Assembly: GCF_001984195.1 (NCBI RefSeq)
Contig: NZ_MTQN01000009.1
Location: 62,001 to 126,000 of the forward strand
Origin: Kribbella sp. ALI-6-A
GTDB taxonomy: Bacteria; Actinomycetota; Actinomycetes; Propionibacteriales; Kribbellaceae
Direction: 5' to 3'
DNA length: 64,000 nt
Shown: piece after piece, positions 1-64,000 of the stretch
Layout of the letters: the number at the start of each line of letters is the position of its first letter
How positions within the stretch are numbered: position 1 is the stretch's first letter
Notes under the pieces: generated by a model
Told to the model about the DNA's origin: nothing
The model's database searches: none
Seen by the model: only the letters and a program-made list of their open reading frames with translations
Made by a program: the position numbers and the translations under genes

Positions 1-841
1 CGAGAGCGCGATCTTCCTGGGCCAGTTCGACGACGCGGGCCGGCGCGGCGAGCGCTTCCAGGCAACCGTTGCCGCCGCACCAGCACGGCGGGCCGTCGAC
101 CTCGAGCACCATGTGGCCGATCTCGCCGACGTTCGACGACGAGCCCCGGTAGACGTCGCCGTTGGTGACCAGACCGAGGCCGAAGCCCGCGGCCAGGTAG
201 AGAGTCGCGAAGTCGTTGGCCGACGGGATACGGCCGGCCCAGAACTCGCCGATCGCGGCGCAGGTCGAGTCGTTCTCGACGACCACCGGATGGTCGATCG
301 CCTGACTGAGCTGGCCCTGGACGGCGAACGGCTCCCAGGCGTAGCGCTCGCGATCGGCACGCAAGAGTTGTGCACCGCTCCCCTGCCGTCCGGCCAGCGC
401 GACGCCGACTCCGACCAAGGTGCTCGGCTCGATGCCGGCGCGCTGGATCAGGTCGTCGAGCTCGCCGACGAGCCGGGTGATCACCGTGGCCGGGGTGTCA
501 CGGCCGATGCCCTTGGACGACAGCTGCTCGATCACCCGGCCGTTCATGTCGGTCACCACGTACGTCGTACTGAGGGTGTCGATCGAGATGCCGACCGCGT
601 GCCGCGCGCGGGGGTTGAACTGCAGCAACGTCGCCCGCTTGCCGCCGGTCGGATCGCCCAGACCGGTTTCCACGATCAGGCCCTCGGCCAGCAGCTGCTT
701 GACCACGCGCGAGATCGACGCGCCGGTCAGCCCGGACCGGTCGGCCAGCGCGACGCGGGTCACGGTGCCGCTGGAGCGGATCAGGTCCAGGATCGCGCTG
801 TGCGTCTCCTGGGCGGTCGCACCCTTCAAGATCTTCGCCAC
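1..841 (-). CDS. ROK family transcriptional repressor, 3' end outside window
   Basis: This gene runs off the left edge; about 280 N-terminal residues are visible. It starts at GTG 841 (MAKILKGATAQ...). Residues about 12-65 form a winged helix-turn-helix of the kind in NagC/XylR repressors (TRVALADRSGLTGASISRVV). A ROK sugar-kinase-like fold follows, with the metal-binding cysteine motif CWCGGNGC near residue 260, preceded by the GEIGH motif. ROK repressors bind sugars or sugar phosphates and control carbohydrate genes. It diverges from the oxidoreductase gene at 972; the nearest sugar gene is the GH3 glycosidase at 4180, and no functional link is shown. The family is certain; the ligand is unknown. 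Confidence 0.9.
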   Translation of the reverse strand, partial: MAKILKGATAQETHSAILDLIRSSGTVTRVALADRSGLTGASISRVVKQLLAEGLIVETGLGDPTGGKRATLLQFNPRARHAVGISIDTLSTTYVVTDMNGRVIEQLSSKGIGRDTPATVITRLVGELDDLIQRAGIEPSTLVGVGVALAGRQGSGAQLLRADRERYAWEPFAVQGQLSQAIDHPVVVENDSTCAAIGEFWAGRIPSANDFATLYLAAGFGLGLVTNGDVYRGSSSNVGEIGHMVLEVDGPPCWCGGNGCLEALAAPARVVELAQEDRAL

Positions 842-904
842 GTCGTTCCTCCCGGACCGAACTTTAATACACAAGGTAACGAAGTGGAGGCCCAACCGTC
901 GCAC

Positions 905-935
905 TTGACCTCAAGTGAAGTTCAGGTCCTAGCGT
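905..935 (+). promoter_or_regulatory. MerR-type promoter with 19-bp spacer and dyad operator
   Basis: TTGACC (905-910) and TAGCGT (930-935) are separated by 19 bp, the overlong spacer typical of MerR-family activated promoters. The spacer holds an imperfect dyad, ACCTCAAGTGAAGTTCAGGT at 908-927, close to the SoxR/MerR-type core ACCTCAAGT-ACTTGAGGT. It would drive the oxidoreductase gene at 972. No MerR-family gene lies in the window, so the activator would act in trans. Confidence 0.6.
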
Positions 936-971
936 CGAGGCCGAGTCACACCGACGACAGGAGACAACACC

Positions 972-1946
972 ATGCGGGCGATCAGGCTGCACGAATTCGG
1001 GCCGGCGGACAACCTGACGTACGAGGAGGTGCCTGATCCGGTCCCTGCGGCCGAACAGGTGCTGATCGCCGTCGAGGCCGCGGGAGTGCACCTGCTGGAC
1101 ACCGCCCTTCGCCAAGGCACCGCGGGCGGAGGACCGGTCGCTCCCCCGACGCTGCCGACGATCCCGGGCCGCGAGGTAGCGGGCACGGTCGAGGCAGTCG
1201 GCCCCGGCGTCGAGACTGGATGGATCGGCAAGCGGGTCGTGGTGCATCTCGGCCCGGTGCCCGGCGGGTACGCCGAGAGAGCGGTTGCCCGGGTCGAGTC
1301 GGTGCACGAGATCCCGGACCACGTCGACGCCGCCCACGCGGTGGCCTCGATCGGGACTGGCCGGACGGCCGCCGGGATCCTCGAGCAGGCCGCCATCACG
1401 GCCGAGGACGTCGTACTGGTCACCGCGGCGGCGGGCGGGATGGGCATTCTGTTCGTCCAGAGCGCACGCAACGCCGGAGCGACCGTGGTCGGCCTGGCCG
1501 GCGGACCCGAGAAGACCCACCAGGTCCGCGAGCTCGGCGCGCAAGTCGTGGTCGACTACCGGCAGCCGGACTGGGTGGAGCAGGTCACGGAGAACCTCGG
1601 AGAGCGCGATCTCACCGTGGTGCTCGACGGGGTGGGCGGGGAGAACGGGCGGCGGGCGTTCGAGCTGCTGGGGATCGGCGGGCGGATCCTGATGTTCGGG
1701 TGGTCGGGCGGAGGGCCGGTCGAGATCACCACCCAGGACTTGATGGAGCGCGGACTCAGCGCGACCTGGGCGATCGGACCGAAGTTGATGCGCCGGCTCC
1801 GGCACTTGGAGACCACGGCGCTCACCGAGACCGCCGAGGGACGTTGGGTGCCCCTGGTGACCACCTTCCCGCTGGCGAAGGCTGCCGACGCGCACCGCGC
1901 CCTGGAGAACCGTGAAACCACCGGCAAGGTGGTCCTGCTCACCTAG
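972..1946 (+). CDS. Zinc-independent MDR family NADPH:quinone oxidoreductase-like protein
   Basis: A 324-residue medium-chain dehydrogenase/reductase. It begins with the GroES-like domain (MRAIRLHEFGPADNL, with PGREVAGTVEAVG near residue 60) followed by a Rossmann domain whose glycine-rich segment is TAAAGGMG near residue 157. The cysteines of the structural zinc lobe are absent, as in quinone reductase (QOR)/zeta-crystallin types. It likely reduces quinones, enals or similar electrophiles with NADPH in the cytoplasm. An AGGAG ribosome site lies at 959-963. The MerR-type promoter upstream suggests induction by redox or electrophile stress. The substrate cannot be assigned from sequence. Confidence 0.85.
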   Translation: MRAIRLHEFGPADNLTYEEVPDPVPAAEQVLIAVEAAGVHLLDTALRQGTAGGGPVAPPTLPTIPGREVAGTVEAVGPGVETGWIGKRVVVHLGPVPGGYAERAVARVESVHEIPDHVDAAHAVASIGTGRTAAGILEQAAITAEDVVLVTAAAGGMGILFVQSARNAGATVVGLAGGPEKTHQVRELGAQVVVDYRQPDWVEQVTENLGERDLTVVLDGVGGENGRRAFELLGIGGRILMFGWSGGGPVEITTQDLMERGLSATWAIGPKLMRRLRHLETTALTETAEGRWVPLVTTFPLAKAADAHRALENRETTGKVVLLT

Positions 1947-2077
1947 ATCACGGTCGCGCCGGCGGACCGACCACATCACCCGGCAGGACGTCGACCGACG
2001 GTCCTGGATCCCCGCGGGTGAGTGCGGCGGTGGAGTGCACGCTGGTTTGCGGGGTCCCCGGTGGCCGTGCGCTCCCG

Positions 2078-2083
2078 TAAACT
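2078..2083 (+). promoter_or_regulatory. -10 hexamer giving a leaderless transcript
   Basis: TAAACT ends 7 nt before the ATG at 2091, so transcription would begin at or next to the start codon. There is no Shine-Dalgarno sequence. This spacing supports the ATG at 2091 over upstream in-frame starts. Confidence 0.5.
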
Positions 2084-2090
2084 CCCCGGC

Positions 2091-2540
2091 ATGAAGGTCC
2101 TGCCCAGCCAGTCCGAGGTGTTCCTGCTGTCCGAGCAGGACCGCCGCTTGGTGCTGGACGGCCCGGCGATCATCGATGCCCAGGGCAACCGGCACGAGGT
2201 GCCGCCGAAGGTGGTCGAGGCGCTGCTGTTCGTCGAGACGGCGATGCGCGAAGGCTTCGCCGTCCAGGTGACCGTGCTCCGGCACGAGCTGCCGATCCGC
2301 GAGGCGGCCGCGGCGATCGACATGGCCGAGGACGAACTGCGCTCGTACGTGGCCTCCGGTGAGGTCCCGTTCCGGTCCGACGAGTCGGTCGACTGGGTTC
2401 AGTTGGAGCACGTCCTCGCCTTCAAGCGGCGGCTGAAGGCCCGGCAGCGCGAGATCCTCGACCAGATGATGGCCGAGAGCGACTACGACGCGTACGGCGA
2501 CGACGGTGACGGCCTCGAGCCGGGCGATCTCGATCGCTAG
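2091..2540 (+). CDS. HTH excisionase-like antitoxin/DNA-binding protein
   Basis: A 149-residue acidic protein. Residues about 60-130 contain an excisionase/MerR-like helix-turn-helix (LPIREAAAAIDMAEDELRSY) followed by a beta wing with a tryptophan and a basic helix (FKRRLKARQREILDQM). The C-terminus is very acidic. It lies 8 nt upstream of a PIN-domain gene, the order of HTH antitoxin plus PIN toxin pairs in actinobacteria. The predicted role is to bind its own promoter and hold the PIN ribonuclease inactive. An in-frame start at 2022 exists but lacks support; the -10 hexamer favours 2091. That it is an antitoxin is an inference from gene context. Confidence 0.75.
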   Translation: MKVLPSQSEVFLLSEQDRRLVLDGPAIIDAQGNRHEVPPKVVEALLFVETAMREGFAVQVTVLRHELPIREAAAAIDMAEDELRSYVASGEVPFRSDESVDWVQLEHVLAFKRRLKARQREILDQMMAESDYDAYGDDGDGLEPGDLDR

Positions 2541-2548
2541 GCCGGCCG

Positions 2549-3382
2549 ATGCCTGAACCGGACCGGCGCGCGTTCCTGGACGCCAACGTGCTGCGCGGGG
2601 CGTTGCAGACCGACGTACTGCTGACGCTCGCGTTCCGTGACGAGTTCCAGCCGCGGTGGAACGCCGAGGTGATGGACGAGGTCCGCCGCAACCGGCCGCC
2701 GGGGCTGTCCGAGGCGGCGATCGACCGGCGGCTCGGGCAGATGAACGCGGCGTTCCCGCAGGCGATGGTGCAGGGCTACGAACACCTCGAGCCGGCCATG
2801 CAGGCCGACCCGAAGGACAAGCACGTGCTCGCGGCGGCCGTGCACTCGCGGTCGACGGTGCTGGTGACGGAGAACGTCAAGGACTTCAGCCCACCGACGA
2901 CCGGTCCGCACGCGATGCCGGTGCAGCGGTTGTCGAAGTTCCTGTCGGACCTGACCCGGGAGAACCCGGCGCGCATGGTCGACGCGATGCGGGACATGGT
3001 CGGCCGCAACCAGCGCGAACCGAACACGGTGTCCGCGCTGATCGACAAGATGGCGACGTTGCAGGATCTGCGGGGGTTCGCGCAGACGCTGAACTCGGTG
3101 GTGCCGGAGCAGGATCGCGGGACGGATCCGCGGTTGGCCGAGAGTCAGCGGGAGGCCGTGGTCTTGCAGGAGAGCGGGGCTGGGGTCGCGCAGTCGACCG
3201 GTCCTGGGGTGGCGCAGGAGGCGACGCGGCAAGGGCCGGACGAGCAGGCGCAGGCGGCCAAGGCGATCGCACTCGACGGCGTTGCCGGAGTCAGCAAGAC
3301 AAGTGCACCGCGGGAGACGCCGTCCGCGGAGAAGAACTCGGGGACAGGGCGCGGTCCGCAGACGCCCGAACGGGAGCGGTAG
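2549..3382 (+). CDS. PIN domain protein, probable toxin ribonuclease
   Basis: A 277-residue protein. Residues about 1-130 form a PIN-like domain: an N-terminal acidic strand (FLDANVLRGAL), central acidic positions, and the C-terminal strand VLVTENVKDFSP. PIN toxins cleave RNA using a cluster of acidic residues that bind magnesium. The gene follows the HTH protein by 8 nt and the two are probably co-transcribed. The protein is about twice the length of VapC: residues about 200-277 are a low-complexity tail rich in Gly, Gln, Ala and Ser with no recognisable fold. The tail distinguishes it from classic VapC. Toxicity is inferred. Confidence 0.75.
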   Translation: MPEPDRRAFLDANVLRGALQTDVLLTLAFRDEFQPRWNAEVMDEVRRNRPPGLSEAAIDRRLGQMNAAFPQAMVQGYEHLEPAMQADPKDKHVLAAAVHSRSTVLVTENVKDFSPPTTGPHAMPVQRLSKFLSDLTRENPARMVDAMRDMVGRNQREPNTVSALIDKMATLQDLRGFAQTLNSVVPEQDRGTDPRLAESQREAVVLQESGAGVAQSTGPGVAQEATRQGPDEQAQAAKAIALDGVAGVSKTSAPRETPSAEKNSGTGRGPQTPERER

Positions 3383-3416
3383 GGCCGCACGAGGTGACCG
3401 GTACGGCGTACCGGGG

Positions 3417-3950
3417 TCAGCGGGGGTCGGTCCAGGTGAGGGTGTAGAGGACCGAGCCGAACTGGAGGATGTCGCCGGCGCGGACCGCCGTCGGCGAGGT
3501 GATGCGGGAGCCGTTGAGGTGGGTGCCGTTCATCGAGTTCAGGTCGCGGACCATCCAGCCGTTGCCGACGTGCCGCAGCTCGGCGTGGCGGCGGGAGACC
3601 GAGACGTCCGCAATCCGCAGCGTGGCGCCGGGACCCCGGCCGATCCTGATCGTGGGCGAACCGGGCGGCGGCAGGGCCAGGCCGGGCAGCGACGGCTTCG
3701 GAGTGAGGCTGACTCGCGGCAGCCGGGAGATCAGCTCGCGGAACCACTCGATCACCCGCGGCTCGCGGCCGGGCAGGTCGTGCGTCGCGGACCGCAGCTC
3801 GCGGCGGCTCTGGGCGCCGAGCACGAAGTTCATCCGGCGGACGAACGTGTCCTGCGAGAGACGTCCGGTGCCCGCGCCCTCGCGGAGGATCTCCAGCGCA
3901 CGATCCCGCTCACGGTCCGAGGGACGTGAGAGTTCAAGGCCGGAGGTCAT
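3417..3950 (-). CDS. DUF1707/SHOCT-like and FHA domain protein
   Basis: A 177-residue cytoplasmic protein. The N-terminus (MTSGLELSRPSDRERDRALE, then GRLSQDTFVRRM) matches the DUF1707 domain common in actinobacteria. Residues about 85-175 form an FHA domain with the phosphothreonine-binding core IRIGRGPGATLRI, SRRHAEL and NSMNGTHLNG. FHA domains bind phosphothreonine made by Ser/Thr kinases such as Pkn proteins; no kinase gene is nearby. The start at 3950 is chosen because the DUF1707 domain begins there and a promoter sits 7 nt upstream. It converges on the PIN gene with 34 nt between stops. Confidence 0.88.
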   Translation of the reverse strand: MTSGLELSRPSDRERDRALEILREGAGTGRLSQDTFVRRMNFVLGAQSRRELRSATHDLPGREPRVIEWFRELISRLPRVSLTPKPSLPGLALPPPGSPTIRIGRGPGATLRIADVSVSRRHAELRHVGNGWMVRDLNSMNGTHLNGSRITSPTAVRAGDILQFGSVLYTLTWTDPR

Positions 3951-3957
3951 GCCGGAA

Positions 3958-3986
3958 ATTGTCCGCTGAGCGGGGTTCACTGTCCA
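3958..3986 (-). promoter_or_regulatory. Promoter of the FHA gene, leaderless
   Basis: On the minus strand TGGACA (3981-3986) and GACAAT (3958-3963) are separated by exactly 17 bp. The -10 hexamer ends 7 nt before the ATG at 3950. This is one of two leaderless promoters in the window with a recognisable -35. Confidence 0.6.
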
Positions 3987-4062
3987 GCACGGCGGGTTCA
4001 CACCGGGTTGGGTCGCCACGCGGGGAGGGGTCGCGGGTGGGTGGTGCGTGGTTGGCTGAGTT

Positions 4063-4150
4063 GAGCGGCTGAGCCGAAGGGCTGGGCTGGGCGGCCGGCC
4101 CAGCCGTTGGTCCGGCGGTCGAGCCGAGCGGCGGGACCGAGCGGCTGAGC
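4063..4150 (+). repeat. GC-rich repeats upstream of the GH3 gene
   Basis: The 12-mer GAGCGGCTGAGC occurs at 4063-4074 and 4139-4150. Between them lies an inverted repeat, GGCTGGGC (4085-4092) and GCCCAGCC (4098-4105). The rest of the 229-nt gap between the FHA and GH3 genes shows no other clear element. Confidence 0.5.
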
Positions 4151-4179
4151 TCAGCCGGCAGGCGACGAGGAGGAGCGGT

Positions 4180-6438
4180 ATGGACGCGGACGGCGGGATC
4201 GTCGGGCGGCTGACGGTCGAGGAGAAGGCCGCGCTGTGCCTCGGGTCGGACTTCTGGCACACCGCGGCGGTCGAGCGGCTCGGCGTACCAGCGGTGATGC
4301 TGGCCGACGGGCCGCACGGGATGCGGCGGCAGCCGGACGAAGGCGATCACGTCGGCATCGGCGGGAGCCTGCCTGCGACCTGCTTCCCGACCGCGAGTGC
4401 GCTCGGCTCGTCCTGGGACGTCGAGGTCGTCCGGCGGGTCGGTGCCGCGATCGGCGTGGAGGCGCGCGCTCAGGGCGTGGCCGTCGTACTCGGGCCGGGG
4501 ATCAACATCAAGCGATCGCCGCTGTGCGGACGGAACTTCGAGTACCTGTCGGAGGACCCGTTCGTCTCGGGCGTTCTCGGCGCCGCACTGGTCGAAGGGT
4601 TGCAGAGTCAGGGCGTCGGCGCGTCGGTCAAGCACTTCGCGGCGAACAACCAGGAGACCGATCGGCTCCGGGTCAGCGCGGAGGTCGACGAGCGGTCGTT
4701 GCGGGAGATCTACCTGGCCGGGTTCGAGCGGGTCGTCCGCAGCGCCCGGCCGTGGACGGTGATGTGCTCGTACAACCGGATCAACGGGATCCACGCGTCG
4801 CAGAATCGCTGGCTGCTCACCGACGTACTGCGCGACGAGTGGGGGTTCGACGGGCTGGTGATGTCGGACTGGGGTGCCGTGCACGACCGCGTAGCGGCCC
4901 TGGCGGCGGGGCTCGACCTGGAGATGCCGCCGAAACTGGGGATCAGCGACGCGGCGATCGTCGCGGCCGTCCAATCGGGCGAGCTCGACGAAGCGGTCCT
5001 GGATCAGGCCGTCGCACGCGTCCTACGGCTGGCCGAGCAGGCGCCCTCCGAACCAGGGCCCGACTTCGACGTCGCCGAGCATCACGCGCTGGCCCGGGAG
5101 GCGGCTGCCGCGAGCGTCGTACTGCTGAGGAACGATGACGCGGTGCTGCCGCTGGAACCGGCTGCCGGTGAGCTGGTCGCGGTCATCGGGGAGTTCGCTC
5201 GCTCCGCGCGCTATCAAGGCGCGGGCAGCTCGCAGGTCAATCCGACCCGGGTGGAGAACGCTCTCGACGAGCTGCGCGCGGCGCTGCCTGCCGGGGTCGA
5301 TCTCGAGTTCAGCGCCGGATTCACGCTGGACGCTGTTGAGGACGCGGACCTGGCGAACGAGGCCGTCGATCTCGCCGCGCGGGCGGACCACGTGCTCGTT
5401 TTCCTCGGGCTGCCGGCCGCGGACGAGTCGGAGGGCTTCGACCGGACCCACCTGGACCTGCCGGCGAACCAACTGGCCCTGCTCCCCCGGCTGGCGACGG
5501 CGAACTCGCGGCTGATCGTTGTCTTGAGCAACGGATCGGCGGTGCGGCTGTCGACCTGGGAGCAGCACGCGGCCGCGCTCGTGGAGGGCTGGCTCGGCGG
5601 GCAAGCCGCCGGCGGCGCGGTGGCCGACGTGCTGCTCGGCACGGTCAACCCGTCCGGGCGGCTCGCCGAGACGCTGCCGCTGCGGCTCGAGGACACCCCG
5701 TCGTACCTCAACTTCCCCGGCGAACACGGCTCCGTCCGGTACGGCGAAGGCGTCTTCGTCGGCTACCGCGGCTACGACGCGCTCGGGACCGAGGTCAGCT
5801 ACCCGTTCGGGCACGGACTGTCGTACACCACCTTCGCGTACGACGCCCTGGACGTTTCGGTGACCGGGAGCGCCGCCGACGGGGATCTCGGCATCAACCT
5901 CAGCTGCAGGGTGACCAACACCGGCGAGCGCACGGGTCACGAAGTCGTCCAGCTGTACGTCGGCGATCCGGTCGCGCAGGTGCGGCGTCCGGTGCGCGAG
6001 CTCAAGGGCTTCGCGAAGGTCAGCCTCGACCCCAGTGAGACCCTCAAGGTCGACTTCACCCTTACCTCACGTGACCTGTCGTACTGGTCGTCCGCGCACG
6101 GCGGCTGGGTCCTGGAAGGCGGAACCTTCGAGCTCGCCGTCGGCGCTTCCTCGCGCGATCTGCGCCTCACGACCAGCATCGACGTCGAGGCGCCGCCGCT
6201 GCTCCCTCACCTCGACGCGATGGCGACGCTCGAGGAATGGCTGGCACACCCGGCCGGCGCCGCCGCGCTCCGTGAGCTGGTCGGAGTCGATGCCGACGGC
6301 AACCCGCGGGGCATCCTCGCCGATCCTGGACTGCTGAAGCTGATCGGCAACTTCCCGATCAGCAGCATCGCGTCGTTCCCCGGCCTCGGGCTGAGCCCGG
6401 ACGGCGTCGATCAGCTCGTGGAGAAAGTCGCGAACTGA
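4180..6438 (+). CDS. Glycoside hydrolase family 3 beta-glucosidase
   Basis: A 752-residue protein with the GH3 plan: N-terminal TIM barrel, alpha/beta sandwich from about residue 310, and a fibronectin-III-like domain from about residue 560. The nucleophile is the Asp of the SDWGAVHD motif near residue 230; ADGPHGMR and KHFAANNQE are further GH3 signatures. A likely acid/base glutamate is in ESEGFDR near residue 418. There is no signal peptide, so it probably acts in the cytoplasm on imported glucosides. Residues about 670-752 extend beyond the Fn3-like domain. A strong GGAGG ribosome site precedes ATG 4180. Exact glycosidic specificity cannot be read from the sequence. Confidence 0.93.
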   Translation: MDADGGIVGRLTVEEKAALCLGSDFWHTAAVERLGVPAVMLADGPHGMRRQPDEGDHVGIGGSLPATCFPTASALGSSWDVEVVRRVGAAIGVEARAQGVAVVLGPGINIKRSPLCGRNFEYLSEDPFVSGVLGAALVEGLQSQGVGASVKHFAANNQETDRLRVSAEVDERSLREIYLAGFERVVRSARPWTVMCSYNRINGIHASQNRWLLTDVLRDEWGFDGLVMSDWGAVHDRVAALAAGLDLEMPPKLGISDAAIVAAVQSGELDEAVLDQAVARVLRLAEQAPSEPGPDFDVAEHHALAREAAAASVVLLRNDDAVLPLEPAAGELVAVIGEFARSARYQGAGSSQVNPTRVENALDELRAALPAGVDLEFSAGFTLDAVEDADLANEAVDLAARADHVLVFLGLPAADESEGFDRTHLDLPANQLALLPRLATANSRLIVVLSNGSAVRLSTWEQHAAALVEGWLGGQAAGGAVADVLLGTVNPSGRLAETLPLRLEDTPSYLNFPGEHGSVRYGEGVFVGYRGYDALGTEVSYPFGHGLSYTTFAYDALDVSVTGSAADGDLGINLSCRVTNTGERTGHEVVQLYVGDPVAQVRRPVRELKGFAKVSLDPSETLKVDFTLTSRDLSYWSSAHGGWVLEGGTFELAVGASSRDLRLTTSIDVEAPPLLPHLDAMATLEEWLAHPAGAAALRELVGVDADGNPRGILADPGLLKLIGNFPISSIASFPGLGLSPDGVDQLVEKVAN

Positions 6439-6492
6439 TCGCCGCGCTGGGGTCCGCAATCCCCACGCCCCGTCGAACACGTCGGCCGGCGT

Positions 6493-7557
6493 TCAGCCCA
6501 GCACGTCGTCCAGCGCGAACTTCACCGGCTCTTCCAACTGGTCGTACGTGCACGACTCCGGCGTCCGGTCGTCGCGCCAGCGGACGAACTGGGCGGTGTG
6601 GCGGAAGCGCACGCCCTCCATGTGGTCGTAGCGGACCTCGACCACCCGTTCGGGGCGGAGCGGGACGAAGCTCAGGTCCTTGCCGGCCTGCCAGCGGCTG
6701 CCCTCGGCGTTGCGCGGGGTGCGGTTGCCTTCCTCCTGCTTCGCCCAGGCCCACGGGTGGTCGTCGAAATCGGTGACCAGCGGCTGCAGCTCCTCGAACA
6801 GCTCCTCGCGCCGCGCCATCGGGAACGCGCCGATCACGCCGACGCTCGCCAGCACGCCCTCGTCGTTGAACAGGCCGAGCAGCAGCGAGCCGATCCGGTT
6901 CGGGCCGCTCTTGTGCACGCGGTAGCCCGCGACCACGCAGTCGGCCGTCCGCTCGTGCTTGATCTTGAACATCGTGCGCTTGTCCGGCTCGTACAGCCCC
7001 TGCAGCGGCTTCGCGATCACGCCGTCCAGCCCGGCGCCCTCGAACTGGTGGAACCAGTCGGTCGCCAGCGCCTTGTCGGTGGTCGTCCGGGTCAGGTGGA
7101 TCGGCGCCTTCGCCGGTGCGAGCGCCTCCTCCAGCGCCGCGCGGCGCTCGGCGAACGGTCGCTCCATGTAGTCGGTGTCACCCAGCGCGAGCAGGTCGAA
7201 CGCGACGAACCGGGCCGGCGTGGTCTCGGACAGCATCTTCACCCGCGACGCGGCCGGGTGGATCCGTTGCTGCAGCATCTCGAAGTCGAGCCGGTCCCCC
7301 GACGCGCCGATCACCACGATCTCGCCGTCGATCACGCAGCGCTCCGGCAGGTTCGCCTTGATCGCCTCGACCAGCTCGGGGAAGTACCGGGTCATCGGCT
7401 TCTCGTTGCGGCTGCCGATCTCGACCTCGTCGCCGTCGCGGAACACGATGGAACGGAAACCGTCCCACTTCGGCTCGAAGCTGACGTCCCCGTCCGGGAT
7501 CTGCTTCACCGCCTTGGCCAGCATCGGCGGGACCGGAGGCATCACGGGTAGCTGCAT
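6493..7557 (-). CDS. ligC: ATP-dependent DNA ligase, LigC type
   Basis: A 354-residue protein, close to the size of mycobacterial LigC. The nucleotidyltransferase motif I is EPKWDG with Lys30 as the residue that takes AMP. Motif III-like VAFDLLAL, motif IV-like LDGVIAK and motif V-like MFKIKHERTADCVV follow. The C-terminal OB-fold ends with VVEVRYDHMEGVRFRHT. LigC-type enzymes seal nicks in repair, and in mycobacteria act with Ku/LigD or in base excision repair; no Ku or LigD gene is here. ATG 7557 is chosen because homology begins there; the frame stays open upstream without resemblance to ligases. It diverges from the gene at 7625. Confidence 0.92.
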   Translation of the reverse strand: MQLPVMPPVPPMLAKAVKQIPDGDVSFEPKWDGFRSIVFRDGDEVEIGSRNEKPMTRYFPELVEAIKANLPERCVIDGEIVVIGASGDRLDFEMLQQRIHPAASRVKMLSETTPARFVAFDLLALGDTDYMERPFAERRAALEEALAPAKAPIHLTRTTTDKALATDWFHQFEGAGLDGVIAKPLQGLYEPDKRTMFKIKHERTADCVVAGYRVHKSGPNRIGSLLLGLFNDEGVLASVGVIGAFPMARREELFEELQPLVTDFDDHPWAWAKQEEGNRTPRNAEGSRWQAGKDLSFVPLRPERVVEVRYDHMEGVRFRHTAQFVRWRDDRTPESCTYDQLEEPVKFALDDVLG

Positions 7558-7624
7558 GCGGCCATTCTGCCCGCGGACGGGGCATGATGGTCGTATACCG
7601 ACTGGTAGGACCGGAGGTACCGCG

Positions 7625-8125
7625 ATGTACGACGTCGTACTGCTTGTCGAGCAGGAGTTGTCGCAGGAGGACGCCCACCGGGTGGTCGAACTGCACCAGG
7701 ACATGCCCGAGCCGGTGAGGTATCACGTGCTCGTGCCGTGTCACAACGCCGAGGCGGGGGTCGAGGCGTCGATCAGCGCGCTCGGAACGGCGGATCTGTA
7801 CGGGACGGGGCTGGTGGACCAGCGCGAGGAGCTGGCCAAGGCGCAGGAGGCGATCGACAGCGAGGCCCGCGACTGCACCGGGCGCAGCGTGCAGCGGCTG
7901 CGGGACCTGGGCCAGGACGCCGTCGGCGGGATCTCGCACGACCGCCCGATCGACGCGCTGACCGCCACGGTGAACAAGGTCGGTGGGCAGGAGGTCATCA
8001 TCCTGACCCGGCCGCACATCGTCGCGGAGTTCTTCCACCTCGACTGGACCAACTCGGCCCGCCGTCACCTCGGCGTACCGGTGCTGCATCTGCTCGAGCA
8101 CGATCCGGAGAAGGCGAAGAAGTAG
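7625..8125 (+). CDS. Conserved hypothetical protein, 166 residues
   Basis: A cytoplasmic protein beginning MYDVVLLVEQELSQEDAHRV. It alternates short hydrophobic strands and acidic helices, including YHVLVPCHN and the strand EVIILTRPHIVAEFFHLDW near the C-terminus. This resembles a small alpha/beta fold of the universal-stress-like kind, but no nucleotide-binding glycine motif is seen. It looks like a conserved actinobacterial family with no known function. A GGAGG ribosome site lies about 10 nt before ATG 7625. It diverges from ligC with a 67-nt gap. No function is proposed. Confidence 0.8.
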   Translation: MYDVVLLVEQELSQEDAHRVVELHQDMPEPVRYHVLVPCHNAEAGVEASISALGTADLYGTGLVDQREELAKAQEAIDSEARDCTGRSVQRLRDLGQDAVGGISHDRPIDALTATVNKVGGQEVIILTRPHIVAEFFHLDWTNSARRHLGVPVLHLLEHDPEKAKK

Positions 8126-8219
8126 CTACGCCGCCCAGTCGGTGGGTCCGCTCGGTGTCGCGGCCGTCATGGTCGGGCGACCGCTGGGTGCTGCCGCGGC
8201 GCCAGCGGGATCGGCGCGC

Positions 8220-8396
8220 TCAGTGCAGGACGAGGGCCGCGTACGTGAGGCCACCGGCCAGGGCGGCGAAGAAGGCTGACAAGCCGCGGCGCAGAGTCTG
8301 CTCGCCGACCTTGCCGTAGTGGATGCCGTCCTCGGAGTTGTAGGCCAGCCTGAAACCGGTGTAGCTCGCGCCCAGGACCAGTGCGCACTTGATCAT
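8220..8396 (-). CDS. Small hydrophobic protein, 58 residues
   Basis: A short gene: ATG at 8396, stop at 8220, with AAGGA 9-10 nt before the start. The product has two moderately hydrophobic stretches, near residues 1-18 (MIKCALVLGASYTGFRLA) and 38-57 (ends AALAGGLTYAALVLH), around a polar middle with SEDGIHYGKVGEQ. It may be a small membrane-associated protein. It is flanked by the convergent gene ending at 8125 and by the ABC exporter gene on its own strand. Codon use and ribosome site support it; the function is unknown. Confidence 0.6.
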   Translation of the reverse strand: MIKCALVLGASYTGFRLAYNSEDGIHYGKVGEQTLRRGLSAFFAALAGGLTYAALVLH

Positions 8397-8433
8397 CCCG
8401 AAGTCCTTCCCTCACGTCAGGACAATGCCGTTC

Positions 8434-8460
8434 CCTATCACCAGTATGGCGGCTGATAGG
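8434..8460. repeat. Inverted repeat upstream of the small gene
   Basis: CCTATCA (8434-8440) and TGATAGG (8454-8460) are perfect 7-bp arms around a 13-nt spacer that includes CATACT on the minus strand, a plausible -10. It may be an operator or RNA stem for the small gene at 8396. There is no U-run, so it is a poor terminator for the exporter gene. Confidence 0.4.
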
Positions 8461-8494
8461 CGTGTGCTTCGGCAGGTACCCGGAGGGTGGACGG

Positions 8495-10381
8495 CTACAC
8501 GGCGGCGGGCGACTCCGCGAACTGGGTGCGGTACAGGTCGGCGTATTCGCCGTTCAGCGCGAGCAGTTCCTCGTGCGTGCCACGCTCGACGATCGTGCCC
8601 TGGTCGACGACCAGGATCTGGTCCGCGTTACGCACCGTGGAGAGCCGGTGCGCGATGACCAGCGACGTGCGTCCTTCGAGCGCCGTGTCGAGAGCTCTCT
8701 GCACGGCGACCTCGGACTCCGAGTCCAGGTGAGCCGTCGCCTCGTCCAGGACCACGATGTGCGGCGCCTTCAGCAGCAAGCGGGCGATCGCCAGCCGCTG
8801 CCGCTCGCCACCGGACAGCCGGTGCCCCCGGTCGCCGACGACCGTTTCGAGCCCGTCGGGCAGCGAGGACACCAGGTCCCACACCTGCGCCGATTGCAGC
8901 GCCTCGATCATCTCGTCTTCAGTGGCGTCCGGCTTGGCGTAGATCAGGTTGGCCCGGATCGTGTCGTGGAACATGTGCGCGTCCTGTGTCACGTACCCGA
9001 TCGCGTCGTGCAGCGACTCCAGCGTCACCTCGCGGACGTCGTGGCCACCGACGCGGACCGAACCACCGGACACGTCGTACAGGCGGGCGACCAGGTTGGT
9101 GATCGTGGTCTTGCCCGCCCCCGAGGGACCGACCAGCGCGACCATCTGTCCGGGCTCGACCGAGAAGCTCACGTCGTGCAGCACCTGGGACGACGCCCGC
9201 TTGTCGAGTACGGCGACCGACTCGAGACTGGCCAGCGAGACCTGCTCGGCCGTCGGGTAGGCGAACTCGACCTGGTCGAACTGCACCGACGCGACGTCGG
9301 GCGGCAACGGCTTGGCGTCCGGCCGGTTCTGGATCATCGGCTCCAGGTCGAGCACCTCGAAGACGCGCTCGAACGACACCAGCGCGGTCATCACGTCGAC
9401 CCGGACGTTCGACAGGGCCGTCAGCGGCCCGTACAGCCGGCCGAGCAGCGCGACCAGAGCCAGCAGGGTGCCGACGGTCAGCGAGTCCCGAACGGCGAGG
9501 TTGCCCCCGACGCCGTACACCAGGGCGGTCGCCAGCGAGGCGACCAGCGTCAGGGCGGTGAAGAAGACCCGGCCGAGCATCGCGGTCCGGATGCCCAGGT
9601 CGCGGACCCGCCCGGCGCGCTCGCCGAACTCCGCGTTCTCCGCGGAGGGCCGGCCGAACAGCGTCACCAGCAGAGCGCCGCCGACGCTGAACCGCTCGGT
9701 CATCGCCGTCGACATGTCCGCGTTGAGTTGCATCTGCTCACGGGTCAGCGCGGCCAGCCGCCGCCCGAGGATCCGGGCCGGGACCAGGAACACCGGCAGC
9801 AGCAGGATCGCCACCAGCGTCAGCTGCCAGCTCAGCAGCAGCATCGCGCCGATGACCAGGATCAGGCTGATGATGTTCGACACGACGCCGGACAGGGTGG
9901 AGGTGAAGGCCTGCTGCGCCCCGATCACGTCGGTGTTGAGCCGGGAGACCAAGGCGCCGGTCTGCGTGCGGGTGAAGAACGCGACCGGCATCTTCTGCAC
10001 GTGCGCGAACACCTTCGTCCGCAGGGCGAAGATCAGCCCCTCACCGATCTGCGCGGAGTACCAGCGCTGGACCAGGCCGAGGCCGGCCTCCACCAGGGCG
10101 AGCAGCGCGACCAGCAGCGCCAGCCCGGTCACCAAGCCCGAGTTTCCCTTGCTGATGCCGTCGTCGACGATCTTCTTGAACAGCAGCGGCGACGCGATCA
10201 CCAGGACGGCCGACACCACCACCAGCACCAGAAAGATCGAGATGTGCTTGCGGAACGGTTTCGCGAACCGGACGATCCGCTTGACCGTGCCCTTGGCGAG
10301 CTTCTGGTTCACCACCGACGCGTCCTGGCGGCGCCAGCTTCCCGCGCCACCTCGCCCGCCCTGCATCATGCCTGAAGACAT
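8495..10381 (-). CDS. ABC transporter, fused permease and ATPase (multidrug/lipid type)
   Basis: A 628-residue half-transporter. After a 35-residue polar N-terminus, six transmembrane helices span about residues 45-330 (type I exporter fold, with the loop FTRTQTGALVSRLN). The nucleotide-binding domain follows: Walker A GPSGAGKTT near residue 415, Q-loop in YVTQDAHMF, signature LSGGERQR near 520, Walker B IVVLDEA and the switch histidine in IAHRLST. It probably dimerises and exports drugs or lipids across the plasma membrane. A GGAGGAG ribosome site precedes ATG 10381. A dyad in its promoter region suggests control by a MarR/TetR-like factor. The substrate is unknown. Confidence 0.93.
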   Translation of the reverse strand: MSSGMMQGGRGGAGSWRRQDASVVNQKLAKGTVKRIVRFAKPFRKHISIFLVLVVVSAVLVIASPLLFKKIVDDGISKGNSGLVTGLALLVALLALVEAGLGLVQRWYSAQIGEGLIFALRTKVFAHVQKMPVAFFTRTQTGALVSRLNTDVIGAQQAFTSTLSGVVSNIISLILVIGAMLLLSWQLTLVAILLLPVFLVPARILGRRLAALTREQMQLNADMSTAMTERFSVGGALLVTLFGRPSAENAEFGERAGRVRDLGIRTAMLGRVFFTALTLVASLATALVYGVGGNLAVRDSLTVGTLLALVALLGRLYGPLTALSNVRVDVMTALVSFERVFEVLDLEPMIQNRPDAKPLPPDVASVQFDQVEFAYPTAEQVSLASLESVAVLDKRASSQVLHDVSFSVEPGQMVALVGPSGAGKTTITNLVARLYDVSGGSVRVGGHDVREVTLESLHDAIGYVTQDAHMFHDTIRANLIYAKPDATEDEMIEALQSAQVWDLVSSLPDGLETVVGDRGHRLSGGERQRLAIARLLLKAPHIVVLDEATAHLDSESEVAVQRALDTALEGRTSLVIAHRLSTVRNADQILVVDQGTIVERGTHEELLALNGEYADLYRTQFAESPAAV

Positions 10382-10405
10382 CCGGCTCCTCCCCGCTGTA
10401 CACCC

Positions 10406-10417
10406 GTCAACCTTGAC
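10406..10417. promoter_or_regulatory. Candidate operator of the ABC exporter
   Basis: GTCAA-CC-TTGAC is a perfect dyad 25 nt before the exporter start, overlapping a possible -35 on the minus strand (TTGACG). The form is compatible with a MarR-like site, but no regulator gene is adjacent. Confidence 0.35.
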
Positions 10418-10428
10418 AACACTTCAGG

Positions 10429-11199
10429 TCAGCCGATATTCCCCATCAGCTCGGCCAGCCGCCGCTGCTGCGCCTCCCGCTCGGCCCGCAACTGCTGCTC
10501 GTACGACGCGTCGGCCGCGCCCAGCAGCAGCGCCTTCGTCTCCCGGATCGCCCCCGGCAACGGCGTGAGCAGCGCGTCGGTCAGGTCCTTCACCGTCGCC
10601 TCGAGCTCCTCGGCCGGGACGACGATGTTCGCCAGGCCGAGCTGACGGGCCTCCTCGGCCTCGACCCAGCGCGACGTCGCACAGATCTCCAGCGCCCGCG
10701 AGTAGCCGACCAGTTGAACCAGCGGCTGCGTCCCGCCCAGGTCGGGCACCAGCCCGAGCGCGGGCTCCCGCATGCTGAACCGCACGTCCGGCGTCACCAC
10801 CCGCAGATCGCACGCCAGCGCGAGCTGGAACCCCGCGCCGATCGCATGGCCCTGCACGGCCGCCACGCTGACGATCTCCGGGCGCCGCAACCACGAGAAC
10901 CCGGCCTGGATCTCCGCGATCGTCGCGTGCACCTCCGCGGCCGGTTTGGTCCCCAGCGCGAGCAACGACTCCTCGCCGTCCACGGTCTCGCCCGTCATCA
11001 GGCGCCGGTCGAGACCGGCCGAGAACGACGGCCCCTCGCCCGACACCACGACCACCCGGACGTCCGTGGGCAGGCTCGCTCCGAACTCCGCCAGCGCCCG
11101 CCACATGCCGGGCGTCTGCGCGTTCCGCACCTCCGGCCGGTCGAGCACCACCCGGGCGACCGGCCCGTCCACCGTCAACCGCAGTCCACGTTGCTTCAT
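10429..11199 (-). CDS. Enoyl-CoA hydratase/isomerase family protein
   Basis: A 256-residue crotonase-fold protein. The oxyanion-hole segments are FSAGLDRRL near residue 62 and AVQGHAIGAGFQLALACD near residue 105. Of the two usual hydratase glutamates, the first falls in MREPALGLVPDLGGTQ. It likely acts in fatty-acid or amino-acid beta-oxidation, but this fold also covers isomerases and dehalogenases. ATG 11199 is preferred over the in-frame ATG at 11211 because TATGTT lies 7 nt upstream and there is no ribosome site, implying a leaderless mRNA. Specificity is not certain. Confidence 0.88.
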   Translation of the reverse strand: MKQRGLRLTVDGPVARVVLDRPEVRNAQTPGMWRALAEFGASLPTDVRVVVVSGEGPSFSAGLDRRLMTGETVDGEESLLALGTKPAAEVHATIAEIQAGFSWLRRPEIVSVAAVQGHAIGAGFQLALACDLRVVTPDVRFSMREPALGLVPDLGGTQPLVQLVGYSRALEICATSRWVEAEEARQLGLANIVVPAEELEATVKDLTDALLTPLPGAIRETKALLLGAADASYEQQLRAEREAQQRRLAELMGNIG

Positions 11200-11206
11200 G
11201 CCAGAG

Positions 11207-11212
11207 AACATA
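11207..11212 (-). promoter_or_regulatory. -10 hexamer, leaderless enoyl-CoA hydratase gene
   Basis: TATGTT on the minus strand ends 7 nt before ATG 11199. The hexamer would overlap an alternative start at 11211, which argues against that start. No clear -35 is seen. Confidence 0.45.
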
Positions 11213-11263
11213 CGGGAATCCGCCCCCGTTTCCGGGCGGTCCTGGCGGACTGTGGAAAACGCC

Positions 11264-12862
11264 TCAGGCCAGCGACACCAGGTCGGCGTACTCGTTGGTC
11301 CACAGGTCCTCGACGCCGTCCGGGAGCAGCAGCACCCGCTCCGGCTCCAGGGCCTCGACCGCGCCCTCGTCGTGGGTGACCAGCACGATCGCGCCGGTGT
11401 ACGAGCGGATCGCGTTCAGCACCTCGGCCCGCGAGGCCGGGTCCAGGTTGTTGGTCGGCTCGTCGAGCAGCAGGACGTTGGCCGCCGAGACGACCAGCGT
11501 CGCGAGCGCGAGCCGGGTCTTCTCGCCGCCCGACAGCACGCGCGCCGGCTTGTCGGCGTCGTCCCCGCTGAACAAGAAGGAGCCGAGCACGCTGCGCGCC
11601 TGCGTCTCGTTCAGGTCCGGGGCGGCGGACTTCATGTTCTCCAGCACGGTCCGGTTCACGTCCAGGGTCTCGTGCTCCTGCGCGTAGTACCCGAGCTTGA
11701 GCCCGTGCCCGTCGATCACCTCGCCGGTGTCCGACTTCTCGATCCCGGACAGCACCCGCAGCAGGGTGGTCTTGCCCGCGCCGTTCAGGCCCAGCACGAC
11801 GACGCGCGAACCGCGGTCGATCGCCAGGTCGACGTCGGTGAAGATCTCCAGCGACCCGTACGACTTGGACAGCTCCTTGGCCATCAACGGCGTCTTGCCG
11901 CACGGCGCCGGGGTCGGGAAGGAGATCTTCGCGACCCGGTCGGAGGCGCGCTCCTCCTCGAGCGAGCTCATCAGCTTCTCGGCCCGCTTCAGCATCTGCT
12001 GCGCCGCGGTCGCCTTGGTCGCCTTGGCGCGCATCTTGTTGGCCTGGTCGACCAGCTGCGACGCCTTCTTCTCCGCGTTCGCCCGCTCGCGCTTGCGGCG
12101 CCGCTCGTCGGTCTCGCGCTGGGTCAGGTACGCCTTCCAGCCGACGTTGTAGACGTCGATCTCGGCCCGGTTGGCGTCCAGGTGGAAGACCCGGGTGACG
12201 GTCTCCTCGAGCAGGTTCACGTCGTGGCTGATCATGATCACGCCACCGGGATACTGCTTGAGGAAGTCGCGCAGCCAGACGATCGAGTCGGCGTCCAGGT
12301 GGTTGGTCGGCTCGTCGAGCAGCAGCGTCTCGGCCTGCGCGAACAGGATCCGGGCCAGCTCGACCCGCCGGCGCTGACCACCCGACAACGTGCTCAGCGG
12401 CTGGCCGAGGACCCGCTCGGGCAGACCGAGGTTCGCCGCGATCCGGGCCGCCTCGGACTCCGCGGCGTACCCACCGGCCGCGTGCAGGTCGGCCTCGGCG
12501 CGCTCGTACCGGCGCATGCCCTTCTCGCGGGTCTTGTCGTCCGCACTGGCCATCTGCTTCTCGGCGTTGCGCAGCCGGCGGACCACCTCGTCGAGGCCGC
12601 GCGCGGACAGGATCCGGTCCCGCGCCAGCACGCTCAGATCACCGGTGCGCGGGTCCTGCGGCAGGTAGCCGATCTCGCCCGAGGAGGTGACCGAGCCGCT
12701 GGCCGGCAGTCCCTCGCCGGCCAGGATCTTGGTCAGTGTCGTCTTGCCGGCGCCGTTGCGACCGACCAGCCCGACCTTGTCACCGGGACCGACCCGGAAC
12801 GACGCCGGCGCGAGCAACTGACGAGCGCCGACGCGGACCTCGAGGTTGGAGACGGTGATCAT
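11264..12862 (-). CDS. ABC-F family ATPase (ribosome-associated)
   Basis: A 532-residue soluble protein with two ATP-binding cassettes and no membrane helices. The first Walker A is GRNGAGKTT near residue 36 with signature LSGGQRRRVELAR; the second is GLNGAGKTT near residue 350 with LSGGEKTRLALA. Between them lies the charged interdomain linker (RETDERRRKRERANAEKKA) typical of ABC-F proteins. These act on the ribosome, in translation control or antibiotic protection, rather than in transport. ATG 12862 (MITVSNLEVRVG) fits the family start; the open frame further upstream is not conserved in character. It diverges from the metallopeptidase gene. Confidence 0.9.
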   Translation of the reverse strand: MITVSNLEVRVGARQLLAPASFRVGPGDKVGLVGRNGAGKTTLTKILAGEGLPASGSVTSSGEIGYLPQDPRTGDLSVLARDRILSARGLDEVVRRLRNAEKQMASADDKTREKGMRRYERAEADLHAAGGYAAESEAARIAANLGLPERVLGQPLSTLSGGQRRRVELARILFAQAETLLLDEPTNHLDADSIVWLRDFLKQYPGGVIMISHDVNLLEETVTRVFHLDANRAEIDVYNVGWKAYLTQRETDERRRKRERANAEKKASQLVDQANKMRAKATKATAAQQMLKRAEKLMSSLEEERASDRVAKISFPTPAPCGKTPLMAKELSKSYGSLEIFTDVDLAIDRGSRVVVLGLNGAGKTTLLRVLSGIEKSDTGEVIDGHGLKLGYYAQEHETLDVNRTVLENMKSAAPDLNETQARSVLGSFLFSGDDADKPARVLSGGEKTRLALATLVVSAANVLLLDEPTNNLDPASRAEVLNAIRSYTGAIVLVTHDEGAVEALEPERVLLLPDGVEDLWTNEYADLVSLA

Positions 12863-12915
12863 GACGGCGCAGGGGTCCTCAAGGGTCGGGGTCAAGGGGG
12901 GCGACACGGCAGGGC

Positions 12916-12939
12916 CGTGACACGACACTGCACGTCACG
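12916..12939. repeat. Inverted repeat in the divergent intergenic region
   Basis: CGTGAC (12916-12921) and GTCACG (12934-12939) face each other across 12 nt between the divergent ABC-F and metallopeptidase genes. It could be a shared operator. No factor can be named. Confidence 0.3.
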
Positions 12940-12966
12940 AGGCGGCCTCTACTCCGGGTCCGGGTC

Positions 12967-12972
12967 TAGTGT
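12967..12972 (+). promoter_or_regulatory. -10 hexamer, leaderless metallopeptidase gene
   Basis: TAGTGT ends 7 nt before GTG 12980 with no ribosome site between them. This fixes the start at 12980, where the conserved protein sequence begins. Confidence 0.5.
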
Positions 12973-12979
12973 AGGCGCT

Positions 12980-13888
12980 GTGAAATTCAACCCGGACGCC
13001 GACTTGGACACCAGTGGCGTCGAGGACACCCGCGGCAGTGGTGGTGGCGGTGGCATGCTCCCGGGCGGGATGGGAATCCCGGTCGGCGGCGGCATCGGCG
13101 GCATCATCCTGCTGGTCGTGATCCTGCTGCTGAACGGCGGGATCCCCGGGGTCGGTGGCGGCGGCGCGGACGAGCCGACCGTGCGCAACACCGGCGCGGG
13201 CAATCTCGACACCTGTAAGAAGGGCACCGACCTCGCCCAGAACGAGGACTGCCGCTTCGTCTTCTACCAGAACTCGATCGAGGGATTCTGGGCGGCCGAG
13301 CTGCCGCGGCGGGGCAAGAAGTACACCCGTGCGCCACTGCGGATCTTCAGCCAGCAGGTGAACACCGCCTGCGGCGCCGCCTCGAGCGCGGTGGGCCCGT
13401 TCTACTGCCCGCCCGACAAGCGGGTCTACCTCGACATCAGCTTCTTCCAGACCCTGCAGTCCGAGCTCGGCGCCCAGGGCGGCAACTTCGCCGAGGCGTA
13501 TGTGGTCGCCCACGAGTACGGCCACCACATCCAGAACCTCTACGGCTACCTGGACCGGATCAAGACCCGCGAGGGTCCGACGTCGGACTCGGTCCGCTCC
13601 GAACTGCAGGCCGACTGCCTGGCCGGGATCTGGACCAAGCACGCCACCACCGCCCAGGACAAGGACGGCGACACCTTCATCGAGGGCCTGACCGAGGACG
13701 ACATCGTCCGGGGTCTGGACGCTGCCGCGGCCGTCGGCGACGACCGGATCCAGCAGAAGACCCAGGGCCGGGTCACGCCGGAGAACTTCAGCCACGGCAC
13801 CGCCGAGCAGCGGATGCGCTGGTTCAAGACCGGGATGGACTCCGGCGACATGACCTCGTGCGACACCTGGGGCACCGACAGCCTCTGA
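12980..13888 (+). CDS. Neutral zinc metallopeptidase, YpfJ/KPN_02809 family
   Basis: A 302-residue membrane-anchored protein. The N-terminus MKFNPDADLDTSGVEDTRG is a family signature and is followed by a Gly-rich linker and one transmembrane helix at about residues 40-55 (IGGIILLVVILLL). The zinc site is HEYGH near residue 178, inside AYVVAHEYGHHIQ, with a downstream ELQADCLAG motif likely giving the third ligand. The family is widespread in bacteria and its substrates are unknown; the active domain probably faces outside the membrane. GTG 12980 is set by the leaderless -10 and the conserved N-terminus. A terminator follows. Confidence 0.93.
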   Translation: MKFNPDADLDTSGVEDTRGSGGGGGMLPGGMGIPVGGGIGGIILLVVILLLNGGIPGVGGGGADEPTVRNTGAGNLDTCKKGTDLAQNEDCRFVFYQNSIEGFWAAELPRRGKKYTRAPLRIFSQQVNTACGAASSAVGPFYCPPDKRVYLDISFFQTLQSELGAQGGNFAEAYVVAHEYGHHIQNLYGYLDRIKTREGPTSDSVRSELQADCLAGIWTKHATTAQDKDGDTFIEGLTEDDIVRGLDAAAAVGDDRIQQKTQGRVTPENFSHGTAEQRMRWFKTGMDSGDMTSCDTWGTDSL

Positions 13889-13903
13889 CCTCCGGTACGA
13901 CGA

Positions 13904-13939
13904 AAGGCCCGCCCCCCTGGATTCCGGGGAGCGGGCCTT
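13904..13939. terminator. Bidirectional terminator
   Basis: AAGGCCCGC (13904-13912) pairs with GCGGGCCTT (13931-13939), extended inward by a C-run and a G-run. It lies between the convergent metallopeptidase and LysM/BTAD genes. A/T-containing ends let it serve both strands. Confidence 0.75.
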
Positions 13940-13984
13940 CGTTCGTTCGTGCGGCGAACCGAGCGGCCGCCGTACGGCGTACTG

Positions 13985-16975
13985 CTAAGCCACCGCGGCC
14001 GGGCGGCGGTAGCCCGGGAGGAGTTCGTCGACCAGGGCGTCGGTCTCCGCTTCGGCGCCGCGCGGGCCGCCGTGCTTGGCCAGGGCGGCGTACATCTGGG
14101 CGGCGATCGTGGTGACGTCTTCCGTCGTACCGAAGTGGGACGCCAGCCGCAGGGTCGCGCGCCACAGCTCCTCGGAGGCCGGCGCGAAGCTGAGGCCGGT
14201 CTGCAGGGCCGTACGGGCCAGCGCGCCGTCGTTGTGGCGCAGGCTCGCCTCGGCCAGCTTGAGCGACGCGTCGACGACCGACTCGGCCATCCGTCGCTCG
14301 ATCCCGGAGGCCGCGAGCCAGGAGTACCGGCCGGCGGGCAGCCCGGACCAGGCCTGGCCGTGCACCAGGCTGAGCGCGGTCGACAGCGGCTGGCGCGGAT
14401 CGTCCATCATCTCCGCCTGCTTGGCCAGCGTGCGGAACACGTCCCAGTCGACCCGGACGATGCTGCGGTTCAGCATCCAGCGGCCCGACTCGTCGGCGTA
14501 CATGGCGTCGAGGCCGACCCACTGCCGGGTGTGCTCGAGTGCGGCGCTGCGCAGTTCGTCGCTGATGCCGCGCGGCCAGATCGAGCCGGCCAGCACGTTC
14601 GGGTGAACGCCGTAGTCCTGGCTGGCCAGGAACGCGACGATCTCGGTGGCGAGCTGGATCCGGCCCTCGTCGATCGGTCCGCGAGCGTCGACCTCGACCG
14701 GGCCGAGCAGGTCGACCTCGACCGGTGCCGCCTGGCTCAGGTCCGTCGAGGAGAACTCGTACGCCGGCATGTCCTGCTCGGTACGGCGCTTGTCCATCGC
14801 CTCCGCCTCGGCCGTCCGGAACAGCTCGACCAGGTCCGCGAACTGCGCCGGGTTGATGCTGTGGGCATCGACCTCGAGCCCGAGCAGCCGGCAGACCGCC
14901 TGGTTCTTCTCGTCCACGACGAAGCGCCAGGGCGCGTCCAGCACGTCACCGACGACCACGACGGCGACGCAGCGCTTGGGATCGGCCGCCAGCCGGGCCA
15001 GCTGCTGCTCCTCCTCCAGCGACGGCGGAGCGGACACGAAGATGATCTCCGGACCCCACAGCATCGGGTCGGGATAGCTCATCCGGGCGGCGGCGACGGA
15101 CTCGGCGTTGCGGCGGGCGCAGGCCTGGACCTGGTTGTCGGTCCGCCGGGTCACCTCCTGCAGCGCCTCGTCCAGGCGGGTCCAGTAGCTCAGCCGGGCC
15201 GGGGCCAGCGAGGACAGGTCGTCGCCGAAGCCGACCATGCTGACGTGCGCGCCCTCGGACCACAGGTTCGTGGCCAGCTCGGCCGCGAGCGAGCCGACGA
15301 CGTCGCGCGACGCGTTGGTGACACCGCCGAAGCTGACCACACCGCGTGCGGTGTCCAGGTCGACCAGCACGGTCGAGCCGTCCGCGTTGCGGCCGAGCGT
15401 GACCAGCGTCGGGTACGGCGAGGGCGCGGCCACGTCAGCGGCCGGTGCGTACGCCCGGCGCAGCACCCAGCGACGCCCGTCGGCGATGGCCTGCCAGGGC
15501 GCCGGCGGCGGGGCCTGGTTCTCCCCCGGCTCCAGCACCAGCGTCAGCGCCCGGTCGGTGACCAGCGCCGCCACGACGACCGGCATCGTCCGGTTCGCCT
15601 CGGTCATGCTCACGCCGAGCTGCCGCAGCGAGTTGTCGACGAACTGAGCCGTCGGTACGTCGGCCGCCAGGCGCAGGTTGACCTCGGTCTGCCGGTGGGA
15701 GGCCGACTTCGGTCCCGGGCCCAGCGCCCAGCCGCGACGACGCTTCAGCGCCACCGCGAGTCCGGCCGCGAGCAGGGTCGCGCCGAAGCCGTAGATCCCG
15801 GCTTCGGTCGCGCTGATCCCGCCACTGGACGTCGCCACCACATCGGGCACCTTCGTGCCACCCGCGGCCGGGTCGCCCGGCTGGGCGTCCGTCGTACCGG
15901 GGCCGTGCGGCTGAGTGACCTCGACGCCCGGCTCGTTCGGCTTGGCGTCCTTGGCGGTCGGGTCGGCGGCGGCACTGCCGATGTCGATCGACGAGGGCTT
16001 CTCGACGCCCTGCTCCTCGAACCAGCGGCTGCCGGGACCGGTCTCCGACTGGGTGGTCGCCTTCGCTGTCGGCTTGGCGGCGACCTTCGCCTTGGTCTCC
16101 TTGGTGTCCGGCGACGGCTTCTCGTCCTGCTGCTGCACGACCGGCCGGGCGGGACCGTCGATCGCGACCCGGACCGTGTGCACGCCCGGGCCCTTCGCGT
16201 CGGCCGGCAGCCGGACCTGCCAGCCCGGCATGATCAGGTCCGGGTTGGTCAGCCGTCGGCCGTCGGGCTGCAGCTTGTTCTTGTTGAGCTCGTAGATCTC
16301 CTTGTAGCGCCGGCCCTCGCCCAGGTAGCGCTCGGCGATGTCCCACAGGCAGTCGTAGTTGCGGCCCTCGGGCGGACGAACCTCGGTGAACTTGACCACC
16401 TGACCGGCCTGGTCGTTGTTCGTCCGTACGCCGGTGTGCCCGCCGATGACGACCTTGCTGCGCGCCTCGGTCTGCCGGTACGTCGAGGCCTGGTCGTCGC
16501 CGCCCTGCGTCGCGCTGATCGAGGTCGGCGCGACTCCGCTCGTGGTGACCGCGTTGGCGACCGGCAGCGTCACGCTCGCCGCGCCCGCGATCAGCACCAC
16601 GCCCGACACCAGCCGGCGAGCCAGCGTCTGCGAGCCACCGCCGAGCGGAACCCGCGGCGACAACCCGTGCCCACGGATCTCGGCCACGGCCTCGGCCGCC
16701 AGGCAGATCACGAAGTGCAGCCAGGCCAGCCAGATGAAGAACCCGATGATGCCGAGCACCGTCTCGATGGTCAGCTCGCTGAACAGCACGTCACGGGTCG
16801 GCATCCGGTCCGGCCAGGGCTTGCCGAAGAACGTCAGCAGCACGTACGGCACGCCACCGACGATCGCCAGCACCGCCAGCAGCGACGCGAGCCCCTTCAG
16901 CCGGTCCGCCGCCCCACCGCCCGACCCCCGCTGCGGCAGCCTCGCCGCCCGCACCGGATCAGTCGTCTTCACCAT
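13985..16975 (-). CDS. Membrane LysM protein with C-terminal SARP-like BTAD region
   Basis: A 996-residue chimera. The first 145 residues hold about three transmembrane helices. A LysM domain covers about 207-255 (DCLWDIAERYLGEGRRYKEI, ending DLIMPGWQVRLP). A Pro/Thr/Lys-rich linker and another helix near 390-410 (GIYGFGATLLAAGLAVAL) follow. The large C-terminal part ends with a winged-helix-like segment (VDLLGPVEV...ELRSAALEHTRQWVG) and a TPR-type BTAD domain at about 855-985, as in SARP/AfsR regulators. It ends the Tad cluster, where such proteins are common. It may link wall state or pilus assembly to regulation, or use BTAD purely as a scaffold. GGAGGG precedes ATG 16975. Confidence 0.85.
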   Translation of the reverse strand: MVKTTDPVRAARLPQRGSGGGAADRLKGLASLLAVLAIVGGVPYVLLTFFGKPWPDRMPTRDVLFSELTIETVLGIIGFFIWLAWLHFVICLAAEAVAEIRGHGLSPRVPLGGGSQTLARRLVSGVVLIAGAASVTLPVANAVTTSGVAPTSISATQGGDDQASTYRQTEARSKVVIGGHTGVRTNNDQAGQVVKFTEVRPPEGRNYDCLWDIAERYLGEGRRYKEIYELNKNKLQPDGRRLTNPDLIMPGWQVRLPADAKGPGVHTVRVAIDGPARPVVQQQDEKPSPDTKETKAKVAAKPTAKATTQSETGPGSRWFEEQGVEKPSSIDIGSAAADPTAKDAKPNEPGVEVTQPHGPGTTDAQPGDPAAGGTKVPDVVATSSGGISATEAGIYGFGATLLAAGLAVALKRRRGWALGPGPKSASHRQTEVNLRLAADVPTAQFVDNSLRQLGVSMTEANRTMPVVVAALVTDRALTLVLEPGENQAPPPAPWQAIADGRRWVLRRAYAPAADVAAPSPYPTLVTLGRNADGSTVLVDLDTARGVVSFGGVTNASRDVVGSLAAELATNLWSEGAHVSMVGFGDDLSSLAPARLSYWTRLDEALQEVTRRTDNQVQACARRNAESVAAARMSYPDPMLWGPEIIFVSAPPSLEEEQQLARLAADPKRCVAVVVVGDVLDAPWRFVVDEKNQAVCRLLGLEVDAHSINPAQFADLVELFRTAEAEAMDKRRTEQDMPAYEFSSTDLSQAAPVEVDLLGPVEVDARGPIDEGRIQLATEIVAFLASQDYGVHPNVLAGSIWPRGISDELRSAALEHTRQWVGLDAMYADESGRWMLNRSIVRVDWDVFRTLAKQAEMMDDPRQPLSTALSLVHGQAWSGLPAGRYSWLAASGIERRMAESVVDASLKLAEASLRHNDGALARTALQTGLSFAPASEELWRATLRLASHFGTTEDVTTIAAQMYAALAKHGGPRGAEAETDALVDELLPGYRRPAAVA

Positions 16976-16999
16976 CGTCGTCCCTCCGTCGCCCCACCG

Positions 17000-17911
17000 T
17001 CATCCACCGACAGCCTGAACTTCCTGCACCGGCAGCCGCTGCACCGCGTCGACCTCCGCGGACCCGAGTTTCTCCCACGTGTTCGTGGTCGTACGCCAGT
17101 ACGAAACGTCCCAGTAGATCTTGAGTTTGATGGTGTACATGCCGTCCGGCTGCTTCGCGCTGGACCGTTTGTACACGTGTTTGCAGTTGCTGAGTTGGTG
17201 GAACGGGTCCTGCTTCTTGTCGTAGCTGTCCTTGCCCAGCGGCGCCACGCCGCCGATGCAGTTCACCGGCGCCGAACCGTCGCCGGGGTCCACCACGATC
17301 CGGCCGACTACGCCGCGCATGGTCAAGTTGTCACCGCCGGCCGCGAAGACCGCGACGTTCGACTCCTTCTTGATATAGGCGCTGTCCGGCGTGAGGTCGA
17401 AGTACGCCGGGACGTTGACCCGCGGTGTGAAGGTCGGATTCACCTGCAGCACCGGATCGGGGTACCCCTCGTCGAAGCGGGTCCAGAACGAATCCATGTA
17501 CCCCAGAGTCGGGCACTGGTTCCGCTCCGCCTGACTTACCGGCACGACGGCACGCTCGACGTGGGCGTCCTCGCCGCCGGGCGGCTCGCCGGTGTCCAGG
17601 TTGTAGTCGACGATGGTCAGCCGCAGCACCCACTCCTTGCCCTCAGGAGCCGGACCGAGCGTGATTCCGGGCGGAACATCGAAGTCCCTGCACGGAACGA
17701 AGGGGCGGTTCTGGAGCAGGGTCCGCCAGCTGGCCAGCGGTGAACCATAGCCACCGGCCCCGCAGTACGCCCCGAACCCGTTCGAGTTGACGTACATGTT
17801 GCAAGTGCCGACCGGGTAGTGCACGGTCTCGGCACTCGCCGCCGGTGCGGTCGAGACGAGCAGCAGCACGGTGCTGAGGGCAATGAACCCGCGGCTGACC
17901 CGGTTGCGCAT
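17000..17911 (-). CDS. Secreted protein with PKD-like domain, Tad-cluster associated
   Basis: A 303-residue exported protein. It begins with a signal peptide (MRNRVSRGFIALSTVLLLVS, cut after APAASA). Cys pairs occur at NGFGAYC/TCNMY and in the C-terminal domain (VNCIGG, NCKHVYK). The C-terminal 120 residues read DPGDGSAPVNC...SSAKQPDGMYTIKLKIYW, a PKD-like beta sandwich common in actinobacterial Tad loci. ATG 17911 is chosen because AGGAG lies just upstream and the signal peptide starts there; the frame is open further upstream. TAACCT in the gap may be a separate -10. It is probably surface exposed and linked to the pilus, but its role is unknown. Confidence 0.78.
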   Translation of the reverse strand: MRNRVSRGFIALSTVLLLVSTAPAASAETVHYPVGTCNMYVNSNGFGAYCGAGGYGSPLASWRTLLQNRPFVPCRDFDVPPGITLGPAPEGKEWVLRLTIVDYNLDTGEPPGGEDAHVERAVVPVSQAERNQCPTLGYMDSFWTRFDEGYPDPVLQVNPTFTPRVNVPAYFDLTPDSAYIKKESNVAVFAAGGDNLTMRGVVGRIVVDPGDGSAPVNCIGGVAPLGKDSYDKKQDPFHQLSNCKHVYKRSSAKQPDGMYTIKLKIYWDVSYWRTTTNTWEKLGSAEVDAVQRLPVQEVQAVGG

Positions 17912-18017
17912 CCTCACTCCTGTGTCTTGTCCTACTGGGAGGTTATCGCCGCCCGGGAGCATCATGCCCCGTCCGCGCACCTCCGACGCCATCCCGTCGC
18001 GATCGTCGGTGTCCGGA

Positions 18018-18665
18018 CTAGGCCGGAAAACGCACCTTTGCACAGCTGAACGGTTTGTCAGGCTTCATCTCGCGGTACATCGACCAGCCCATGCCGGTCT
18101 CTACCATCTCGATCACCTTCGGCAGACCTTGCGGCGCCGGCTTGACCCAGGTCCGGGACTTCGGCTTCCAGTACTGGGTGCGCTGGGACAAGCACAGGTT
18201 CAGGCGGACAACGCCGAACGGGCGCTGGACCACGCTCATCACGACGACGCTGCCCGGCGGCCGCATGACCCAACCGTTGCTCTTCGCCTGCTTGATGTTG
18301 TCGGTGACATCCAGATAGAAGTACGCCGGGAACGTTTCCTTGATCACGCTGTCGTTCCGGTCGATCTGCGCCTTGTAGTAGATCGGGTACTTCTTCACGA
18401 GGCCCTGGACGGCGGGGTTGCTCGCGTAGTTCCCGGGGACGACGGTGATCTGTGCCTTGGCGGCAGGCGGAGTCGTGACCGGCGTACTGGGCTCGGCGGT
18501 CGTGCCGGGAGACGACGGAGCCGGCGTACCGGGGGTGTTGTCGGTGGTCGAGCTCGTGTCCTCGACACCTTCGGGCATTGTGCCCTTGTTGGTGCCGCCC
18601 TCGCCGCAGCCGGTCAGCAGGACAGCTGTCGCCAGCAGGAAGGTTGGGAGGGTGAGTCGTCGCAC
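18018..18665 (-). CDS. Lipoprotein, Tad-cluster associated
   Basis: A 215-residue protein with a lipoprotein signal: VRRLTLPTFLLATAVLLTGC, lipobox LLTGC, cysteine at residue 20. A 60-residue Thr/Ser/Pro-rich linker leads to a compact C-terminal domain with FPAYFYLDVTDNI and FGVVRLNLCLSQRTQYW. GTG 18665 is preferred because AAGGAG lies 8 nt upstream and it gives a standard lipoprotein signal; ATG 18695 is an alternative that adds ten residues. It lies 35 nt after the TadG-like gene and is probably in the same transcript. It may anchor pilus parts to the membrane. No named family is recognised. Confidence 0.8.
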   Translation of the reverse strand: MRRLTLPTFLLATAVLLTGCGEGGTNKGTMPEGVEDTSSTTDNTPGTPAPSSPGTTAEPSTPVTTPPAAKAQITVVPGNYASNPAVQGLVKKYPIYYKAQIDRNDSVIKETFPAYFYLDVTDNIKQAKSNGWVMRPPGSVVVMSVVQRPFGVVRLNLCLSQRTQYWKPKSRTWVKPAPQGLPKVIEMVETGMGWSMYREMKPDKPFSCAKVRFPA

Positions 18666-18700
18666 GACGGCAACTCCTTGGAGGCGGGATGACATGCGGT

Positions 18701-19582
18701 TCACCGGCCAACCATCGGCGGGACGGAATTCCGCGGCGCGACGGTCGGCGCCGGTCCGCCGCCGCCGGGCGGCGGGCTGGTGGAGCTGGGCGGCGGTTCG
18801 GGCGGGTCGGTCGGGTCGGTCGGCGGGGTGTCCGTCGGGGTGTCGGTCGGGCTCGGGGTGACGTTCGGGGTGCAACTGTCCGGCAGCGGGATCGGAATGG
18901 TCAGCGTCGGCGCGGGCGCGCCGACGGTCCAAGTCGGGCAGCTGACGCTGATCGTCGGCGGCTCGGCGGTCTTGGTCGGTGCGCCCGGGCCCTCCGTCTT
19001 GGTGATGACCTCGATCGGAGGGATCTGCTGGGTCTCGTCCGGCTTGGTCACGCCCTGTTCGGCGTGCGCCTCACCGGTGCCGTGGGCGTCGAGGCTGGCG
19101 ATGCCGACCATGCCGAGGAACGTCGTCTTGTTGCTGATCGTCACGTCGACCGCGAGATCCTCGTCGGTCAGTTTCGAGGTGCCGCAGGCGGTCACGGCGG
19201 GATCGTTCGCGGTGACCTGGGCGCAGAACTCGACGACCGCCGTATTGGCCTTGACGGTGTCGATCTTGGCCTCCGCGACCTTGAGGTCGATGGTGGCTGC
19301 GCCGGCCCGGGCGGCCTCCTGGGCGTAGCCGACCGCCCTGGAGCGGGCGCCCAGCTGGCGGCCGCCGTCGATCACCAGGCCGGCGAGAGTGAAGATCATC
19401 AGGGCGAGGATGACGACGGCCGGGCTCAGGGCGCCGCGGTCGTTGCTGGGGGCATCGACGCGGAACCACGCGGTGAGGCGGGCGACCGGGCCGCGGCTCG
19501 TCGGCGTACGGCGAGCGCTCGGACGGCGGGCGCGCGTACGGCGGGCGGGGCGGGCGCCCGCGGGGTCAGGGGTTCTCGCCAT
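18701..19582 (-). CDS. TadG-like pilus assembly protein
   Basis: A 293-residue protein. A basic, Arg/Pro-rich N-terminus of about 48 residues leads to the hydrophobic pilin-like helix DRGALSPAVVILALMIFTLA, then ARSRAVGYAQEAARAGA, the pattern of TadE/TadG pseudopilins. The C-terminal 70 residues are a Pro/Thr/Ser-rich tail (repeated PTDTPP and PPEPPP) likely to cross the cell wall. Unlike the other pseudopilins here it lacks the Glu at position +5 after the Gly. It overlaps the preceding gene by 17 nt, so translation is probably coupled. Confidence 0.82.
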   Translation of the reverse strand: MARTPDPAGARPARRTRARRPSARRTPTSRGPVARLTAWFRVDAPSNDRGALSPAVVILALMIFTLAGLVIDGGRQLGARSRAVGYAQEAARAGAATIDLKVAEAKIDTVKANTAVVEFCAQVTANDPAVTACGTSKLTDEDLAVDVTISNKTTFLGMVGIASLDAHGTGEAHAEQGVTKPDETQQIPPIEVITKTEGPGAPTKTAEPPTISVSCPTWTVGAPAPTLTIPIPLPDSCTPNVTPSPTDTPTDTPPTDPTDPPEPPPSSTSPPPGGGGPAPTVAPRNSVPPMVGR

Positions 19583-20012
19583 CTCGGACTCCGCGGTAGG
19601 GGTCGAGGGAGCTGGAGAACTTCTTGGTGATGGTGGTGTCGCCGCCGATGCCGAGCAGGCCGAGGTCGCGGTAGTCGATGGTGCAGGTGACCTCGACCGA
19701 CAGCGGGGTGCCGGCGACGAAGCCGGTGGTGATACTGCCCGACGCGGTGGTCTTGCACGACTCGACGGCCTGGTCCATCGTCCGGGCGACCGCCTGGTCG
19801 ATGCGGGCCTGGGCGTCGCCGAGCGAGCGGGCCTGGCTGGCGGAGCGGGCGCCGTCGCGGGCCGCGCCCTCGAGCAGCGACGAGGTCTGGAAGTAGCGGC
19901 CGCAGGCGAGCAGGAAGAAGAACAGGATCAGCAGGATCGGCGCGAGCACGACCATTTCCAGGGCCATCGTGCCGCGCTCGGTCCGGCGGTGACCTGACAT
20001 CCGGGCGCTCAC
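19566..20012 (-). CDS. TadE-like pseudopilin (second copy)
   Basis: A 148-residue protein with a prepilin-like region TERGTMALEMVVLAPILLIL: Gly, then Glu at +5, then a hydrophobic helix. The rest is a small extracellular domain with two cysteines (ESCKTTASG, EVTCTIDYRD). GTG 20012 overlaps the upstream stop in a GTGA arrangement, implying coupled translation; ATG 20000 is an in-frame alternative four codons later. TadE proteins are minor pseudopilins needed for Flp pilus assembly. It is the fourth structural gene after the pilin-processing and motor genes. Confidence 0.85.
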   Translation of the reverse strand: MSARMSGHRRTERGTMALEMVVLAPILLILFFFLLACGRYFQTSSLLEGAARDGARSASQARSLGDAQARIDQAVARTMDQAVESCKTTASGSITTGFVAGTPLSVEVTCTIDYRDLGLLGIGGDTTITKKFSSSLDPYRGVRDGENP

Positions 20013-20494
20013 TCGTCGTCCGCTTCGAACTGCTCGATGGGACCGGTGGCCGTGCGGGACACGGTCAGCGTCAGGCCGGGCACCAGAGAGATGGTCTCGC
20101 CGGTCACCGTGAACGAGACCTGCCCCTCGGGATCGTTGTACGCCGGGGAGTCGACGTTCGCGTCGCCGAGGGAGTTGCCGCCGAGCTGCTGGGCGTAGGC
20201 CTCGATGTCGGCGCGGACCTTCTCCCCGATCGCCGGGCTGTACTGGGTCGGCTGGACCATGCGCAGGCGGGAGACGCCTTCCTGCGCGGCGTTCAGCGCG
20301 ACCGAGCGGCCGTACAGCCACAGGGCGGTCTGGATCGAGACGAAGATCAGCGCCATGATCGTCGGCGCGAGGATCGCCAGTTCCAGCGAGCTCGCGCCCC
20401 GCTCCGAGCGCCGGCCGGTCCGAGGGGACGCCGAGAGACCGCCGGACCGGGCCAACAGCCCAGGGGCGGTGCTCCGGTGACGTCCCTGCGGCAA
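20009..20494 (-). CDS. TadE-like pseudopilin (first copy)
   Basis: A 161-residue protein. A 30-residue basic leader ends in ERG, followed by ASSLELAILAPTIMALIFVS: Gly at -1, Glu at +5 and a hydrophobic helix, the TadE domain hallmark. The C-terminal domain is beta-rich and acidic (DPEGQVSFTVTGETISL). It begins 3 nt after the Flp pilin stop and ends in a GTGA overlap with the second TadE gene. The product is probably cleaved by a TadV-type peptidase encoded elsewhere and incorporated into or near the pilus base. Confidence 0.88.
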   Translation of the reverse strand: MPQGRHRSTAPGLLARSGGLSASPRTGRRSERGASSLELAILAPTIMALIFVSIQTALWLYGRSVALNAAQEGVSRLRMVQPTQYSPAIGEKVRADIEAYAQQLGGNSLGDANVDSPAYNDPEGQVSFTVTGETISLVPGLTLTVSRTATGPIEQFEADDE

Positions 20495-20497
20495 CGC

Positions 20498-20716
20498 TCA
20501 GCCCTTCTGGATCTCGCCGGTCCGCCGGTCGATGACGCCCTTGACCACGGCGCCGATGGCGATCGCGGCGGCGACCAGGATGGCCGAGATGATCGCCCAC
20601 TCCAGCGCCGAGGCGCCGAGCTCGCTCTCGCCCCGGCGGGCCCGCGCCCGTTGGTTGTCGGCCCGCGCCAGCGCGTACCCGACCATCGCGCGCACGAACT
20701 GCACTTCCAGGTTCAT
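20498..20716 (-). CDS. Flp-type pilin
   Basis: A 72-residue pilin precursor. A 33-residue polar leader (MNLEVQFVRAMVGYALARAD...) ends at ELG; then ASALEWAIISAILVAAAIAI gives the processing Gly, Glu at +5 and a hydrophobic helix. Trp replaces the Tyr usually found at +6 in Flp pilins. The mature part is only about 38 residues. A ribosome site AAGG lies 7 nt before ATG 20716. A hairpin in the 100-nt gap upstream may raise its expression relative to the motor genes by RNA processing. It may alternatively be a minor TadE-like pilin. Confidence 0.82.
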   Translation of the reverse strand: MNLEVQFVRAMVGYALARADNQRARARRGESELGASALEWAIISAILVAAAIAIGAVVKGVIDRRTGEIQKG

Positions 20717-20737
20717 CCGATGACCTTTCCCACTCGT

Positions 20738-20754
20738 GAGCCCGAACCGGGCTC
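20738..20754. ncRNA. Intergenic hairpin between TadC and the pilin gene
   Basis: GAGCCCG (20738-20744) and CGGGCTC (20748-20754) form a 7-bp stem with a 3-nt loop just upstream of the pilin ribosome site on the minus strand. It may be an RNA processing or stabilising stem or a weak terminator; CATACT beside it could be a pilin -10. Confidence 0.4.
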
Positions 20755-20816
20755 AGTATGCCCGGTACGACGACCGAGCTGCCTCGACGGATCCCTTGCC
20801 CGATCCGCCGTCACAA

Positions 20817-21737
20817 CTAACTGCCCAGAATCGCGGCGCCCGCCGGGTAACCGAGGAACAGCATGAAGGCGGCGCACATCACCAGCTGCGCGACCAGCAT
20901 GGACTGGGAGCGTTCGCCGGCCTTGCCCTCGACGTCGGCAAGTTCCTTGCGGCGCAGCGACGCGGCCCGCGAGAGCAGCGACGCGCGGATCTTGGCGCCC
21001 TCGTCGCCGGCCAGGGCCAGCGCGGAGGCCAGGTCGCGCAGTTCCTCGACGCCCAGGTCCTCGCCGAGGCGGGCCATCGCGTCCCACGGGGTGATGCCGA
21101 TCAGGCGGGCGTTGGCCAGCGCCTGGCGGATCCGGGCCATCGCCCAGTGGTCGCCGATCGTGGAGGCCGTCATCAGCGCCTCGGGCAGACCGCGGCCGCC
21201 GGCCAAGTTCATCGCGACCAGGTCGAGGAAGCTGCCGACCACGTGGCGGAAGTCACGCCGGCGTTCCTCGGCCTCCTGGCGCAGCGCCAGGTCGGGCAGG
21301 AAGAACGCGAACGTCATACCGGCCAGCGTCACCACCGCCGGGGCCGCGCCCGGCGCCGGGAAGCCCAGGTACGACGCCGCGAACAGCACGAGCGGGAAGA
21401 AGATCAGCGCGCCCAGCGCGAAGAACACCTTCGTGGCAAGCATCGCCGCGAACGGCTGGTTCATCACCGCGAGGTCGCGGCGCAGCCGGCCGAACGTCCA
21501 GCCGCGCGCGTTGGCCTCGGCCTCCAGCCGCCGGCCGAGCGTCTCGCGGGCCTTGTCGACCCCGCCGAGCACCTTCTCCCCCGCCGCGCTCGCGGTGGAG
21601 GCGCTGGTGTAGCCGGACCGCCCGGCGTCGATCCGCGCGATCGTGGACAGCACGTTCGGGGCCGGCCGGACGAACATCCGGACCAGCAGGAACACGCCGA
21701 GACCCACCAGCCCGCCACAGATGAAGGCCCATGTCAT
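20817..21737 (-). CDS. tadC: TadC-like type II secretion system F protein
   Basis: A 306-residue inner-membrane protein. Helices lie near residues 1-22 (WAFICGGLVGLGVFLLV), 108-150 and at the C-terminus (MLVAQLVMCAAFMLFLGYPAG). The cytoplasmic T2SSF domain (residues about 160-280) includes FRHVVGSFLDLVAMNLAGGRGLPEAL. TadC pairs with TadB as the membrane platform of the Flp pilus motor. ATG 21737 overlaps the TadB stop in an ATGA arrangement. The open frame extends far upstream but antisense codon patterns there are not protein-like. Confidence 0.9.
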   Translation of the reverse strand: MTWAFICGGLVGLGVFLLVRMFVRPAPNVLSTIARIDAGRSGYTSASTASAAGEKVLGGVDKARETLGRRLEAEANARGWTFGRLRRDLAVMNQPFAAMLATKVFFALGALIFFPLVLFAASYLGFPAPGAAPAVVTLAGMTFAFFLPDLALRQEAEERRRDFRHVVGSFLDLVAMNLAGGRGLPEALMTASTIGDHWAMARIRQALANARLIGITPWDAMARLGEDLGVEELRDLASALALAGDEGAKIRASLLSRAASLRRKELADVEGKAGERSQSMLVAQLVMCAAFMLFLGYPAGAAILGS

Positions 21738-22639
21738 CCGCCCACCACCTCCATCCGCTCGTCGCCGGCCCGCTTGGCCCGCTTGTCGCCGGCCCGGATC
21801 AGGAACCGCTCGGGCACCTCGATCTTGGCCAGCCTGCGCAGCCAGACCAGGCCCACGGCGTACAGGGCGATCACCAGGAACAGCACGAACTGGCCGACGA
21901 AGCTCGTGTACGGCTCGACGTACTGCGGGTTGAACAGCACCAGCGCGGCGGCGACCACCAGCGTGATCGCGACGACGACCTGGACCGATCGCCGGGTGGA
22001 TCGCCGTTCGGCCGCGACCTTGCGTCGTACGTCGAGCTCCTCGCGGGCGGAGTCGGCCAGCGCGGTCAGCACCTCGCGCAGACCGGGTCCGCGCAGCCGC
22101 GCGTTCAGGACCAGGGCCGCGACGATCAGGTCGGCCGACGGGTCGTCCAGGTCGTCGGCGAACCGCATCAGGGCCGAGGGCAACGGTTCGCGGATCCGCA
22201 GCCGGTCGACCAGCAGGTTCAGGCCGGGCTTGATCGCCGGGGCGGCGTTGACCGCAGTCGCCGGGATCGCCTGCTCGAGGCCGACCGCGCCCGCGATCGT
22301 GTCGCGCAGCGCCTCGGTCCAGGTGGCCAGCGCTTCCAGCCGCTCGATCGCCCGGCGTTCCTCGCCGGTGCCACCGAAGAACCGGTCGGCCAGCGCGGCC
22401 AGCAGGCCGAGCGCGGCGGCCAGCACCAGCCAGCGGGTCACGACGAGCACGAGCAGGCCGACCACGAGTCCGGCGCCCAGCCGCGTCAACTGGCGACGGC
22501 TGTCCGCACTGCGGCTGCGCTTGAACAGCGACGGGGTTTCCTCGCGCGGCTCGGTGCCGCGCAGCGCGACGATCAGCAGCAGGATCCCGCCGCCGACCGC
22601 CGCGCCGCACAACAGCGCGATCAAGGTCCGGTCAGTCAT
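21734..22639 (-). CDS. tadB: TadB-like type II secretion system F protein
   Basis: A 301-residue inner-membrane protein: helix near residues 5-25, a pair near 60-90 (LVVGLLVLVVTRWLVLAAALGLLAAL), a cytoplasmic T2SSF domain (TWTEALRDTIAGAVGLEQAI), and two C-terminal helices (VQVVVAITLVVAAALVLF and FVLFLVIALYAVGLVWL). It is the partner of TadC and contacts the TadA ATPase. Its start lies 9 nt after the TadA stop and its stop overlaps TadC. Position in the cluster and topology support the call. Confidence 0.9.
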   Translation of the reverse strand: MTDRTLIALLCGAAVGGGILLLIVALRGTEPREETPSLFKRSRSADSRRQLTRLGAGLVVGLLVLVVTRWLVLAAALGLLAALADRFFGGTGEERRAIERLEALATWTEALRDTIAGAVGLEQAIPATAVNAAPAIKPGLNLLVDRLRIREPLPSALMRFADDLDDPSADLIVAALVLNARLRGPGLREVLTALADSAREELDVRRKVAAERRSTRRSVQVVVAITLVVAAALVLFNPQYVEPYTSFVGQFVLFLVIALYAVGLVWLRRLAKIEVPERFLIRAGDKRAKRAGDERMEVVGG

Positions 22640-22648
22640 GGGTTCCCC

Positions 22649-23959
22649 TCACGCCCACCGGCCGTGCACCATCGGCCGGTAGCCGAAGTGCTCGAGCTCG
22701 TCCATGCAGGCGATCGGCGCGTGCGCCGCGGCCCGGCCGTCCGGTCCCGGCGCGAACACCTCGCCGGACAGCACCCGGCCGTCCCAGCCGGTCACCTCGC
22801 GGATGCTCTCGATGTAGCGCGACAGCGTTCCGCCGTGCTGGTAGTCGTTGTGCTTGCGGACGAACACGACGAAGTCGAGCGCGCCGGAGATCAGCATCTG
22901 GGTGGCTTCCATCGGCAGCCGCTCGGACGCCTGGATCGCGTAGGTGCTGATCCGGTTGAACACCTCCATCGAGCTGTTCGAGTGGATCGTCGACAGCGAA
23001 CCGTCGTTGCCCTGGCTCATCGCGTTCAGCATCGTGACGATCTCGTCGCCGAGCACCTCACCGACGATCACCCGGCTGGGGTTCATCCGCAGCGAGCGGC
23101 GGACCAGGTCGGCCATGCTGACCTCGCCGACGCCCTCGGAGTTCGGCAGCCGCTCCTCGAACGCGACCACGTTCGGGTGCAGGTCCTTGAACTCGCCGAG
23201 GCCGAGCTCGAGCGAGCGCTCGACGGTGATCAGCCGCTCGTGCGGCGGGATCTCGTTGGCCAGCGCGCGCAGCAGCGTGGTCTTGCCGGAGTTGGTGGCG
23301 CCGGCGATCATCACGTTCTTGCGGGCCGCGACGGCCGCCTTGAGGAACGACGCGATGTCGTCGGACATCGTCCCGTTCGCGACCAGGTCCTTGAGGAACA
23401 CCCGGCCCAGCCGGGACCGCCGGATCGACACGGCCGGCCGCGACGTCACGCCCATCACGGCCGACAACCGCGACCCGTCCGGCAGCCGGAGGTCGAGCTG
23501 CGGGTTGGCGGAGTCGAACGGCCGGCTGGTCAGGCCGGCGTGCGCGGCCAGGACCTGGATCAGCTCGACCAGTTCCTCGTCGGACTCGGCGACCGGTCCG
23601 GGCCGTTCCTCCCGGCCGTCGCCGTACTGGACGAAGACCTGGTCGCAGCCGTTGATGTCGATGTTCTCGACCTCGGGGTCGTCGATCAGCGGCTGCAGCC
23701 GGCCGACGCCGAACAGCGCGGAGTGGATCGCGCCGGCGATCTGCGCGTCGTCCTCGGGCGTCGGCGGCGTACGGCCCTCGGCCAGCTCGTAGCGGGCGTG
23801 ATCCTCCAGCACCTGGACGATCAGCGACCGGGCGTACTCCCGCTCGTCCTCCGCGCTCATCGGCGGTACGCCGTTGACCTGGTCGCGGCGGCGCTGCTCG
23901 TTCAGCCGCTCGGCGACCTGGACCCGCAGTTTGCGGACCAGTTCCTGGTCGGTGATCAC
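22649..23959 (-). CDS. tadA: TadA/CpaF family pilus assembly ATPase
   Basis: A 436-residue cytoplasmic secretion ATPase. An N-terminal helical domain (residues about 1-130) precedes the core: Walker A AGATNSGKTT near residue 217, the Asp/His boxes (EERLPN...GEVSMADLVRRSLRMNPSRVIVGEV, Walker B) and the conserved SNGNDGS-like loop SQGNDGSLSTIHSNS. It powers Flp pilus assembly by ATP hydrolysis at the TadB/TadC platform. GTG 23959 overlaps the TadZ-like stop in a GTGA arrangement and has GGAGAGG upstream. Confidence 0.94.
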   Translation of the reverse strand: MITDQELVRKLRVQVAERLNEQRRRDQVNGVPPMSAEDEREYARSLIVQVLEDHARYELAEGRTPPTPEDDAQIAGAIHSALFGVGRLQPLIDDPEVENIDINGCDQVFVQYGDGREERPGPVAESDEELVELIQVLAAHAGLTSRPFDSANPQLDLRLPDGSRLSAVMGVTSRPAVSIRRSRLGRVFLKDLVANGTMSDDIASFLKAAVAARKNVMIAGATNSGKTTLLRALANEIPPHERLITVERSLELGLGEFKDLHPNVVAFEERLPNSEGVGEVSMADLVRRSLRMNPSRVIVGEVLGDEIVTMLNAMSQGNDGSLSTIHSNSSMEVFNRISTYAIQASERLPMEATQMLISGALDFVVFVRKHNDYQHGGTLSRYIESIREVTGWDGRVLSGEVFAPGPDGRAAAHAPIACMDELEHFGYRPMVHGRWA

Positions 23960-24753
23960 CGCGATCCCTCTCCGAAGGCAGCCTGGGCCATGTCGTACTC
24001 GTACTGCGACGGCATGCCGACCGCGGCCGCCATCTCGGCGGCGATCTCGGTGGCGGACCGGATCAGCGCGGTCCGGTCCAGCCGGCCCTGGCCGCGGCCG
24101 TCGAAGAACGCGGCGCCGGCCGGGTCGTAGGCGAGGTGCCAGCGGTGCTGGATCTGGACCGACATCGCGTCCAGCACCGACCAGACCTGCTTGACGCCGT
24201 CGCGGCGCTTCGGGTCGGCGACGACGATCACGCCGAGCCGTGCGTCGACGTGGTGCACCAGCGACGACAGCCGCTCCCGCAGGTGGGCGACCGACGAGCC
24301 GGTCGCCGTACAGACCAGGACGACCAACCGAGCAGCCTGTACGACGGGCAGCTGCGGCGAGGCGGGACCGATCCGGCCGCAGTCGGCCAGCACATCGGCA
24401 CTGTGCATCTGGTTGAAGGTGATGCCCAGCGGCGCCCACAGACCGCCCATGCCGCCGATCTGCTCCGGCGAGCGGACTCCGAGCATCACGTCGAGCCCGC
24501 CGTCGAGCTGCTGGCTGTGCGCGAGGATCACCTCGTCGCCGAGACCCTTGCGGCCCGCCGCGGCCAGGCTGATCAGACCGCGGTCCGAGTTCAGCGGCTG
24601 GCCACCGGGCGCGGTCATCCGGATCGCGACGTCGCTGCCGGCCGGGTCGCACTCGGCCAGCAGCACCGGCCGCGGCCAGAGCGCTCCGAGCACCAGTCCG
24701 GCCGTCGTCACTCCGGGCGAGCCCTTGGCGCTCGCCAACGCGACCAGAGCCAT
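23956..24753 (-). CDS. TadZ/CpaE-like ParA family protein with altered Walker A
   Basis: A 265-residue ParA/MinD-like protein. The N-terminal P-loop region reads ASAKGSPGVTTAG, where the usual GKT(T/S) lysine is replaced by Val; the first lysine of the deviant Walker motif remains. A DPAGSD motif near residue 40 stands for Walker A'. The fold continues with VVLVCTATGSSVAHLRE and LGVIVVADPKR. CpaE/TadZ proteins place the pilus motor at a cell site. The altered P-loop suggests weak or no ATP hydrolysis. ATG 24753 overlaps the CpaB-like stop (TGATG). Confidence 0.85.
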   Translation of the reverse strand: MALVALASAKGSPGVTTAGLVLGALWPRPVLLAECDPAGSDVAIRMTAPGGQPLNSDRGLISLAAAGRKGLGDEVILAHSQQLDGGLDVMLGVRSPEQIGGMGGLWAPLGITFNQMHSADVLADCGRIGPASPQLPVVQAARLVVLVCTATGSSVAHLRERLSSLVHHVDARLGVIVVADPKRRDGVKQVWSVLDAMSVQIQHRWHLAYDPAGAAFFDGRGQGRLDRTALIRSATEIAAEMAAAVGMPSQYEYDMAQAAFGEGSR

Positions 24754-25475
24754 CAACGGGCTCCGCGGTTGGTGGAGATCTCCGGCTTGGTCGCCGCGGA
24801 CAGCTTGACCAGCACGAGCGTCTTCGCCGCCGCCGAGGCGGCCACCGCGGTGGACTGATCTGTCGGTACCAGGACGGTGACGTTGACCGTGGTGTTGGCG
24901 CCGGTCTTGCCGTCGGTGAGCGAGGTCCCGTTCACAGCGGTCACCTCCGCCGCCGGGGCGATCACGGACGCGGGCCCGCTGTCCTGGTTGGCCGGCACCC
25001 GGACCAGGCGGACGATGTCACCGTCCTGGATCGGCTCGGCCGGCGCCCGGCCGCTCTCCAGGCTCACGCCGACCAGCGCACCGCCCTCGGGAACCGGGTC
25101 GGGAACGAAGTTCGACCTGGTCACGAACTGACCCTTGTAGATCCAGGACGTCGTGTACTTGCCGAACAGCTGGTCCCGCTCCGACCACAGCACGAGCGGG
25201 CGGGTCGCGCCGGCCAGGTCGCCGCGCGCCAAGTCCTTGTCGGCGATCTCGTAGCCCGGTGGCAGGTCCTTGTTGACCGCGACGAAGTACTGCCGGTCGC
25301 CGCTGCGCAGCGCGATCAGCGCGGACCCGGCGGCTCCGAGCAGGATGAGAATCACCGCCAGGGCGGCCAGCGCGGGACGGCGTTCGCGGCCGCCGGGCAG
25401 CCGCCTCGCGGTGCCGGCGGACTTGGCCGCGCGGGCTCCGGCGGCAGGGGGACGGTTGCTGGAGGAGAAACTCAC
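24753..25475 (-). CDS. CpaB-like SAF domain protein
   Basis: A 240-residue protein with a basic N-terminus, one transmembrane helix near residues 35-58 (ALAALAVILILLGAAGSALI), then a SAF/beta-clip domain (YFVAVNKDLPPGYEIADKDLARGDL). CpaB/RcpC-type proteins lie in the envelope of Flp systems and may bind peptidoglycan or act as periplasmic scaffolds. The last 60 residues are beta-rich with Val/Ala repeats. GTG 25475 is preferred since TACGGT sits 6 nt upstream, giving a leaderless message for this first gene of the Tad operon; a further in-frame start at 25523 lies upstream of that -10. Confidence 0.8.
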   Translation of the reverse strand: MSFSSSNRPPAAGARAAKSAGTARRLPGGRERRPALAALAVILILLGAAGSALIALRSGDRQYFVAVNKDLPPGYEIADKDLARGDLAGATRPLVLWSERDQLFGKYTTSWIYKGQFVTRSNFVPDPVPEGGALVGVSLESGRAPAEPIQDGDIVRLVRVPANQDSGPASVIAPAAEVTAVNGTSLTDGKTGANTTVNVTVLVPTDQSTAVAASAAAKTLVLVKLSAATKPEISTNRGAR

Positions 25476-25481
25476 GCGCCT

Positions 25482-25487
25482 ACCGTA
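25482..25487 (-). promoter_or_regulatory. -10 hexamer of the Tad operon, leaderless
   Basis: TACGGT on the minus strand ends 6 nt before GTG 25475. It is the likely promoter of the whole cluster from the CpaB-like gene onward. No good -35 with 17-bp spacing is seen. Confidence 0.4.
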
Positions 25488-25538
25488 ATGGCCAGAAGGT
25501 GCCAACCGCGCCGCCAGGTCCACGCCGAGCCGAGCCTG

Positions 25539-26012
25539 TTACCCCGCGGCGACCTCGGTCACCTCGTCCCGCGTCAGCAACTCGGTGAACGCACCGGGTC
25601 CGCCGTACAGCTGGTCCAGGTAGGTGTACAGAGCTTGCAGGCACCGGCCGAGCTCGCCCTGCCAGTCGGCCTGCGCGGCCAGCTCGGCGGCGAGCACGCG
25701 TCCCTCGGCCAGCGTCACGGCCGCGTTGACCGGCTGGTCGAGCCGCGATTCGCCCTCTGTCGTTGAAAAATCCACCGGTACGCCGTGCCCGCGCGCCGCC
25801 CGGATCCGCGCGGCCAGGGCCGAGCGCTCCGGCTCGGGCAGCAACCGGTCGAAGCCGGCGCCGCCGTACAGCTCGTCGAGGTAGTCGGTCAGCGCGCCGA
25901 ACAGCTCCAGGGCGTCGTACTCCATGCCGGTGGTGGCGGTGTGCCGGAGCCGCGAGGTCAGGCTGCGGGCTTCGGCGACGGTCCACGACGAGGGCGACAG
26001 AACAGTGCTCAC
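25539..26012 (-). CDS. Small internally duplicated protein of unknown function
   Basis: A 157-residue acidic protein with no signal peptide. It holds two copies of a helical unit: DYLDELYGGAGFDRLLPEPE at about residues 43-62 and TYLDQLYGGPGAFTELLTRD near the C-terminus, each preceded by a short amphipathic helix (ALELFGALT and CLQALY). The pair looks like a tandem duplication and fusion. GTG 26012 begins VSTVLSPSSW; the open frame extends to 26051. It diverges from the giant-protein gene at 26190 and could be functionally tied to it, but this is only positional. The family is not recognised. Confidence 0.72.
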   Translation of the reverse strand: MSTVLSPSSWTVAEARSLTSRLRHTATTGMEYDALELFGALTDYLDELYGGAGFDRLLPEPERSALAARIRAARGHGVPVDFSTTEGESRLDQPVNAAVTLAEGRVLAAELAAQADWQGELGRCLQALYTYLDQLYGGPGAFTELLTRDEVTEVAAG

Positions 26013-26189
26013 GCGGCCAGCCTCGCACACCAAGGTTGATGCGCCGGGCAACCAAAGTGGCCGGCGGATGTCAATCGCCCACCGTGTTCGGATCGAGATC
26101 GTTGGTCGGTTGCCCGCTGGAACCCCACCGGTTACTTTGCGGTCACAGTCACGTCACCAGGAGCTGATGAGGATCGGGGGCGACCAGCG

Positions 26190-29100
26190 ATGACGCAGGC
26201 ACCGGAAGTCACGTCGCCTGCCGGTCATCAGCGGTTCACACCCGCGGAGCGCGCGAGGGCGGCCCTGGGTGTAGCGCTCGGGGTGGTGACGCCGGAGGCC
26301 GTCGCGCTCGACGACGGCAGGGTCCGGCTCAGCGACGCGGGTGAGCTGCTGGAGCAGCCGGCGATGGCTCGGCTGGACACGCGGCTGGCGACGCTGGCCG
26401 CACGCGAGGACGTCACCGACCAGCGGCTGCTGGTCGAAGCGGTGGCCGCAGTGGGTGCCGAGGTCGACCACACGCGGGGCGGGTCGTCGCCGGTGGACGG
26501 AGCCACAGTCGCGCTGGACCAGCTTCTCGATCTGCCGGACGTGTCCGAGGACGTGCGCGACCAGGCCAGGACCGTGCTGCGGAACGTGCTGGAGACCAAC
26601 CAGCTGACCACCGACGCCGCAGTACGACGCCTGGCGGCGGAGCGAGCCGCTCAGCGCGCTCCCCTGCTCGCCGACACCGTCCGGGCGTCGTACGAGATCC
26701 GTCGTGAGGCCGAGCTGCTCGGTCGGCCCGGCACTCCCCCGGCCGTTGTCCGGCCGCGCACCGGCACGGGCCGGCATCGCCGGCAGGTCGCCGCACGACA
26801 CCGCCGCGCCGGAGCGCCCCGCACAGCCAGTACGCCGGCCGTCGGCGGGCTGACCCCGACCGGACGTCCGGAGTCCGAGCCGAGGCTGACGCCCAGCGAG
26901 GCGCTCGCCGCGCTCACTTCGGTCCAGCCCACCGACCTGCCCGGCGAGATCACCGCGCCGATCGAGGTCGTCGGCCGCCCGCACCTAGGCCTGGTCCCCA
27001 CAGCCGAGCACGGCAGACAGCACTTCCGGGTGGTCGACGAGGAACCTCCACGCGGCCTGGTCGCGCAGACCACCGTCCGCGCAGGCAGTCTGGCCGACCC
27101 GCACGTGGTCCGGATCGCCAGTGGCGTGCCGGCCGGGCAACTCCTCCGCGTCTGGACCAGCCAGGTGGGCGAGGCGCTTCGCGAGGTCCACTCCCGCACC
27201 ACGACGCCGACCAGTCTTGTCGGCGGGCTGCGAGCCCGGTTCCCCCGGCTTCAGGGCCGCGAGCGGCAGGCGGCCGCGCAGTACGACCAGTTCCGGCTGG
27301 TCAGTCGGAACTGGCGCGAAGAACAGCTCCGGCCAACGCCTGACCCCGCCAAACTGGCCGCACTGCGCAGCGACCTGGAGACCCTGGCCAGGGCGATCGA
27401 GCGCACCGGTCAGCCCGCGCCGGCCCTGCCCGACTCGGCCCGCGCGTTGCACGTCGTCGTACCGCCTCGGACAGCGCCGACACCGCCCGAGATCAGCAGG
27501 ACTGGGCAGCTGCGCGAGCAGGTGCTCAAGCAGATCGCCGGATTGGAGAAGGCCGCCGAAGGGCAAGACTCTCGCGCGGAACACCACCGTACGACGGCCG
27601 AGAACGCGACGAAGGCGGCGGCCGACGCGCTGGCCAAGGCGGAGATCGAGGAGAGCCGCGAAGACTCGGCAGCGGGTCGTCGCGGCGGCAAGCTCCGGGA
27701 CACCGCGCGATCGGCGACGGCGAAGTCCGGTCGGCACCTGACACTCGCCGCGACCTGTGACACCGCAGCCGCCAAGGCGCGCGAGGCGGGTCAGGCGTAC
27801 GTGGCACTGCTCGACAAGCTGGACGAGCTGGAGGCCACCGGTGCCCAGCCCGGCCCGGAGATCCAGGCGTTGGCCCAGGCGGCGACCGAGCAGGTTTCGG
27901 CGTACCGGGCCGCGGTGGCGGCGACGCTGCCGTCGCAGGAGGTCCAGCACACCGCGATCACGTCCGGCCGGTTCCCGCACCTGACCAAGCTGACGCGGGA
28001 GCTCAACCAGGAGCTCGCCCGCCGGCAGAGCCCCTTCCGCTACACGCCGGAGGTGCTGCACAGGCGGCTGCGGTCGGCGACCCGCCGGGTGCTCTCACCG
28101 AACGGCGTACTGCTCACGGTCGGCAACAACCCTCGAGCGGACTCCGACGAGCTGATCCAGTTCAAGATCAAGCTGAGTCCCGGTGAGCTGCGCGAGGTCC
28201 AGTCGTCCCCACTGACCTTCGACGAGGGCGCCTTGGCCCAGCTGCGGCAGGGTGGTTTCAGCGTCGCGACGACGATCGTCGAGTCGCTCAGCTCCACCGG
28301 GGGCGTCACGCTGAAGACGCTCTTGCCCGACTCCAGCGCGCTGAAGGCCGCCACGGAGTTCGTCACCCCCGGCTTCGAGTACGCCGTGGGCCAGAGCCAC
28401 TCGGTCACCGGCGGCGCGCAGGAGAACGGCCTGTCCGGCGCGGTCGAGGTGCTCAACGGCGAGATCCTCCGGTACGCCGCGGACGCACCGCAGTGGCGCT
28501 GGCAGGTCCGCGGCGGAGTGGGCGAGCCCTGGTCGCAGGAGAACGTCGTCGACTCCGGTGACCCGCAGGACGCCACCCAGCTGGTCATGGGCATCAGCCA
28601 CACCTACACGGTCGCACCACCCCAGGACACGGTTCGGCTGGCGGACGTGAAGGAGCTCGGGGACCTCGACGTGGAGCCGGTCGAGGAGCTGCCCGAGCAC
28701 GTCGCGTCCCGGGTCGACGGCATGGACGACCTGGCCGACAAGGGCATCGCCGGACTGCAGGCCCGGATCGGCAAGCTCGACCGGACCGCCCATGACCAGA
28801 TCCGGGCGCTGTGTGTGGAGGACGCCCCCGCGGCCCTGACCGAAGCGACCCGGCCAGGCGGCTTCGGCCGGATCATCTCCAACGGCGGCCGCGCGGTCGC
28901 GTACGCACAGCTGGAGACGGTCGTCGTCCGGGAGACCGCGGAACTGCTCAGTGACAGCTCCCCCGAGCACAAGATCGAGCGGATCCGGGCCGGCTTCTCC
29001 GGCGCCTCCGGCGGCCAGTCCTTCGGTACGTCGACCTCGGCCGCGGCCACGCTCGGCTACGCCGGCACCGCGCTGTCCGACGTCGGCTCCGGAACGACGG

Positions 29101-32100
29101 ACCTCGGGCCGACCGTGCGCGGCGGCCGGAACGTGTCCCGCGGCGACAGCCTCAACGTCAGCGACGTGGCCATCCACCCGAGTGTCCAGCGCACCGAGCA
29201 GACGATCGGAGTCAAGGTTCGGCTCGAGCACAAGCTCACCTTCCACCGCCTCGACAAAAACGAGTCGTTCGCGGTCGGCAACGACGGCGACGCCGTCCTG
29301 CGGCTGCCCGAGAACGAGGCGCTCGACTACGACCTCCCGGTGCCGAAGGCCGCGCTGGTGCTCGACGAGCACGGGAAGCCGCAGCTCAGCGCGGACGGCG
29401 GCGTACTCACCCGCGGCTGCGCCCAGCCCGGCGAGTCGCTGAAGCTGCCGGTCTGGATGGGCGACGAGGAGGGGCAGCTGCGCGGCGCCGGTCCCGCGCT
29501 GGTGCAGAAGCTGCGCGGCGCGACCCCGGCGTACCAGGCGTTCGTGCGGCACCTCAGTGACGAAGGCATGGTGCCGAAGCTCGACAGGAAGTTCCGCCCG
29601 ATCATGAGCGAGCTGGCCGGCAAGGACCCGGCGCTGGTGGCCAGCCAACTCGCCAACCTCGAGCGGGTCGCGCAGCAGCTGTCGCGGCACCGGCTGGAGA
29701 CCGGGTACGACCAGGCCTGCCAGGGCGGCTTCGTGTTCGCGCTGACTCAGCACCACACTGGTCACCCGCCACAGGAGCGCACCTACCGGGTCGCGATGCG
29801 GCAGGACGTCAAGAAGTTCAAGTGGCTCGGTCTGAACCGCTCGCAGACCGCGACCAACCTGCACATCGGGTCGAACACCACGAGCCGGTCCCGCAGCCGG
29901 TCCAAGGGCCTGCCCTGGCTGGCCAGGCTCGGCTTCAGCAACAATCCCCAGGAAGGCCAGTCCGGCAGTACGCCGAACGGCGGGGCGTCGTACGGGCGGG
30001 CCGCGCTCGGCCGCTTCTTCTCCTGGGTCACCGGGACGACGGTCAACGGGGTGTCGCTGACCGAGAGCACCGCGGCGCTCGCCGACTTCCGGATCCCGCA
30101 CACGCTGACGGTCACCGAGGTCTTCGCCGACGGCGACTCCGAGCCGATCGTCGAGGTGGAGGGCAGCGCGAAGCTGTCGATCGACAGCGAGTTCTGCGAC
30201 CGCGGCGAGGCCCCGTCCGTGGCGATCGACGGCGCGGTCGACCCGCACCTGCTGCAGTCGGCGAGCTGGCAGCACCTGGACGCCGGCGACCTCACGTCCC
30301 GCCTGTCGGCAGCGCTGCCTGCGGTCGCGCGCAGCGACTCCGCCGCGCTGCATCACCTGGCGGGCTTCGTCAACGTCCGCAACCTCAACGCGCACCCGGA
30401 GCTGCTGACCACCGAGTACCGGACCGACTTCGCGGTCAGCCCGGCGCCGCCGGACGCGCTCCAGGCGACTGCCCAGCGCGGTCTCACCCCGCGCCGCGGC
30501 AGCATCTCGCTGACCACCCGGATCGAGAACCTGCGATACGTCGGCAGCGGCCACCCGATCATCGGCGACATCAACCTGACCCTCGACAGCGCCGGGGCCA
30601 CCACCGGCAGCTCGACCGGCAACACCGCGGGCATCGGTGGCGGCAGCGGCACGGTCGACCCGGCCGGCGACGGCGGGAACGCCTCGGTCGGCGTGAACCG
30701 GTCGGGCAACGTGTCCAGCTCGAGCAACCAGCTCGCGATCCGTGGGGTCGAGCGGCTGAACATCAAGGACGGGCAGCACTACCAGTTCGTCGGTGACCTG
30801 GTGCTGGAGGCCAGGGTGAAAGCGGCCGGTCTGGTGACCCCGAAGAACGTGCGGCTCGACAACGGCACGGTGGTGCTCACGCTCCCGGAGCGGGACGCAC
30901 TGCGGATGTACGGCACCAACCAGCTGGACCTGCCGCTGGAGAAGGTGTCCGACGCGGTCGAGCGGCTGGTGGACGGCAATCTCAGCCTGGACCGGCGGAC
31001 GTCCGCGAGCCTGATCCGCCGCTACCGGCAGGACAAGCAGGGCGTCACCACCGGGCTCGCCGGCACGCACACCGACGAGAAGCTGAAGGCGGCGCTGCGG
31101 CGGACGACGAAGATGTCACCGCCACGGTCGGAACGGGAAGAGTTCGAGCAGGTCGCCGTCCAGGCGGCGAAGGTCGCCGAGAAGCGCGCCGAGGCGGAAC
31201 TGCCGGACCACTACCGCACCACGATGGGCGCCGGGCTGATCGACCGCGACCTGTTCGTCGATGCCGAAGGCAACGTCACGACGATGGAACGCGAGGTGCA
31301 GGCCGCGGTCGCCGAGGCGGTGCCGGACGCGGTCGGCGACCCGGCCGTCGGGGCGGCGATCCGCAGCCAGCTGGCCGGCAGCCGGTGGCGCGGGCACGCC
31401 GAGAAGCTGAAGGACCCGACCGGTCTCAACCTCGAGTTTCCGTTCGGCGGCGAGCAGCCGGGCACGACTGCGCCCGGGACCATCCGGATCCGGATCCGGA
31501 TGGTCCGCACCGGCCCGATCACCATCGACGAGTCCCCGGACGCCACCGCCGCCGAGGGGGCTCCAGAGGCCGAAGCTCCCGAGCCCGGCGAGAACGCGCT
31601 GATCATCCTGCAGGGCTACGACTACACCGAAGCCGGTCGCGGGATCACCCGCAGCACCGGGTACGGCGCTGACCTCGGCGGCGGTCTCACCGACGGCGAC
31701 GTCGGATCGGCGGGACTGAGCACCGAGCTGACCACCGCGGAGTCCGTCCAGGTCGTCGACCAGGACACGCATCTCAGTCGCGCGCTGTGGTCCAGGACCA
31801 AGCGGGTCGAACACGACTTCCGCCTCGTCATCGAGGTCGAGCAGACGCCGGGCGCCGGCGCCCAGACCAAGGGCGTACTCCGCCGGACCGCTGACCGGCT
31901 CCGCGACGACGACCAGCGACCGGCTCCAAAGCGCCGGGAGGCGACCGGCCGGCTGACCCTGCTCGTGCCGGCGTCGGACGTCAACCAGGTGCCGCTGCCG
32001 GCCCCGGAGTTCCCCGACCACCGGCCGGTCGTCCTGTCCACGCTGAAGTTCCTGCGCGGCATCCAGCTGCACGACGAGTTCGGTCAGCTGCCGGACGAGC

Positions 32101-33326
32101 AGGAGACGATCGACGACCCGGACTTCGACGACGCGCTCGTCACCAGGGTGACCCGCGAGCTGAGCAGCCGCCGCTGGCTGACCCAGGCCGGCGTCCAGCT
32201 GCACAAAGGCCTTTTGCGCGACGAGCTGAACGGCAGCGCCCGCCGAATCGCCTTCGAGCGTTCCGACGGCACCGGAAGCCCCTGGACGCCGGGTCTGCCG
32301 GTGCCCGGCCATGGGTCGCGCCAGGTCCAGCTGCGGCTCCGCGCCGAGCTCTCCGGTCTCCAGCTCGTCAGCGACAGCTCGGAGCACGCCCAGCTAGGTG
32401 AGGCCCACCGAGGCCAGGTCGCCGTGAACACCACCCAGGAAAGCACCAGACTCGCTCCCACCAGCCAATCCGTCGGGATCAGCGACCCGAACACCGGGCT
32501 GAAGGCCGCTGCGTCGTTCGGGGACCAGGCCAAGGAGAAGAGCACCGACACGACCGGCGTACGGGACGAGACCAACTCCAACGAGTCCGGTGAGCTGATC
32601 ACCGCGCAGCTGCTGGTCACCTTCCACGTCGACGCCCGGCAGCAGCGCGTCACCCGCGACCACCGGGCCAAAACGGTGCGCGAGGCGACCTTCGAGAACG
32701 CCGCGACCGGCGTGGTGACGCTGAGCATGTTCCGGCACGAGTTCGAGGCGATGCAGGCGCGGGTCGAGGCCGGTCAGGCGCCGCTGCAGAACTGGAACCC
32801 CGACGAGCTCGCCAAGCTGGCCAAGCGCGTCCCGGTCCGCCGGGTCACCGCCAGCGAGGTCGTCACCCGGCCCGACGGCTCGCGGTCGGTCGAGCCGTAC
32901 CGGCCGCTGGTCGAGGCGCTCGCCAGGGCGCGCAGCGAGCGGGTCGAGGTCGTCGTCACGATGAAGCAGCAGGACGGCAAGCGGCAGGTCTACCGTGCGC
33001 TGCCGAACGGGACGATGATCGGCAAGGACGACAACGGCTACGGCGCGGCGTTCGCCACTCTGCACCCGTCACTGGCGATGCTGGCCCAGGGCAAGGTCGA
33101 TCTCCGCCGGCTGTACGACGCCAAGGGCATCGGCGAGCGATTCAGCGGGGCCGTGGTCCAGGCGCTGGAGGAGCACGGCGTACCGGCCTCGGCGCTGACC
33201 GGGCTCGAGCACAGCAGATCGGGACCGCGCAGCGAACCCGAGCGGGCGCAAGGCGCGAAGGCCCACGCCGCCCGGCACGTGGCGATGGCCCGCGGCAAGG
33301 GCGGCAGTGGAATGGGAGTGCAGTGA
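26190..33326 (+). CDS. Giant multi-repeat protein of 2378 residues, function unknown
   Basis: No signal peptide or transmembrane helix is visible. Residues 1-180 are helical and acidic. Near residue 310, LLRVWTSQVGEALREV recalls a degenerate segment seen in giant actinobacterial effector-like proteins. Residues about 435-590 form a charged coiled-coil region. From about 930 on, a module recurs roughly every 280 residues: a Gly/Ser/Thr-rich beta stretch (near 943, 1219, 1468, 1821 and 2093), an amphipathic beta segment, then a hydrophobic strand and helix such as VLRLPENEAL, VVLTLPERDAL or TLLVPASDV. No catalytic domain is seen at the C-terminus. It overlaps the next gene by 4 nt (GTGA). A polymorphic-toxin or giant-effector role is inferred, not shown. 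Confidence 0.85.
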   Translation: MTQAPEVTSPAGHQRFTPAERARAALGVALGVVTPEAVALDDGRVRLSDAGELLEQPAMARLDTRLATLAAREDVTDQRLLVEAVAAVGAEVDHTRGGSSPVDGATVALDQLLDLPDVSEDVRDQARTVLRNVLETNQLTTDAAVRRLAAERAAQRAPLLADTVRASYEIRREAELLGRPGTPPAVVRPRTGTGRHRRQVAARHRRAGAPRTASTPAVGGLTPTGRPESEPRLTPSEALAALTSVQPTDLPGEITAPIEVVGRPHLGLVPTAEHGRQHFRVVDEEPPRGLVAQTTVRAGSLADPHVVRIASGVPAGQLLRVWTSQVGEALREVHSRTTTPTSLVGGLRARFPRLQGRERQAAAQYDQFRLVSRNWREEQLRPTPDPAKLAALRSDLETLARAIERTGQPAPALPDSARALHVVVPPRTAPTPPEISRTGQLREQVLKQIAGLEKAAEGQDSRAEHHRTTAENATKAAADALAKAEIEESREDSAAGRRGGKLRDTARSATAKSGRHLTLAATCDTAAAKAREAGQAYVALLDKLDELEATGAQPGPEIQALAQAATEQVSAYRAAVAATLPSQEVQHTAITSGRFPHLTKLTRELNQELARRQSPFRYTPEVLHRRLRSATRRVLSPNGVLLTVGNNPRADSDELIQFKIKLSPGELREVQSSPLTFDEGALAQLRQGGFSVATTIVESLSSTGGVTLKTLLPDSSALKAATEFVTPGFEYAVGQSHSVTGGAQENGLSGAVEVLNGEILRYAADAPQWRWQVRGGVGEPWSQENVVDSGDPQDATQLVMGISHTYTVAPPQDTVRLADVKELGDLDVEPVEELPEHVASRVDGMDDLADKGIAGLQARIGKLDRTAHDQIRALCVEDAPAALTEATRPGGFGRIISNGGRAVAYAQLETVVVRETAELLSDSSPEHKIERIRAGFSGASGGQSFGTSTSAAATLGYAGTALSDVGSGTTDLGPTVRGGRNVSRGDSLNVSDVAIHPSVQRTEQTIGVKVRLEHKLTFHRLDKNESFAVGNDGDAVLRLPENEALDYDLPVPKAALVLDEHGKPQLSADGGVLTRGCAQPGESLKLPVWMGDEEGQLRGAGPALVQKLRGATPAYQAFVRHLSDEGMVPKLDRKFRPIMSELAGKDPALVASQLANLERVAQQLSRHRLETGYDQACQGGFVFALTQHHTGHPPQERTYRVAMRQDVKKFKWLGLNRSQTATNLHIGSNTTSRSRSRSKGLPWLARLGFSNNPQEGQSGSTPNGGASYGRAALGRFFSWVTGTTVNGVSLTESTAALADFRIPHTLTVTEVFADGDSEPIVEVEGSAKLSIDSEFCDRGEAPSVAIDGAVDPHLLQSASWQHLDAGDLTSRLSAALPAVARSDSAALHHLAGFVNVRNLNAHPELLTTEYRTDFAVSPAPPDALQATAQRGLTPRRGSISLTTRIENLRYVGSGHPIIGDINLTLDSAGATTGSSTGNTAGIGGGSGTVDPAGDGGNASVGVNRSGNVSSSSNQLAIRGVERLNIKDGQHYQFVGDLVLEARVKAAGLVTPKNVRLDNGTVVLTLPERDALRMYGTNQLDLPLEKVSDAVERLVDGNLSLDRRTSASLIRRYRQDKQGVTTGLAGTHTDEKLKAALRRTTKMSPPRSEREEFEQVAVQAAKVAEKRAEAELPDHYRTTMGAGLIDRDLFVDAEGNVTTMEREVQAAVAEAVPDAVGDPAVGAAIRSQLAGSRWRGHAEKLKDPTGLNLEFPFGGEQPGTTAPGTIRIRIRMVRTGPITIDESPDATAAEGAPEAEAPEPGENALIILQGYDYTEAGRGITRSTGYGADLGGGLTDGDVGSAGLSTELTTAESVQVVDQDTHLSRALWSRTKRVEHDFRLVIEVEQTPGAGAQTKGVLRRTADRLRDDDQRPAPKRREATGRLTLLVPASDVNQVPLPAPEFPDHRPVVLSTLKFLRGIQLHDEFGQLPDEQETIDDPDFDDALVTRVTRELSSRRWLTQAGVQLHKGLLRDELNGSARRIAFERSDGTGSPWTPGLPVPGHGSRQVQLRLRAELSGLQLVSDSSEHAQLGEAHRGQVAVNTTQESTRLAPTSQSVGISDPNTGLKAAASFGDQAKEKSTDTTGVRDETNSNESGELITAQLLVTFHVDARQQRVTRDHRAKTVREATFENAATGVVTLSMFRHEFEAMQARVEAGQAPLQNWNPDELAKLAKRVPVRRVTASEVVTRPDGSRSVEPYRPLVEALARARSERVEVVVTMKQQDGKRQVYRALPNGTMIGKDDNGYGAAFATLHPSLAMLAQGKVDLRRLYDAKGIGERFSGAVVQALEEHGVPASALTGLEHSRSGPRSEPERAQGAKAHAARHVAMARGKGGSGMGVQ
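31477..31506. repeat. Perfect 30-bp palindrome inside the giant gene
   Basis: The 30 nt read identically on both strands, with a 15-bp arm and no spacer. The core is repeated ATCCGG units that encode alternating Ile-Arg (IRIRIR) near residue 1768. It could form a cruciform or RNA hairpin, but may only reflect codon repetition. Confidence 0.6.
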
Positions 33327-33865
33327 GCGACCACGACCCGAAGTACGCGATCGCACGGACGAACGACGAGACGCTGCTGTTCCTGGAGCTGCACCCGTGC
33401 CCGGACTGCGGCTCGATCGAGACGCCGTGGGACCACGGGCTGGCCGACGACGACGGCGAGCTGGTGATCAGGTACGCCGGCATCTGCCCAGGCTGCGGCG
33501 CCGAGCGGGAGTACCTGTTCGGTCTGCCCGAGCGGGAAGCACCGCTCGGGCCGTTCCCGAACTTCGGTGGACCCGAACCGTCCGAGCTGCTCGACGCCGG
33601 TCAGTGGATGTCGGTCGCGGACAGCGCGGCCGCGTCGGTGCCGGTGGACGCACCGGCCGGCGACGAGCAGGCCCGGACGGTGATGGCGATCGCCCGGGCG
33701 GCGGTCGAGGAAGTGATCAAATTCGTGCCGCCGGACGCCGCTGCCGTGCCGGACGACGCCTTCTGGACCGACGAGGGGCGCGCGGTGCGGGACGCCGAAC
33801 CGGGTAGGTTTCGGGTCGACCGACTGCTCGTCGTCCGCGACAGCTACGGCGAAGACGACAGATGA
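33323..33865 (+). CDS. Zinc-ribbon protein, first of two tandem paralogues
   Basis: A 180-residue cytoplasmic protein. The N-terminal half has two CxxC pairs (HPCPDCGS near residue 32 and GICPGCGAE near residue 56), a likely zinc ribbon. The C-terminal half contains LLDAGQWMSVAD and, later, FVPPDAAAVPDDAFWTDEG. GTG 33323 overlaps the giant-protein stop (GTGA), so translation is coupled. The second half is shared with the next gene. Position right after a giant protein suits an immunity or chaperone role, but no homologue of known function is recognised. Confidence 0.82.
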   Translation: MSDHDPKYAIARTNDETLLFLELHPCPDCGSIETPWDHGLADDDGELVIRYAGICPGCGAEREYLFGLPEREAPLGPFPNFGGPEPSELLDAGQWMSVADSAAASVPVDAPAGDEQARTVMAIARAAVEEVIKFVPPDAAAVPDDAFWTDEGRAVRDAEPGRFRVDRLLVVRDSYGEDDR

Positions 33866-33889
33866 CACCGGGACCCGGGAGTTTCTTTG

Positions 33890-34435
33890 ATGCTGACCGC
33901 GAGGACCTTGGCCGAGGCAGAGGTCTACCTCAGCGTGCTGGCCACCGCCGAGGACGCGCCACCCGTGACCGAGACGCCCGAGACGACCCGGACCGAGGGC
34001 CCGGACGGCTGGACGGTCCGATCGGCGGTCGGTGAGGTCCAGGTGCTGTACCGGACCGAGGAGGCCGCGCGATTGGCCGAGGCCCGGTTCGGCCTGGGCA
34101 ACTCGCTGCTGCTCGATGCGGGCGCCTGGGTGCAGCTGGCGTCGGTCTGGGCCCGGCGGGCACAGGACGCCGACTTCGCGTACACCGGTCAGCCCGGCCA
34201 GGACCGGCGGACGGTCGAGCTGAACTGGGAGTTCGCCCGCGACGCGATGGCCGAGGCGCTGAAGTTCCTGCCCGACGGCGCCGACGAGGTGCCCGACGAG
34301 GGCTTCTGGACCGAGCTCGGGCTGCGCATGCACGCGCAGGACCGGGAGCTGTTCACCCGCGCGAAGCTGACCGAGGACTTCGAGTTCTACCGCGACATGC
34401 TGTCGGACTTCCGCGCCCTGTACGGCGAGCAGTAG
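33890..34435 (+). CDS. Second tandem paralogue, no zinc ribbon
   Basis: A 181-residue acidic protein. It shares LLLDAGAWVQLAS and KFLPDGADEVPDEGFWTELG with the preceding gene in the same order and spacing, but its N-terminus (MLTARTLAEAEVYLSVLATA) replaces the zinc ribbon. A GGGAG ribosome site lies 8 nt before ATG 33890, and the gap to the previous gene is 24 nt, so the three genes likely form one operon. Function unknown; immunity-like or adaptor role is inferred from context. Confidence 0.82.
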   Translation: MLTARTLAEAEVYLSVLATAEDAPPVTETPETTRTEGPDGWTVRSAVGEVQVLYRTEEAARLAEARFGLGNSLLLDAGAWVQLASVWARRAQDADFAYTGQPGQDRRTVELNWEFARDAMAEALKFLPDGADEVPDEGFWTELGLRMHAQDRELFTRAKLTEDFEFYRDMLSDFRALYGEQ

Positions 34436-34441
34436 GCCGGC

Positions 34442-35059
34442 TCACTCCGGATCGGTCAGCTCGATCCGGATCGCCCGGGCGTCGGCACCGGCCTGCTCGA
34501 GCACCTTCTGCTTCGGATCGGCCACCCCGAGGAACGGCGGCCGGACCAGCTCGCGCAGATCCTTCAGCCGGGGATCCTCGAGCACGGTGTCGATCGCCTT
34601 GCGGTCTCCCCCGGTCACCAGCACGTCCAGCCGGGCCGGCCCGAGAATCCGGACCGCGACCTCGGTCGCCGCCGCGAACGCCTCGCGGGCCTGGTTGTCC
34701 CGCCGCCGGGCGAACCGCTGCTGCGACCACCCGCCGGCCTTCGTCGTGCCCTGCACGTGCCGCGACCCGACCTTGGAGTCGGTCAGCTTGCCGCCGACGA
34801 AGACACCCGCGCCGTACCCACCACGCCGGACCAGCAGCAGCCCGAGCCGCCGATCCCGCAGCACATGCGCGACCAGTCCGTCCCGGGTCAGCTCGGCGAG
34901 CGGCCCGAACGGCACCACGATCTCCGCGACCGCCCCGTCCTCGGCCGACACGACGACCCGCTCCGCCCCCACCTCGTACGACGTACTGCCGTGCCGCTCG
35001 GCGAACCCGGTCAACCACCGGTCGAGCCGTTCCGGAGCCACCGACACGATACGAGTCAC
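34442..35059 (-). CDS. acVLRF1 family peptidyl-tRNA hydrolase/release factor
   Basis: A 205-residue actinobacterial member of the Vms1-like release factor (VLRF1) group, related to eRF1. The likely catalytic loop is GTTKAGGWSQQRFARRRDNQ near residue 110, where a Gly-Gly and following Gln resemble the GGQ-type loop. Such proteins can release peptides from tRNA on stalled or split ribosomes. GTG 35059 is chosen because TAGCGT lies 7 nt upstream. It converges with the paralogue gene at 34435 with only 6 nt between stops. Confidence 0.85.
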   Translation of the reverse strand: MTRIVSVAPERLDRWLTGFAERHGSTSYEVGAERVVVSAEDGAVAEIVVPFGPLAELTRDGLVAHVLRDRRLGLLLVRRGGYGAGVFVGGKLTDSKVGSRHVQGTTKAGGWSQQRFARRRDNQAREAFAAATEVAVRILGPARLDVLVTGGDRKAIDTVLEDPRLKDLRELVRPPFLGVADPKQKVLEQAGADARAIRIELTDPE

Positions 35060-35066
35060 CCGGCTG

Positions 35067-35072
35067 ACGCTA
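35067..35072 (-). promoter_or_regulatory. -10 hexamer, leaderless acVLRF1 gene
   Basis: TAGCGT on the minus strand ends 7 nt before GTG 35059; no ribosome site intervenes. Confidence 0.45.
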
Positions 35073-35089
35073 ACGCATCCGGGCATGCG

Positions 35090-35117
35090 AAAGCCCGGGC
35101 CACCTGACCCGGGCTTT
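35090..35117. terminator. Terminator of the suf operon
   Basis: AAAGCCCGGG (35090-35099) pairs with CCCGGGCTTT (35108-35117) around an 8-nt loop, 15 nt past the sufT stop on the minus strand. The perfect 10-bp stem with T-containing end is a good intrinsic terminator and insulates the acVLRF1 gene. Confidence 0.8.
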
Positions 35118-35131
35118 GCAGTACTGGCAGC

Positions 35132-35515
35132 TCAGACGTTGAAGCCGAGCGCGCGGAGCTGGTCGCGGCCGTCGTCGGTGATCTTCTCCGGACCCCACGG
35201 CGGCATCCAGACCCAGTTGATCCGGAAGTCGTTGACCAGACCGTCGAGCGCCATCCGGGTCTGGTCCTCGATCACGTCGGTCAGCGGGCAGGCCGCCGAC
35301 GTCAGCGTCATGTCGATGATCGCCGTGGTGGTGTCGTCGACGGTCACGCCGTAGATCAGGCCGAGGTCGACGACGTTGATGCCGAGCTCGGGGTCGACGA
35401 CGTCCTTGAGTGCCTCGGTCACGTCCTCGACGGCGACACTGCCACCAGCCGGCTTCGCGGCCGCCTCGAGGTCCACCTCGGGCAGCTCGATCTTCTCTTC
35501 GGTCTGGTCAGGCAT
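35132..35515 (-). CDS. sufT: MIP18/SufT-like Fe-S assembly factor
   Basis: A 127-residue protein. The N-terminal 25 residues are acidic and variable; residues 26-127 form the MIP18 (DUF59) domain with DPELGINVVDLGLIYGV, the cysteine motif TSAACPL and the end WVWMPPWGPEKIT. SufT aids maturation of Fe-S proteins in bacteria and may help pass clusters to targets. It is the last gene of the suf operon and overlaps the sufU end by 8 nt, as in mycobacterial suf operons. Confidence 0.93.
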   Translation of the reverse strand: MPDQTEEKIELPEVDLEAAAKPAGGSVAVEDVTEALKDVVDPELGINVVDLGLIYGVTVDDTTTAIIDMTLTSAACPLTDVIEDQTRMALDGLVNDFRINWVWMPPWGPEKITDDGRDQLRALGFNV

Positions 35516-35966
35516 TGCTCACTCCCTCTGATTTCGCCAGCGCCTGCGCGGTGGCGTCGCGCCAGGCCGACCAGCCCAGCAGCGCACATTTCACCCGGGC
35601 CGGGAACTGCGCGACACCCGCGAAGGCGACGCCGTCTTCCAGAACCTCTTCGTCCGGTTCGACATTCCCCCGGCCCTGCATCAGTTCCAGGAACTTCTCG
35701 TACGTCGCCATGCCCTCGGAGACCGGCTTGCCGATCACCAGGTCACTCATCACCGAGGTCGCCGCCTGGCTGATCGAGCAGCCGACGGACTGGTGCGTGA
35801 CGCCGGCGACGGTCTCGCCGTCGAGCTCGACCCGGAGCGTGACCTCGTCCCCGCAGGACGGGTTCACGTGGTGCACCTCCACGTCGTACGGCTCCGCCAG
35901 GCCCGCGTGGTGCGGGCTGCGGTAGTGATCCAGGATGATCTCCTGGTACAGGCTGTCGAGCTGCAT
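35508..35966 (-). CDS. sufU: SufU zinc-dependent sulfurtransferase
   Basis: A 152-residue SufU. It begins MQLDSLYQEIILDHYRSPHH, with the zinc/catalytic cysteines in NPSCGDEV (near 41), GCSISQA (near 66) and ARVKCALLGW (near 128). The 18-20-residue insertion that separates SufU from IscU is present between the last two. SufU takes persulfide from SufS and hands sulfur to SufBCD. ATG 35966 lies 2 nt after the sufS stop, indicating coupled translation. Confidence 0.94.
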   Translation of the reverse strand: MQLDSLYQEIILDHYRSPHHAGLAEPYDVEVHHVNPSCGDEVTLRVELDGETVAGVTHQSVGCSISQAATSVMSDLVIGKPVSEGMATYEKFLELMQGRGNVEPDEEVLEDGVAFAGVAQFPARVKCALLGWSAWRDATAQALAKSEGVSNA

Positions 35967-35968
35967 TA

Positions 35969-37225
35969 TCAGTCCACCTTGAAGAATGACCGGACGAAGC
36001 CGAGGCCGTCGACGAGCGCGTCGACCTCCTCGGGTGTCGTGTACAGGTAGAAAGACGCCCTGGTGGACGATTGCATTCCGAACCGCTCGTGCACCGGCCG
36101 CGCGCAGTGGTGCCCGGCCCGGACCGCGATGCCCCGGGTGTCCAGCACGGTCGAGACGTCGTGCGGGTGCACGCCGTCCAGCTCGAAGCTGATCGCGCCA
36201 CCGCGGTCGACCGGCTCGGTCGGCCCGAGGATCGTCAGCCCCGGCACCGTCTGCAGACCTTCCAGCGCGTACGCCGTGATCGCCTGCTCGTGCGCCGCGA
36301 TCTTGTCCATCCCGATCCCGGACAGGTAGTCCAGGGCGGCGCCGAGCCCGACCGCCTGCGCGATCGGCGGCGTCCCGGCCTCGAACCGGGCCGGCGGCGG
36401 CGCGTAGGTCGAGCCGGTCATCCGGACGACCTCGATCATCTCGCCACCACCGAGGAACGGCGGCAGCGAGGCGAGCAGGTCGTAGCGGCCCCAGAGCACC
36501 CCGATGCCGGTCGGGCCGACCACCTTGTGGCCGGTGAAGACCAGCAGGTCGGCGCCCAGGGTCGAGACGTCGACCGGGAACTGCGGCACGGCCTGCGAGG
36601 CGTCGACCACCATCACGGCGCCGACCGCGTGGGCCTTGGCGGCGATCTCGGTGATCGGGTTGATCGTGCCGAGCGCGTTCGACACCCAGGTCAGCGAGAC
36701 GACCTTGGTCCGCTCGGTGATCAGCTGCTCGACGTCGCTCAGGTCGAGGCGGCCCTCGTCGGTGACGCCGAACCACTTCAGCGTCGCGCCGGTCCGCTCG
36801 CAGGCCAGCTGCCACGGGACGATGTTGCTGTGGTGCTCCATCTCGGAGATCACCACCTCGTCGCCGGGCTTCAGGCCCGCGCCGAGCGTGTGCGCGGCCA
36901 GGTTGAGCGCCTCGGAGGCGTTCTTGGTGAAGACGATCTCGTCGCGGTTGGCCGCGCCGATGAACGCGGCCACCGTGTCCCGGCCACCCTCGTACGCCGC
37001 GGTCGCCTCGGCCCCGAGCTGGTGCATCGCGCGGGCGACGTTCGCGTTGTGCTGGAGGTAGTGCTCCTCCAGCGCCTTGACCACCTGCAGGGGCTTCTGC
37101 GAGGAGTTGGCCGAGTCCAGGTAGACCAGCGGGAAACCGCCCGCGAGCTCGCGGGACAGGATCGGGAAGTCCGCCCGGACCGACTGCAGGTCCAGCGGAC
37201 TGCTGAAGGCCCGGGCGCCCGTCAT
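35969..37225 (-). CDS. sufS: SufS cysteine desulfurase
   Basis: A 418-residue PLP enzyme that turns cysteine into alanine plus enzyme-bound persulfide. The PLP lysine is in FTGHKVVGPTGIG near residue 230, and the catalytic cysteine in VRAGHHCARPVHERF near residue 368. The motif normally reading LDNAATTQ or LDSGATSQ is here LDSANSSQKP. It works with SufU (next gene) to supply sulfur to SufBCD. The start ATG 37225 overlaps the sufC stop (ATGA). Confidence 0.95.
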   Translation of the reverse strand: MTGARAFSSPLDLQSVRADFPILSRELAGGFPLVYLDSANSSQKPLQVVKALEEHYLQHNANVARAMHQLGAEATAAYEGGRDTVAAFIGAANRDEIVFTKNASEALNLAAHTLGAGLKPGDEVVISEMEHHSNIVPWQLACERTGATLKWFGVTDEGRLDLSDVEQLITERTKVVSLTWVSNALGTINPITEIAAKAHAVGAVMVVDASQAVPQFPVDVSTLGADLLVFTGHKVVGPTGIGVLWGRYDLLASLPPFLGGGEMIEVVRMTGSTYAPPPARFEAGTPPIAQAVGLGAALDYLSGIGMDKIAAHEQAITAYALEGLQTVPGLTILGPTEPVDRGGAISFELDGVHPHDVSTVLDTRGIAVRAGHHCARPVHERFGMQSSTRASFYLYTTPEEVDALVDGLGFVRSFFKVD

Positions 37226-37986
37226 GCCTTGGCGCCTGTCTTCAGGAACCGCTCGTAGCCGTTGGCCTCGAGCTCGTCGGCCAGCTCCGGCCCGCCCTCT
37301 TCGGCGACCCGGCCGTCGACGAACACGTGCACGAAGTCCGGCTTGATGTAGCGCAGGATCCGGGTGTAGTGGGTGATCAGCAGCACACCCTTGTCGCCGG
37401 CCTCGGCGAACCGGTTGACGCCGGTGGAGACGACCTTGAGCGCGTCGATGTCGAGGCCGGAGTCGGTCTCGTCGAGGATCGCGATCTTCGGGTTCAGCAG
37501 CTCGAGCTGGACGATCTCGTGGCGCTTCTTCTCACCACCGGAGAAGCCCTCGTTGACGTTGCGCTGACCGAAGTCGGCGTCCATGTCCAGGTCGGCGAGC
37601 GCCTTGTTGACGTCCTTGACCCAGGTGCGCAGCTTCGGCGCCTCGCCGTCGATCGCGGTTTTGGCGGTGCGCAGGAAGTTCGACACCGACACGCCGGGGA
37701 CCTCGACCGGGTACTGCATGGCCAGGAACAGGCCGGCCCGGGCACGCTCGTCGACGGCCATCGCCAGCACGTCCTCGCCGTCCAGCGTGACCGAACCACC
37801 GGTGACGGTGTACTTCGGGTGGCCGGCGATCGAGTACGCCAGCGTGGACTTGCCGGAGCCGTTGGGACCCATGATGGCGTGCGTCTGACCACCGGCGATG
37901 GTCAGGTCGACGCCGCGCAGGATCTCCTTCGGGCCGTTCTCGGTGTCGACCGACACGTGCAGGTCGCGGATCTCGAGTGTCGCCAT
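37222..37986 (-). CDS. sufC: SufC ATPase
   Basis: A 254-residue ABC-type ATPase. Walker A is GPNGSGKST near residue 40, the signature is FSGGEKKRHEIVQ near 150, Walker B is IAILDETDSGLD, and the switch His is in ITHYTRILRYI. SufC binds SufB and SufD and its ATP cycle opens the scaffold for cluster assembly. It lies 21 nt after the Rieske gene. Confidence 0.96.
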   Translation of the reverse strand: MATLEIRDLHVSVDTENGPKEILRGVDLTIAGGQTHAIMGPNGSGKSTLAYSIAGHPKYTVTGGSVTLDGEDVLAMAVDERARAGLFLAMQYPVEVPGVSVSNFLRTAKTAIDGEAPKLRTWVKDVNKALADLDMDADFGQRNVNEGFSGGEKKRHEIVQLELLNPKIAILDETDSGLDIDALKVVSTGVNRFAEAGDKGVLLITHYTRILRYIKPDFVHVFVDGRVAEEGGPELADELEANGYERFLKTGAKA

Positions 37987-38007
37987 GGGGTTCTTCTATC
38001 TCCGTCG

Positions 38008-38343
38008 TTAGGAAGCTTGGTTCAGGGGGTTCTTGACGTCGACCAGCACGTCGTCGCCTTCCAGCCGCACCGGGTAGACCGGCACCGGGTCGTACGCGGG
38101 CAGGCTGGTCGGCTCACCCGTGCGCAGGTCGAACCGCGAGCCGTGCAGCCAGCACTCGATCTCGCAGTTGCCGACGTCACCCTCGGACAGCTGGATCTGC
38201 GCGTGCGAGCACTCGTCGCGGACGGCGAAGACCTGGCCCTCGCTCTTCACGACGGCCACCTCGACTCCGCCGACCTCGGTCGCCAGCACTCCCTCGTCGG
38301 GAAGGTCAGCGAGCGCACAAGCGCGTTCGAACGTGTCACTCAT
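38008..38343 (-). CDS. Rieske-type ferredoxin of the suf operon
   Basis: A 111-residue small Rieske protein. The [2Fe-2S] ligands are in ECSHAQIQL (Cys-X-His) and CWLHGSRFD (Cys-X2-His), 17 residues apart. It resembles the ferredoxin part of non-heme dioxygenases. Its fixed place between sufD and sufC in actinobacteria suggests it supplies electrons for cluster assembly, though this role is not proven. The ATG at 38343 lies 2 nt after the sufD stop. Confidence 0.92.
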   Translation of the reverse strand: MSDTFERACALADLPDEGVLATEVGGVEVAVVKSEGQVFAVRDECSHAQIQLSEGDVGNCEIECWLHGSRFDLRTGEPTSLPAYDPVPVYPVRLEGDDVLVDVKNPLNQAS

Positions 38344-38345
38344 GC

Positions 38346-39536
38346 TCAGACCTTGGCCGCCGCGCTCAGCTCGGCCGTGCGGGCCAGCTTCTGCTCGATC
38401 ACCGCGTGCAGGTGCTCGACCACCTCGGGGACGCCGATCCGGCCGATGATGTCGTTGAAGAAGCCCGACACCACCAGGCGGCGCGCCTCGTCCTCGGGGA
38501 TCCCGCGGGCCTGCAGGTAGAACAGCTGCTCGTCGTCGAACCGGCCGGTCGCCGACGCGTGCCCGGCGCCCTCGATCTCGCCGGTCTCGATCTCCAGGTT
38601 CGGCACCGAGTCGGCGCGGGCGCCGTCGGTGAGCACCAGGTTGCGGTTCAGCTCGAAGGTGTTGGTGCCCTCGGCCGCGGCCCGGATCAGCACGTCGCCG
38701 ATCCACACCGAGCGGGCGTGGTCACCGGCCAGCGCGCCCTTGTAGAGCACGTTGCTCTTGCAGTTGACGGCCTCGTGGTCGACGAACAGCCGGTTCTCGT
38801 GGTGCTGACCGGACTCGGCGAAGTAGACACCGAGCAGCTCCGCGTCACCGCCGGGACCGGCGTACCGGACGTTGGTGGACAGCCGGACGATCTTGCCGCC
38901 CAGGGTGACCGCGACGTGGTTGAGCTTGGCGTCGCGACCGATCACGGCGTCGTGCTGACCGATGTGGATCGACTCGTGGTCGCCCTGCTGGATCGACACG
39001 ACCCGCAGCTCGGCGCCGTCACCGACGACGATCTCGACGTTCCCGGCGTACTCGCCGGTGCCGGTGTGGTCGATCACCACGGTGGCGCGGCTGTGCCGGC
39101 CGGCCTCGATCACCAGGTGGCCGAAGCCCCGGCCGCCGAGGCTCGCGACGTTCACGTGCACGGGCTCGGTCAGCTCGGCCTCGACCGGGATCCGCACGGC
39201 CAGCGCCTGGCCGGCGTGGGTCCACGCGACGGCGGCGATCCGGTCCTGCGGGGTGAGCGCCTTGACCGCGTCGGCCGCGATCGTCTCGACCACGACGCCG
39301 TCGGGGCCGGTGGCCTCGAGCTTCGGGGTCTCGGTGCCCGCCTCGTCGGCGAACAGGTCCTTGAGGGCCTTCACCGGAGTGAAGCGCCACTCCTCCTCGC
39401 GCCCGTTGGGCACCGGGAAGTCGGCGACGTCGTACGACGTGGTCCGCTCGCTCCGGGCCTGCAACGGCACCGGGGAACCCGGTCCGTGGGAGTGGCCCTG
39501 GTTGCCGGTCGCAACCAGGGTTTCGGTGGCGGTCAT
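38346..39536 (-). CDS. sufD: SufD scaffold subunit
   Basis: A 396-residue SufB/SufD family protein with the right-handed beta-helix core (EIVVGDGAELRVVSIQQGD and following) and the conserved C-terminal part ATGRFDDEQLFYLQARGIPE. SufD forms the SufB-SufC2-SufD complex for Fe-S assembly and iron acquisition. Its start overlaps the sufB stop by 1-2 nt (TGATGA). The N-terminal 35 residues are poorly ordered, as usual. Confidence 0.95.
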   Translation of the reverse strand: MTATETLVATGNQGHSHGPGSPVPLQARSERTTSYDVADFPVPNGREEEWRFTPVKALKDLFADEAGTETPKLEATGPDGVVVETIAADAVKALTPQDRIAAVAWTHAGQALAVRIPVEAELTEPVHVNVASLGGRGFGHLVIEAGRHSRATVVIDHTGTGEYAGNVEIVVGDGAELRVVSIQQGDHESIHIGQHDAVIGRDAKLNHVAVTLGGKIVRLSTNVRYAGPGGDAELLGVYFAESGQHHENRLFVDHEAVNCKSNVLYKGALAGDHARSVWIGDVLIRAAAEGTNTFELNRNLVLTDGARADSVPNLEIETGEIEGAGHASATGRFDDEQLFYLQARGIPEDEARRLVVSGFFNDIIGRIGVPEVVEHLHAVIEQKLARTAELSAAAKV

Positions 39537-40948
39537 CAGCCGACGGCCCCTTCCATCTGCAGCTCGATCAGTCGGTTCAGTTCCAGCGCGTACTCCATCG
39601 GGAGCTCGCGGGCGATCGGCTCGATGAAGCCGCGGACGATCATCGCCATCGCCTCGTCCTCGGCCATGCCCCGGCTCATCAGGTAGAAGAGCTGGTCGTC
39701 ACTGACCTTGGACACGGTCGCCTCGTGCCCCATCGCGACGTCGTCCTCGCGGACGTCGACGTAGGGGTAGGTGTCGGAGCGGCTGATCGTGTCGACCAGC
39801 AGCGCGTCGCAGCGCACCGTGGACTTGCTGTGGTGCGCGCCCGGCGCGACCTCGACCAGACCCCGGTACGACGTCCGGCCGCCACCGCGGGCCACGGACT
39901 TGGAGATGATCGAGCTCGAGGTGTGCGGCGCGTTGTGCACCATCTTGGAGCCGGCGTCCTGGTGCTGGCCCTCGCCGGCGAACGCGATCGACAGCGTCTC
40001 GCCCTTGGCGTGCTCGCCCATCAGGTAGACCGCCGGGTACTTCATCGTCACCTTGGAGCCGATGTTGCCGTCGATCCACTCCATCGTCGCGCCCTCTTCG
40101 CAGGTGGCGCGCTTGGTGACCAGGTTGTAGACGTTGTTCGACCAGTTCTGGATCGTCGTGTAGCGGCAGCGGGCGCCCTTCTTCACGATGATCTCGACGA
40201 CCGCGGAGTGCAGCGAGTCCGACTTGTAGATCGGCGCGGTGCAGCCCTCGACGTAGTGCACGTAGGCGTCCTCGTCGACGATGATCAGCGTCCGCTCGAA
40301 CTGGCCCATGTTCTCGGTGTTGATCCGGAAGTAGGCCTGCAGCGGGATGTCCACCTTGACGCCCTTGGGCACGTAGATGAACGAGCCGCCGGACCAGACC
40401 GCCGTGTTCAGCGCGGCGAACTTGTTGTCGCCGACCGGGATGACCGAGCCGAAGTACTCCTGGAACAGCTCCGGGTACTCCTTCAGGCCGGTGTCGGTGT
40501 CGACGAAGATGACACCCTGCTCCTCCAGGTCCTCGCGGATCTGGTGGTAGACGACCTCGGACTCGTACTGCGCGGCGACGCCGGCCACGAGGCGCTGCTT
40601 CTCCGCCTCGGGGATGCCGAGCTTGTCGTAGGTGTTCTTGATGTCCTCGGGCAGCTCTTCCCAGCTGGTCGCCTGCTTCTCGGTCGACCGGACGAAGTAC
40701 TTGATGTTGTCGAAGTCGATCCCGGACAGGTCCGCACCCCACGACGGCATCGGCTTGCGGTCGAAGAGCTTCAGGCCCTTCAGCCGCAGGTCGAGCATCC
40801 ACTCCGGCTCGTTCTTGAGGGTGGAGATGCCCCGCACCACGTCGGCGCTGAGACCGCGCTTGGCGATCGCGCCGGCGGCGTCGGAGTCGGCCCAGCCGTA
40901 CTGGTAGTTGCCGAGGCCTTCCAGTTCGGGGTGAGCGGTTTGCGTCAT
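39536..40948 (-). CDS. sufB: SufB scaffold subunit
   Basis: A 470-residue Suf[20 protein letters not shown] at the start, a beta-helix core with [19 protein letters not shown] (cluster-binding Cys in GCTAP) and the C-terminal [18 protein letters not shown] and [12 protein letters not shown] motifs. It is the main scaffold for nascent Fe-S clusters. ATG 40948 overlaps the sufR stop (ATGA). Being first after the regulator fits actinobacterial order. Confidence 0.96.
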
Positions 40949-41694
40949 CGTGCAGTCCTCGCAGATTCGCCGTCGGATACAGGAGAAACCGGCCCGTTCA
41001 CAGGGGACGCGCCGGGGATGTGCGTCGTACAGACACCGTCGCCGTGGGCGATGGTGGCCAGTCTCTGGACGTGCTTGCCGAGCAACCGGGAGAAGACCTC
41101 GGTCTCGGCCTCGCACAACTGGGGGAACTGCTCGGCCACGTGCGCGACCGGGCAGTGGTGCTGGCACAGCTGGGCGCCGGCACCGGCCTGCTGGGTGGAG
41201 GCGGCGTATCCGTCGCCACTCAGCGCCTGGGCCAGGACCTGCGCCTTCTCAGCCTCGGGAGCCGCGTCGAGCAGATCGCGGTAGCGCTCCTCGACTTCGG
41301 CGACCCGCCGCCGGGCGAACTCGGCGACCGCCTGGTCACCGCCGGCCTCGGCGATGAACCGCAGCGCGGTCGTGGCCAGGTCGTCGTAGGCCTGGTGGAA
41401 CGCGTGCCGGCCGGAGTCGGTCAGCACGAACACCTTCGCCGGACGGCCCCGTCCGCGCGGGCCGTAGACCCGCTCCTCGCGGGACTCGACCAGTCCCTCG
41501 GCCAGCAGGTGGTCGAGGTGCCGGCGGACCGCCGCCGGGGTCAGCTCGAGCCGCTCGGCCAGAGCCGCGGCGCTGGACGGGCCGTTGGTCAGGATCGAGC
41601 GGGCGACCCGGTCGCGGGTGGACTCGTCGCGCGCCTGCGAGCTGCCGCCAGGCAGACCGGTTCCCCGGGACGGGGTGGGCGCGGGAGTTTTCAC
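40945..41694 (-). CDS. sufR: SufR-type Fe-S repressor
   Basis: A 249-residue regulator. Residues about 32-90 form an ArsR/DeoR-like winged helix ([20 protein letters not shown]). The C-terminal part has the cluster cysteines [19 protein letters not shown] and a further GDGVCTTH, as in mycobacterial and cyanobacterial SufR. It senses Fe-S status and represses its own operon. GTG 41694 is the start because a complete promoter sits 6 nt upstream and an operator covers the start. It heads the eight-gene suf operon. Confidence 0.93.
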
Positions 41695-41705
41695 AACATC
41701 AGTGT
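41691..41705 (-). promoter_or_regulatory. SufR-like operator
   Basis: On the minus strand ACACT-GATGT-TGTGA covers the -10 and the start codon of sufR. From memory the form ACACT-N5-TGTGA matches the operator described for M. tuberculosis SufR (Rv1460); this recollection should be checked. Placement suggests repression by blocking RNA polymerase. Confidence 0.6.
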
Positions 41706-41729
41706 CGCGTAATTCCGGGGGGCCTTCAA
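41701..41729 (-). promoter_or_regulatory. suf operon promoter, leaderless
   Basis: TTGAAG (41724-41729) and GACACT (41701-41706) are spaced by 17 bp; the -10 ends 6 nt before GTG 41694, so the message begins at the start codon. Confidence 0.65.
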
Positions 41730-41744
41730 ATAAGGCTGCCCTAA
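41726..41744 (-). promoter_or_regulatory. Iron-box-like (IdeR/DtxR) sequence
   Basis: TTAGGGCAGCCTTATTTGA on the minus strand matches 14 of 19 positions of the IdeR/DtxR consensus TWAGGTWAGSCTWACCTWA and overlaps the suf -35. It would add iron-level control to Fe-S control. The second half-site is weaker. Confidence 0.45.
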
Positions 41745-41809
41745 CCGGTTCACGCCGTTCCGCCTCAGCCCGAGGGCGACCGTGAGCAGCGTCACGTCGG
41801 CGCGTTTCC

Positions 41810-41815
41810 TACACT
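41810..41815 (+). promoter_or_regulatory. -10 hexamer, leaderless ABC ATPase gene
   Basis: TACACT ends 6 nt before GTG 41822 with no ribosome site. It diverges from the suf promoter in a 127-nt gap. Confidence 0.5.
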
Positions 41816-41821
41816 GCACAC

Positions 41822-42547
41822 GTGCCAGTCGCGGTGGAGATCGACAACCTAGTCGTCCGGTACGGCGAGAAGACCGCTGTGGACGGCCTCACTCTCACCG
41901 TAACGGGCGGAACTGTGACGTCCGTGCTCGGCCCCAACGGCGCTGGCAAGACGACCACGGTGGAAACGTGCGAGGGCTTCCGGCGTCCGGATTCCGGTGC
42001 GGTCCGGGTGCTCGGGCTGGACCCGATCGCCGACCACGACGAGCTGATGCCGCGGATCGGCGTGATGCTGCAGGAGGGCGGCGCCTGGTCCGGCGTCCGC
42101 GCCCTGGAGATGCTCCGGTACGTCGCGTCACTGCACGCCCATCCCCTGGACCTGCCCGCGCTGGTCGAGCGGCTCGACCTCGGCACCTGCGGCAAGACGC
42201 CGTACCGGCGGCTGTCGGGTGGTCAGAAGCAGCGGCTGTCGCTGGCGCTGGCGATCGTCGGGCGGCCGGAGATCGCGTTCCTGGACGAGCCGACCACCGG
42301 CCTCGACCCGCACGGCCGCCGGGAGATCTGGCAGCTGATCCGCGACCTGCGCGAGGACGGCGTCACCGTGGTGCTGACCACCCATGCGATGGACGAGGCC
42401 GAGCAACTGTCCGACCAGGTGCACGTGCTGTCGGCCGGCAAGGTGATCGCCTCCGGCAGTCCCGACGTCCTCACCGAGCACGGCGCCAAGTCGCTCGAGG
42501 ACGTCTACCTGGCGCTCACCGCGCCCTCGGCTGGAGAGACGACATGA
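41822..42547 (+). CDS. ABC exporter ATP-binding protein
   Basis: A 241-residue ATPase, CcmA/DrrA type. Walker A is GPNGAGKTTT near residue 39, the signature LSGGQKQRLSLAL near 139, Walker B IAFLDEPTTGLD, and the switch His in TTHAMDEAEQLSD. It pairs with the permease at 42544 (ATGA overlap). GTG 41822 follows a leaderless -10. These two genes precede heme A synthase, an order common in actinobacteria, which hints at a role linked to cytochrome oxidase or membrane assembly; the substrate is unknown. Confidence 0.9.
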   Translation: MPVAVEIDNLVVRYGEKTAVDGLTLTVTGGTVTSVLGPNGAGKTTTVETCEGFRRPDSGAVRVLGLDPIADHDELMPRIGVMLQEGGAWSGVRALEMLRYVASLHAHPLDLPALVERLDLGTCGKTPYRRLSGGQKQRLSLALAIVGRPEIAFLDEPTTGLDPHGRREIWQLIRDLREDGVTVVLTTHAMDEAEQLSDQVHVLSAGKVIASGSPDVLTEHGAKSLEDVYLALTAPSAGETT

Positions 42548-43329
42548 GCACCCGCACTGTGTACGCCCCGCAGCCGGGAAGTACGTCGTGGCCGCGCAAG
42601 GTGCTGGCGCACGCGCGGATGGAGTTCCGCCTGCTGCTGCGCAACGGCGAGCAACTCCTGCTGGCCCTGGTGATCCCGCTCGGACTCCTCCTGCTGCTCG
42701 GCGGCACCGGGCTCGGCGACCGGCTGCCCCTGGGCGACGGCCCCGCGATCGACCTCGCCGTACCGCGGGTGCTGGCGCTGGCCGTGCTCTCCACGTCGTT
42801 CACCTCGCTGGCGATCGCCACCGGCTTCGAGCGCCGGTACGGCGTGATCAAGCGCCTCGGCGCCTCACCGCTGTCGCGTACCGGACTGCTGGCCGGGAAG
42901 ATCGGCTCGGTGCTGGCCATCCAGCTGGTCCAGCTGATCGTCCTGACCGGCACCGGCTTCGCGCTCGGCTGGAAGCCGGTCGGCGGCGTCGACGCGGTGA
43001 TCGGCATCGTTTTGATGGTCCTGTGCGGTACGGCGGCGTTCGCGTCGCTCGGGCTGCTGATGGCCGGCGTACTGCGCGCCGAGGCGACCCTCGCGGCCGC
43101 CAACTTGCTCTATCTGTTGCTCCTGGTCGGCGGCGCGGTCATGACGCCGGTCGACGAGTATCCGGCGGGCCTGCAGGGAATCGTCCGGCTCCTGCCGAGC
43201 GCGGCCCTCGCGAACGGCTTCGCCCACTCCACCCTCGAGGGCGTCATCCCGTGGGCCGCTGTGCTCTCGCTCACGCTCTGGGCCGCCGTCCTCGGGTATC
43301 TGGTCTCGCGGACCTTCCGCTGGGACTGA
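42544..43329 (+). CDS. ABC-2 type permease
   Basis: A 261-residue membrane protein with six predicted helices: near 35-55 (LLLALVIPLGLLLLLGG), 75-95, 120-145 (VLAIQLVQLIVLTGTGFAL), 155-180, 190-210 and the C-terminus (LSLTLWAAVLGYLVS). It has the ABC-2 segment FERRYGVIKRLGASPLSR. It forms a DrrB-like exporter with the preceding ATPase. The substrate is unknown. Confidence 0.88.
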   Translation: MSTRTVYAPQPGSTSWPRKVLAHARMEFRLLLRNGEQLLLALVIPLGLLLLLGGTGLGDRLPLGDGPAIDLAVPRVLALAVLSTSFTSLAIATGFERRYGVIKRLGASPLSRTGLLAGKIGSVLAIQLVQLIVLTGTGFALGWKPVGGVDAVIGIVLMVLCGTAAFASLGLLMAGVLRAEATLAAANLLYLLLLVGGAVMTPVDEYPAGLQGIVRLLPSAALANGFAHSTLEGVIPWAAVLSLTLWAAVLGYLVSRTFRWD

Positions 43330-43358
43330 CCAGTCACGACCCGCGGGTAGCCGCAGAT

Positions 43359-43364
43359 TAGAGT
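43359..43364 (+). promoter_or_regulatory. -10 hexamer, leaderless ctaA
   Basis: TAGAGT ends 6 nt before GTG 43371. This supports GTG 43371 as the start rather than the GTG at 43365, which directly abuts the hexamer. Confidence 0.45.
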
Positions 43365-43370
43365 GTGCCG

Positions 43371-44303
43371 GTGATGAGCACCGAGACCCCGGCCCCCGCC
43401 ACCGAGCCGCCCGTCACCGGATTGTGGCGCCTGGTGCCCGAGCCGAGCCTGGACACCGTCCGGCGCTGGGGCTGGGCGTCGGTCGTGGCGAACATCGGCA
43501 TCGTGGTGACCGGCGGACTGGTCCGGCTGACCGGCTCCGGCCTCGGCTGCCCGACCTGGCCGCAGTGCACCGACTCGTCGTACGTGCCGCACCCGGAACT
43601 AGGCATGCACGGCGCGATCGAGTTCGGGAACCGGCTGCTCGGCTTCATCGTCGCCTTCGTCGCGATCGGCACCTGGCTGGCCGTGATGCGCTACCGGCCC
43701 AAGCGCAAGGACCTGCGCCGGCTGGCGACCGCGGCCGCGCTGGGCGTGCCGCTGCAGGCCGTGATCGGCGGCATCAGCGTGCTGACCGGGCTGAACCCGT
43801 GGATCGTGTCCGCGCACTTCCTCGTCTCGCCGATCATCATCACGCTGACCGTGTCGATGATGCGGCGCTCCCGGACCAGTCCTTACCCGCACACTCCCCC
43901 AGTGGTTCGCGCGCTGGCGACCGCCTCGGTGGTGGCGGTCTGGCTGACCGTTGCCCTCGGCACCCTTGTCACCGGGGCCGGCCCGCACTCGGGCGATCCC
44001 GAGACCGGCCGCAACGGCTTCGACGAGGAACTGATCAGCCAGTTGCACGCGGACGTGGTGTTCGCCTTGCTCGGCGTCTCCATCGCGCTGGTGATCGCCA
44101 CCCGCGTCACCGCGACCTCCCGCACGCTGCGCAAGCTCGCCGCCTGGCTGCTGGCGATGGAGCTGCTGCAGGGTGTCGTGGGCTTCACCCAGTACTTCAC
44201 CGGCCTGCCCTGGGTGCTCGTGCTCATCCACATGTTCTTCGCCGCCGTGCTGATCGCCCTTGTCACCGCCGTGTACGGCGAACGCGGCACACCGGCCACC
44301 TAG
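43371..44303 (+). CDS. ctaA: Heme A synthase (COX15/CtaA)
   Basis: A 310-residue membrane protein with eight helices in two four-helix halves. Heme-ligand histidines include MHGAIEFGNRLLGF near residue 82, SAHFLVSP near 146, LHADVVF near 225 and LIHMFFA near 287. The cysteine-containing loop GLGCPTWPQCTD near 62-73 fits the redox pair of the family. It oxidises the heme O methyl group to give heme A for aa3 oxidase. CtaB, the previous step, lies at 45659-46639. ATG 43374 is an alternative start. Confidence 0.94.
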   Translation: MMSTETPAPATEPPVTGLWRLVPEPSLDTVRRWGWASVVANIGIVVTGGLVRLTGSGLGCPTWPQCTDSSYVPHPELGMHGAIEFGNRLLGFIVAFVAIGTWLAVMRYRPKRKDLRRLATAAALGVPLQAVIGGISVLTGLNPWIVSAHFLVSPIIITLTVSMMRRSRTSPYPHTPPVVRALATASVVAVWLTVALGTLVTGAGPHSGDPETGRNGFDEELISQLHADVVFALLGVSIALVIATRVTATSRTLRKLAAWLLAMELLQGVVGFTQYFTGLPWVLVLIHMFFAAVLIALVTAVYGERGTPAT

Positions 44304-44309
44304 TACGAC

Positions 44310-44352
44310 GCCCGGGGCGTCCGGTCGGGTGAGACGACCGAACGCCCCGGGC
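44310..44352. terminator. Bidirectional terminator
   Basis: GCCCGGGGCGT...CGGTCG (44310-44327) pairs with CGACCG...ACGCCCCGGGC (44335-44352), with one or two mismatches in the middle. It separates ctaA from the convergent ScyD-like gene. Confidence 0.75.
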
Positions 44353-44366
44353 TGCTCAACGCACCG

Positions 44367-45470
44367 CTATCTCACGCGGTAGATGGCGCCTGGACCGAAC
44401 ACCGGTGCCGACACGTACAGGTGACCCCACCTGCTGAACGCGACGCCACCGGGCAGTTGCAGCTTGCCGCGCGCGACTTCCTTGCGCGGACCGCCGTAGC
44501 GCCACTTGTTGGGCCACTGGACGATCAGCGAGCCGACAGCGGTCGGCTGGCCACTGACCTCCCACTTCAGCCAGCTGTCCCGTGCCAGCTGGACGGCGGC
44601 GATCGCACCGCGCGGACCACCGGCCAGGTCGACGATCGACGTGTACCCGTCGGCCCAGCGCTTGCAGTTGCCCGAGTACGGCTTGTACGGGTCGCAGACC
44701 GCGTTGTACGAGCCCGGCTTGATCCGCCAGATCTGCGACGTGCCCGGCGTGGCCGGGAAGCCGCGCAGCTCACCGACGTACCAGTAGCCGTCCGAGCCGA
44801 CGGTGACCGACGTCGGGACGGCCTCGCTGTTGACCGGCGTACCGGCCGGCGGGAAGGCCGGGGGTGCCGGCAGACCCGATGGCGTCTTGACCCAGCGCGG
44901 CTTCAGCCGGGCGACCGTCCTGATGTGGCCGTTCGGCCAGACCCGCAGCAGGTCGTTACCCGCCGCGTCCGCGACCAGCACCGTCCCGTCGCGCAAGGCC
45001 GCGACACCGAACGGGTTGCTCTCGGTCGGGTTGTTCTCCTGGTCGTACTTGTCCGGATCCTTCAGCTGGTACTTGCCGATGTCGGCGATCTTCAGCGGCG
45101 CCTTGCCCGGCCGCATCTTGTACAGCGTCGTCGACCCCGGCGTGGGGGGTGAACCCGGCTCCCCTCCGGCGCCGGTCACCGCGTACGTCGTCCCCCAGAC
45201 GTTGGTGTCGACGGCGGGCGCGAATCCGCCGGGCACCGTCCCGAGCTTGCGGATCTTCTTGCCGCTGGACCAGGCCTCCCAGACCGAGCCGTCGCCGGTG
45301 CTGTAGATGATCTTCGACCAATGCGTGGCGACTCCCCGCGGCGAGTTCAGCCCCGTGACGACCGGCACCAGACTGCCCCCGCCGTGCGCCTCGGCGGGAG
45401 CGGCCACCAGAACCGATCCGACCAGCGCGGCCGCCGAGACAGCGGCCAGACGTGCTTTTGTGACCCCCAC
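44367..45470 (-). CDS. ScyD/ScyE family secreted protein
   Basis: A 367-residue exported protein. The signal peptide is MGVTKARLAAVSAAALVGSV with the likely cut after APAEA. The mature protein has beta-propeller-like repeats (LVPVVTGLNSPRGVA, NPFGVAALRDGTVLVADAAGN, LPGGVAFSRWGHLYVS), as in ScyD/ScyE proteins named from cyanobacterial scytonemin clusters. There is no sign of scytonemin genes here. GTG 45470 lies in a short stem that includes the ribosome site loop. Function unknown. Confidence 0.85.
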   Translation of the reverse strand: MGVTKARLAAVSAAALVGSVLVAAPAEAHGGGSLVPVVTGLNSPRGVATHWSKIIYSTGDGSVWEAWSSGKKIRKLGTVPGGFAPAVDTNVWGTTYAVTGAGGEPGSPPTPGSTTLYKMRPGKAPLKIADIGKYQLKDPDKYDQENNPTESNPFGVAALRDGTVLVADAAGNDLLRVWPNGHIRTVARLKPRWVKTPSGLPAPPAFPPAGTPVNSEAVPTSVTVGSDGYWYVGELRGFPATPGTSQIWRIKPGSYNAVCDPYKPYSGNCKRWADGYTSIVDLAGGPRGAIAAVQLARDSWLKWEVSGQPTAVGSLIVQWPNKWRYGGPRKEVARGKLQLPGGVAFSRWGHLYVSAPVFGPGAIYRVR

Positions 45471-45485
45471 TAGTTCCCCCTAGTG
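45468..45485 (-). promoter_or_regulatory. Stem over the ScyD-like start codon
   Basis: CACTAG-GGGGAA-CTAGTG: perfect 6-bp arms with the ribosome site GGGGA in the loop and the GTG start in the 3' arm. It could lower translation initiation or act as an operator. Confidence 0.4.
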
Positions 45486-45501
45486 TCCCCGTCCCCCCAG
45501 G

Positions 45502-45517
45502 GTGGAGCGGCCTCCAC
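45502..45517. terminator. Possible weak terminator after ctaB
   Basis: GTGGAG (45502-45507) and CTCCAC (45512-45517), enclosed by GGG and CCC runs nearby, form a small stem in the 188-nt gap between the ScyD-like gene and ctaB. The rest of the gap shows nothing recognisable. Confidence 0.35.
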
Positions 45518-45658
45518 GGACCACCCCATGGCAGCACTGCTCGGCGACCAGGTCAACGGGAGAACACACCGCGTCCGGACGAATACCGCGCGCAGCAACC
45601 ACTGGTGCGGCAGCGACGACGGACCGTGGAGATCCGGGCCGTGGGCAACGACCGGCGC

Positions 45659-46639
45659 TCAGTGCAGCAGCGGGTCGATCGCGGCGGCGATGAACAGCAG
45701 CGCCAGGTAGATGTTCGAGAAGTGGAACAGCCGCATCGGCCGCAGGGCCGCGCCGTCGGCGCCGGTGTGGGCCCGGGCCAGCAGCGCGAACGCCTCGCGC
45801 AGGAACACCGCACCGAGCACGACGGCGGCCAGCGGGTAGACGAAGCCGGTGTCCGCGACCGGCCAGAGCGCGATCGAGGCGATCACCATCGCGATGCTGT
45901 AGGCCAGGATCTGCCGCGCGGTGGCGACCGGGGTGGCGACCACCGGCAGCATCGGGACGTCGACCGAGGCGTAGTCCTCGCGGTACCGCATCGCCAGCGC
46001 CCAAGTGTGCGGCGGCGTCCACAGGAACACCACGCCGAACAGGACCAGCGGCGTCCAGGCCAGCTCGTTGGTGACCGCGGTCCAGCCGATCAGGGTCGGG
46101 AAGCAACCGGCGATCCCGCCCCAGACGATGTTCTGCACGGTCCGGCGCTTGAGCACCATCGTGTAGACGAACACGTAGAACAGGTTGGCCACCAGCGCCA
46201 GCACCGACGACAGCCAGTTGACGAAGAAGCCGAGCTCCAGGGTCGCCAGCACCCCGAGCGTGATGCCGAACACCATCGCCGAGCGCGGACTGACCGCGTG
46301 CCGCGGCAACGGCCGGCGGCGGGTCCGGCGCATCTGCTCGTCGATGTCGCGATCGAGCACGCAGTTGATCGTGTTCGCGCTGCCGGAAGCCAGGATCCCG
46401 CCGACCAGGGTGGCGGCGACGACGCCCAGCCCGGGGACTCCCCCGGCGGCCAGGAACATCACCGGGATCGTGGTGACCAGCAGGAGCTCGATGATGCGCG
46501 GCTTGGTCAGACCGACGTACGCCTTGATCACGTCGCGTACCGACGGGCCGGCCACCTCGTGGGGAGCCGGTTCGGTCGGCAGCGGCGCCGGGTACGACGT
46601 CGTCGCGGCTGGACGCGGGTCGACGGCCGTCACGAACAC
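45659..46639 (-). CDS. ctaB: Heme O synthase (protoheme IX farnesyltransferase)
   Basis: A 326-residue UbiA-type prenyltransferase with about nine membrane helices. The first Asp-rich motif is [18 protein letters not shown] near residue 90, and the second lies in [14 protein letters not shown] near 225. It adds farnesyl to heme B to make heme O, the substrate of CtaA encoded 2 kb away. Two GTG starts are possible, 46639 and 46633; GAGG lies just before the latter. It diverges from tkt, as usual in actinobacteria. Confidence 0.95.
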
Positions 46640-47035
46640 CTCGAACTTCGGAGATTGACGCCGGGCGACCGGCGCTGACGGTTCGACAGTCTACGACGGC
46701 CCGTAGGAGGACCGAACCACCCCCCTGCGGCGGCAGGGATACGGCCGCACCGGAGGGGCACCGGGGTGCTGCCCGCCGGACCCCCGACAGCCACTTCGCC
46801 GGGTGCCGCAAGGCGCCACCCCGGGTGAAGGTGGGTGACATGCCTCGCGCCTGGGCCGGGAACAACTTACCGCCGATCCGGGTTGGCGAGGTATGGAAGG
46901 CAATGAGCACGTTGGCGAGTAGGCTCGCACACGGTGACGCGCGGGGGCGCGACCGGCATGCGGGCTGCCCGGCCGGCCGAGCCTCGGAGCCGACCAGACG
47001 AGTGTTTCGCAGCCATCGAGAGGAGCGCCGCCGGC
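46640..47035. other. Divergent promoter region of ctaB and tkt
   Basis: On the minus strand TAGACT (46688-46693) is a possible ctaB -10, giving a leader of about 45 nt. On the plus strand TAGGCT (46920-46925) may be the tkt -10, giving a leader of about 100 nt. GTTGGCGAG occurs at 46882-46890 and again at 46911-46919 just before it. No coding region is credible here. Confidence 0.45.
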
Positions 47036-49213
47036 GTGACGGAGAAGACCAGCCCCAAGCTTGAATGGACCGACGTGGATCAGCGCGCGGTCGACACCGT
47101 GCGGGTGCTCGCGCTGGACGCGGTGGAGAAGGTGGGCAACGGCCATCCGGGGACTGCGATGAGCCTGGCCCCCGCCGCGTACCTGCTGTTCCAGAAGGTG
47201 ATGCGGCACAACCCGGCCAATCCGCACTGGGCCGGCCGGGACCGCTTCGTCCTGTCGGCCGGGCACTCCAGCCTGACCCTCTACATCCAGCTCTACCTGG
47301 CCGGTTTCGGCCTGGAGCTCGACGACCTCAAGTCGCTGCGGACGTGGGGCAGCTCGACCCCGGGCCACCCGGAGTACAGCCACACCCCCGGCGTCGAGAC
47401 GACCACCGGCCCGCTGGGTCAGGGCGTCGGCAACGCGGTCGGCATGGCGATGGCGGCCCGCCGCGAGCGCGGCCTGCTCGACCCCGACACGGCCCAGGGC
47501 GAGAGCCTGTTCGACCACCACATCTACGTGATCGCCTCGGACGGCGACCTCGAAGAGGGCGTCTCGGCGGAGGCCTCCTCGCTGGCCGGCCACCAGAAGC
47601 TCGGCAACCTCACGGTGATCTACGACGCCAACAAGATCTCGATCGAGGACGACACCAACATCGCGTTCTCCGAGGACGTCGCCGCCCGCTACGCGGCCTA
47701 CGGCTGGGACGTGCACGACGTCGACTGGACCAACAGCGGCACCGGCTACGAGGAGAACGTCCAGGCCCTGTACGACGCGATCGAGGCGGGCAAGGCGGTC
47801 ACCGACAAGCCCACCTTCATCCGGCTGCACACGATCATCGGCTGGCCGGCCCCGAACGCGCAGAACACCGGCAAGATCCACGGCTCGGCCGCGGGTGCCG
47901 ACGAGGTGGCCGCGACCAAGCAGATCCTCGGTTTCGACCCGGAGCAGTCGTTCCAGGTCGCCGACGAGGTGATCGCCCACACCCGCCAGGCGGTGGAGCG
48001 GGGCAAGGCGGCCGAGCAGGAGTGGTCGCAGAAGTTCGACGCGTGGCGCGAGGCGTCGCCCGAGCGGGCCGAGCTGCTCGACCGGCTCGACAAGCACGAG
48101 CTGTCGCCGGGCTGGAAGGACGAGCTGCCGACGTGGGAGGCCGACGCGAAGGGTGTCGCCACCCGGTCCGCCTCCGGTGAGGTGCTGACCAAGCTGGCGC
48201 CGGTGCTGCCCGAGCTCTGGGGCGGTTCGGCCGACCTGGCCGGCTCGAACAACACCACCCCGAAGGGCCAGCCGTCGTTCGTGCCGGCCGAGCACGCCAC
48301 CAAGGCGTTCCCGGGCAACGAGTACGGCCGGGTCCTGCACTTCGGTATCCGCGAGCACGGCATGGGCTCGGTGCTGAACGGCATCGCCCTGCACGGCGGC
48401 ACCCGCCCGTACGGCGGCACGTTCCTGGTCTTCAGCGACTACATGCGCCCGGCCGTCCGGCTGGCCGCGCTGATGAAGCTGCCGGTCACCTACGTGTGGA
48501 CGCACGACTCGATCGGCCTCGGTGAGGACGGCCCGACGCACCAGCCGATCGAGCACCTGGCCGCGCTGCGCGCGATCCCGGGTCTGGACGTGGTCCGCCC
48601 GGCCGACGCGAACGAGACCGCGGCCGCCTGGGCCACCATCCTGGAGCACAGCGACCGCCCGGCCGGCCTGGTGCTGACCCGGCAGAACGTGCCGACCTTC
48701 CCGCGCGGCACCGACGGCTACGCCACCACGGAGAACGTGCACAAGGGCGGCTACACGCTGCTCGACACCGACGGCACCCCCGACGTGATCCTGATCGGCA
48801 CCGGCTCCGAGGTCCAGCTGGCCGTCGAGGCCCGGGCCACGCTCGCCGAGCAGGGCATCAAGGCGCGCGTCGTCTCGCTGGTCTCCCGCGAGTGGTTCGA
48901 CGAGCAGGACGACGCCTACCGCGACTCGGTGATCCCGCCGCAGGTGAAGGCGCGGGTCTCGGTCGAGGCCGGCATCAAGCTCGGCTGGCGCGAGATCGTC
49001 GGCGACGCCGGCCGCAGCGTGAGCCTGGAGCACTACGGCGCTTCGGCCGACTACAAGCGCCTGTACTCGGAGTTCGGCATCACCGCCGACGCCGTGGTCC
49101 AGGCCGCGAAGGACAGCATTGCCGCGGCAGCCGAGCTCGGTGGCAGCGGTGTACCGGCAGGACGTGCCGCGGCCGGACCGGTCGGTCCGGCGGACACCTA
49201 CGCCGCCAACTGA
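47036..49213 (+). CDS. tkt: Transketolase
   Basis: A 725-residue thiamine-diphosphate enzyme. The start is GTG 47036 (MTEKTSPKLEWTDVDQRAV) with AGGAG 10 nt before. Key motifs: GHPGTAMS near 32, TTGPLGQG near 122, the ThDP/metal motif SDGDLEEGVSAEA near 168, IYDANKISI near 200, and the second domain EHGMGSVLNGIALHGG. It moves two-carbon units between sugar phosphates in the pentose phosphate pathway. It is the first gene of the tkt-tal-pgi-zwf-opcA-pgl operon. The last 30 residues are an Ala/Gly-rich extension. Confidence 0.97.
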   Translation: MTEKTSPKLEWTDVDQRAVDTVRVLALDAVEKVGNGHPGTAMSLAPAAYLLFQKVMRHNPANPHWAGRDRFVLSAGHSSLTLYIQLYLAGFGLELDDLKSLRTWGSSTPGHPEYSHTPGVETTTGPLGQGVGNAVGMAMAARRERGLLDPDTAQGESLFDHHIYVIASDGDLEEGVSAEASSLAGHQKLGNLTVIYDANKISIEDDTNIAFSEDVAARYAAYGWDVHDVDWTNSGTGYEENVQALYDAIEAGKAVTDKPTFIRLHTIIGWPAPNAQNTGKIHGSAAGADEVAATKQILGFDPEQSFQVADEVIAHTRQAVERGKAAEQEWSQKFDAWREASPERAELLDRLDKHELSPGWKDELPTWEADAKGVATRSASGEVLTKLAPVLPELWGGSADLAGSNNTTPKGQPSFVPAEHATKAFPGNEYGRVLHFGIREHGMGSVLNGIALHGGTRPYGGTFLVFSDYMRPAVRLAALMKLPVTYVWTHDSIGLGEDGPTHQPIEHLAALRAIPGLDVVRPADANETAAAWATILEHSDRPAGLVLTRQNVPTFPRGTDGYATTENVHKGGYTLLDTDGTPDVILIGTGSEVQLAVEARATLAEQGIKARVVSLVSREWFDEQDDAYRDSVIPPQVKARVSVEAGIKLGWREIVGDAGRSVSLEHYGASADYKRLYSEFGITADAVVQAAKDSIAAAAELGGSGVPAGRAAAGPVGPADTYAAN

Positions 49214-49243
49214 ACAACCACAACAGAACATCGGAGCTTGGAC

Positions 49244-50353
49244 ATGAACGACCGTTTGAAAGACCTCGCCGACGCCGGCGTTTCCATCTGGCTCGACGAC
49301 CTGTCCCGGCAGCGGCTGACCAGCGGCAGCCTGGCCACGCTGATCCACGACCAGCACGTCAGCGGGGTGACCACCAACCCGACCATCTTCGCCAAGGCGA
49401 TCTCGGACAAGAACGCCTACGCCGAGATCGTCTCCCGGCTGGCCGCCGAGGGCGTGTCGACCGACGAGGCGATCCGGGTGATCACCACCGACGACGTCCG
49501 GGACGCCGCCGACCTGTTCAAGCCCGTGTACGACGACACCGACGGTGTCGACGGCCGGGTCTCGATCGAGGTCGAGCCGGGGTTCGCGCGCGACACCGAG
49601 AAGACGATCGGCCAGGCCAAGGAGCTGTGGGAGATCGTCGGCCGGGAGAACGTGTTCATCAAGATCCCGGCCACCAAGGAGGGCCTGCCGGCGATCACGG
49701 AGACCCTGGCCGCCGGGATCAGCGTGAACGTGACGCTGATCTTCTCCCTGGAGCGCTACAAGGCGGTCGCGGACGCGTTCCTGACCGGCCTGGAGAAGGC
49801 CCTGGACAACGGCCACGACGTGACCAAGCTGGCCAGCGTTGCCTCGTTCTTCGTCAGCCGGGTCGACAGCGAGGTGGACAAGCGCCTCGACGCGATCGGC
49901 ACGGACGAGGCCAAGGCGCTCAAGGGCAAGGCCGCGATCGCCAACGCGCGGCTGGCCTTCGAGGCCTACGAGGAGATCTTCGCCTCCGACCGCTGGCGCG
50001 AGCTGGAGACCGCCGGAGCGAAGCCGCAGCGCCCGCTGTGGGCCTCGACCGGCGTCAAGGACCCGGCGTACAAGCCGACCATGTACGTCGAGGACCTGGT
50101 CACCCGCGGCGTCGTCAATACGATGCCGCAGGCAACGATCGACGCGGTGGCCGAGGGTGCCGACATCACCGGCGACACCGTGCGCGGAAACTACGACGCG
50201 GACCGCAAGGTGATCGCGGACCTGGAGAAGCTGGGCATCTCCTACGACGAGGTCGTCCAGGTGCTCGAGGACGAGGGCGTCAGCAAGTTCGACGCCTCCT
50301 GGTCGGAGCTGCAGGACACCGTCACCGCGGCCCTGAAGGCGGCGGCCAAGTGA
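49244..50353 (+). CDS. tal: Transaldolase
   Basis: A 369-residue actinobacterial-type transaldolase. The Schiff-base lysine falls in [21 protein letters not shown] near residue 275. Early conserved motifs are DDLSRQRL and [13 protein letters not shown] near residue 45, then KIPATKEG near 145. It moves a dihydroxyacetone unit from sedoheptulose-7-P to glyceraldehyde-3-P. GGAG lies 7 nt before ATG 49244. It ends in a GTGA overlap with pgi. Confidence 0.96.
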
Positions 50354-51987
50354 CCGAGCAGACCACCGCGAAGGCCTACGGCGAGGGCTGGCAGGACGTC
50401 GTCGACCGGCTGGTCAGCGAGAAGATCGCCTCCCGGATCGCCGCCAAGGACGCCAAGATCTGGGGTCCGGACGCCGAGTCCGAGTCCTCGATCCGGCTCA
50501 GCTGGGTCGACCTGTACGACTCGTCGCGGCCGCTGCTGGCCGAGATCGAGGCGCTGCAGGCCGACCTGCGGGCCGAAGGCCTGGACCGGATCGTGCTGGC
50601 CGGCATGGGCGGCTCGTCGCTCGCGCCGGAGGTGATCACCCGCACGGCCGGCGTCGAGCTGGTCGTGCTGGACTCCACCAACCCGAGCGTGATCGCCCGG
50701 GCCCTGGCCGGGGATCTGCAGCGCACCGTGCTGGTGGTGTCCAGCAAGTCCGGCGGCACGGTCGAGACCGACAGCCAGCGCCGGGCGTTCGTCAAGGCGT
50801 TCACCGACGCGGGCATCGACGCCGCGTCGCGGATCGTCGTCGTCACGGACCCGGGTTCGCCGTTCGAGAAGCTCTCGGCCGACGAGGGCTACCGCAAGAC
50901 GTTCCTGGCCGACCCGCACGTCGGCGGCCGCTACAGCGCGCTGACCGCCTTCGGCCTGGTGCCGTCGGCGCTGGCCGGCGCGGACGTGGCCGAACTGCTG
51001 GACCAGGCCGCCGAGGTCGCCCCTGCCTTGCAGGCCGACAGCCCGGACAACCCCGCGCTCGTGCTGGCCGCCGTACTGGCCGGCAGCCCGGGCCGGGACA
51101 AGGCGATCATCGCCGCCGGTGGCTCGTCGATCGTCGGGTTCCCGGACTGGGCCGAGCAGCTGATCGCCGAGAGCACCGGCAAGAACGGCACCGGCGTCCT
51201 GCCGGTCGCCGTACAGAGCCTGAAGGCACCGGAGCTGCACAGCGGCGCGGGCGACCTGGTGCACACGCTGCTCGCGGCGGACACCAGCTCCGCCTCGGTC
51301 GCCTCCGGTACGCCGACCGTCGTCACCACCGGCTCGCTGGGCGCGCAGATGCTGCTCTGGGAGACGGCGACCGCGGTGGCGGGCTACCTGCTCGGCATCA
51401 ACCCGTTCGACCAGCCCGACGTCGAGAGCGCCAAGCAGGCCGCCCGCGGTCTGCTCGACGCCCAGCCGGAGCCGGAGGCCGCGGCCTTCACCGACGGTGC
51501 CATCGAGGTTCGCGGCACCGACGGTCTGCTCGACGGAGTGGACAGCGTCAAGGGCGCGGTCGACGCGCTGCTCGGCCAGCTCGCCGACGACGGCTACCTG
51601 GCCGTGATGGCCTACCTGGACTCCGAGCGCGACGAGAGCCTGGTCGCGATCCGGCCGGCGCTGGCGGAGCGGACCGGACGCCCGGTCACCTTCGGCTGGG
51701 GTCCCCGGTTCCTGCACTCGACCGGCCAGTACCACAAGGGCGGCCACCCGCAGGGCGTGTTCCTGCAGATCACCACGTCGGAGTCCACCGACGTCGAGAT
51801 CCCGGACCGGCCGTTCAGTTTCGGCACGCTGATCTCCGCGCAGGCCGCGGGTGACGCCGGCGTGCTCGCCGAGCGCGGGCGCCCGGTGCTGCGGCTGCAC
51901 CTGACCGACCCGCAGGCCGGCGTACAGCAGCTCATTTCTCTACTCGACGCACACGACAAGTCGGAGGCAAGCGGCGATGACCGCTGA
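50350..51987 (+). CDS. pgi: Glucose-6-phosphate isomerase
   Basis: A 545-residue sugar isomerase with two SIS domains: [12 protein letters not shown] near residue 90 and [15 protein letters not shown] near 135, then [11 protein letters not shown] and [18 protein letters not shown] towards the C-terminus, where the conserved His/Lys lie. It belongs to the longer actinobacterial form found in this operon. It interconverts glucose-6-P and fructose-6-P, returning transaldolase/transketolase products to glucose-6-P for Zwf. GTG 50350 overlaps the tal stop; its end overlaps zwf by 11 nt. Confidence 0.92.
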
Positions 51988-53527
51988 ACTCGAAGAAGAG
52001 CCGACCGGCCCGGTGAACCCGCTGCGGGATCCCCAGGACCGGCGGCTCCCCCGGATCGCCGGGCCGTCCAGCCTGGTGATCTTCGGTGTCACCGGTGACC
52101 TGGCCCGCAAGAAGCTGATGCCGGCGATCTACGACCTGGCCAACCGGGGGCTGCTGCCGCCGGGCTTCGCGCTGGTCGGGTTCGCCCGGCGCGACTTCAG
52201 CAACCAGGATTTCGCGCAGATCGTGCACGACTCGGTCAAGGAGCACGCGCGCACGCCGTTCCGGGAAGAGGTCTGGCAGCAGCTCGCCGAGGGCTTCCGG
52301 TTCGTGCCGGGCGACCTGACCGACGACGAGGCGTTCAAGAAGCTGCGGGAGACCGTGGACGAACTGGACGTCAACCGCGGCACCGGTGGCAACCACGCGT
52401 TCTACCTGTCGATCCCGCCGAGCCTGTTCCCCAAGGTGGTCGAGAAGCTCAAGCAGCACGGGCTGGCCGACGAGGTGGCAGGCTCGTGGCGGCGGGTGGT
52501 GATCGAGAAGCCGTTCGGCCACGACCTGAAGAGCGCGCGTGAGCTCAACCACGTGGTCGAGTCGGTCTTCCCGCCGGAGGCGGTCTTCCGGATCGACCAC
52601 TACCTGGGCAAGGAGACCGTGCAGAACATGCTGGCGCTGCGGTTCGCCAACGCCATGTTCGAGCCGGTCTGGAACAGCCACTACGTCGACCACGTCCAGA
52701 TCACGATGGCCGAGGACATCGGCATCGGCGGCCGGGCCGGGTACTACGACGGCATCGGCGCGGCCCGCGACGTGATCCAGAACCACCTGCTCCAGCTGCT
52801 CGCGCTGGTCGCGATGGAGGAGCCGGTCAGCTTCGACGCCTGGTCGCTGCGGCAGGAGAAGAAGAAGGTGCTGGCAGCGGTCAAGCTGCCGGACCGCCTC
52901 GACCTGCACACCGCCCGCGGCCAGTACGCCGCCGGCTGGGCCGGTGGCACCAAGGTCAAGGGCTACCTGCAGGAGGACGGCATCCCGCAGCACTCCGCGA
53001 CCGAGACCTTCGCCGCGATGCGGGTCGACGTGGACACCCGCCGCTGGGCCGGCGTCCCGTTCTACCTGCGCACCGGCAAGCGGCTCGGCCGCCGGGTGAC
53101 CGAGGTCGCGGTGATGTTCAAGCGCGCCCCGCACCTGCCGTTCACCGCGACCGAGACCGAGGAGCTGGGGCAGAACGCCCTGGTGATGCGGATCCAGCCG
53201 GACGAGGGCATCACGATGCGGTTCGGCGCCAAGGTGCCGGGCACGATGATGGAGATCCGCGACGTGAACATGGACTTCGCCTACGGCGGGTCGTTCACCG
53301 AGTCCTCCCCGGAGGCCTACGAGCGGCTGATCCTCGACGTGCTGCTCGGCGACCCGCCGCTGTTCCCCCAGCACACCGAGGTGGAGCTGGGCTGGAAGAT
53401 CCTCGACCCGGTGATCAACTTCTGGGCCGAGCAGGGTCAGCCGGAGCAGTACGACTCCGGCGGCTGGGGACCGGACTCCGCCCACGAGATGCTCGCCCGC
53501 GACGGACGCGCCTGGAGGCGGCCATGA
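51977..53527 (+). CDS. zwf: Glucose-6-phosphate 1-dehydrogenase
   Basis: A 516-residue enzyme. The NADP-binding motif is GVTGDLARKKL near residue 36, the catalytic motif DHYLGKETVQN near residue 210 with EKPFGHD before it. It catalyses the first step of the oxidative pentose phosphate pathway. The start ATG 51977 lies within the pgi end, and the stop overlaps opcA (ATGA). OpcA, next, is its known assembly or allosteric partner. Confidence 0.97.
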   Translation: MTAELEEEPTGPVNPLRDPQDRRLPRIAGPSSLVIFGVTGDLARKKLMPAIYDLANRGLLPPGFALVGFARRDFSNQDFAQIVHDSVKEHARTPFREEVWQQLAEGFRFVPGDLTDDEAFKKLRETVDELDVNRGTGGNHAFYLSIPPSLFPKVVEKLKQHGLADEVAGSWRRVVIEKPFGHDLKSARELNHVVESVFPPEAVFRIDHYLGKETVQNMLALRFANAMFEPVWNSHYVDHVQITMAEDIGIGGRAGYYDGIGAARDVIQNHLLQLLALVAMEEPVSFDAWSLRQEKKKVLAAVKLPDRLDLHTARGQYAAGWAGGTKVKGYLQEDGIPQHSATETFAAMRVDVDTRRWAGVPFYLRTGKRLGRRVTEVAVMFKRAPHLPFTATETEELGQNALVMRIQPDEGITMRFGAKVPGTMMEIRDVNMDFAYGGSFTESSPEAYERLILDVLLGDPPLFPQHTEVELGWKILDPVINFWAEQGQPEQYDSGGWGPDSAHEMLARDGRAWRRP

Positions 53528-54714
53528 TCATCGACCTGACCAGTACGACGTCGAGCGAGATCGCGTCGGCGCTGCTGAGGGCCCGCCGCAACGCGGGCTC
53601 GCCGGCCATGGGCATGGTCGGCACGATCGTGGTGGTCGTCGACGAGGCGTCCCACCACGACGCGATGAAGGCCGCGAACGAGGCCGGCCGTGAGCACCCC
53701 TCGCGGGTGCTGGTCGCGATCCTGCGGCCGGGCCGGGGCGAAGGCGGACTGGACGCGGAGGTCCGGGTCGGCGAGGGCATTCCGGGTGAGGCGGTGCTGC
53801 TGCGGCTGCACGGCGAGCTCGCGAAGGTTCCCGAGTCGGTCGTGACTCCGCTGCTGCTGCCGGACTCCCCCGTCATCGTCTGGTGGCCGGGCGGTGGGCC
53901 GAAGGTGCCCGCCGCCGACCCGCTGGGCAAGCTCGGCCGGCGCCGGGTGACCGACGCCGCGGCGACGCGGCGCGCCTCGGTCGACTTCTCGGCCCGTGCC
54001 GAGGGGTACCAGCCGGGCGACACCGACTTCGCGTGGTCACGGCTGACGCCGTGGCGCGCGTTGATGGCGGCGGCGCTCGACCAGTACCCGGCGCACGTCA
54101 CCGGCGCGGAGGTGGTGTCGGCGAAGGGCAACCCGAGTGCCGACCTGATGGCCGCCTGGCTGCAGTGCAAGCTGGGTGTGGCCGTCGAGCAGAAGACCTC
54201 GCGAGGTCCGGGCCTGACGGCGGTTCGGCTGTTCACGCCGGCCGGTCCGATCGTGCTGAGCCGGCCGGACGGGTCGATCGCGACGTTCAGCGTTCCCGGT
54301 CAGCCGGACCGCCCGGTCGCGCTGAAGCGGCGTACGCCGTCGGAGCTGCTGAGCGAGGAGCTGCGGCGGCTCGACCCGGACGACGTGTACGCGCAGACGC
54401 TGGCGTGCATGGTCGAGCGGGAGTCGATGCCGGCCGACGCGAAGAAGGTCAGCGCGGCCGACCGGCGTTCGGCGCAGTCCGCCGCGGAGAAGGCAGCGGT
54501 GCGGACGGCAGCGGTGGAGGGCAAGGCCGCGTCGCCGGAGCTCGAGGCACACGCCGCCGACGCCAAGAAGAAGGCGCCGGCCAAGAAGACCTCGGCCGCG
54601 GCCTCGGCGAAGAAGACCAGCGCGGCGAAGTCGGCGACCAAGAAGACCGCCGCGCCGGCGGCCAAGAAGACGGCGAAGAAGGCCACCGGCAAGAAGGTGG
54701 CCGGGCGGTCATGA
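53524..54714 (+). CDS. opcA: OpcA, glucose-6-phosphate dehydrogenase assembly protein, with a basic tail
   Basis: A 396-residue protein. The OpcA domain covers about residues 1-330 and starts MIIDLTSTTSSEIASALLRARR, with VIVWWPGGGP near 120. It binds and activates Zwf. From about residue 345 the protein becomes a 52-residue Lys/Ala/Thr tail (AKKKAPAKKTSAAASAKK, ATKKTAAPAAKKTAKK) like histone H1 tails. OpcA domains I know from other actinobacteria end near residue 300-340, so the tail is an addition. ATGA overlaps link it to zwf and pgl. Confidence 0.93.
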   Translation: MIIDLTSTTSSEIASALLRARRNAGSPAMGMVGTIVVVVDEASHHDAMKAANEAGREHPSRVLVAILRPGRGEGGLDAEVRVGEGIPGEAVLLRLHGELAKVPESVVTPLLLPDSPVIVWWPGGGPKVPAADPLGKLGRRRVTDAAATRRASVDFSARAEGYQPGDTDFAWSRLTPWRALMAAALDQYPAHVTGAEVVSAKGNPSADLMAAWLQCKLGVAVEQKTSRGPGLTAVRLFTPAGPIVLSRPDGSIATFSVPGQPDRPVALKRRTPSELLSEELRRLDPDDVYAQTLACMVERESMPADAKKVSAADRRSAQSAAEKAAVRTAAVEGKAASPELEAHAADAKKKAPAKKTSAAASAKKTSAAKSATKKTAAPAAKKTAKKATGKKVAGRS

Positions 54715-55448
54715 GCACGCCCGAGATTCTGGTCAACCGCGACGCCGAGGGCCTGGCCCACGCCGTCGCGGCCCGGCTGATCACCCGGCTCGTCGACGTC
54801 CAGAGCACCGGCAGGGTCGCCCAGGTCGTGCTCACCGGCGGCCGGGTCGCGGCAGTCGTCCACCGGGCCGTGGCGGAGTCCCCGGCCCGGACGGCGATCG
54901 ACTGGCGACGGGTCGAGTTCTGGTTCGGCGACGAGCGCTTCCTGCCCGAGGGAGATCCCGAGCGCAACGCCACCCAGGCGTGGGACGCGCTGCTGTCCAA
55001 GGTCGACGTGGATCCGGCGAAGGTGCACGAGATGGCACCCGACACCGGACAGGGCCCGGAGGCGGCTGCCGCGGCGTACGCGGAAGAACTGGCCGCCGTT
55101 GCGGGTGGCTCGGACGGGCTCGCTGTTCCGGCGTTCGACGTACTGATGCTGGGTGTCGGGCCGGACGGGCATGTCGCGTCGCTGTTTCCCGGGTATCCCG
55201 AGCTGAAGGTCAACGACCGGACGGCGGTTGCGGTGCACGACTCGCCCAAGCCGCCACCGACCCGGGTCTCGCTGACGTTCCCGGTGCTGGCGCGGGCGGC
55301 GGAGGTCTGGTTCGTCGTGTCGGGCGAGGACAAGGCGGACGCCGTCCAGACGGCACTGGCTGGTGGCGAGGTCCCCGCGGCCAGTCCGAAGGGCACCGAA
55401 CGAACGCTGTGGCTGCTCGACGACGCCAGCGCGTCGAAGCTCAGCTGA
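54711..55448 (+). CDS. pgl: 6-phosphogluconolactonase
   Basis: A 245-residue DevB/Pgl-type hydrolase. Conserved segments are VVLTGGRVAA near 40 (usually TGGST), FWFGDERFLPEGDPERNATQA near 72, and GVGPDGHVASLFPG near 148. It opens 6-phosphogluconolactone made by Zwf. It is the last gene of the operon, followed by a terminator. No gnd is in the window. Confidence 0.95.
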   Translation: MSTPEILVNRDAEGLAHAVAARLITRLVDVQSTGRVAQVVLTGGRVAAVVHRAVAESPARTAIDWRRVEFWFGDERFLPEGDPERNATQAWDALLSKVDVDPAKVHEMAPDTGQGPEAAAAAYAEELAAVAGGSDGLAVPAFDVLMLGVGPDGHVASLFPGYPELKVNDRTAVAVHDSPKPPPTRVSLTFPVLARAAEVWFVVSGEDKADAVQTALAGGEVPAASPKGTERTLWLLDDASASKLS

Positions 55449-55461
55449 CAAAACGAACACC

Positions 55462-55498
55462 AGCAGCCCCGGTTGGCCTCGCGCCTGCCGGGGCTGCT
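55462..55498. terminator. Terminator of the tkt-pgl operon
   Basis: AGCAGCCCCGG (55462-55472) pairs with CCGGGGCTGCT (55488-55498), a perfect 11-bp stem followed by TGGTTT. Confidence 0.85.
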
Positions 55499-55585
55499 TG
55501 GTTTCAGCTGGTCAGGTCTCGGTCCATCGGCGGATGGGCAGTCGGTACGGCGTCCGCCGAACCGTTCGCCCGGCATGATCGGGGC

Positions 55586-56407
55586 ATGACGGACTTTCGT
55601 GAGCTGCACAGCGGATCTTTCGTGATGCCGAACGCCTGGGACGCCGGCAGCGCGGTCGTCCTGGCCGAGGCGGGTTTCCCGGCGCTGGCGACGACCAGCG
55701 CGGGCATCGCGTTCTCGCTCGGGGCCGGCGACCACACGGTGCCCGACGGCGCGCCGACGGTCCCGCTCGAGGTGATGTTCGAGCGGATTCACCAGATCAC
55801 GCAGGCGGTCGGCGTACCGGTGAACGGTGATCTGGAAGACGGGTACGGCGCCTCGCCGGACGACGTCGCGCGGACGATCCGGCGGGCGCGGGACGCGGGT
55901 CTGGCCGGTGGCAACATCGAGGACTACGACGGCCGCGCGCTCTACGACGAGCAGTTGTCGGTCGAGCGGATCGTGGCCGCGCGGGAGGCGGCCGGGCCGG
56001 ACTTCGTGCTGACGGCTCGCACGGACGGGCAGTTGCTCGACGGGCTCGTTCCGCTGGCTGATTCGATCCGGCGGGCGAACTTGTTCCGCGAGGCGGGTGC
56101 GGACTGCCTGTACGTGCCGGGGGTCAACGATCTCGAACAGCTGCGGACCCTGGTGGCGGAGATCGACGGCCCGCTGAACGTCGTACTGGGGCTGGGCAGC
56201 TCGAAGCTCACCGTCGCGGACGTCGTCGGCGCGGGAGTCACCCGGGTCAGTCTCGGGGGAAGCATCGCGCGGTCCGCGCTCGGGTTCGTCCGGCGGGCGG
56301 CCGAGGAGCTGCGCGAGCACGGCACGATGACGTTCGCCGACCAGCAGATTCCGCAGGGCGAGCTGAACCAGCTCTTCGCCCGGTACGCCGCACGCCCGTC
56401 GCGCTGA
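55586..56407 (+). CDS. Isocitrate lyase/PEP mutase family protein
   Basis: A 273-residue TIM-barrel enzyme. The start is MTDFRELHSGSFVMPNAWDAGSA; metal and substrate motifs are NGDLEDGYGASP near residue 80 and GNIEDYDGRALYDE near residue 110, then TARTDGQLLDG near 147. The family includes methylisocitrate lyase, PEP mutase and oxaloacetate decarboxylase; the short form without the KKCGH loop of isocitrate lyase makes the exact reaction uncertain. CATGAT lies 6 nt before the ATG, a weak leaderless signal. It stands alone between two terminators. Confidence 0.88.
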   Translation: MTDFRELHSGSFVMPNAWDAGSAVVLAEAGFPALATTSAGIAFSLGAGDHTVPDGAPTVPLEVMFERIHQITQAVGVPVNGDLEDGYGASPDDVARTIRRARDAGLAGGNIEDYDGRALYDEQLSVERIVAAREAAGPDFVLTARTDGQLLDGLVPLADSIRRANLFREAGADCLYVPGVNDLEQLRTLVAEIDGPLNVVLGLGSSKLTVADVVGAGVTRVSLGGSIARSALGFVRRAAEELREHGTMTFADQQIPQGELNQLFARYAARPSR

Positions 56408-56463
56408 CCGGCGACCGCGCAGAGCTACCGCGGACCGCCGAGCGCCGACCCGCGGCAACGCGA

Positions 56464-56498
56464 ACACCCGGGCGGTCCGCCGTGGACTGCCCGGGTGT
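56464..56498. terminator. Bidirectional terminator
   Basis: ACACCCGGGC (56464-56473) pairs with GCCCGGGTGT (56489-56498). It lies between the convergent PEP mutase family gene and rbpA. Confidence 0.75.
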
Positions 56499-56510
56499 CG
56501 CGAGGACCAG

Positions 56511-56870
56511 CTAGAAGATGATCTCGCCGTTGGCGCGGCGGGCGCGCAGGCGCTCCAGGGCCTCTTCGAGGATCTGGGCGGCCTCCTGCTCGCTGCGCCG
56601 TTCCTTCACGTACGCCAGGTGCGTCTTGTACGGCTCGATCTTCGGCGGCGGTGGGGGGTTGTTCACGTCGGTGCTGGTCGGCAGACCGCACCGCGGACAA
56701 TCCCACGCCTCCGGGATGGCCGCCTCGACCGCGAACACCGTCGCGGTCTCGTGACCGTTGGCGCAGAAGAACACGATGCGCTGCCGGGGCGCGGACTCAC
56801 CGCGCTCCGCCTCGCCCATCGGTCCTGCTCCGACCCTGCTGCCACGAATCGCACCGCCACTGCCAGCCAC
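56511..56870 (-). CDS. rbpA: RNA polymerase-binding protein RbpA
   Basis: A 119-residue RbpA. The zinc/core domain holds FFCANGHETATVFA and WDCPRCGLP; the basic linker and sigma-interacting C-terminus read PPKIEPYKTHLAYVKERRS. RbpA binds group 1/2 sigma factors and stabilises the open promoter complex; it is specific to actinobacteria. It starts 11 nt after secG and ends the whiA-gap-pgk-tpiA-secG direction. Confidence 0.96.
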   Translation of the reverse strand: MAGSGGAIRGSRVGAGPMGEAERGESAPRQRIVFFCANGHETATVFAVEAAIPEAWDCPRCGLPTSTDVNNPPPPPKIEPYKTHLAYVKERRSEQEAAQILEEALERLRARRANGEIIF

Positions 56871-56881
56871 GACTACGCCTC

Positions 56882-57115
56882 TCAGCCGAGCTTGTACAGC
56901 AGGCCGAGCGCGACGATGGCCGCGAACCAGATCAGACCGACACCGATCGTGATCCGGTCGAGGTTCCGCTCGGCGACCGACGATCCGCCCAGGCTGGACG
57001 AGACCCCACCACCGAACAGGTCGGAAAGGCCACCACCGCGGCCTTTGTGCAGCAGCACGAGCAGCGTGAGGATCAGGCTGCAGATGACGACGACGATCTG
57101 AAAAGCGAGAATCAC
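56882..57115 (-). CDS. secG: SecG translocase subunit
   Basis: A 77-residue membrane protein with two helices ([20 protein letters not shown] and [17 protein letters not shown]) around the loop [15 protein letters not shown], the SecG signature. It is part of the SecYEG channel. GTG 57115 overlaps the tpiA stop (GTGA). Confidence 0.95.
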
Positions 57116-57921
57116 GAGGAGTAGCCTAACTGAAGGTCCAGGTAACGGCAGATACCGGCGAACTCGTCCACCTTGAGGCTCGCTCCCCCGACCAGGCAGC
57201 CGTCGACGTCCGGCTGGGACATGATGCCACCTGCGCTGCTCATCTTCACCGACCCCCCGTACAGAATCCGCACCGCGTCGGCCACGGCGGGTGAGATCGA
57301 GTCCTCCAGCCGGCCCCGGATCGCCGCGCAGACCTCCTGCGCGTCCTCGGGAGTGGCCACCTCACCGGTGCCGATCGCCCAGACCGGCTCGTAGGCGATG
57401 ACGACCTTGCGGACGTCGTCCGGCTTGAGCCCGGCCAGCGCGCCGTCGACCTGGGCCAGCGTGTGCGCGACGTGCTCGCCGGCCTTGCGGACCTCGAGGC
57501 CCTCGCCGACACAGACGATCGGGACCAGCCCGGCCGCCAGCGCCTTGGTGGCCTTGGCGTTCACCAGCGCGTCGTCCTCACCGTGGTACTGCCGGCGCTC
57601 GGAGTGACCGGCCAGCACGTAGGTGCAGCCGAGCTTGGTCAGCATCGCCGCCGAGATCTCGCCGGTGTAGGCGCCCTCGTCGTGCACCGACACGTCCTGC
57701 GCGCCGTACACGATCTTCATCCGGTCGCCGTCGACGAGCGTCTGCACGCTGCGGATGTCGGTGAACGGCGGCAGCACCGCCACCTCGACCCGCTCGAAGT
57801 CGTGCTTCTTGTCCTGCAGCGTCCAGCTGAGCTTCTGCAGCAGGTGCACGGCCTCGACGTGGTTGACGTTCATCTTCCAGTTGCCCGCCATCAACGGCGT
57901 GCGGGCAGCAGTGTCAGCCAT
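57112..57921 (-). CDS. tpiA: Triose-phosphate isomerase
   Basis: A 269-residue TIM. Active residues: Lys in MAGNWKMN near 16, His in [10 protein letters not shown] near 105, Glu in [11 protein letters not shown] near 177, and the phosphate loop ILYGGSVK near 222. It interconverts DHAP and glyceraldehyde-3-P. It begins 7 nt after the pgk stop. Confidence 0.97.
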
Positions 57922-57928
57922 ATCGGTG

Positions 57929-59131
57929 TCAGTCCTCTTCCAGCACAGCGAGTCCTGGGAGCTCCTTGCCCTCCAGGTATTCCAGCGACGCGCCACCTCC
58001 GGTGGAGATGTGCCCGAACTGGTCGTCCGCGAAGCCCAGCTGCCGTACGGCGGCGGCCGAGTCGCCACCTCCGACGACACTGAGTCCGTCCACCTCGGTC
58101 AACGCCTGCGCGACGGCCTTGGTTCCACCGGCGAAGGCCTCCATCTCGAACACGCCCATCGGGCCGTTCCAGAACACGGTCTTCGCGGCCGCGACCTCGG
58201 CGGCGAACGCCTTGCCGGACTCCGGGCCGATGTCCAGACCGAGCTGGTCGGCCGGGATCGCGTCGGCGGCGACCACGGTCGCGGGCGCGTCGGCCTTGAA
58301 CTCGGGCGCGACCACGATGTCGGTCGGCAGCACGATCTCCACGCCCTTGGCCTTCGCGGTCTCCAGGTAGCCCTTGACCGTCTCGAGCTGGTCTTCCTCG
58401 AGCAGGCTCTTGCCGACCTCGTGGCCCTGGGCCTTGAGGAAGGTGAACACCATGCCGCCACCGATCAGCAGCTTGTCGGCCTTGGCCAGCAGGTTGTCGA
58501 TCACCGCGAGCTTGTCCGACACCTTGGCGCCACCGAGCACGACGACGTACGGGCGCTCGGGCGACTCGGTGAGCTTCTTCAGCACCTCGACCTCGGCGAG
58601 CACCAGGCCGCCGGCCGCGTGCGGGAGCTTGCTGGCCACGTCGTACACGCTGGCCTGCTTGCGGTGCACGACACCGAAGCCGTCGCTGACGAACACGTCG
58701 GCCAGCGCGGCCAGCTCGTCGGCCAGCGCGGCCCGCTGGGTCTCGTCCTTGCTCTCCTCGCGCGGGTCGTACCGCACGTTCTCGAGCAGCAGGACCTCAC
58801 CCTCGTCCAGCTCCTGGACGGCCTCCTGGGCGCTCTCGCCGGTCACGTCGCTGGCGAACCGCACCCGGACGCCGTCGGCCTCGAGCAGCTCGCCGAGCCG
58901 CTTGGCCACCGGGGCGAGGGTGAACTCCGGGTTCGGCGTGCCCTTGGGGCGGCCGAGGTGCGCGGTGACGATCACCTTGGCGCCGGCCTTGGCCAGCGTC
59001 AGCAGGGTCGGCACCGAGGCGCGGATACGGCCGTCGTCGCCGATCGTCTCACCCTTGATCGGCACGTTCAGGTCGGAGCGGACCAGCACCCGCAGGCCGG
59101 CCAGGTCCCCGAGGTCTTCGATCGTCTTCAC
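57929..59131 (-). CDS. pgk: Phosphoglycerate kinase
   Basis: A 400-residue kinase. N-domain motifs RSDLNVPI (near 17) and AHLGRPKG (near 56); C-domain motifs [10 protein letters not shown] (near 200), [11 protein letters not shown] and the end GGGDSAAA and [13 protein letters not shown]. It makes ATP from 1,3-bisphosphoglycerate. GTG 59131 has AAGGA 8 nt upstream. A hairpin lies in the gap to gap. Confidence 0.97.
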
Positions 59132-59159
59132 AATCACTGTCCTTCGACACAACCGCTAA

Positions 59160-59201
59160 CGTCCGAAGAACCGTGCGCTACCGGCCACAGTTCTTCGGAC
59201 G
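59160..59201 (-). promoter_or_regulatory. Long hairpin between gap and pgk
   Basis: CGTCCGAAGAAC (59160-59171) and GTTCTTCGGACG (59190-59201) are perfect 12-bp arms around an 18-nt loop, 29 nt before the pgk start on the minus strand. It may be an RNA processing or stability stem, or a partial terminator setting the gap:pgk ratio. Confidence 0.6.
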
Positions 59202-59220
59202 CAACGTGAGGGATGGAACG

Positions 59221-60267
<1,047 letters not shown>

Positions 60268-60278
60268 CTACAGCCGAA

Positions 60279-60284
60279 ACACTA
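60279..60284 (-). promoter_or_regulatory. Possible -10 of gap
   Basis: TAGTGT on the minus strand, 50 nt before GTG 60228, would give a leader with a normal ribosome site. The -35 is unclear. Confidence 0.4.
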
Positions 60285-60370
60285 GCCCAACAGCCCACTT
60301 GCTCCACTGGTACCGTCCACATCAGACCACCACCTCCGGCCCGAAGACCACCGGACCAGACCACCACACG

Positions 60371-60405
60371 CGCCGCGGCCCCGGAGATCCTCCGGGGCCG
60401 CGGCG
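60371..60405. terminator. Terminator after whiA
   Basis: A perfect 15-bp stem, CGCCGCGGCCCCGGA (60371-60385) with TCCGGGGCCGCGGCG (60391-60405), and a 5-nt loop, 32 nt past the whiA stop. It separates whiA from gap, so gap needs its own promoter. Confidence 0.8.
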
Positions 60406-60436
60406 TGAATACCAGTGGTCGTGCTGGTGGTGTCGA

Positions 60437-61420
60437 TCAGGCGGGATCGAGCATCTCCGGGGTCAGGTTGGCCTCGGTGTTGGGGATGCCGAGGTCGGAG
60501 GCGCGCTTGTCGGCCATCGCCAGCAGGCGGCGGATCCGGCCGGCCACGGCGTCCTTGGTGAGGGCCGGCTCGTGCAGCTGCCCGAGCTCCTCGAGGCTGG
60601 CCTGCTTGTGCTCCAGCCGCAGCCGCCCGGCCACCTGCAGGTGATCCGGTACGTCGTTGCCGAGGATCTCCAGCGCGCGCTCCACCCGGGCGCCGGCGGC
60701 GACCGCGGCGCGGGCCGAGCGGCGCAGGTTCGCGTCGTCGAAGTTGGCCAGCCGGTTCGCCGTCGCGCGGACCTCGCGGCGCATCCGGCGCTCCTCCCAG
60801 GCCAGCACCGACTCGTGCGCGCCGAGCCGGGTCAGCAGCGCGCCGATCGCGTCGCCGTCGCGGATCACCACGCGGTCGACGTTGCGCACCTCGCGGGCCT
60901 TCGAGCCGATCCCGAGCCGCCGGGCCGCTCCGACCAGCGCCAGCGCCGCCTCCGGGCCCGGGCAGGTCACCTCGAGCGACGAGGAGCGCCCCGGCTCGGT
61001 CAGTGAGCCGTGCGCCAGGAACGCGCCCCGCCAGGCCGCCACGGCGTCACAGGACGCGCCGGAGACCACGGCGGGCGGCAGGCCCCGGACGGGACGGCCG
61101 CGGTTGTCCACCAGGCCGGTCTGCCGGGCCAGCGCGTCGCCGTCGCGGACCACGCGCACGACGTACTTGGTCTGCTTGCGGATGCCGGACGGGGAGATCA
61201 CCACGACCTCGGACGGGTGGCCGAAGATCTCGGCGATGTCCTTGCGCAGCCGGCGGGCGGCGCGGGCGCTGTCCAGCTCGGCCTCCACCACGATCCGGCC
61301 GGACACGAGATGCAGCCCGCCCGCGAAGCGCAGGACCGAGGAGACCTCGGCCTTGCGGCAGCAGGGTTTGGTGACCTGGATGCTGGTCAGCTCGGACTTC
61401 ACCTGTGCTGTCATCGCCAT
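60437..61420 (-). CDS. whiA: WhiA sporulation/cell-division regulator
   Basis: A 327-residue WhiA. It begins [12 protein letters not shown], like mycobacterial and streptomycete WhiA. The N-terminal part is a degenerate LAGLIDADG homing-endonuclease fold ([32 protein letters not shown]), the C-terminal part a helix-turn-helix ([24 protein letters not shown]). In Streptomyces WhiA works with WhiB to start sporulation septation. GGAGG lies 9 nt before ATG 61420. The usual upstream partners rapZ and yvcK are missing here. Confidence 0.96.
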
Positions 61421-61516
61421 GAACGAAATCCTCCCACTGCTGTCAAAGACCCTCGGGCCGGTACCCGGTGCAACTCCCCCGCCCGGATCAGTGTTACGCG
61501 CCGACCCAACCTTCGT

Positions 61517-61544
61517 GGCAACCTTTCGGGGTCCGGCTGTCGTT
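61517..61544 (+). promoter_or_regulatory. ECF-type promoter
   Basis: GGCAACC (61517-61523) and CGTT (61541-61544), 17 nt apart, match the AACC/CGT form of ECF promoters. It lies 30 nt before the sigma gene and may be autoregulatory. A second CAACCTT occurs 13 nt upstream. Confidence 0.4.
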
Positions 61545-61573
61545 CCTCTTCCGACAGCCACGGGAGGAGCACG

Positions 61574-62116
61574 ATGCGACGACGCAGTGAGGCGGACTTC
61601 ACCGAGTTCGCCGCCGCGGCCCTGCGCCGGCTGCGCCGTACGGCGTACCTGATGTGCGGGGACTGGCATCGGGCGGAGGACGCGGCCCAGGACGCCCTGG
61701 TCCGCATCTACCGAGCCTGGGACCGGCTCGACCACGACGCCGGCCTGACCACCTACGCGCACCGCGCGGTGGTGTCGGTGGTCCTGGACCAGGCCAAGCG
61801 GCCCTGGCGCCGGGAGTACTCCGACGACGCGGTCCCGGACCAGTTGCTGGCCGACCACTCCGGTGCCGTCGACGAGCGGCTCCTGGTGATCCAGGCGCTG
61901 GCCCAGCTGCCGCCTCGGCAGCGGGCCTGCGTGGTCCTGCGGCACTACGCCGACCTCAGCATCGAGGAGACCGCCCAGGTGCTCGGCATCGGCACCGGCG
62001 CGGTCAAGAGCCAGACCTCCCGCGGCCTCACCGCACTACGCGAGCAGCTGAATCGGCCGGCCCCGGCCGACGACCCGGCTGTTCACGTCAACGACAACGA
62101 AGGGGTGCTGTCATGA
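61574..62116 (+). CDS. SigE-family (ECF) RNA polymerase sigma factor
   Basis: A 180-residue ECF sigma factor. Region 2 (residues 8-75) has [20 protein letters not shown]; region 4 (110-160) has [20 protein letters not shown] and the helix-turn-helix [24 protein letters not shown] lies just before ATG 61574. It overlaps the next gene (ATGA), a membrane protein likely to be its partner or anti-sigma factor. It directs RNA polymerase to stress-type promoters; the regulon is unknown. Confidence 0.93.
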
Positions 62117-62946
62117 GCAGCGACATCAAGGACCCGCTGGACTCCGCGGCGGACGACTCGGCCCAGCCGATGCGTCACACCGTCGACGACGTCGTCCGGC
62201 GGGGCCGTCGCGGGCAGCGGGTGCGCAGGATCGGCGCGGTCGCGGGCAGCGCCCTCGCCGTCGCCGGCGTCGCCACGGCGATCACCGTCTGGCCGGGTCA
62301 GTCCGACCATCCGCCGGTGGCCGGGCTCGGCCTGCCGGAGTCCACAGTCACCCAGGACGTGACCACCGGCGAGATCATCCAGCCGGCCAAGAGCGCGCTG
62401 TCCGACGCGCAGGTGATCGCGCGCTGCCAGTCGTTCGACAACCAGTACCGGCAGAGCGCCCTGAAGGCCGGTGGCGGCTCGGAGGCGATCGACAGCTGGA
62501 AGGTCGCGCTGACCCAGGGCACCGGAAGCTGGTTCCAGGCGATTCTGGTCTCGCCCGACCGTCAGCGCTACGCGTACTGCCTGGACAACACCGGCGCGAC
62601 CGGGCCGAAGGACGACTACCAGCGCCAGTCGGTCACCGCCGACAAGCCCTACGTCGTCTGGGCCGACGGCAACGGGTCCCGGGGCGTCGTCCCGCGCGGT
62701 GTCGCGAAGATCGAGTTCCGGACCGCCGACGGGATCACCTCACCGGCGGTGATCAAGGACGGCTTCTTCCTGTGGCACTCCGACCGGACCACCGCCGGTC
62801 GCCCGACCGAGCCGATCTGGGCGATCTTCTCCGACGCCCAGGGCCGCGAGATCGCCCGCTTCGACGCCAACCCGTTCCAGAACGACCAGGTCGGCGTACC
62901 CGGCGGCACGACCTTCGAGCGCCGGCCGATCTTCGCCAAGCGCTGA
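62113..62946 (+). CDS. Membrane protein paired with the sigma factor
   Basis: A 277-residue protein. An acidic N-terminus of about 20 residues leads to HTVDDVVRRGRRGQRVRRIG, one helix near 41-60 (IGAVAGSALAVAGVATAITVW), then an outer domain of about 210 residues with two cysteines (IARCQSFDNQ, YAYCLDN). This one-helix plan is typical of proteins encoded next to SigE-family factors in actinobacteria, some of which are anti-sigma factors. No zinc HxxxCxxC motif is present in its cytoplasmic part. Overlaps sigma by 4 nt. Confidence 0.82.
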   Translation: MSSDIKDPLDSAADDSAQPMRHTVDDVVRRGRRGQRVRRIGAVAGSALAVAGVATAITVWPGQSDHPPVAGLGLPESTVTQDVTTGEIIQPAKSALSDAQVIARCQSFDNQYRQSALKAGGGSEAIDSWKVALTQGTGSWFQAILVSPDRQRYAYCLDNTGATGPKDDYQRQSVTADKPYVVWADGNGSRGVVPRGVAKIEFRTADGITSPAVIKDGFFLWHSDRTTAGRPTEPIWAIFSDAQGREIARFDANPFQNDQVGVPGGTTFERRPIFAKR

Positions 62947-62947
62947 G

Positions 62948-62989
62948 CCCGGTGATCCGGCGCGCTCGGCTGCGCGCCGGATCACCGGG
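62948..62989. terminator. Bidirectional terminator, 18-bp stem
   Basis: CCCGGTGATCCGGCGCGC (62948-62965) pairs perfectly with 62972-62989, loop 6 nt. It lies between the sigma operon and the convergent SDR gene. Confidence 0.85.
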
Positions 62990-62993
62990 GTGC

Positions 62994-63923
62994 TCACACC
63001 TGGATGCCCTGGCGCCAGGTGGGATGCGCGGGCTGCCATCCCAGCTCACGCTTGGCCTTGGCGTTGGACGCGCCGCGCAGTTCGGTCATCAGGACGACGC
63101 CGGCAGGCCCGGCGGCCAGCCGGCCGATGAACCGCGGTACGCGCATCGGCTTCTTCGCCCCCAGCATCGCCGCCAGTTCCGGCAGCCACTCGGCGACCGG
63201 GGCGGGGTCGTCGTCGACGATGTTGTAGACGCCGCGGCCACCGTGCTCCACCGCCGCGACCGTGGCCTCGGCGGCGTCGGCGATGTGGACGAACGACCAC
63301 ACCCCGCCGCCGTCGCCGACCACCGGAAACTTGCGTTTGCGGATCAGTTCGAGCTGCTCCGACCCCGGCGCCATCGACGTCCCGGGCCCGTAGAAGGCGC
63401 CGTAGCGCAGCACGATCCCTTCGATCGGGCCGGCGCCCAGCACGGCGTTCTCCAAGTGCTCGACCGCGGCGATCATCCGGGCCATCGGGGCAACCGGCGC
63501 GCGGTCCAACGGATCTTCCTCGGTCTTGACCGGCCCACCGGTCCGGGCGTAGGTGAAGGCACCGTTGCTCTGAGCAACGAAGCGCCGGACGCCGGCGCTG
63601 CGGGCCGCCGCGAGCAGGTTGTCGGTCCCCTCGATCCGCAGCCGGTCGGTGGCGGCGAAGCTTTGTTCGAACCGGCGGGTGTCGATGTGCCCGATGGCGG
63701 TCAACTGGTGAACGATCACCTCCGGCGCCGCCTCGCGCACCGCGGCCTCCACCGCGGCGCGATCGAGCGCGTCGGCGATCACCGGAACCGCGCCCAGCTG
63801 CGCCACCCGGCTTTTGTCCCGCTCCTTGCGGATCATCGCGAACACCTCGTGGCCCGCCTCGATCAGTCGCGGCACCAACTGCGCTCCCATCGCTCCGGTG
63901 GCTCCTGCAACCAGCACTCTCAT
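62994..63923 (-). CDS. NAD-dependent epimerase/dehydratase (SDR family)
   Basis: A 309-residue extended SDR. Cofactor motif GATGAMGAQL near residue 7; VRRFVAQSNGAF near 115; later FVHIADAAEATV and YNIVDDDPAPVAEW, typical of epimerases of the NDUFA9/WcaG type. The usual YxxxK catalytic pair is not clear. CAGGAG precedes ATG 63923. Such genes are often controlled by ECF41 sigma factors; TGTCAGG lies 55-60 nt upstream, but the -10 half is weak. Substrate unknown. Confidence 0.87.
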   Translation of the reverse strand: MRVLVAGATGAMGAQLVPRLIEAGHEVFAMIRKERDKSRVAQLGAVPVIADALDRAAVEAAVREAAPEVIVHQLTAIGHIDTRRFEQSFAATDRLRIEGTDNLLAAARSAGVRRFVAQSNGAFTYARTGGPVKTEEDPLDRAPVAPMARMIAAVEHLENAVLGAGPIEGIVLRYGAFYGPGTSMAPGSEQLELIRKRKFPVVGDGGGVWSFVHIADAAEATVAAVEHGGRGVYNIVDDDPAPVAEWLPELAAMLGAKKPMRVPRFIGRLAAGPAGVVLMTELRGASNAKAKRELGWQPAHPTWRQGIQV

Positions 63924-64000
63924 CGTCAGCTCCTGTTCGTTCGGATCTGACTCCTGAACCGGATGGCCTGCCGTTTCCTGACAGGCCCACAGGGTGATTC

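What the first reader, a model, noticed from the sequence alone, without database searches (positions are those of the whole stretch)
26190..34435. Giant five-module protein with two coupled small partners: candidate undescribed system
A 2378-residue protein without signal peptide carries a module recurring about every 250-340 residues (near 943, 1219, 1468, 1821, 2093): Gly/Ser/Thr-rich beta stretch, amphipathic beta segment, then strand-helix ending like LPENEAL, LPERDAL or VPASDV. A coiled-coil region lies at about 435-590. A GTGA overlap couples it to a zinc-ribbon protein, followed 24 nt later by a paralogue. The unit abuts a Tad pilus locus. Giant repeat proteins followed by small immunity-like genes are typical of polymorphic toxin or giant effector loci, yet no toxin domain is visible at its C-terminus.
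Basis: partly seen in the sequence, partly recalled or inferred. Interest (0 to 1): 0.78.

Follow-up and report, generated by a model that had tools for sequence, protein, structure and literature searches.

The report
Retired giant toxin-shell protein beside pilus
In almost every species of the soil bacterium Kribbella, a huge protein with two small partners sits next to a pilus locus; it is a cousin of giant secreted toxin carriers that has lost its export tag, its protease active site and its toxic cargo but keeps the large beta-strand 'shell', so it may show what that shell does by itself.

Summary
The 2378-aa ORF, the GTGA-coupled zinc-ribbon gene and its paralogue are intact, under purifying selection and conserved. 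AlphaFold2 gives each a run of long (15-44 residue) beta strands, with helical linkers between modules. Sequence-level repeat homology is weak, barely above a reversed-profile control.

Related giants were found in 35 of 38 Kribbella genomes, in no other genus sampled in the order, and rarely elsewhere. Close relatives outside the pilus-linked group are tied to type VII secretion (T7SS): 3200-7070 aa, an N-terminal WXG100_2 export domain, YbaB/WXG partners, the same zinc-ribbon gene (often the paralogue too), an HExxH peptidase-like domain, and sometimes nuclease, AbiEii or GT4-conflict domains. The Tad-linked Kribbella genes form one clade (100/100) within these. They lack the export domain, have a dead or deleted peptidase motif and no recognisable cargo, and occur intact in 15 genomes with no detectable EccB or WXG100_2. 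C-termini are conserved.

So this is not a polymorphic toxin but a T7SS-independent descendant of such a cassette. The beta modules are predicted to share one barrel-like sheet; the pore, shell or Tad role is inference.

The parts
26190..33326 (+). Giant protein, 2378 aa
   Evidence: relatives by profile in 35/38 Kribbella genomes; omega 0.32
26862..27509 (+). Residues 225-440: degenerate relative of an HExxH...NEFR metallopeptidase-like domain (here WTSQVGEALREV...YDQFRLV)
   Evidence: alignment A3: HELSH/HEISH in most T7SS-linked relatives, HQLS/TSQV etc. in Tad-linked copies
27492..27959 (+).
   Evidence: sequence only; not modelled or tested
28260..28514 (+). Beta module M0 (partial), residues 691-775
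   Evidence: AlphaFold2 model
28863..29309 (+). Beta module M1, residues 892-1040, strands of 15-32 residues
29730..30185 (+). Beta module M2, residues 1181-1332
30492..30887 (+). Beta module M3, residues 1435-1566
31476..31970 (+). Beta module M4, residues 1763-1927
32319..32732 (+). Beta module M5, residues 2044-2181, strands up to 44 residues
32757..33209 (+). Conserved C-terminal domain (...GAAFATLHPxLA...VDLRxLY...), not a variable toxin tip
33323..33865 (+). Zinc-ribbon partner, 180 aa, translationally coupled by the GTGA overlap
33887..34435 (+). Paralogue of the zinc-ribbon partner without the ribbon; start 33887 (TTG) or 33890 (ATG)
18701..26051 (-). Divergent Tad pilus locus (TadG/E, TadC, TadB, TadA, TadZ-like, CpaB-like, small ORF), conserved neighbour

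Best explanation
This is a genus-core, T7SS-independent descendant of a giant T7SS effector cassette. SHOWN: the Tad-linked Kribbella giants form one clade whose close relatives outside it (other Kribbella copies, Streptosporangiaceae) are WXG100_2-bearing T7SS-linked giants followed by the same zinc-ribbon partner and, in most Streptosporangiaceae loci seen, the paralogue. The Tad-linked clade has lost the export domain, the YbaB/WXG export partners, the peptidase active-site residues and any recognisable cargo, but keeps the beta-module region, its C-terminal domain and the small partners under purifying selection. PREDICTED: the modules contribute long strands to one continuous, barrel-like beta sheet with alpha-helical linkers outside it. 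INFERRED: in the T7SS relatives this region is the carrier (shell or pore) that accompanies and perhaps translocates enzyme domains, with the HExxH domain processing it; in the Tad-linked form the bare shell has been kept for a non-toxic role in the producing cell, probably connected with the neighbouring Tad machine, with the zinc-ribbon protein and its paralogue acting as dedicated folding or assembly partners of the shell rather than as immunity proteins.
For: Distribution: 35/38 Kribbella genomes, all matches in open frames; 1 of 37 genera sampled in the order. T7SS-linked relatives with EccB/EccD/EccC/mycosin/WXG/YbaB neighbours; WXG100_2 plus Endonuclea_NS_2, AbiEii, GT4-conflict. Tree: Tad-linked clade 100/100, T7SS-linked groups outside it. 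EccB-negative and WXG100_2-negative genomes with an intact Tad-linked giant: 15. Peptidase motif intact versus degenerate or deleted (class B). C-terminus conserved. Synteny with Tad genes on one side and the VLRF1/SUF genes on the other. Long-strand architecture; best structural matches are almost all membrane beta-barrels and MACPF pores, with strands drawn from the whole model range (CymA rmsd 2.8-3.0 A over 172-176 residues, Z 8.1-8.2). Zinc-ribbon partner roughly 49-87% identical to the window's across pilus- and T7SS-linked classes despite differing cargo.
Against: No fold match is significant (Foldseek best E 1.2e-3; Z about 8-9 lies near the background typical for such models). The long strands show only patchy hydrophobic alternation, so membrane insertion is not supported by sequence. 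There is no recognisable signal peptide or known export route, which sits badly with a pore or envelope role. The Tad link is positional: two genomes (G008, G020, very similar at this locus) lack both, one (G028) has Tad without the giant. That the partners are chaperone-like is inferred from conservation only.
Confidence: 0.45

Rival explanations
1. It is still an antibacterial effector: the beta shell itself forms a pore in rival cells and is released by lysis or an unknown route, and the two small proteins are immunity factors.
For: Kinship with T7SS multi-domain toxin carriers; barrel-like and MACPF-like matches; small coupled genes downstream; faster evolution than neighbours such as TadA (omega 0.32 versus 0.09).
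Against: No export domain, no recognisable signal peptide, conserved C-terminus, near-universal presence and fixed location in the genus, partner conserved across classes with differing cargo. Three genomes (G003, G014, G021) keep the paralogue without the zinc-ribbon gene.
Confidence: 0.22
2. It is a Tad-pilus accessory, for example a wall-spanning conduit or a scaffold needed for pilus assembly or regulation.
For: Invariant divergent adjacency to the Tad locus and joint absence with it in G008 and G020.
Against: The relatives are T7SS-linked, not Tad-linked; G028 keeps Tad (TadA 93% identical) without the giant; no export signal.
Confidence: 0.2
3. It is an intracellular decoy or antidote that pairs with incoming T7SS giants of kin through shared modules.
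For: Homologous, catalytically dead and retained also in genomes without T7SS, a pattern expected of an immunity decoy.
Against: No direct evidence; 2378 aa is costly for a decoy.
Confidence: 0.08
4. An eroding relic without function.
For: Loss of export domain and active site.
Against: Open in all matches in 35 genomes, purifying selection on all three genes, conserved coupling.
Confidence: 0.03

Closest known systems
CpnT-like / WXG100_2 T7SS polymorphic toxins of Actinobacteria (Pfam PF25547)
   Same: The T7SS-linked relatives of this giant carry WXG100_2, lie beside EccB/EccC/mycosin and WXG/YbaB genes, and can hold enzyme domains.
   Different: The window protein has no WXG100_2 domain, no T7SS neighbours, no cargo and no variable C-terminus.
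Giant multi-toxin proteins of Actinobacteria (Zhang et al. 2012, PMC3482391)
   Same: Very long chains combining several toxin and peptidase domains, including a metallopeptidase; the 12,384- and 19,630-aa ORFs in G538 contain related shell segments, the longer one with Scabin-like and Gln_amidase domains.
   Different: The passages of that paper read here do not describe the beta-module shell, the zinc-ribbon partners or a T7SS-free Tad-linked form.
MACPF/CDC pores and outer-membrane beta-barrels
   Same: Long antiparallel strands packed into one curved sheet in the predicted models.
   Different: No significant sequence or fold match; single chain built from repeated modules; monoderm host.

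Membership tests
T7SS polymorphic toxin (CpnT-like) | N-terminal WXG100_2 export domain | tested here: not met
   0 Pfam families in P0001; present in T7SS-linked relatives
T7SS polymorphic toxin (CpnT-like) | Encoded with, or only in genomes with, a T7SS | tested here: not met
   Tad neighbours; 15 genomes with the giant lack EccB and WXG100_2. The window's own genome does have EccB elsewhere (C7)
T7SS polymorphic toxin (CpnT-like) | Variable C-terminal toxin domain | tested here: not met
   C-terminal 200 residues about as conserved as the rest; no toxin model
T7SS polymorphic toxin (CpnT-like) | Cognate, toxin-specific immunity gene | tested here: inconclusive
   Partner co-inherited but conserved across differing cargo; no assay possible
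HExxH metallopeptidase | Intact HExxH and downstream Glu | tested here: not met
   Degenerate in the window protein and the Tad-linked rows of A3; mostly intact in T7SS-linked rows
MACPF or outer-membrane beta-barrel | Significant fold match | tested here: inconclusive
   Foldseek best E 1.2e-3, Z 9.1 or below
Anti-phage defence system | Match to a known defence protein model | tested here: not met
   0 PADLOC matches
Tad pilus component | Membership of a described Tad gene set | tested here: not met
   No Pfam/NCBIfam model of the giant; adjacency only

The most novel reading that the evidence does not exclude
The shell is a new, single-chain, modular giant beta-barrel that T7SS loci of Actinobacteria use as a carrier or translocation pore for enzyme cargo; Kribbella has domesticated a cargo-free copy, with dedicated zinc-ribbon assembly factors, for a role at the Tad machine.
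Probability: 0.18. Interest if true: 0.88.

Novelty: new variant of a known kind. Interest (0 to 1): 0.62.

Why it matters
Giant T7SS-linked proteins of Actinobacteria are known from sequence, but how chains of 3,000-20,000 residues are folded, exported and deliver cargo is open. This work defines a shared roughly 1,500-residue beta-module core and two dedicated partner genes that travel with it across families. It also gives a natural, cargo-free, export-free version of the core, which is the experimentally tractable form. The clade-wide loss of export domain and catalytic residues with retention of the core is an unusual example of toxin-machinery domestication.

Tried and rejected
Pfam, NCBIfam and PADLOC on the three proteins: nothing for the giant, only insignificant hits for the paralogue and weak sub-threshold zinc-ribbon hits for the partner. 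PDB sequence search with profiles of modules 0-2 and of the peptidase-like region: no meaningful hit. DUF6782/eCIS_core kinship of the peptidase-like region: only sub-threshold. Sequence-only repeat proof: reversed-profile control gave similar E-values for most pairs, so it was downgraded. Membrane-hairpin test by hydrophobic alternation: positive for a minority of strands, mostly the shorter outer ones plus M5b and partly M2b and M3b, not for the rest. Foldseek/VIA found no confident fold relative. The genome search with the whole giant failed twice; profile A2 was used instead. Literature: no held paper found on the Tad-linked gene or its partners.

Full report
OBSERVATION. The window (70% G+C; an 8.1 Mb genome; named relatives are Kribbella) holds one uninterrupted 2378-codon frame at 26190-33326, followed with a GTGA overlap by a 180-aa protein with two CxxC pairs and, 21-24 nt further, by a paralogue that lacks the ribbon. 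The two small proteins share 38% identity over 78 C-terminal residues. Between the window and its closest orthologue (L021) omega is 0.32, 0.23 and 0.35 for the three genes, against 0.09 for TadA, so all three are constrained but evolve faster than TadA.

MODULES. Plain self-comparison finds no repeat. Windowed profile-profile comparison gives in-register matches among 906-1052, 1199-1343, 1461-1602 and 2019-2186 and among the helical linkers, but a reversed-profile control reaches E 3e-5, so only the linker pair 1665-1780 / 1943-2061 stands out by sequence. Structure prediction is clearer. Two AlphaFold2 models (residues 640-1370, pLDDT 82; 1180-2378, pLDDT 80) show repeated runs of long antiparallel strands separated by helical linkers: a partial module at 691-775 and full ones at 892-1040, 1181-1332, 1435-1566, 1763-1927 and 2044-2181.

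FOLD. Foldseek gives no significant match. The highest rows are MACPF pores (perforin-2, membrane attack complex), LptD and TonB-dependent barrels (E 1.2e-3 at best). VIA-align rows are almost all outer-membrane barrels, with aligned residues spread over the whole model (for example CymA, rmsd 2.8-3.0 A, 172-176 residues, model range 38-955). I read this as strands of several modules sharing one curved sheet in the model; coordinates could not be inspected directly. It does not establish membrane insertion: hydrophobic alternation is seen in a minority of strands only.

FAMILY. The zinc-ribbon partner matches 34 of 58 sampled relatives, only in this genus. A profile of module 1 (A2) matches 35 of 38 genomes of the genus, every match in an open frame, no other genus in the order sample, 1 of 396 genomes across the phylum besides the window's own and 5 of 395 across the class besides it. 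Within Kribbella there are three classes: Tad-linked giants of about 2,350 aa with partner and paralogue (the window's kind), tandem Tad-linked copies of about 2,100 aa with the zinc partner, and T7SS-linked giants. Three genomes (G003, G014, G021) have only the paralogue. The T7SS-linked giants sit among EccB, EccD, EccC, mycosin, WXG and YbaB-like genes, measure roughly 3,700-7,070 aa where the gene was seen whole across adjoining pieces, and are followed by the same zinc-ribbon gene. They carry WXG100_2, and in cases Endonuclea_NS_2, AbiEii and GT4-conflict domains. In Streptosporangiaceae (named example Nonomuraea gerenzanensis) the cassette is YbaB-like, small WXG-like, giant of 3,200-3,540 aa with WXG100_2, zinc-ribbon partner and, in most loci seen, the paralogue, beside EccB where the locus reaches it. 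Thus the three genes travel together across families.

WHAT WAS LOST. A domain ahead of the beta region carries HELSH/HEISH plus a downstream NEF/NEx Glu in most T7SS-linked Kribbella copies. In the Tad-linked copies it reads HQLS, SQV or similar, and it is gone from the tandem class. WXG100_2 is absent from the window protein. The C-terminal 200 residues are conserved, not polymorphic.

POLARITY. With shell segments from a 12,384- and a 19,630-aa ORF of a distant genome (G538, likely Streptomyces; one of the two lies near an EccC-like gene) as outgroup, the Tad-linked giants form one clade (100/100) and the T7SS-linked groups branch outside it. Long branches make the exact placing of the Streptosporangiaceae rows unsure. 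The simplest reading is one move away from T7SS in the Kribbella ancestor.

T7SS INDEPENDENCE. EccB exceeds its cut-off in 21 of 38 genomes and WXG100_2 in 21 of 38. Fifteen genomes have the intact Tad-linked giant and neither. The window's own genome does have EccB and two short WXG100_2 ORFs elsewhere, but no second shell copy.

TAD LINK. Tad-side or VLRF1-side neighbours are conserved in all fetched loci of this class (VLRF1 identified). In G008 and G020, which are very similar at this locus, the giant and the syntenic Tad locus are both missing; G028 keeps Tad (TadA 93% identical) and lacks the giant. This is suggestive, not proof, because one deletion could explain the first two.

MECHANISM. 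Shown: kinship, losses, conservation, T7SS independence. Predicted: a barrel-like multi-module sheet. Inferred: that this region is the carrier or pore of the T7SS relatives, that the HExxH domain processes them, that the small proteins are folding or assembly partners, and that the Tad-linked form serves the producing cell. Zhang et al. 2012 (PMC3482391) describe gigantic multi-toxin proteins of Actinobacteria with metallopeptidase, caspase and ART domains; the T7SS-linked relatives fit that description, the Tad-linked form does not.

VERDICT. The toxin reading holds for its relatives, not for this copy.

Noticed in passing
L091-L097 (genome G538): Open frames of 19,630 and 12,384 aa, among the longest bacterial ORFs, hold divergent shell segments; Scabin-like and Gln_amidase domains lie in the longer one, and an EccC-like gene lies near the other.
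   Followed up: partly
L063:6487-19500 with L041:3-8693 (genome G035): A single 7,068-aa T7SS-linked ORF combines WXG100_2, a DNA/RNA non-specific endonuclease, AbiEii and GT4-conflict domains; shell profiles match in both pieces and the peptidase-like motif occurs twice in the second.
   Followed up: partly
L117-L121: In Streptosporangiaceae giants the peptidase-like domain is found on both sides of the shell in most copies, often with HExxD in place of HExxH, and no Pfam cargo was found in the two scanned.
   Followed up: partly
L049:9929-10354 and L050:9630-10160: Solitary zinc-ribbon homologues without a recognised giant next to them; the immediate upstream genes (785 and 755 aa, opposite strand) were not identified.
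   Followed up: no
window:13985-16975: 996-aa protein at the far end of the Tad cluster with a LysM-like and a BTAD-like look by eye, no Pfam hit; absent from the site together with Tad in G008 and G020.
   Followed up: no
L051: In genome G034 the T7SS-linked giant is read by the gene caller as two overlapping ORFs near its 3' end, possibly a frameshift.
   Followed up: no
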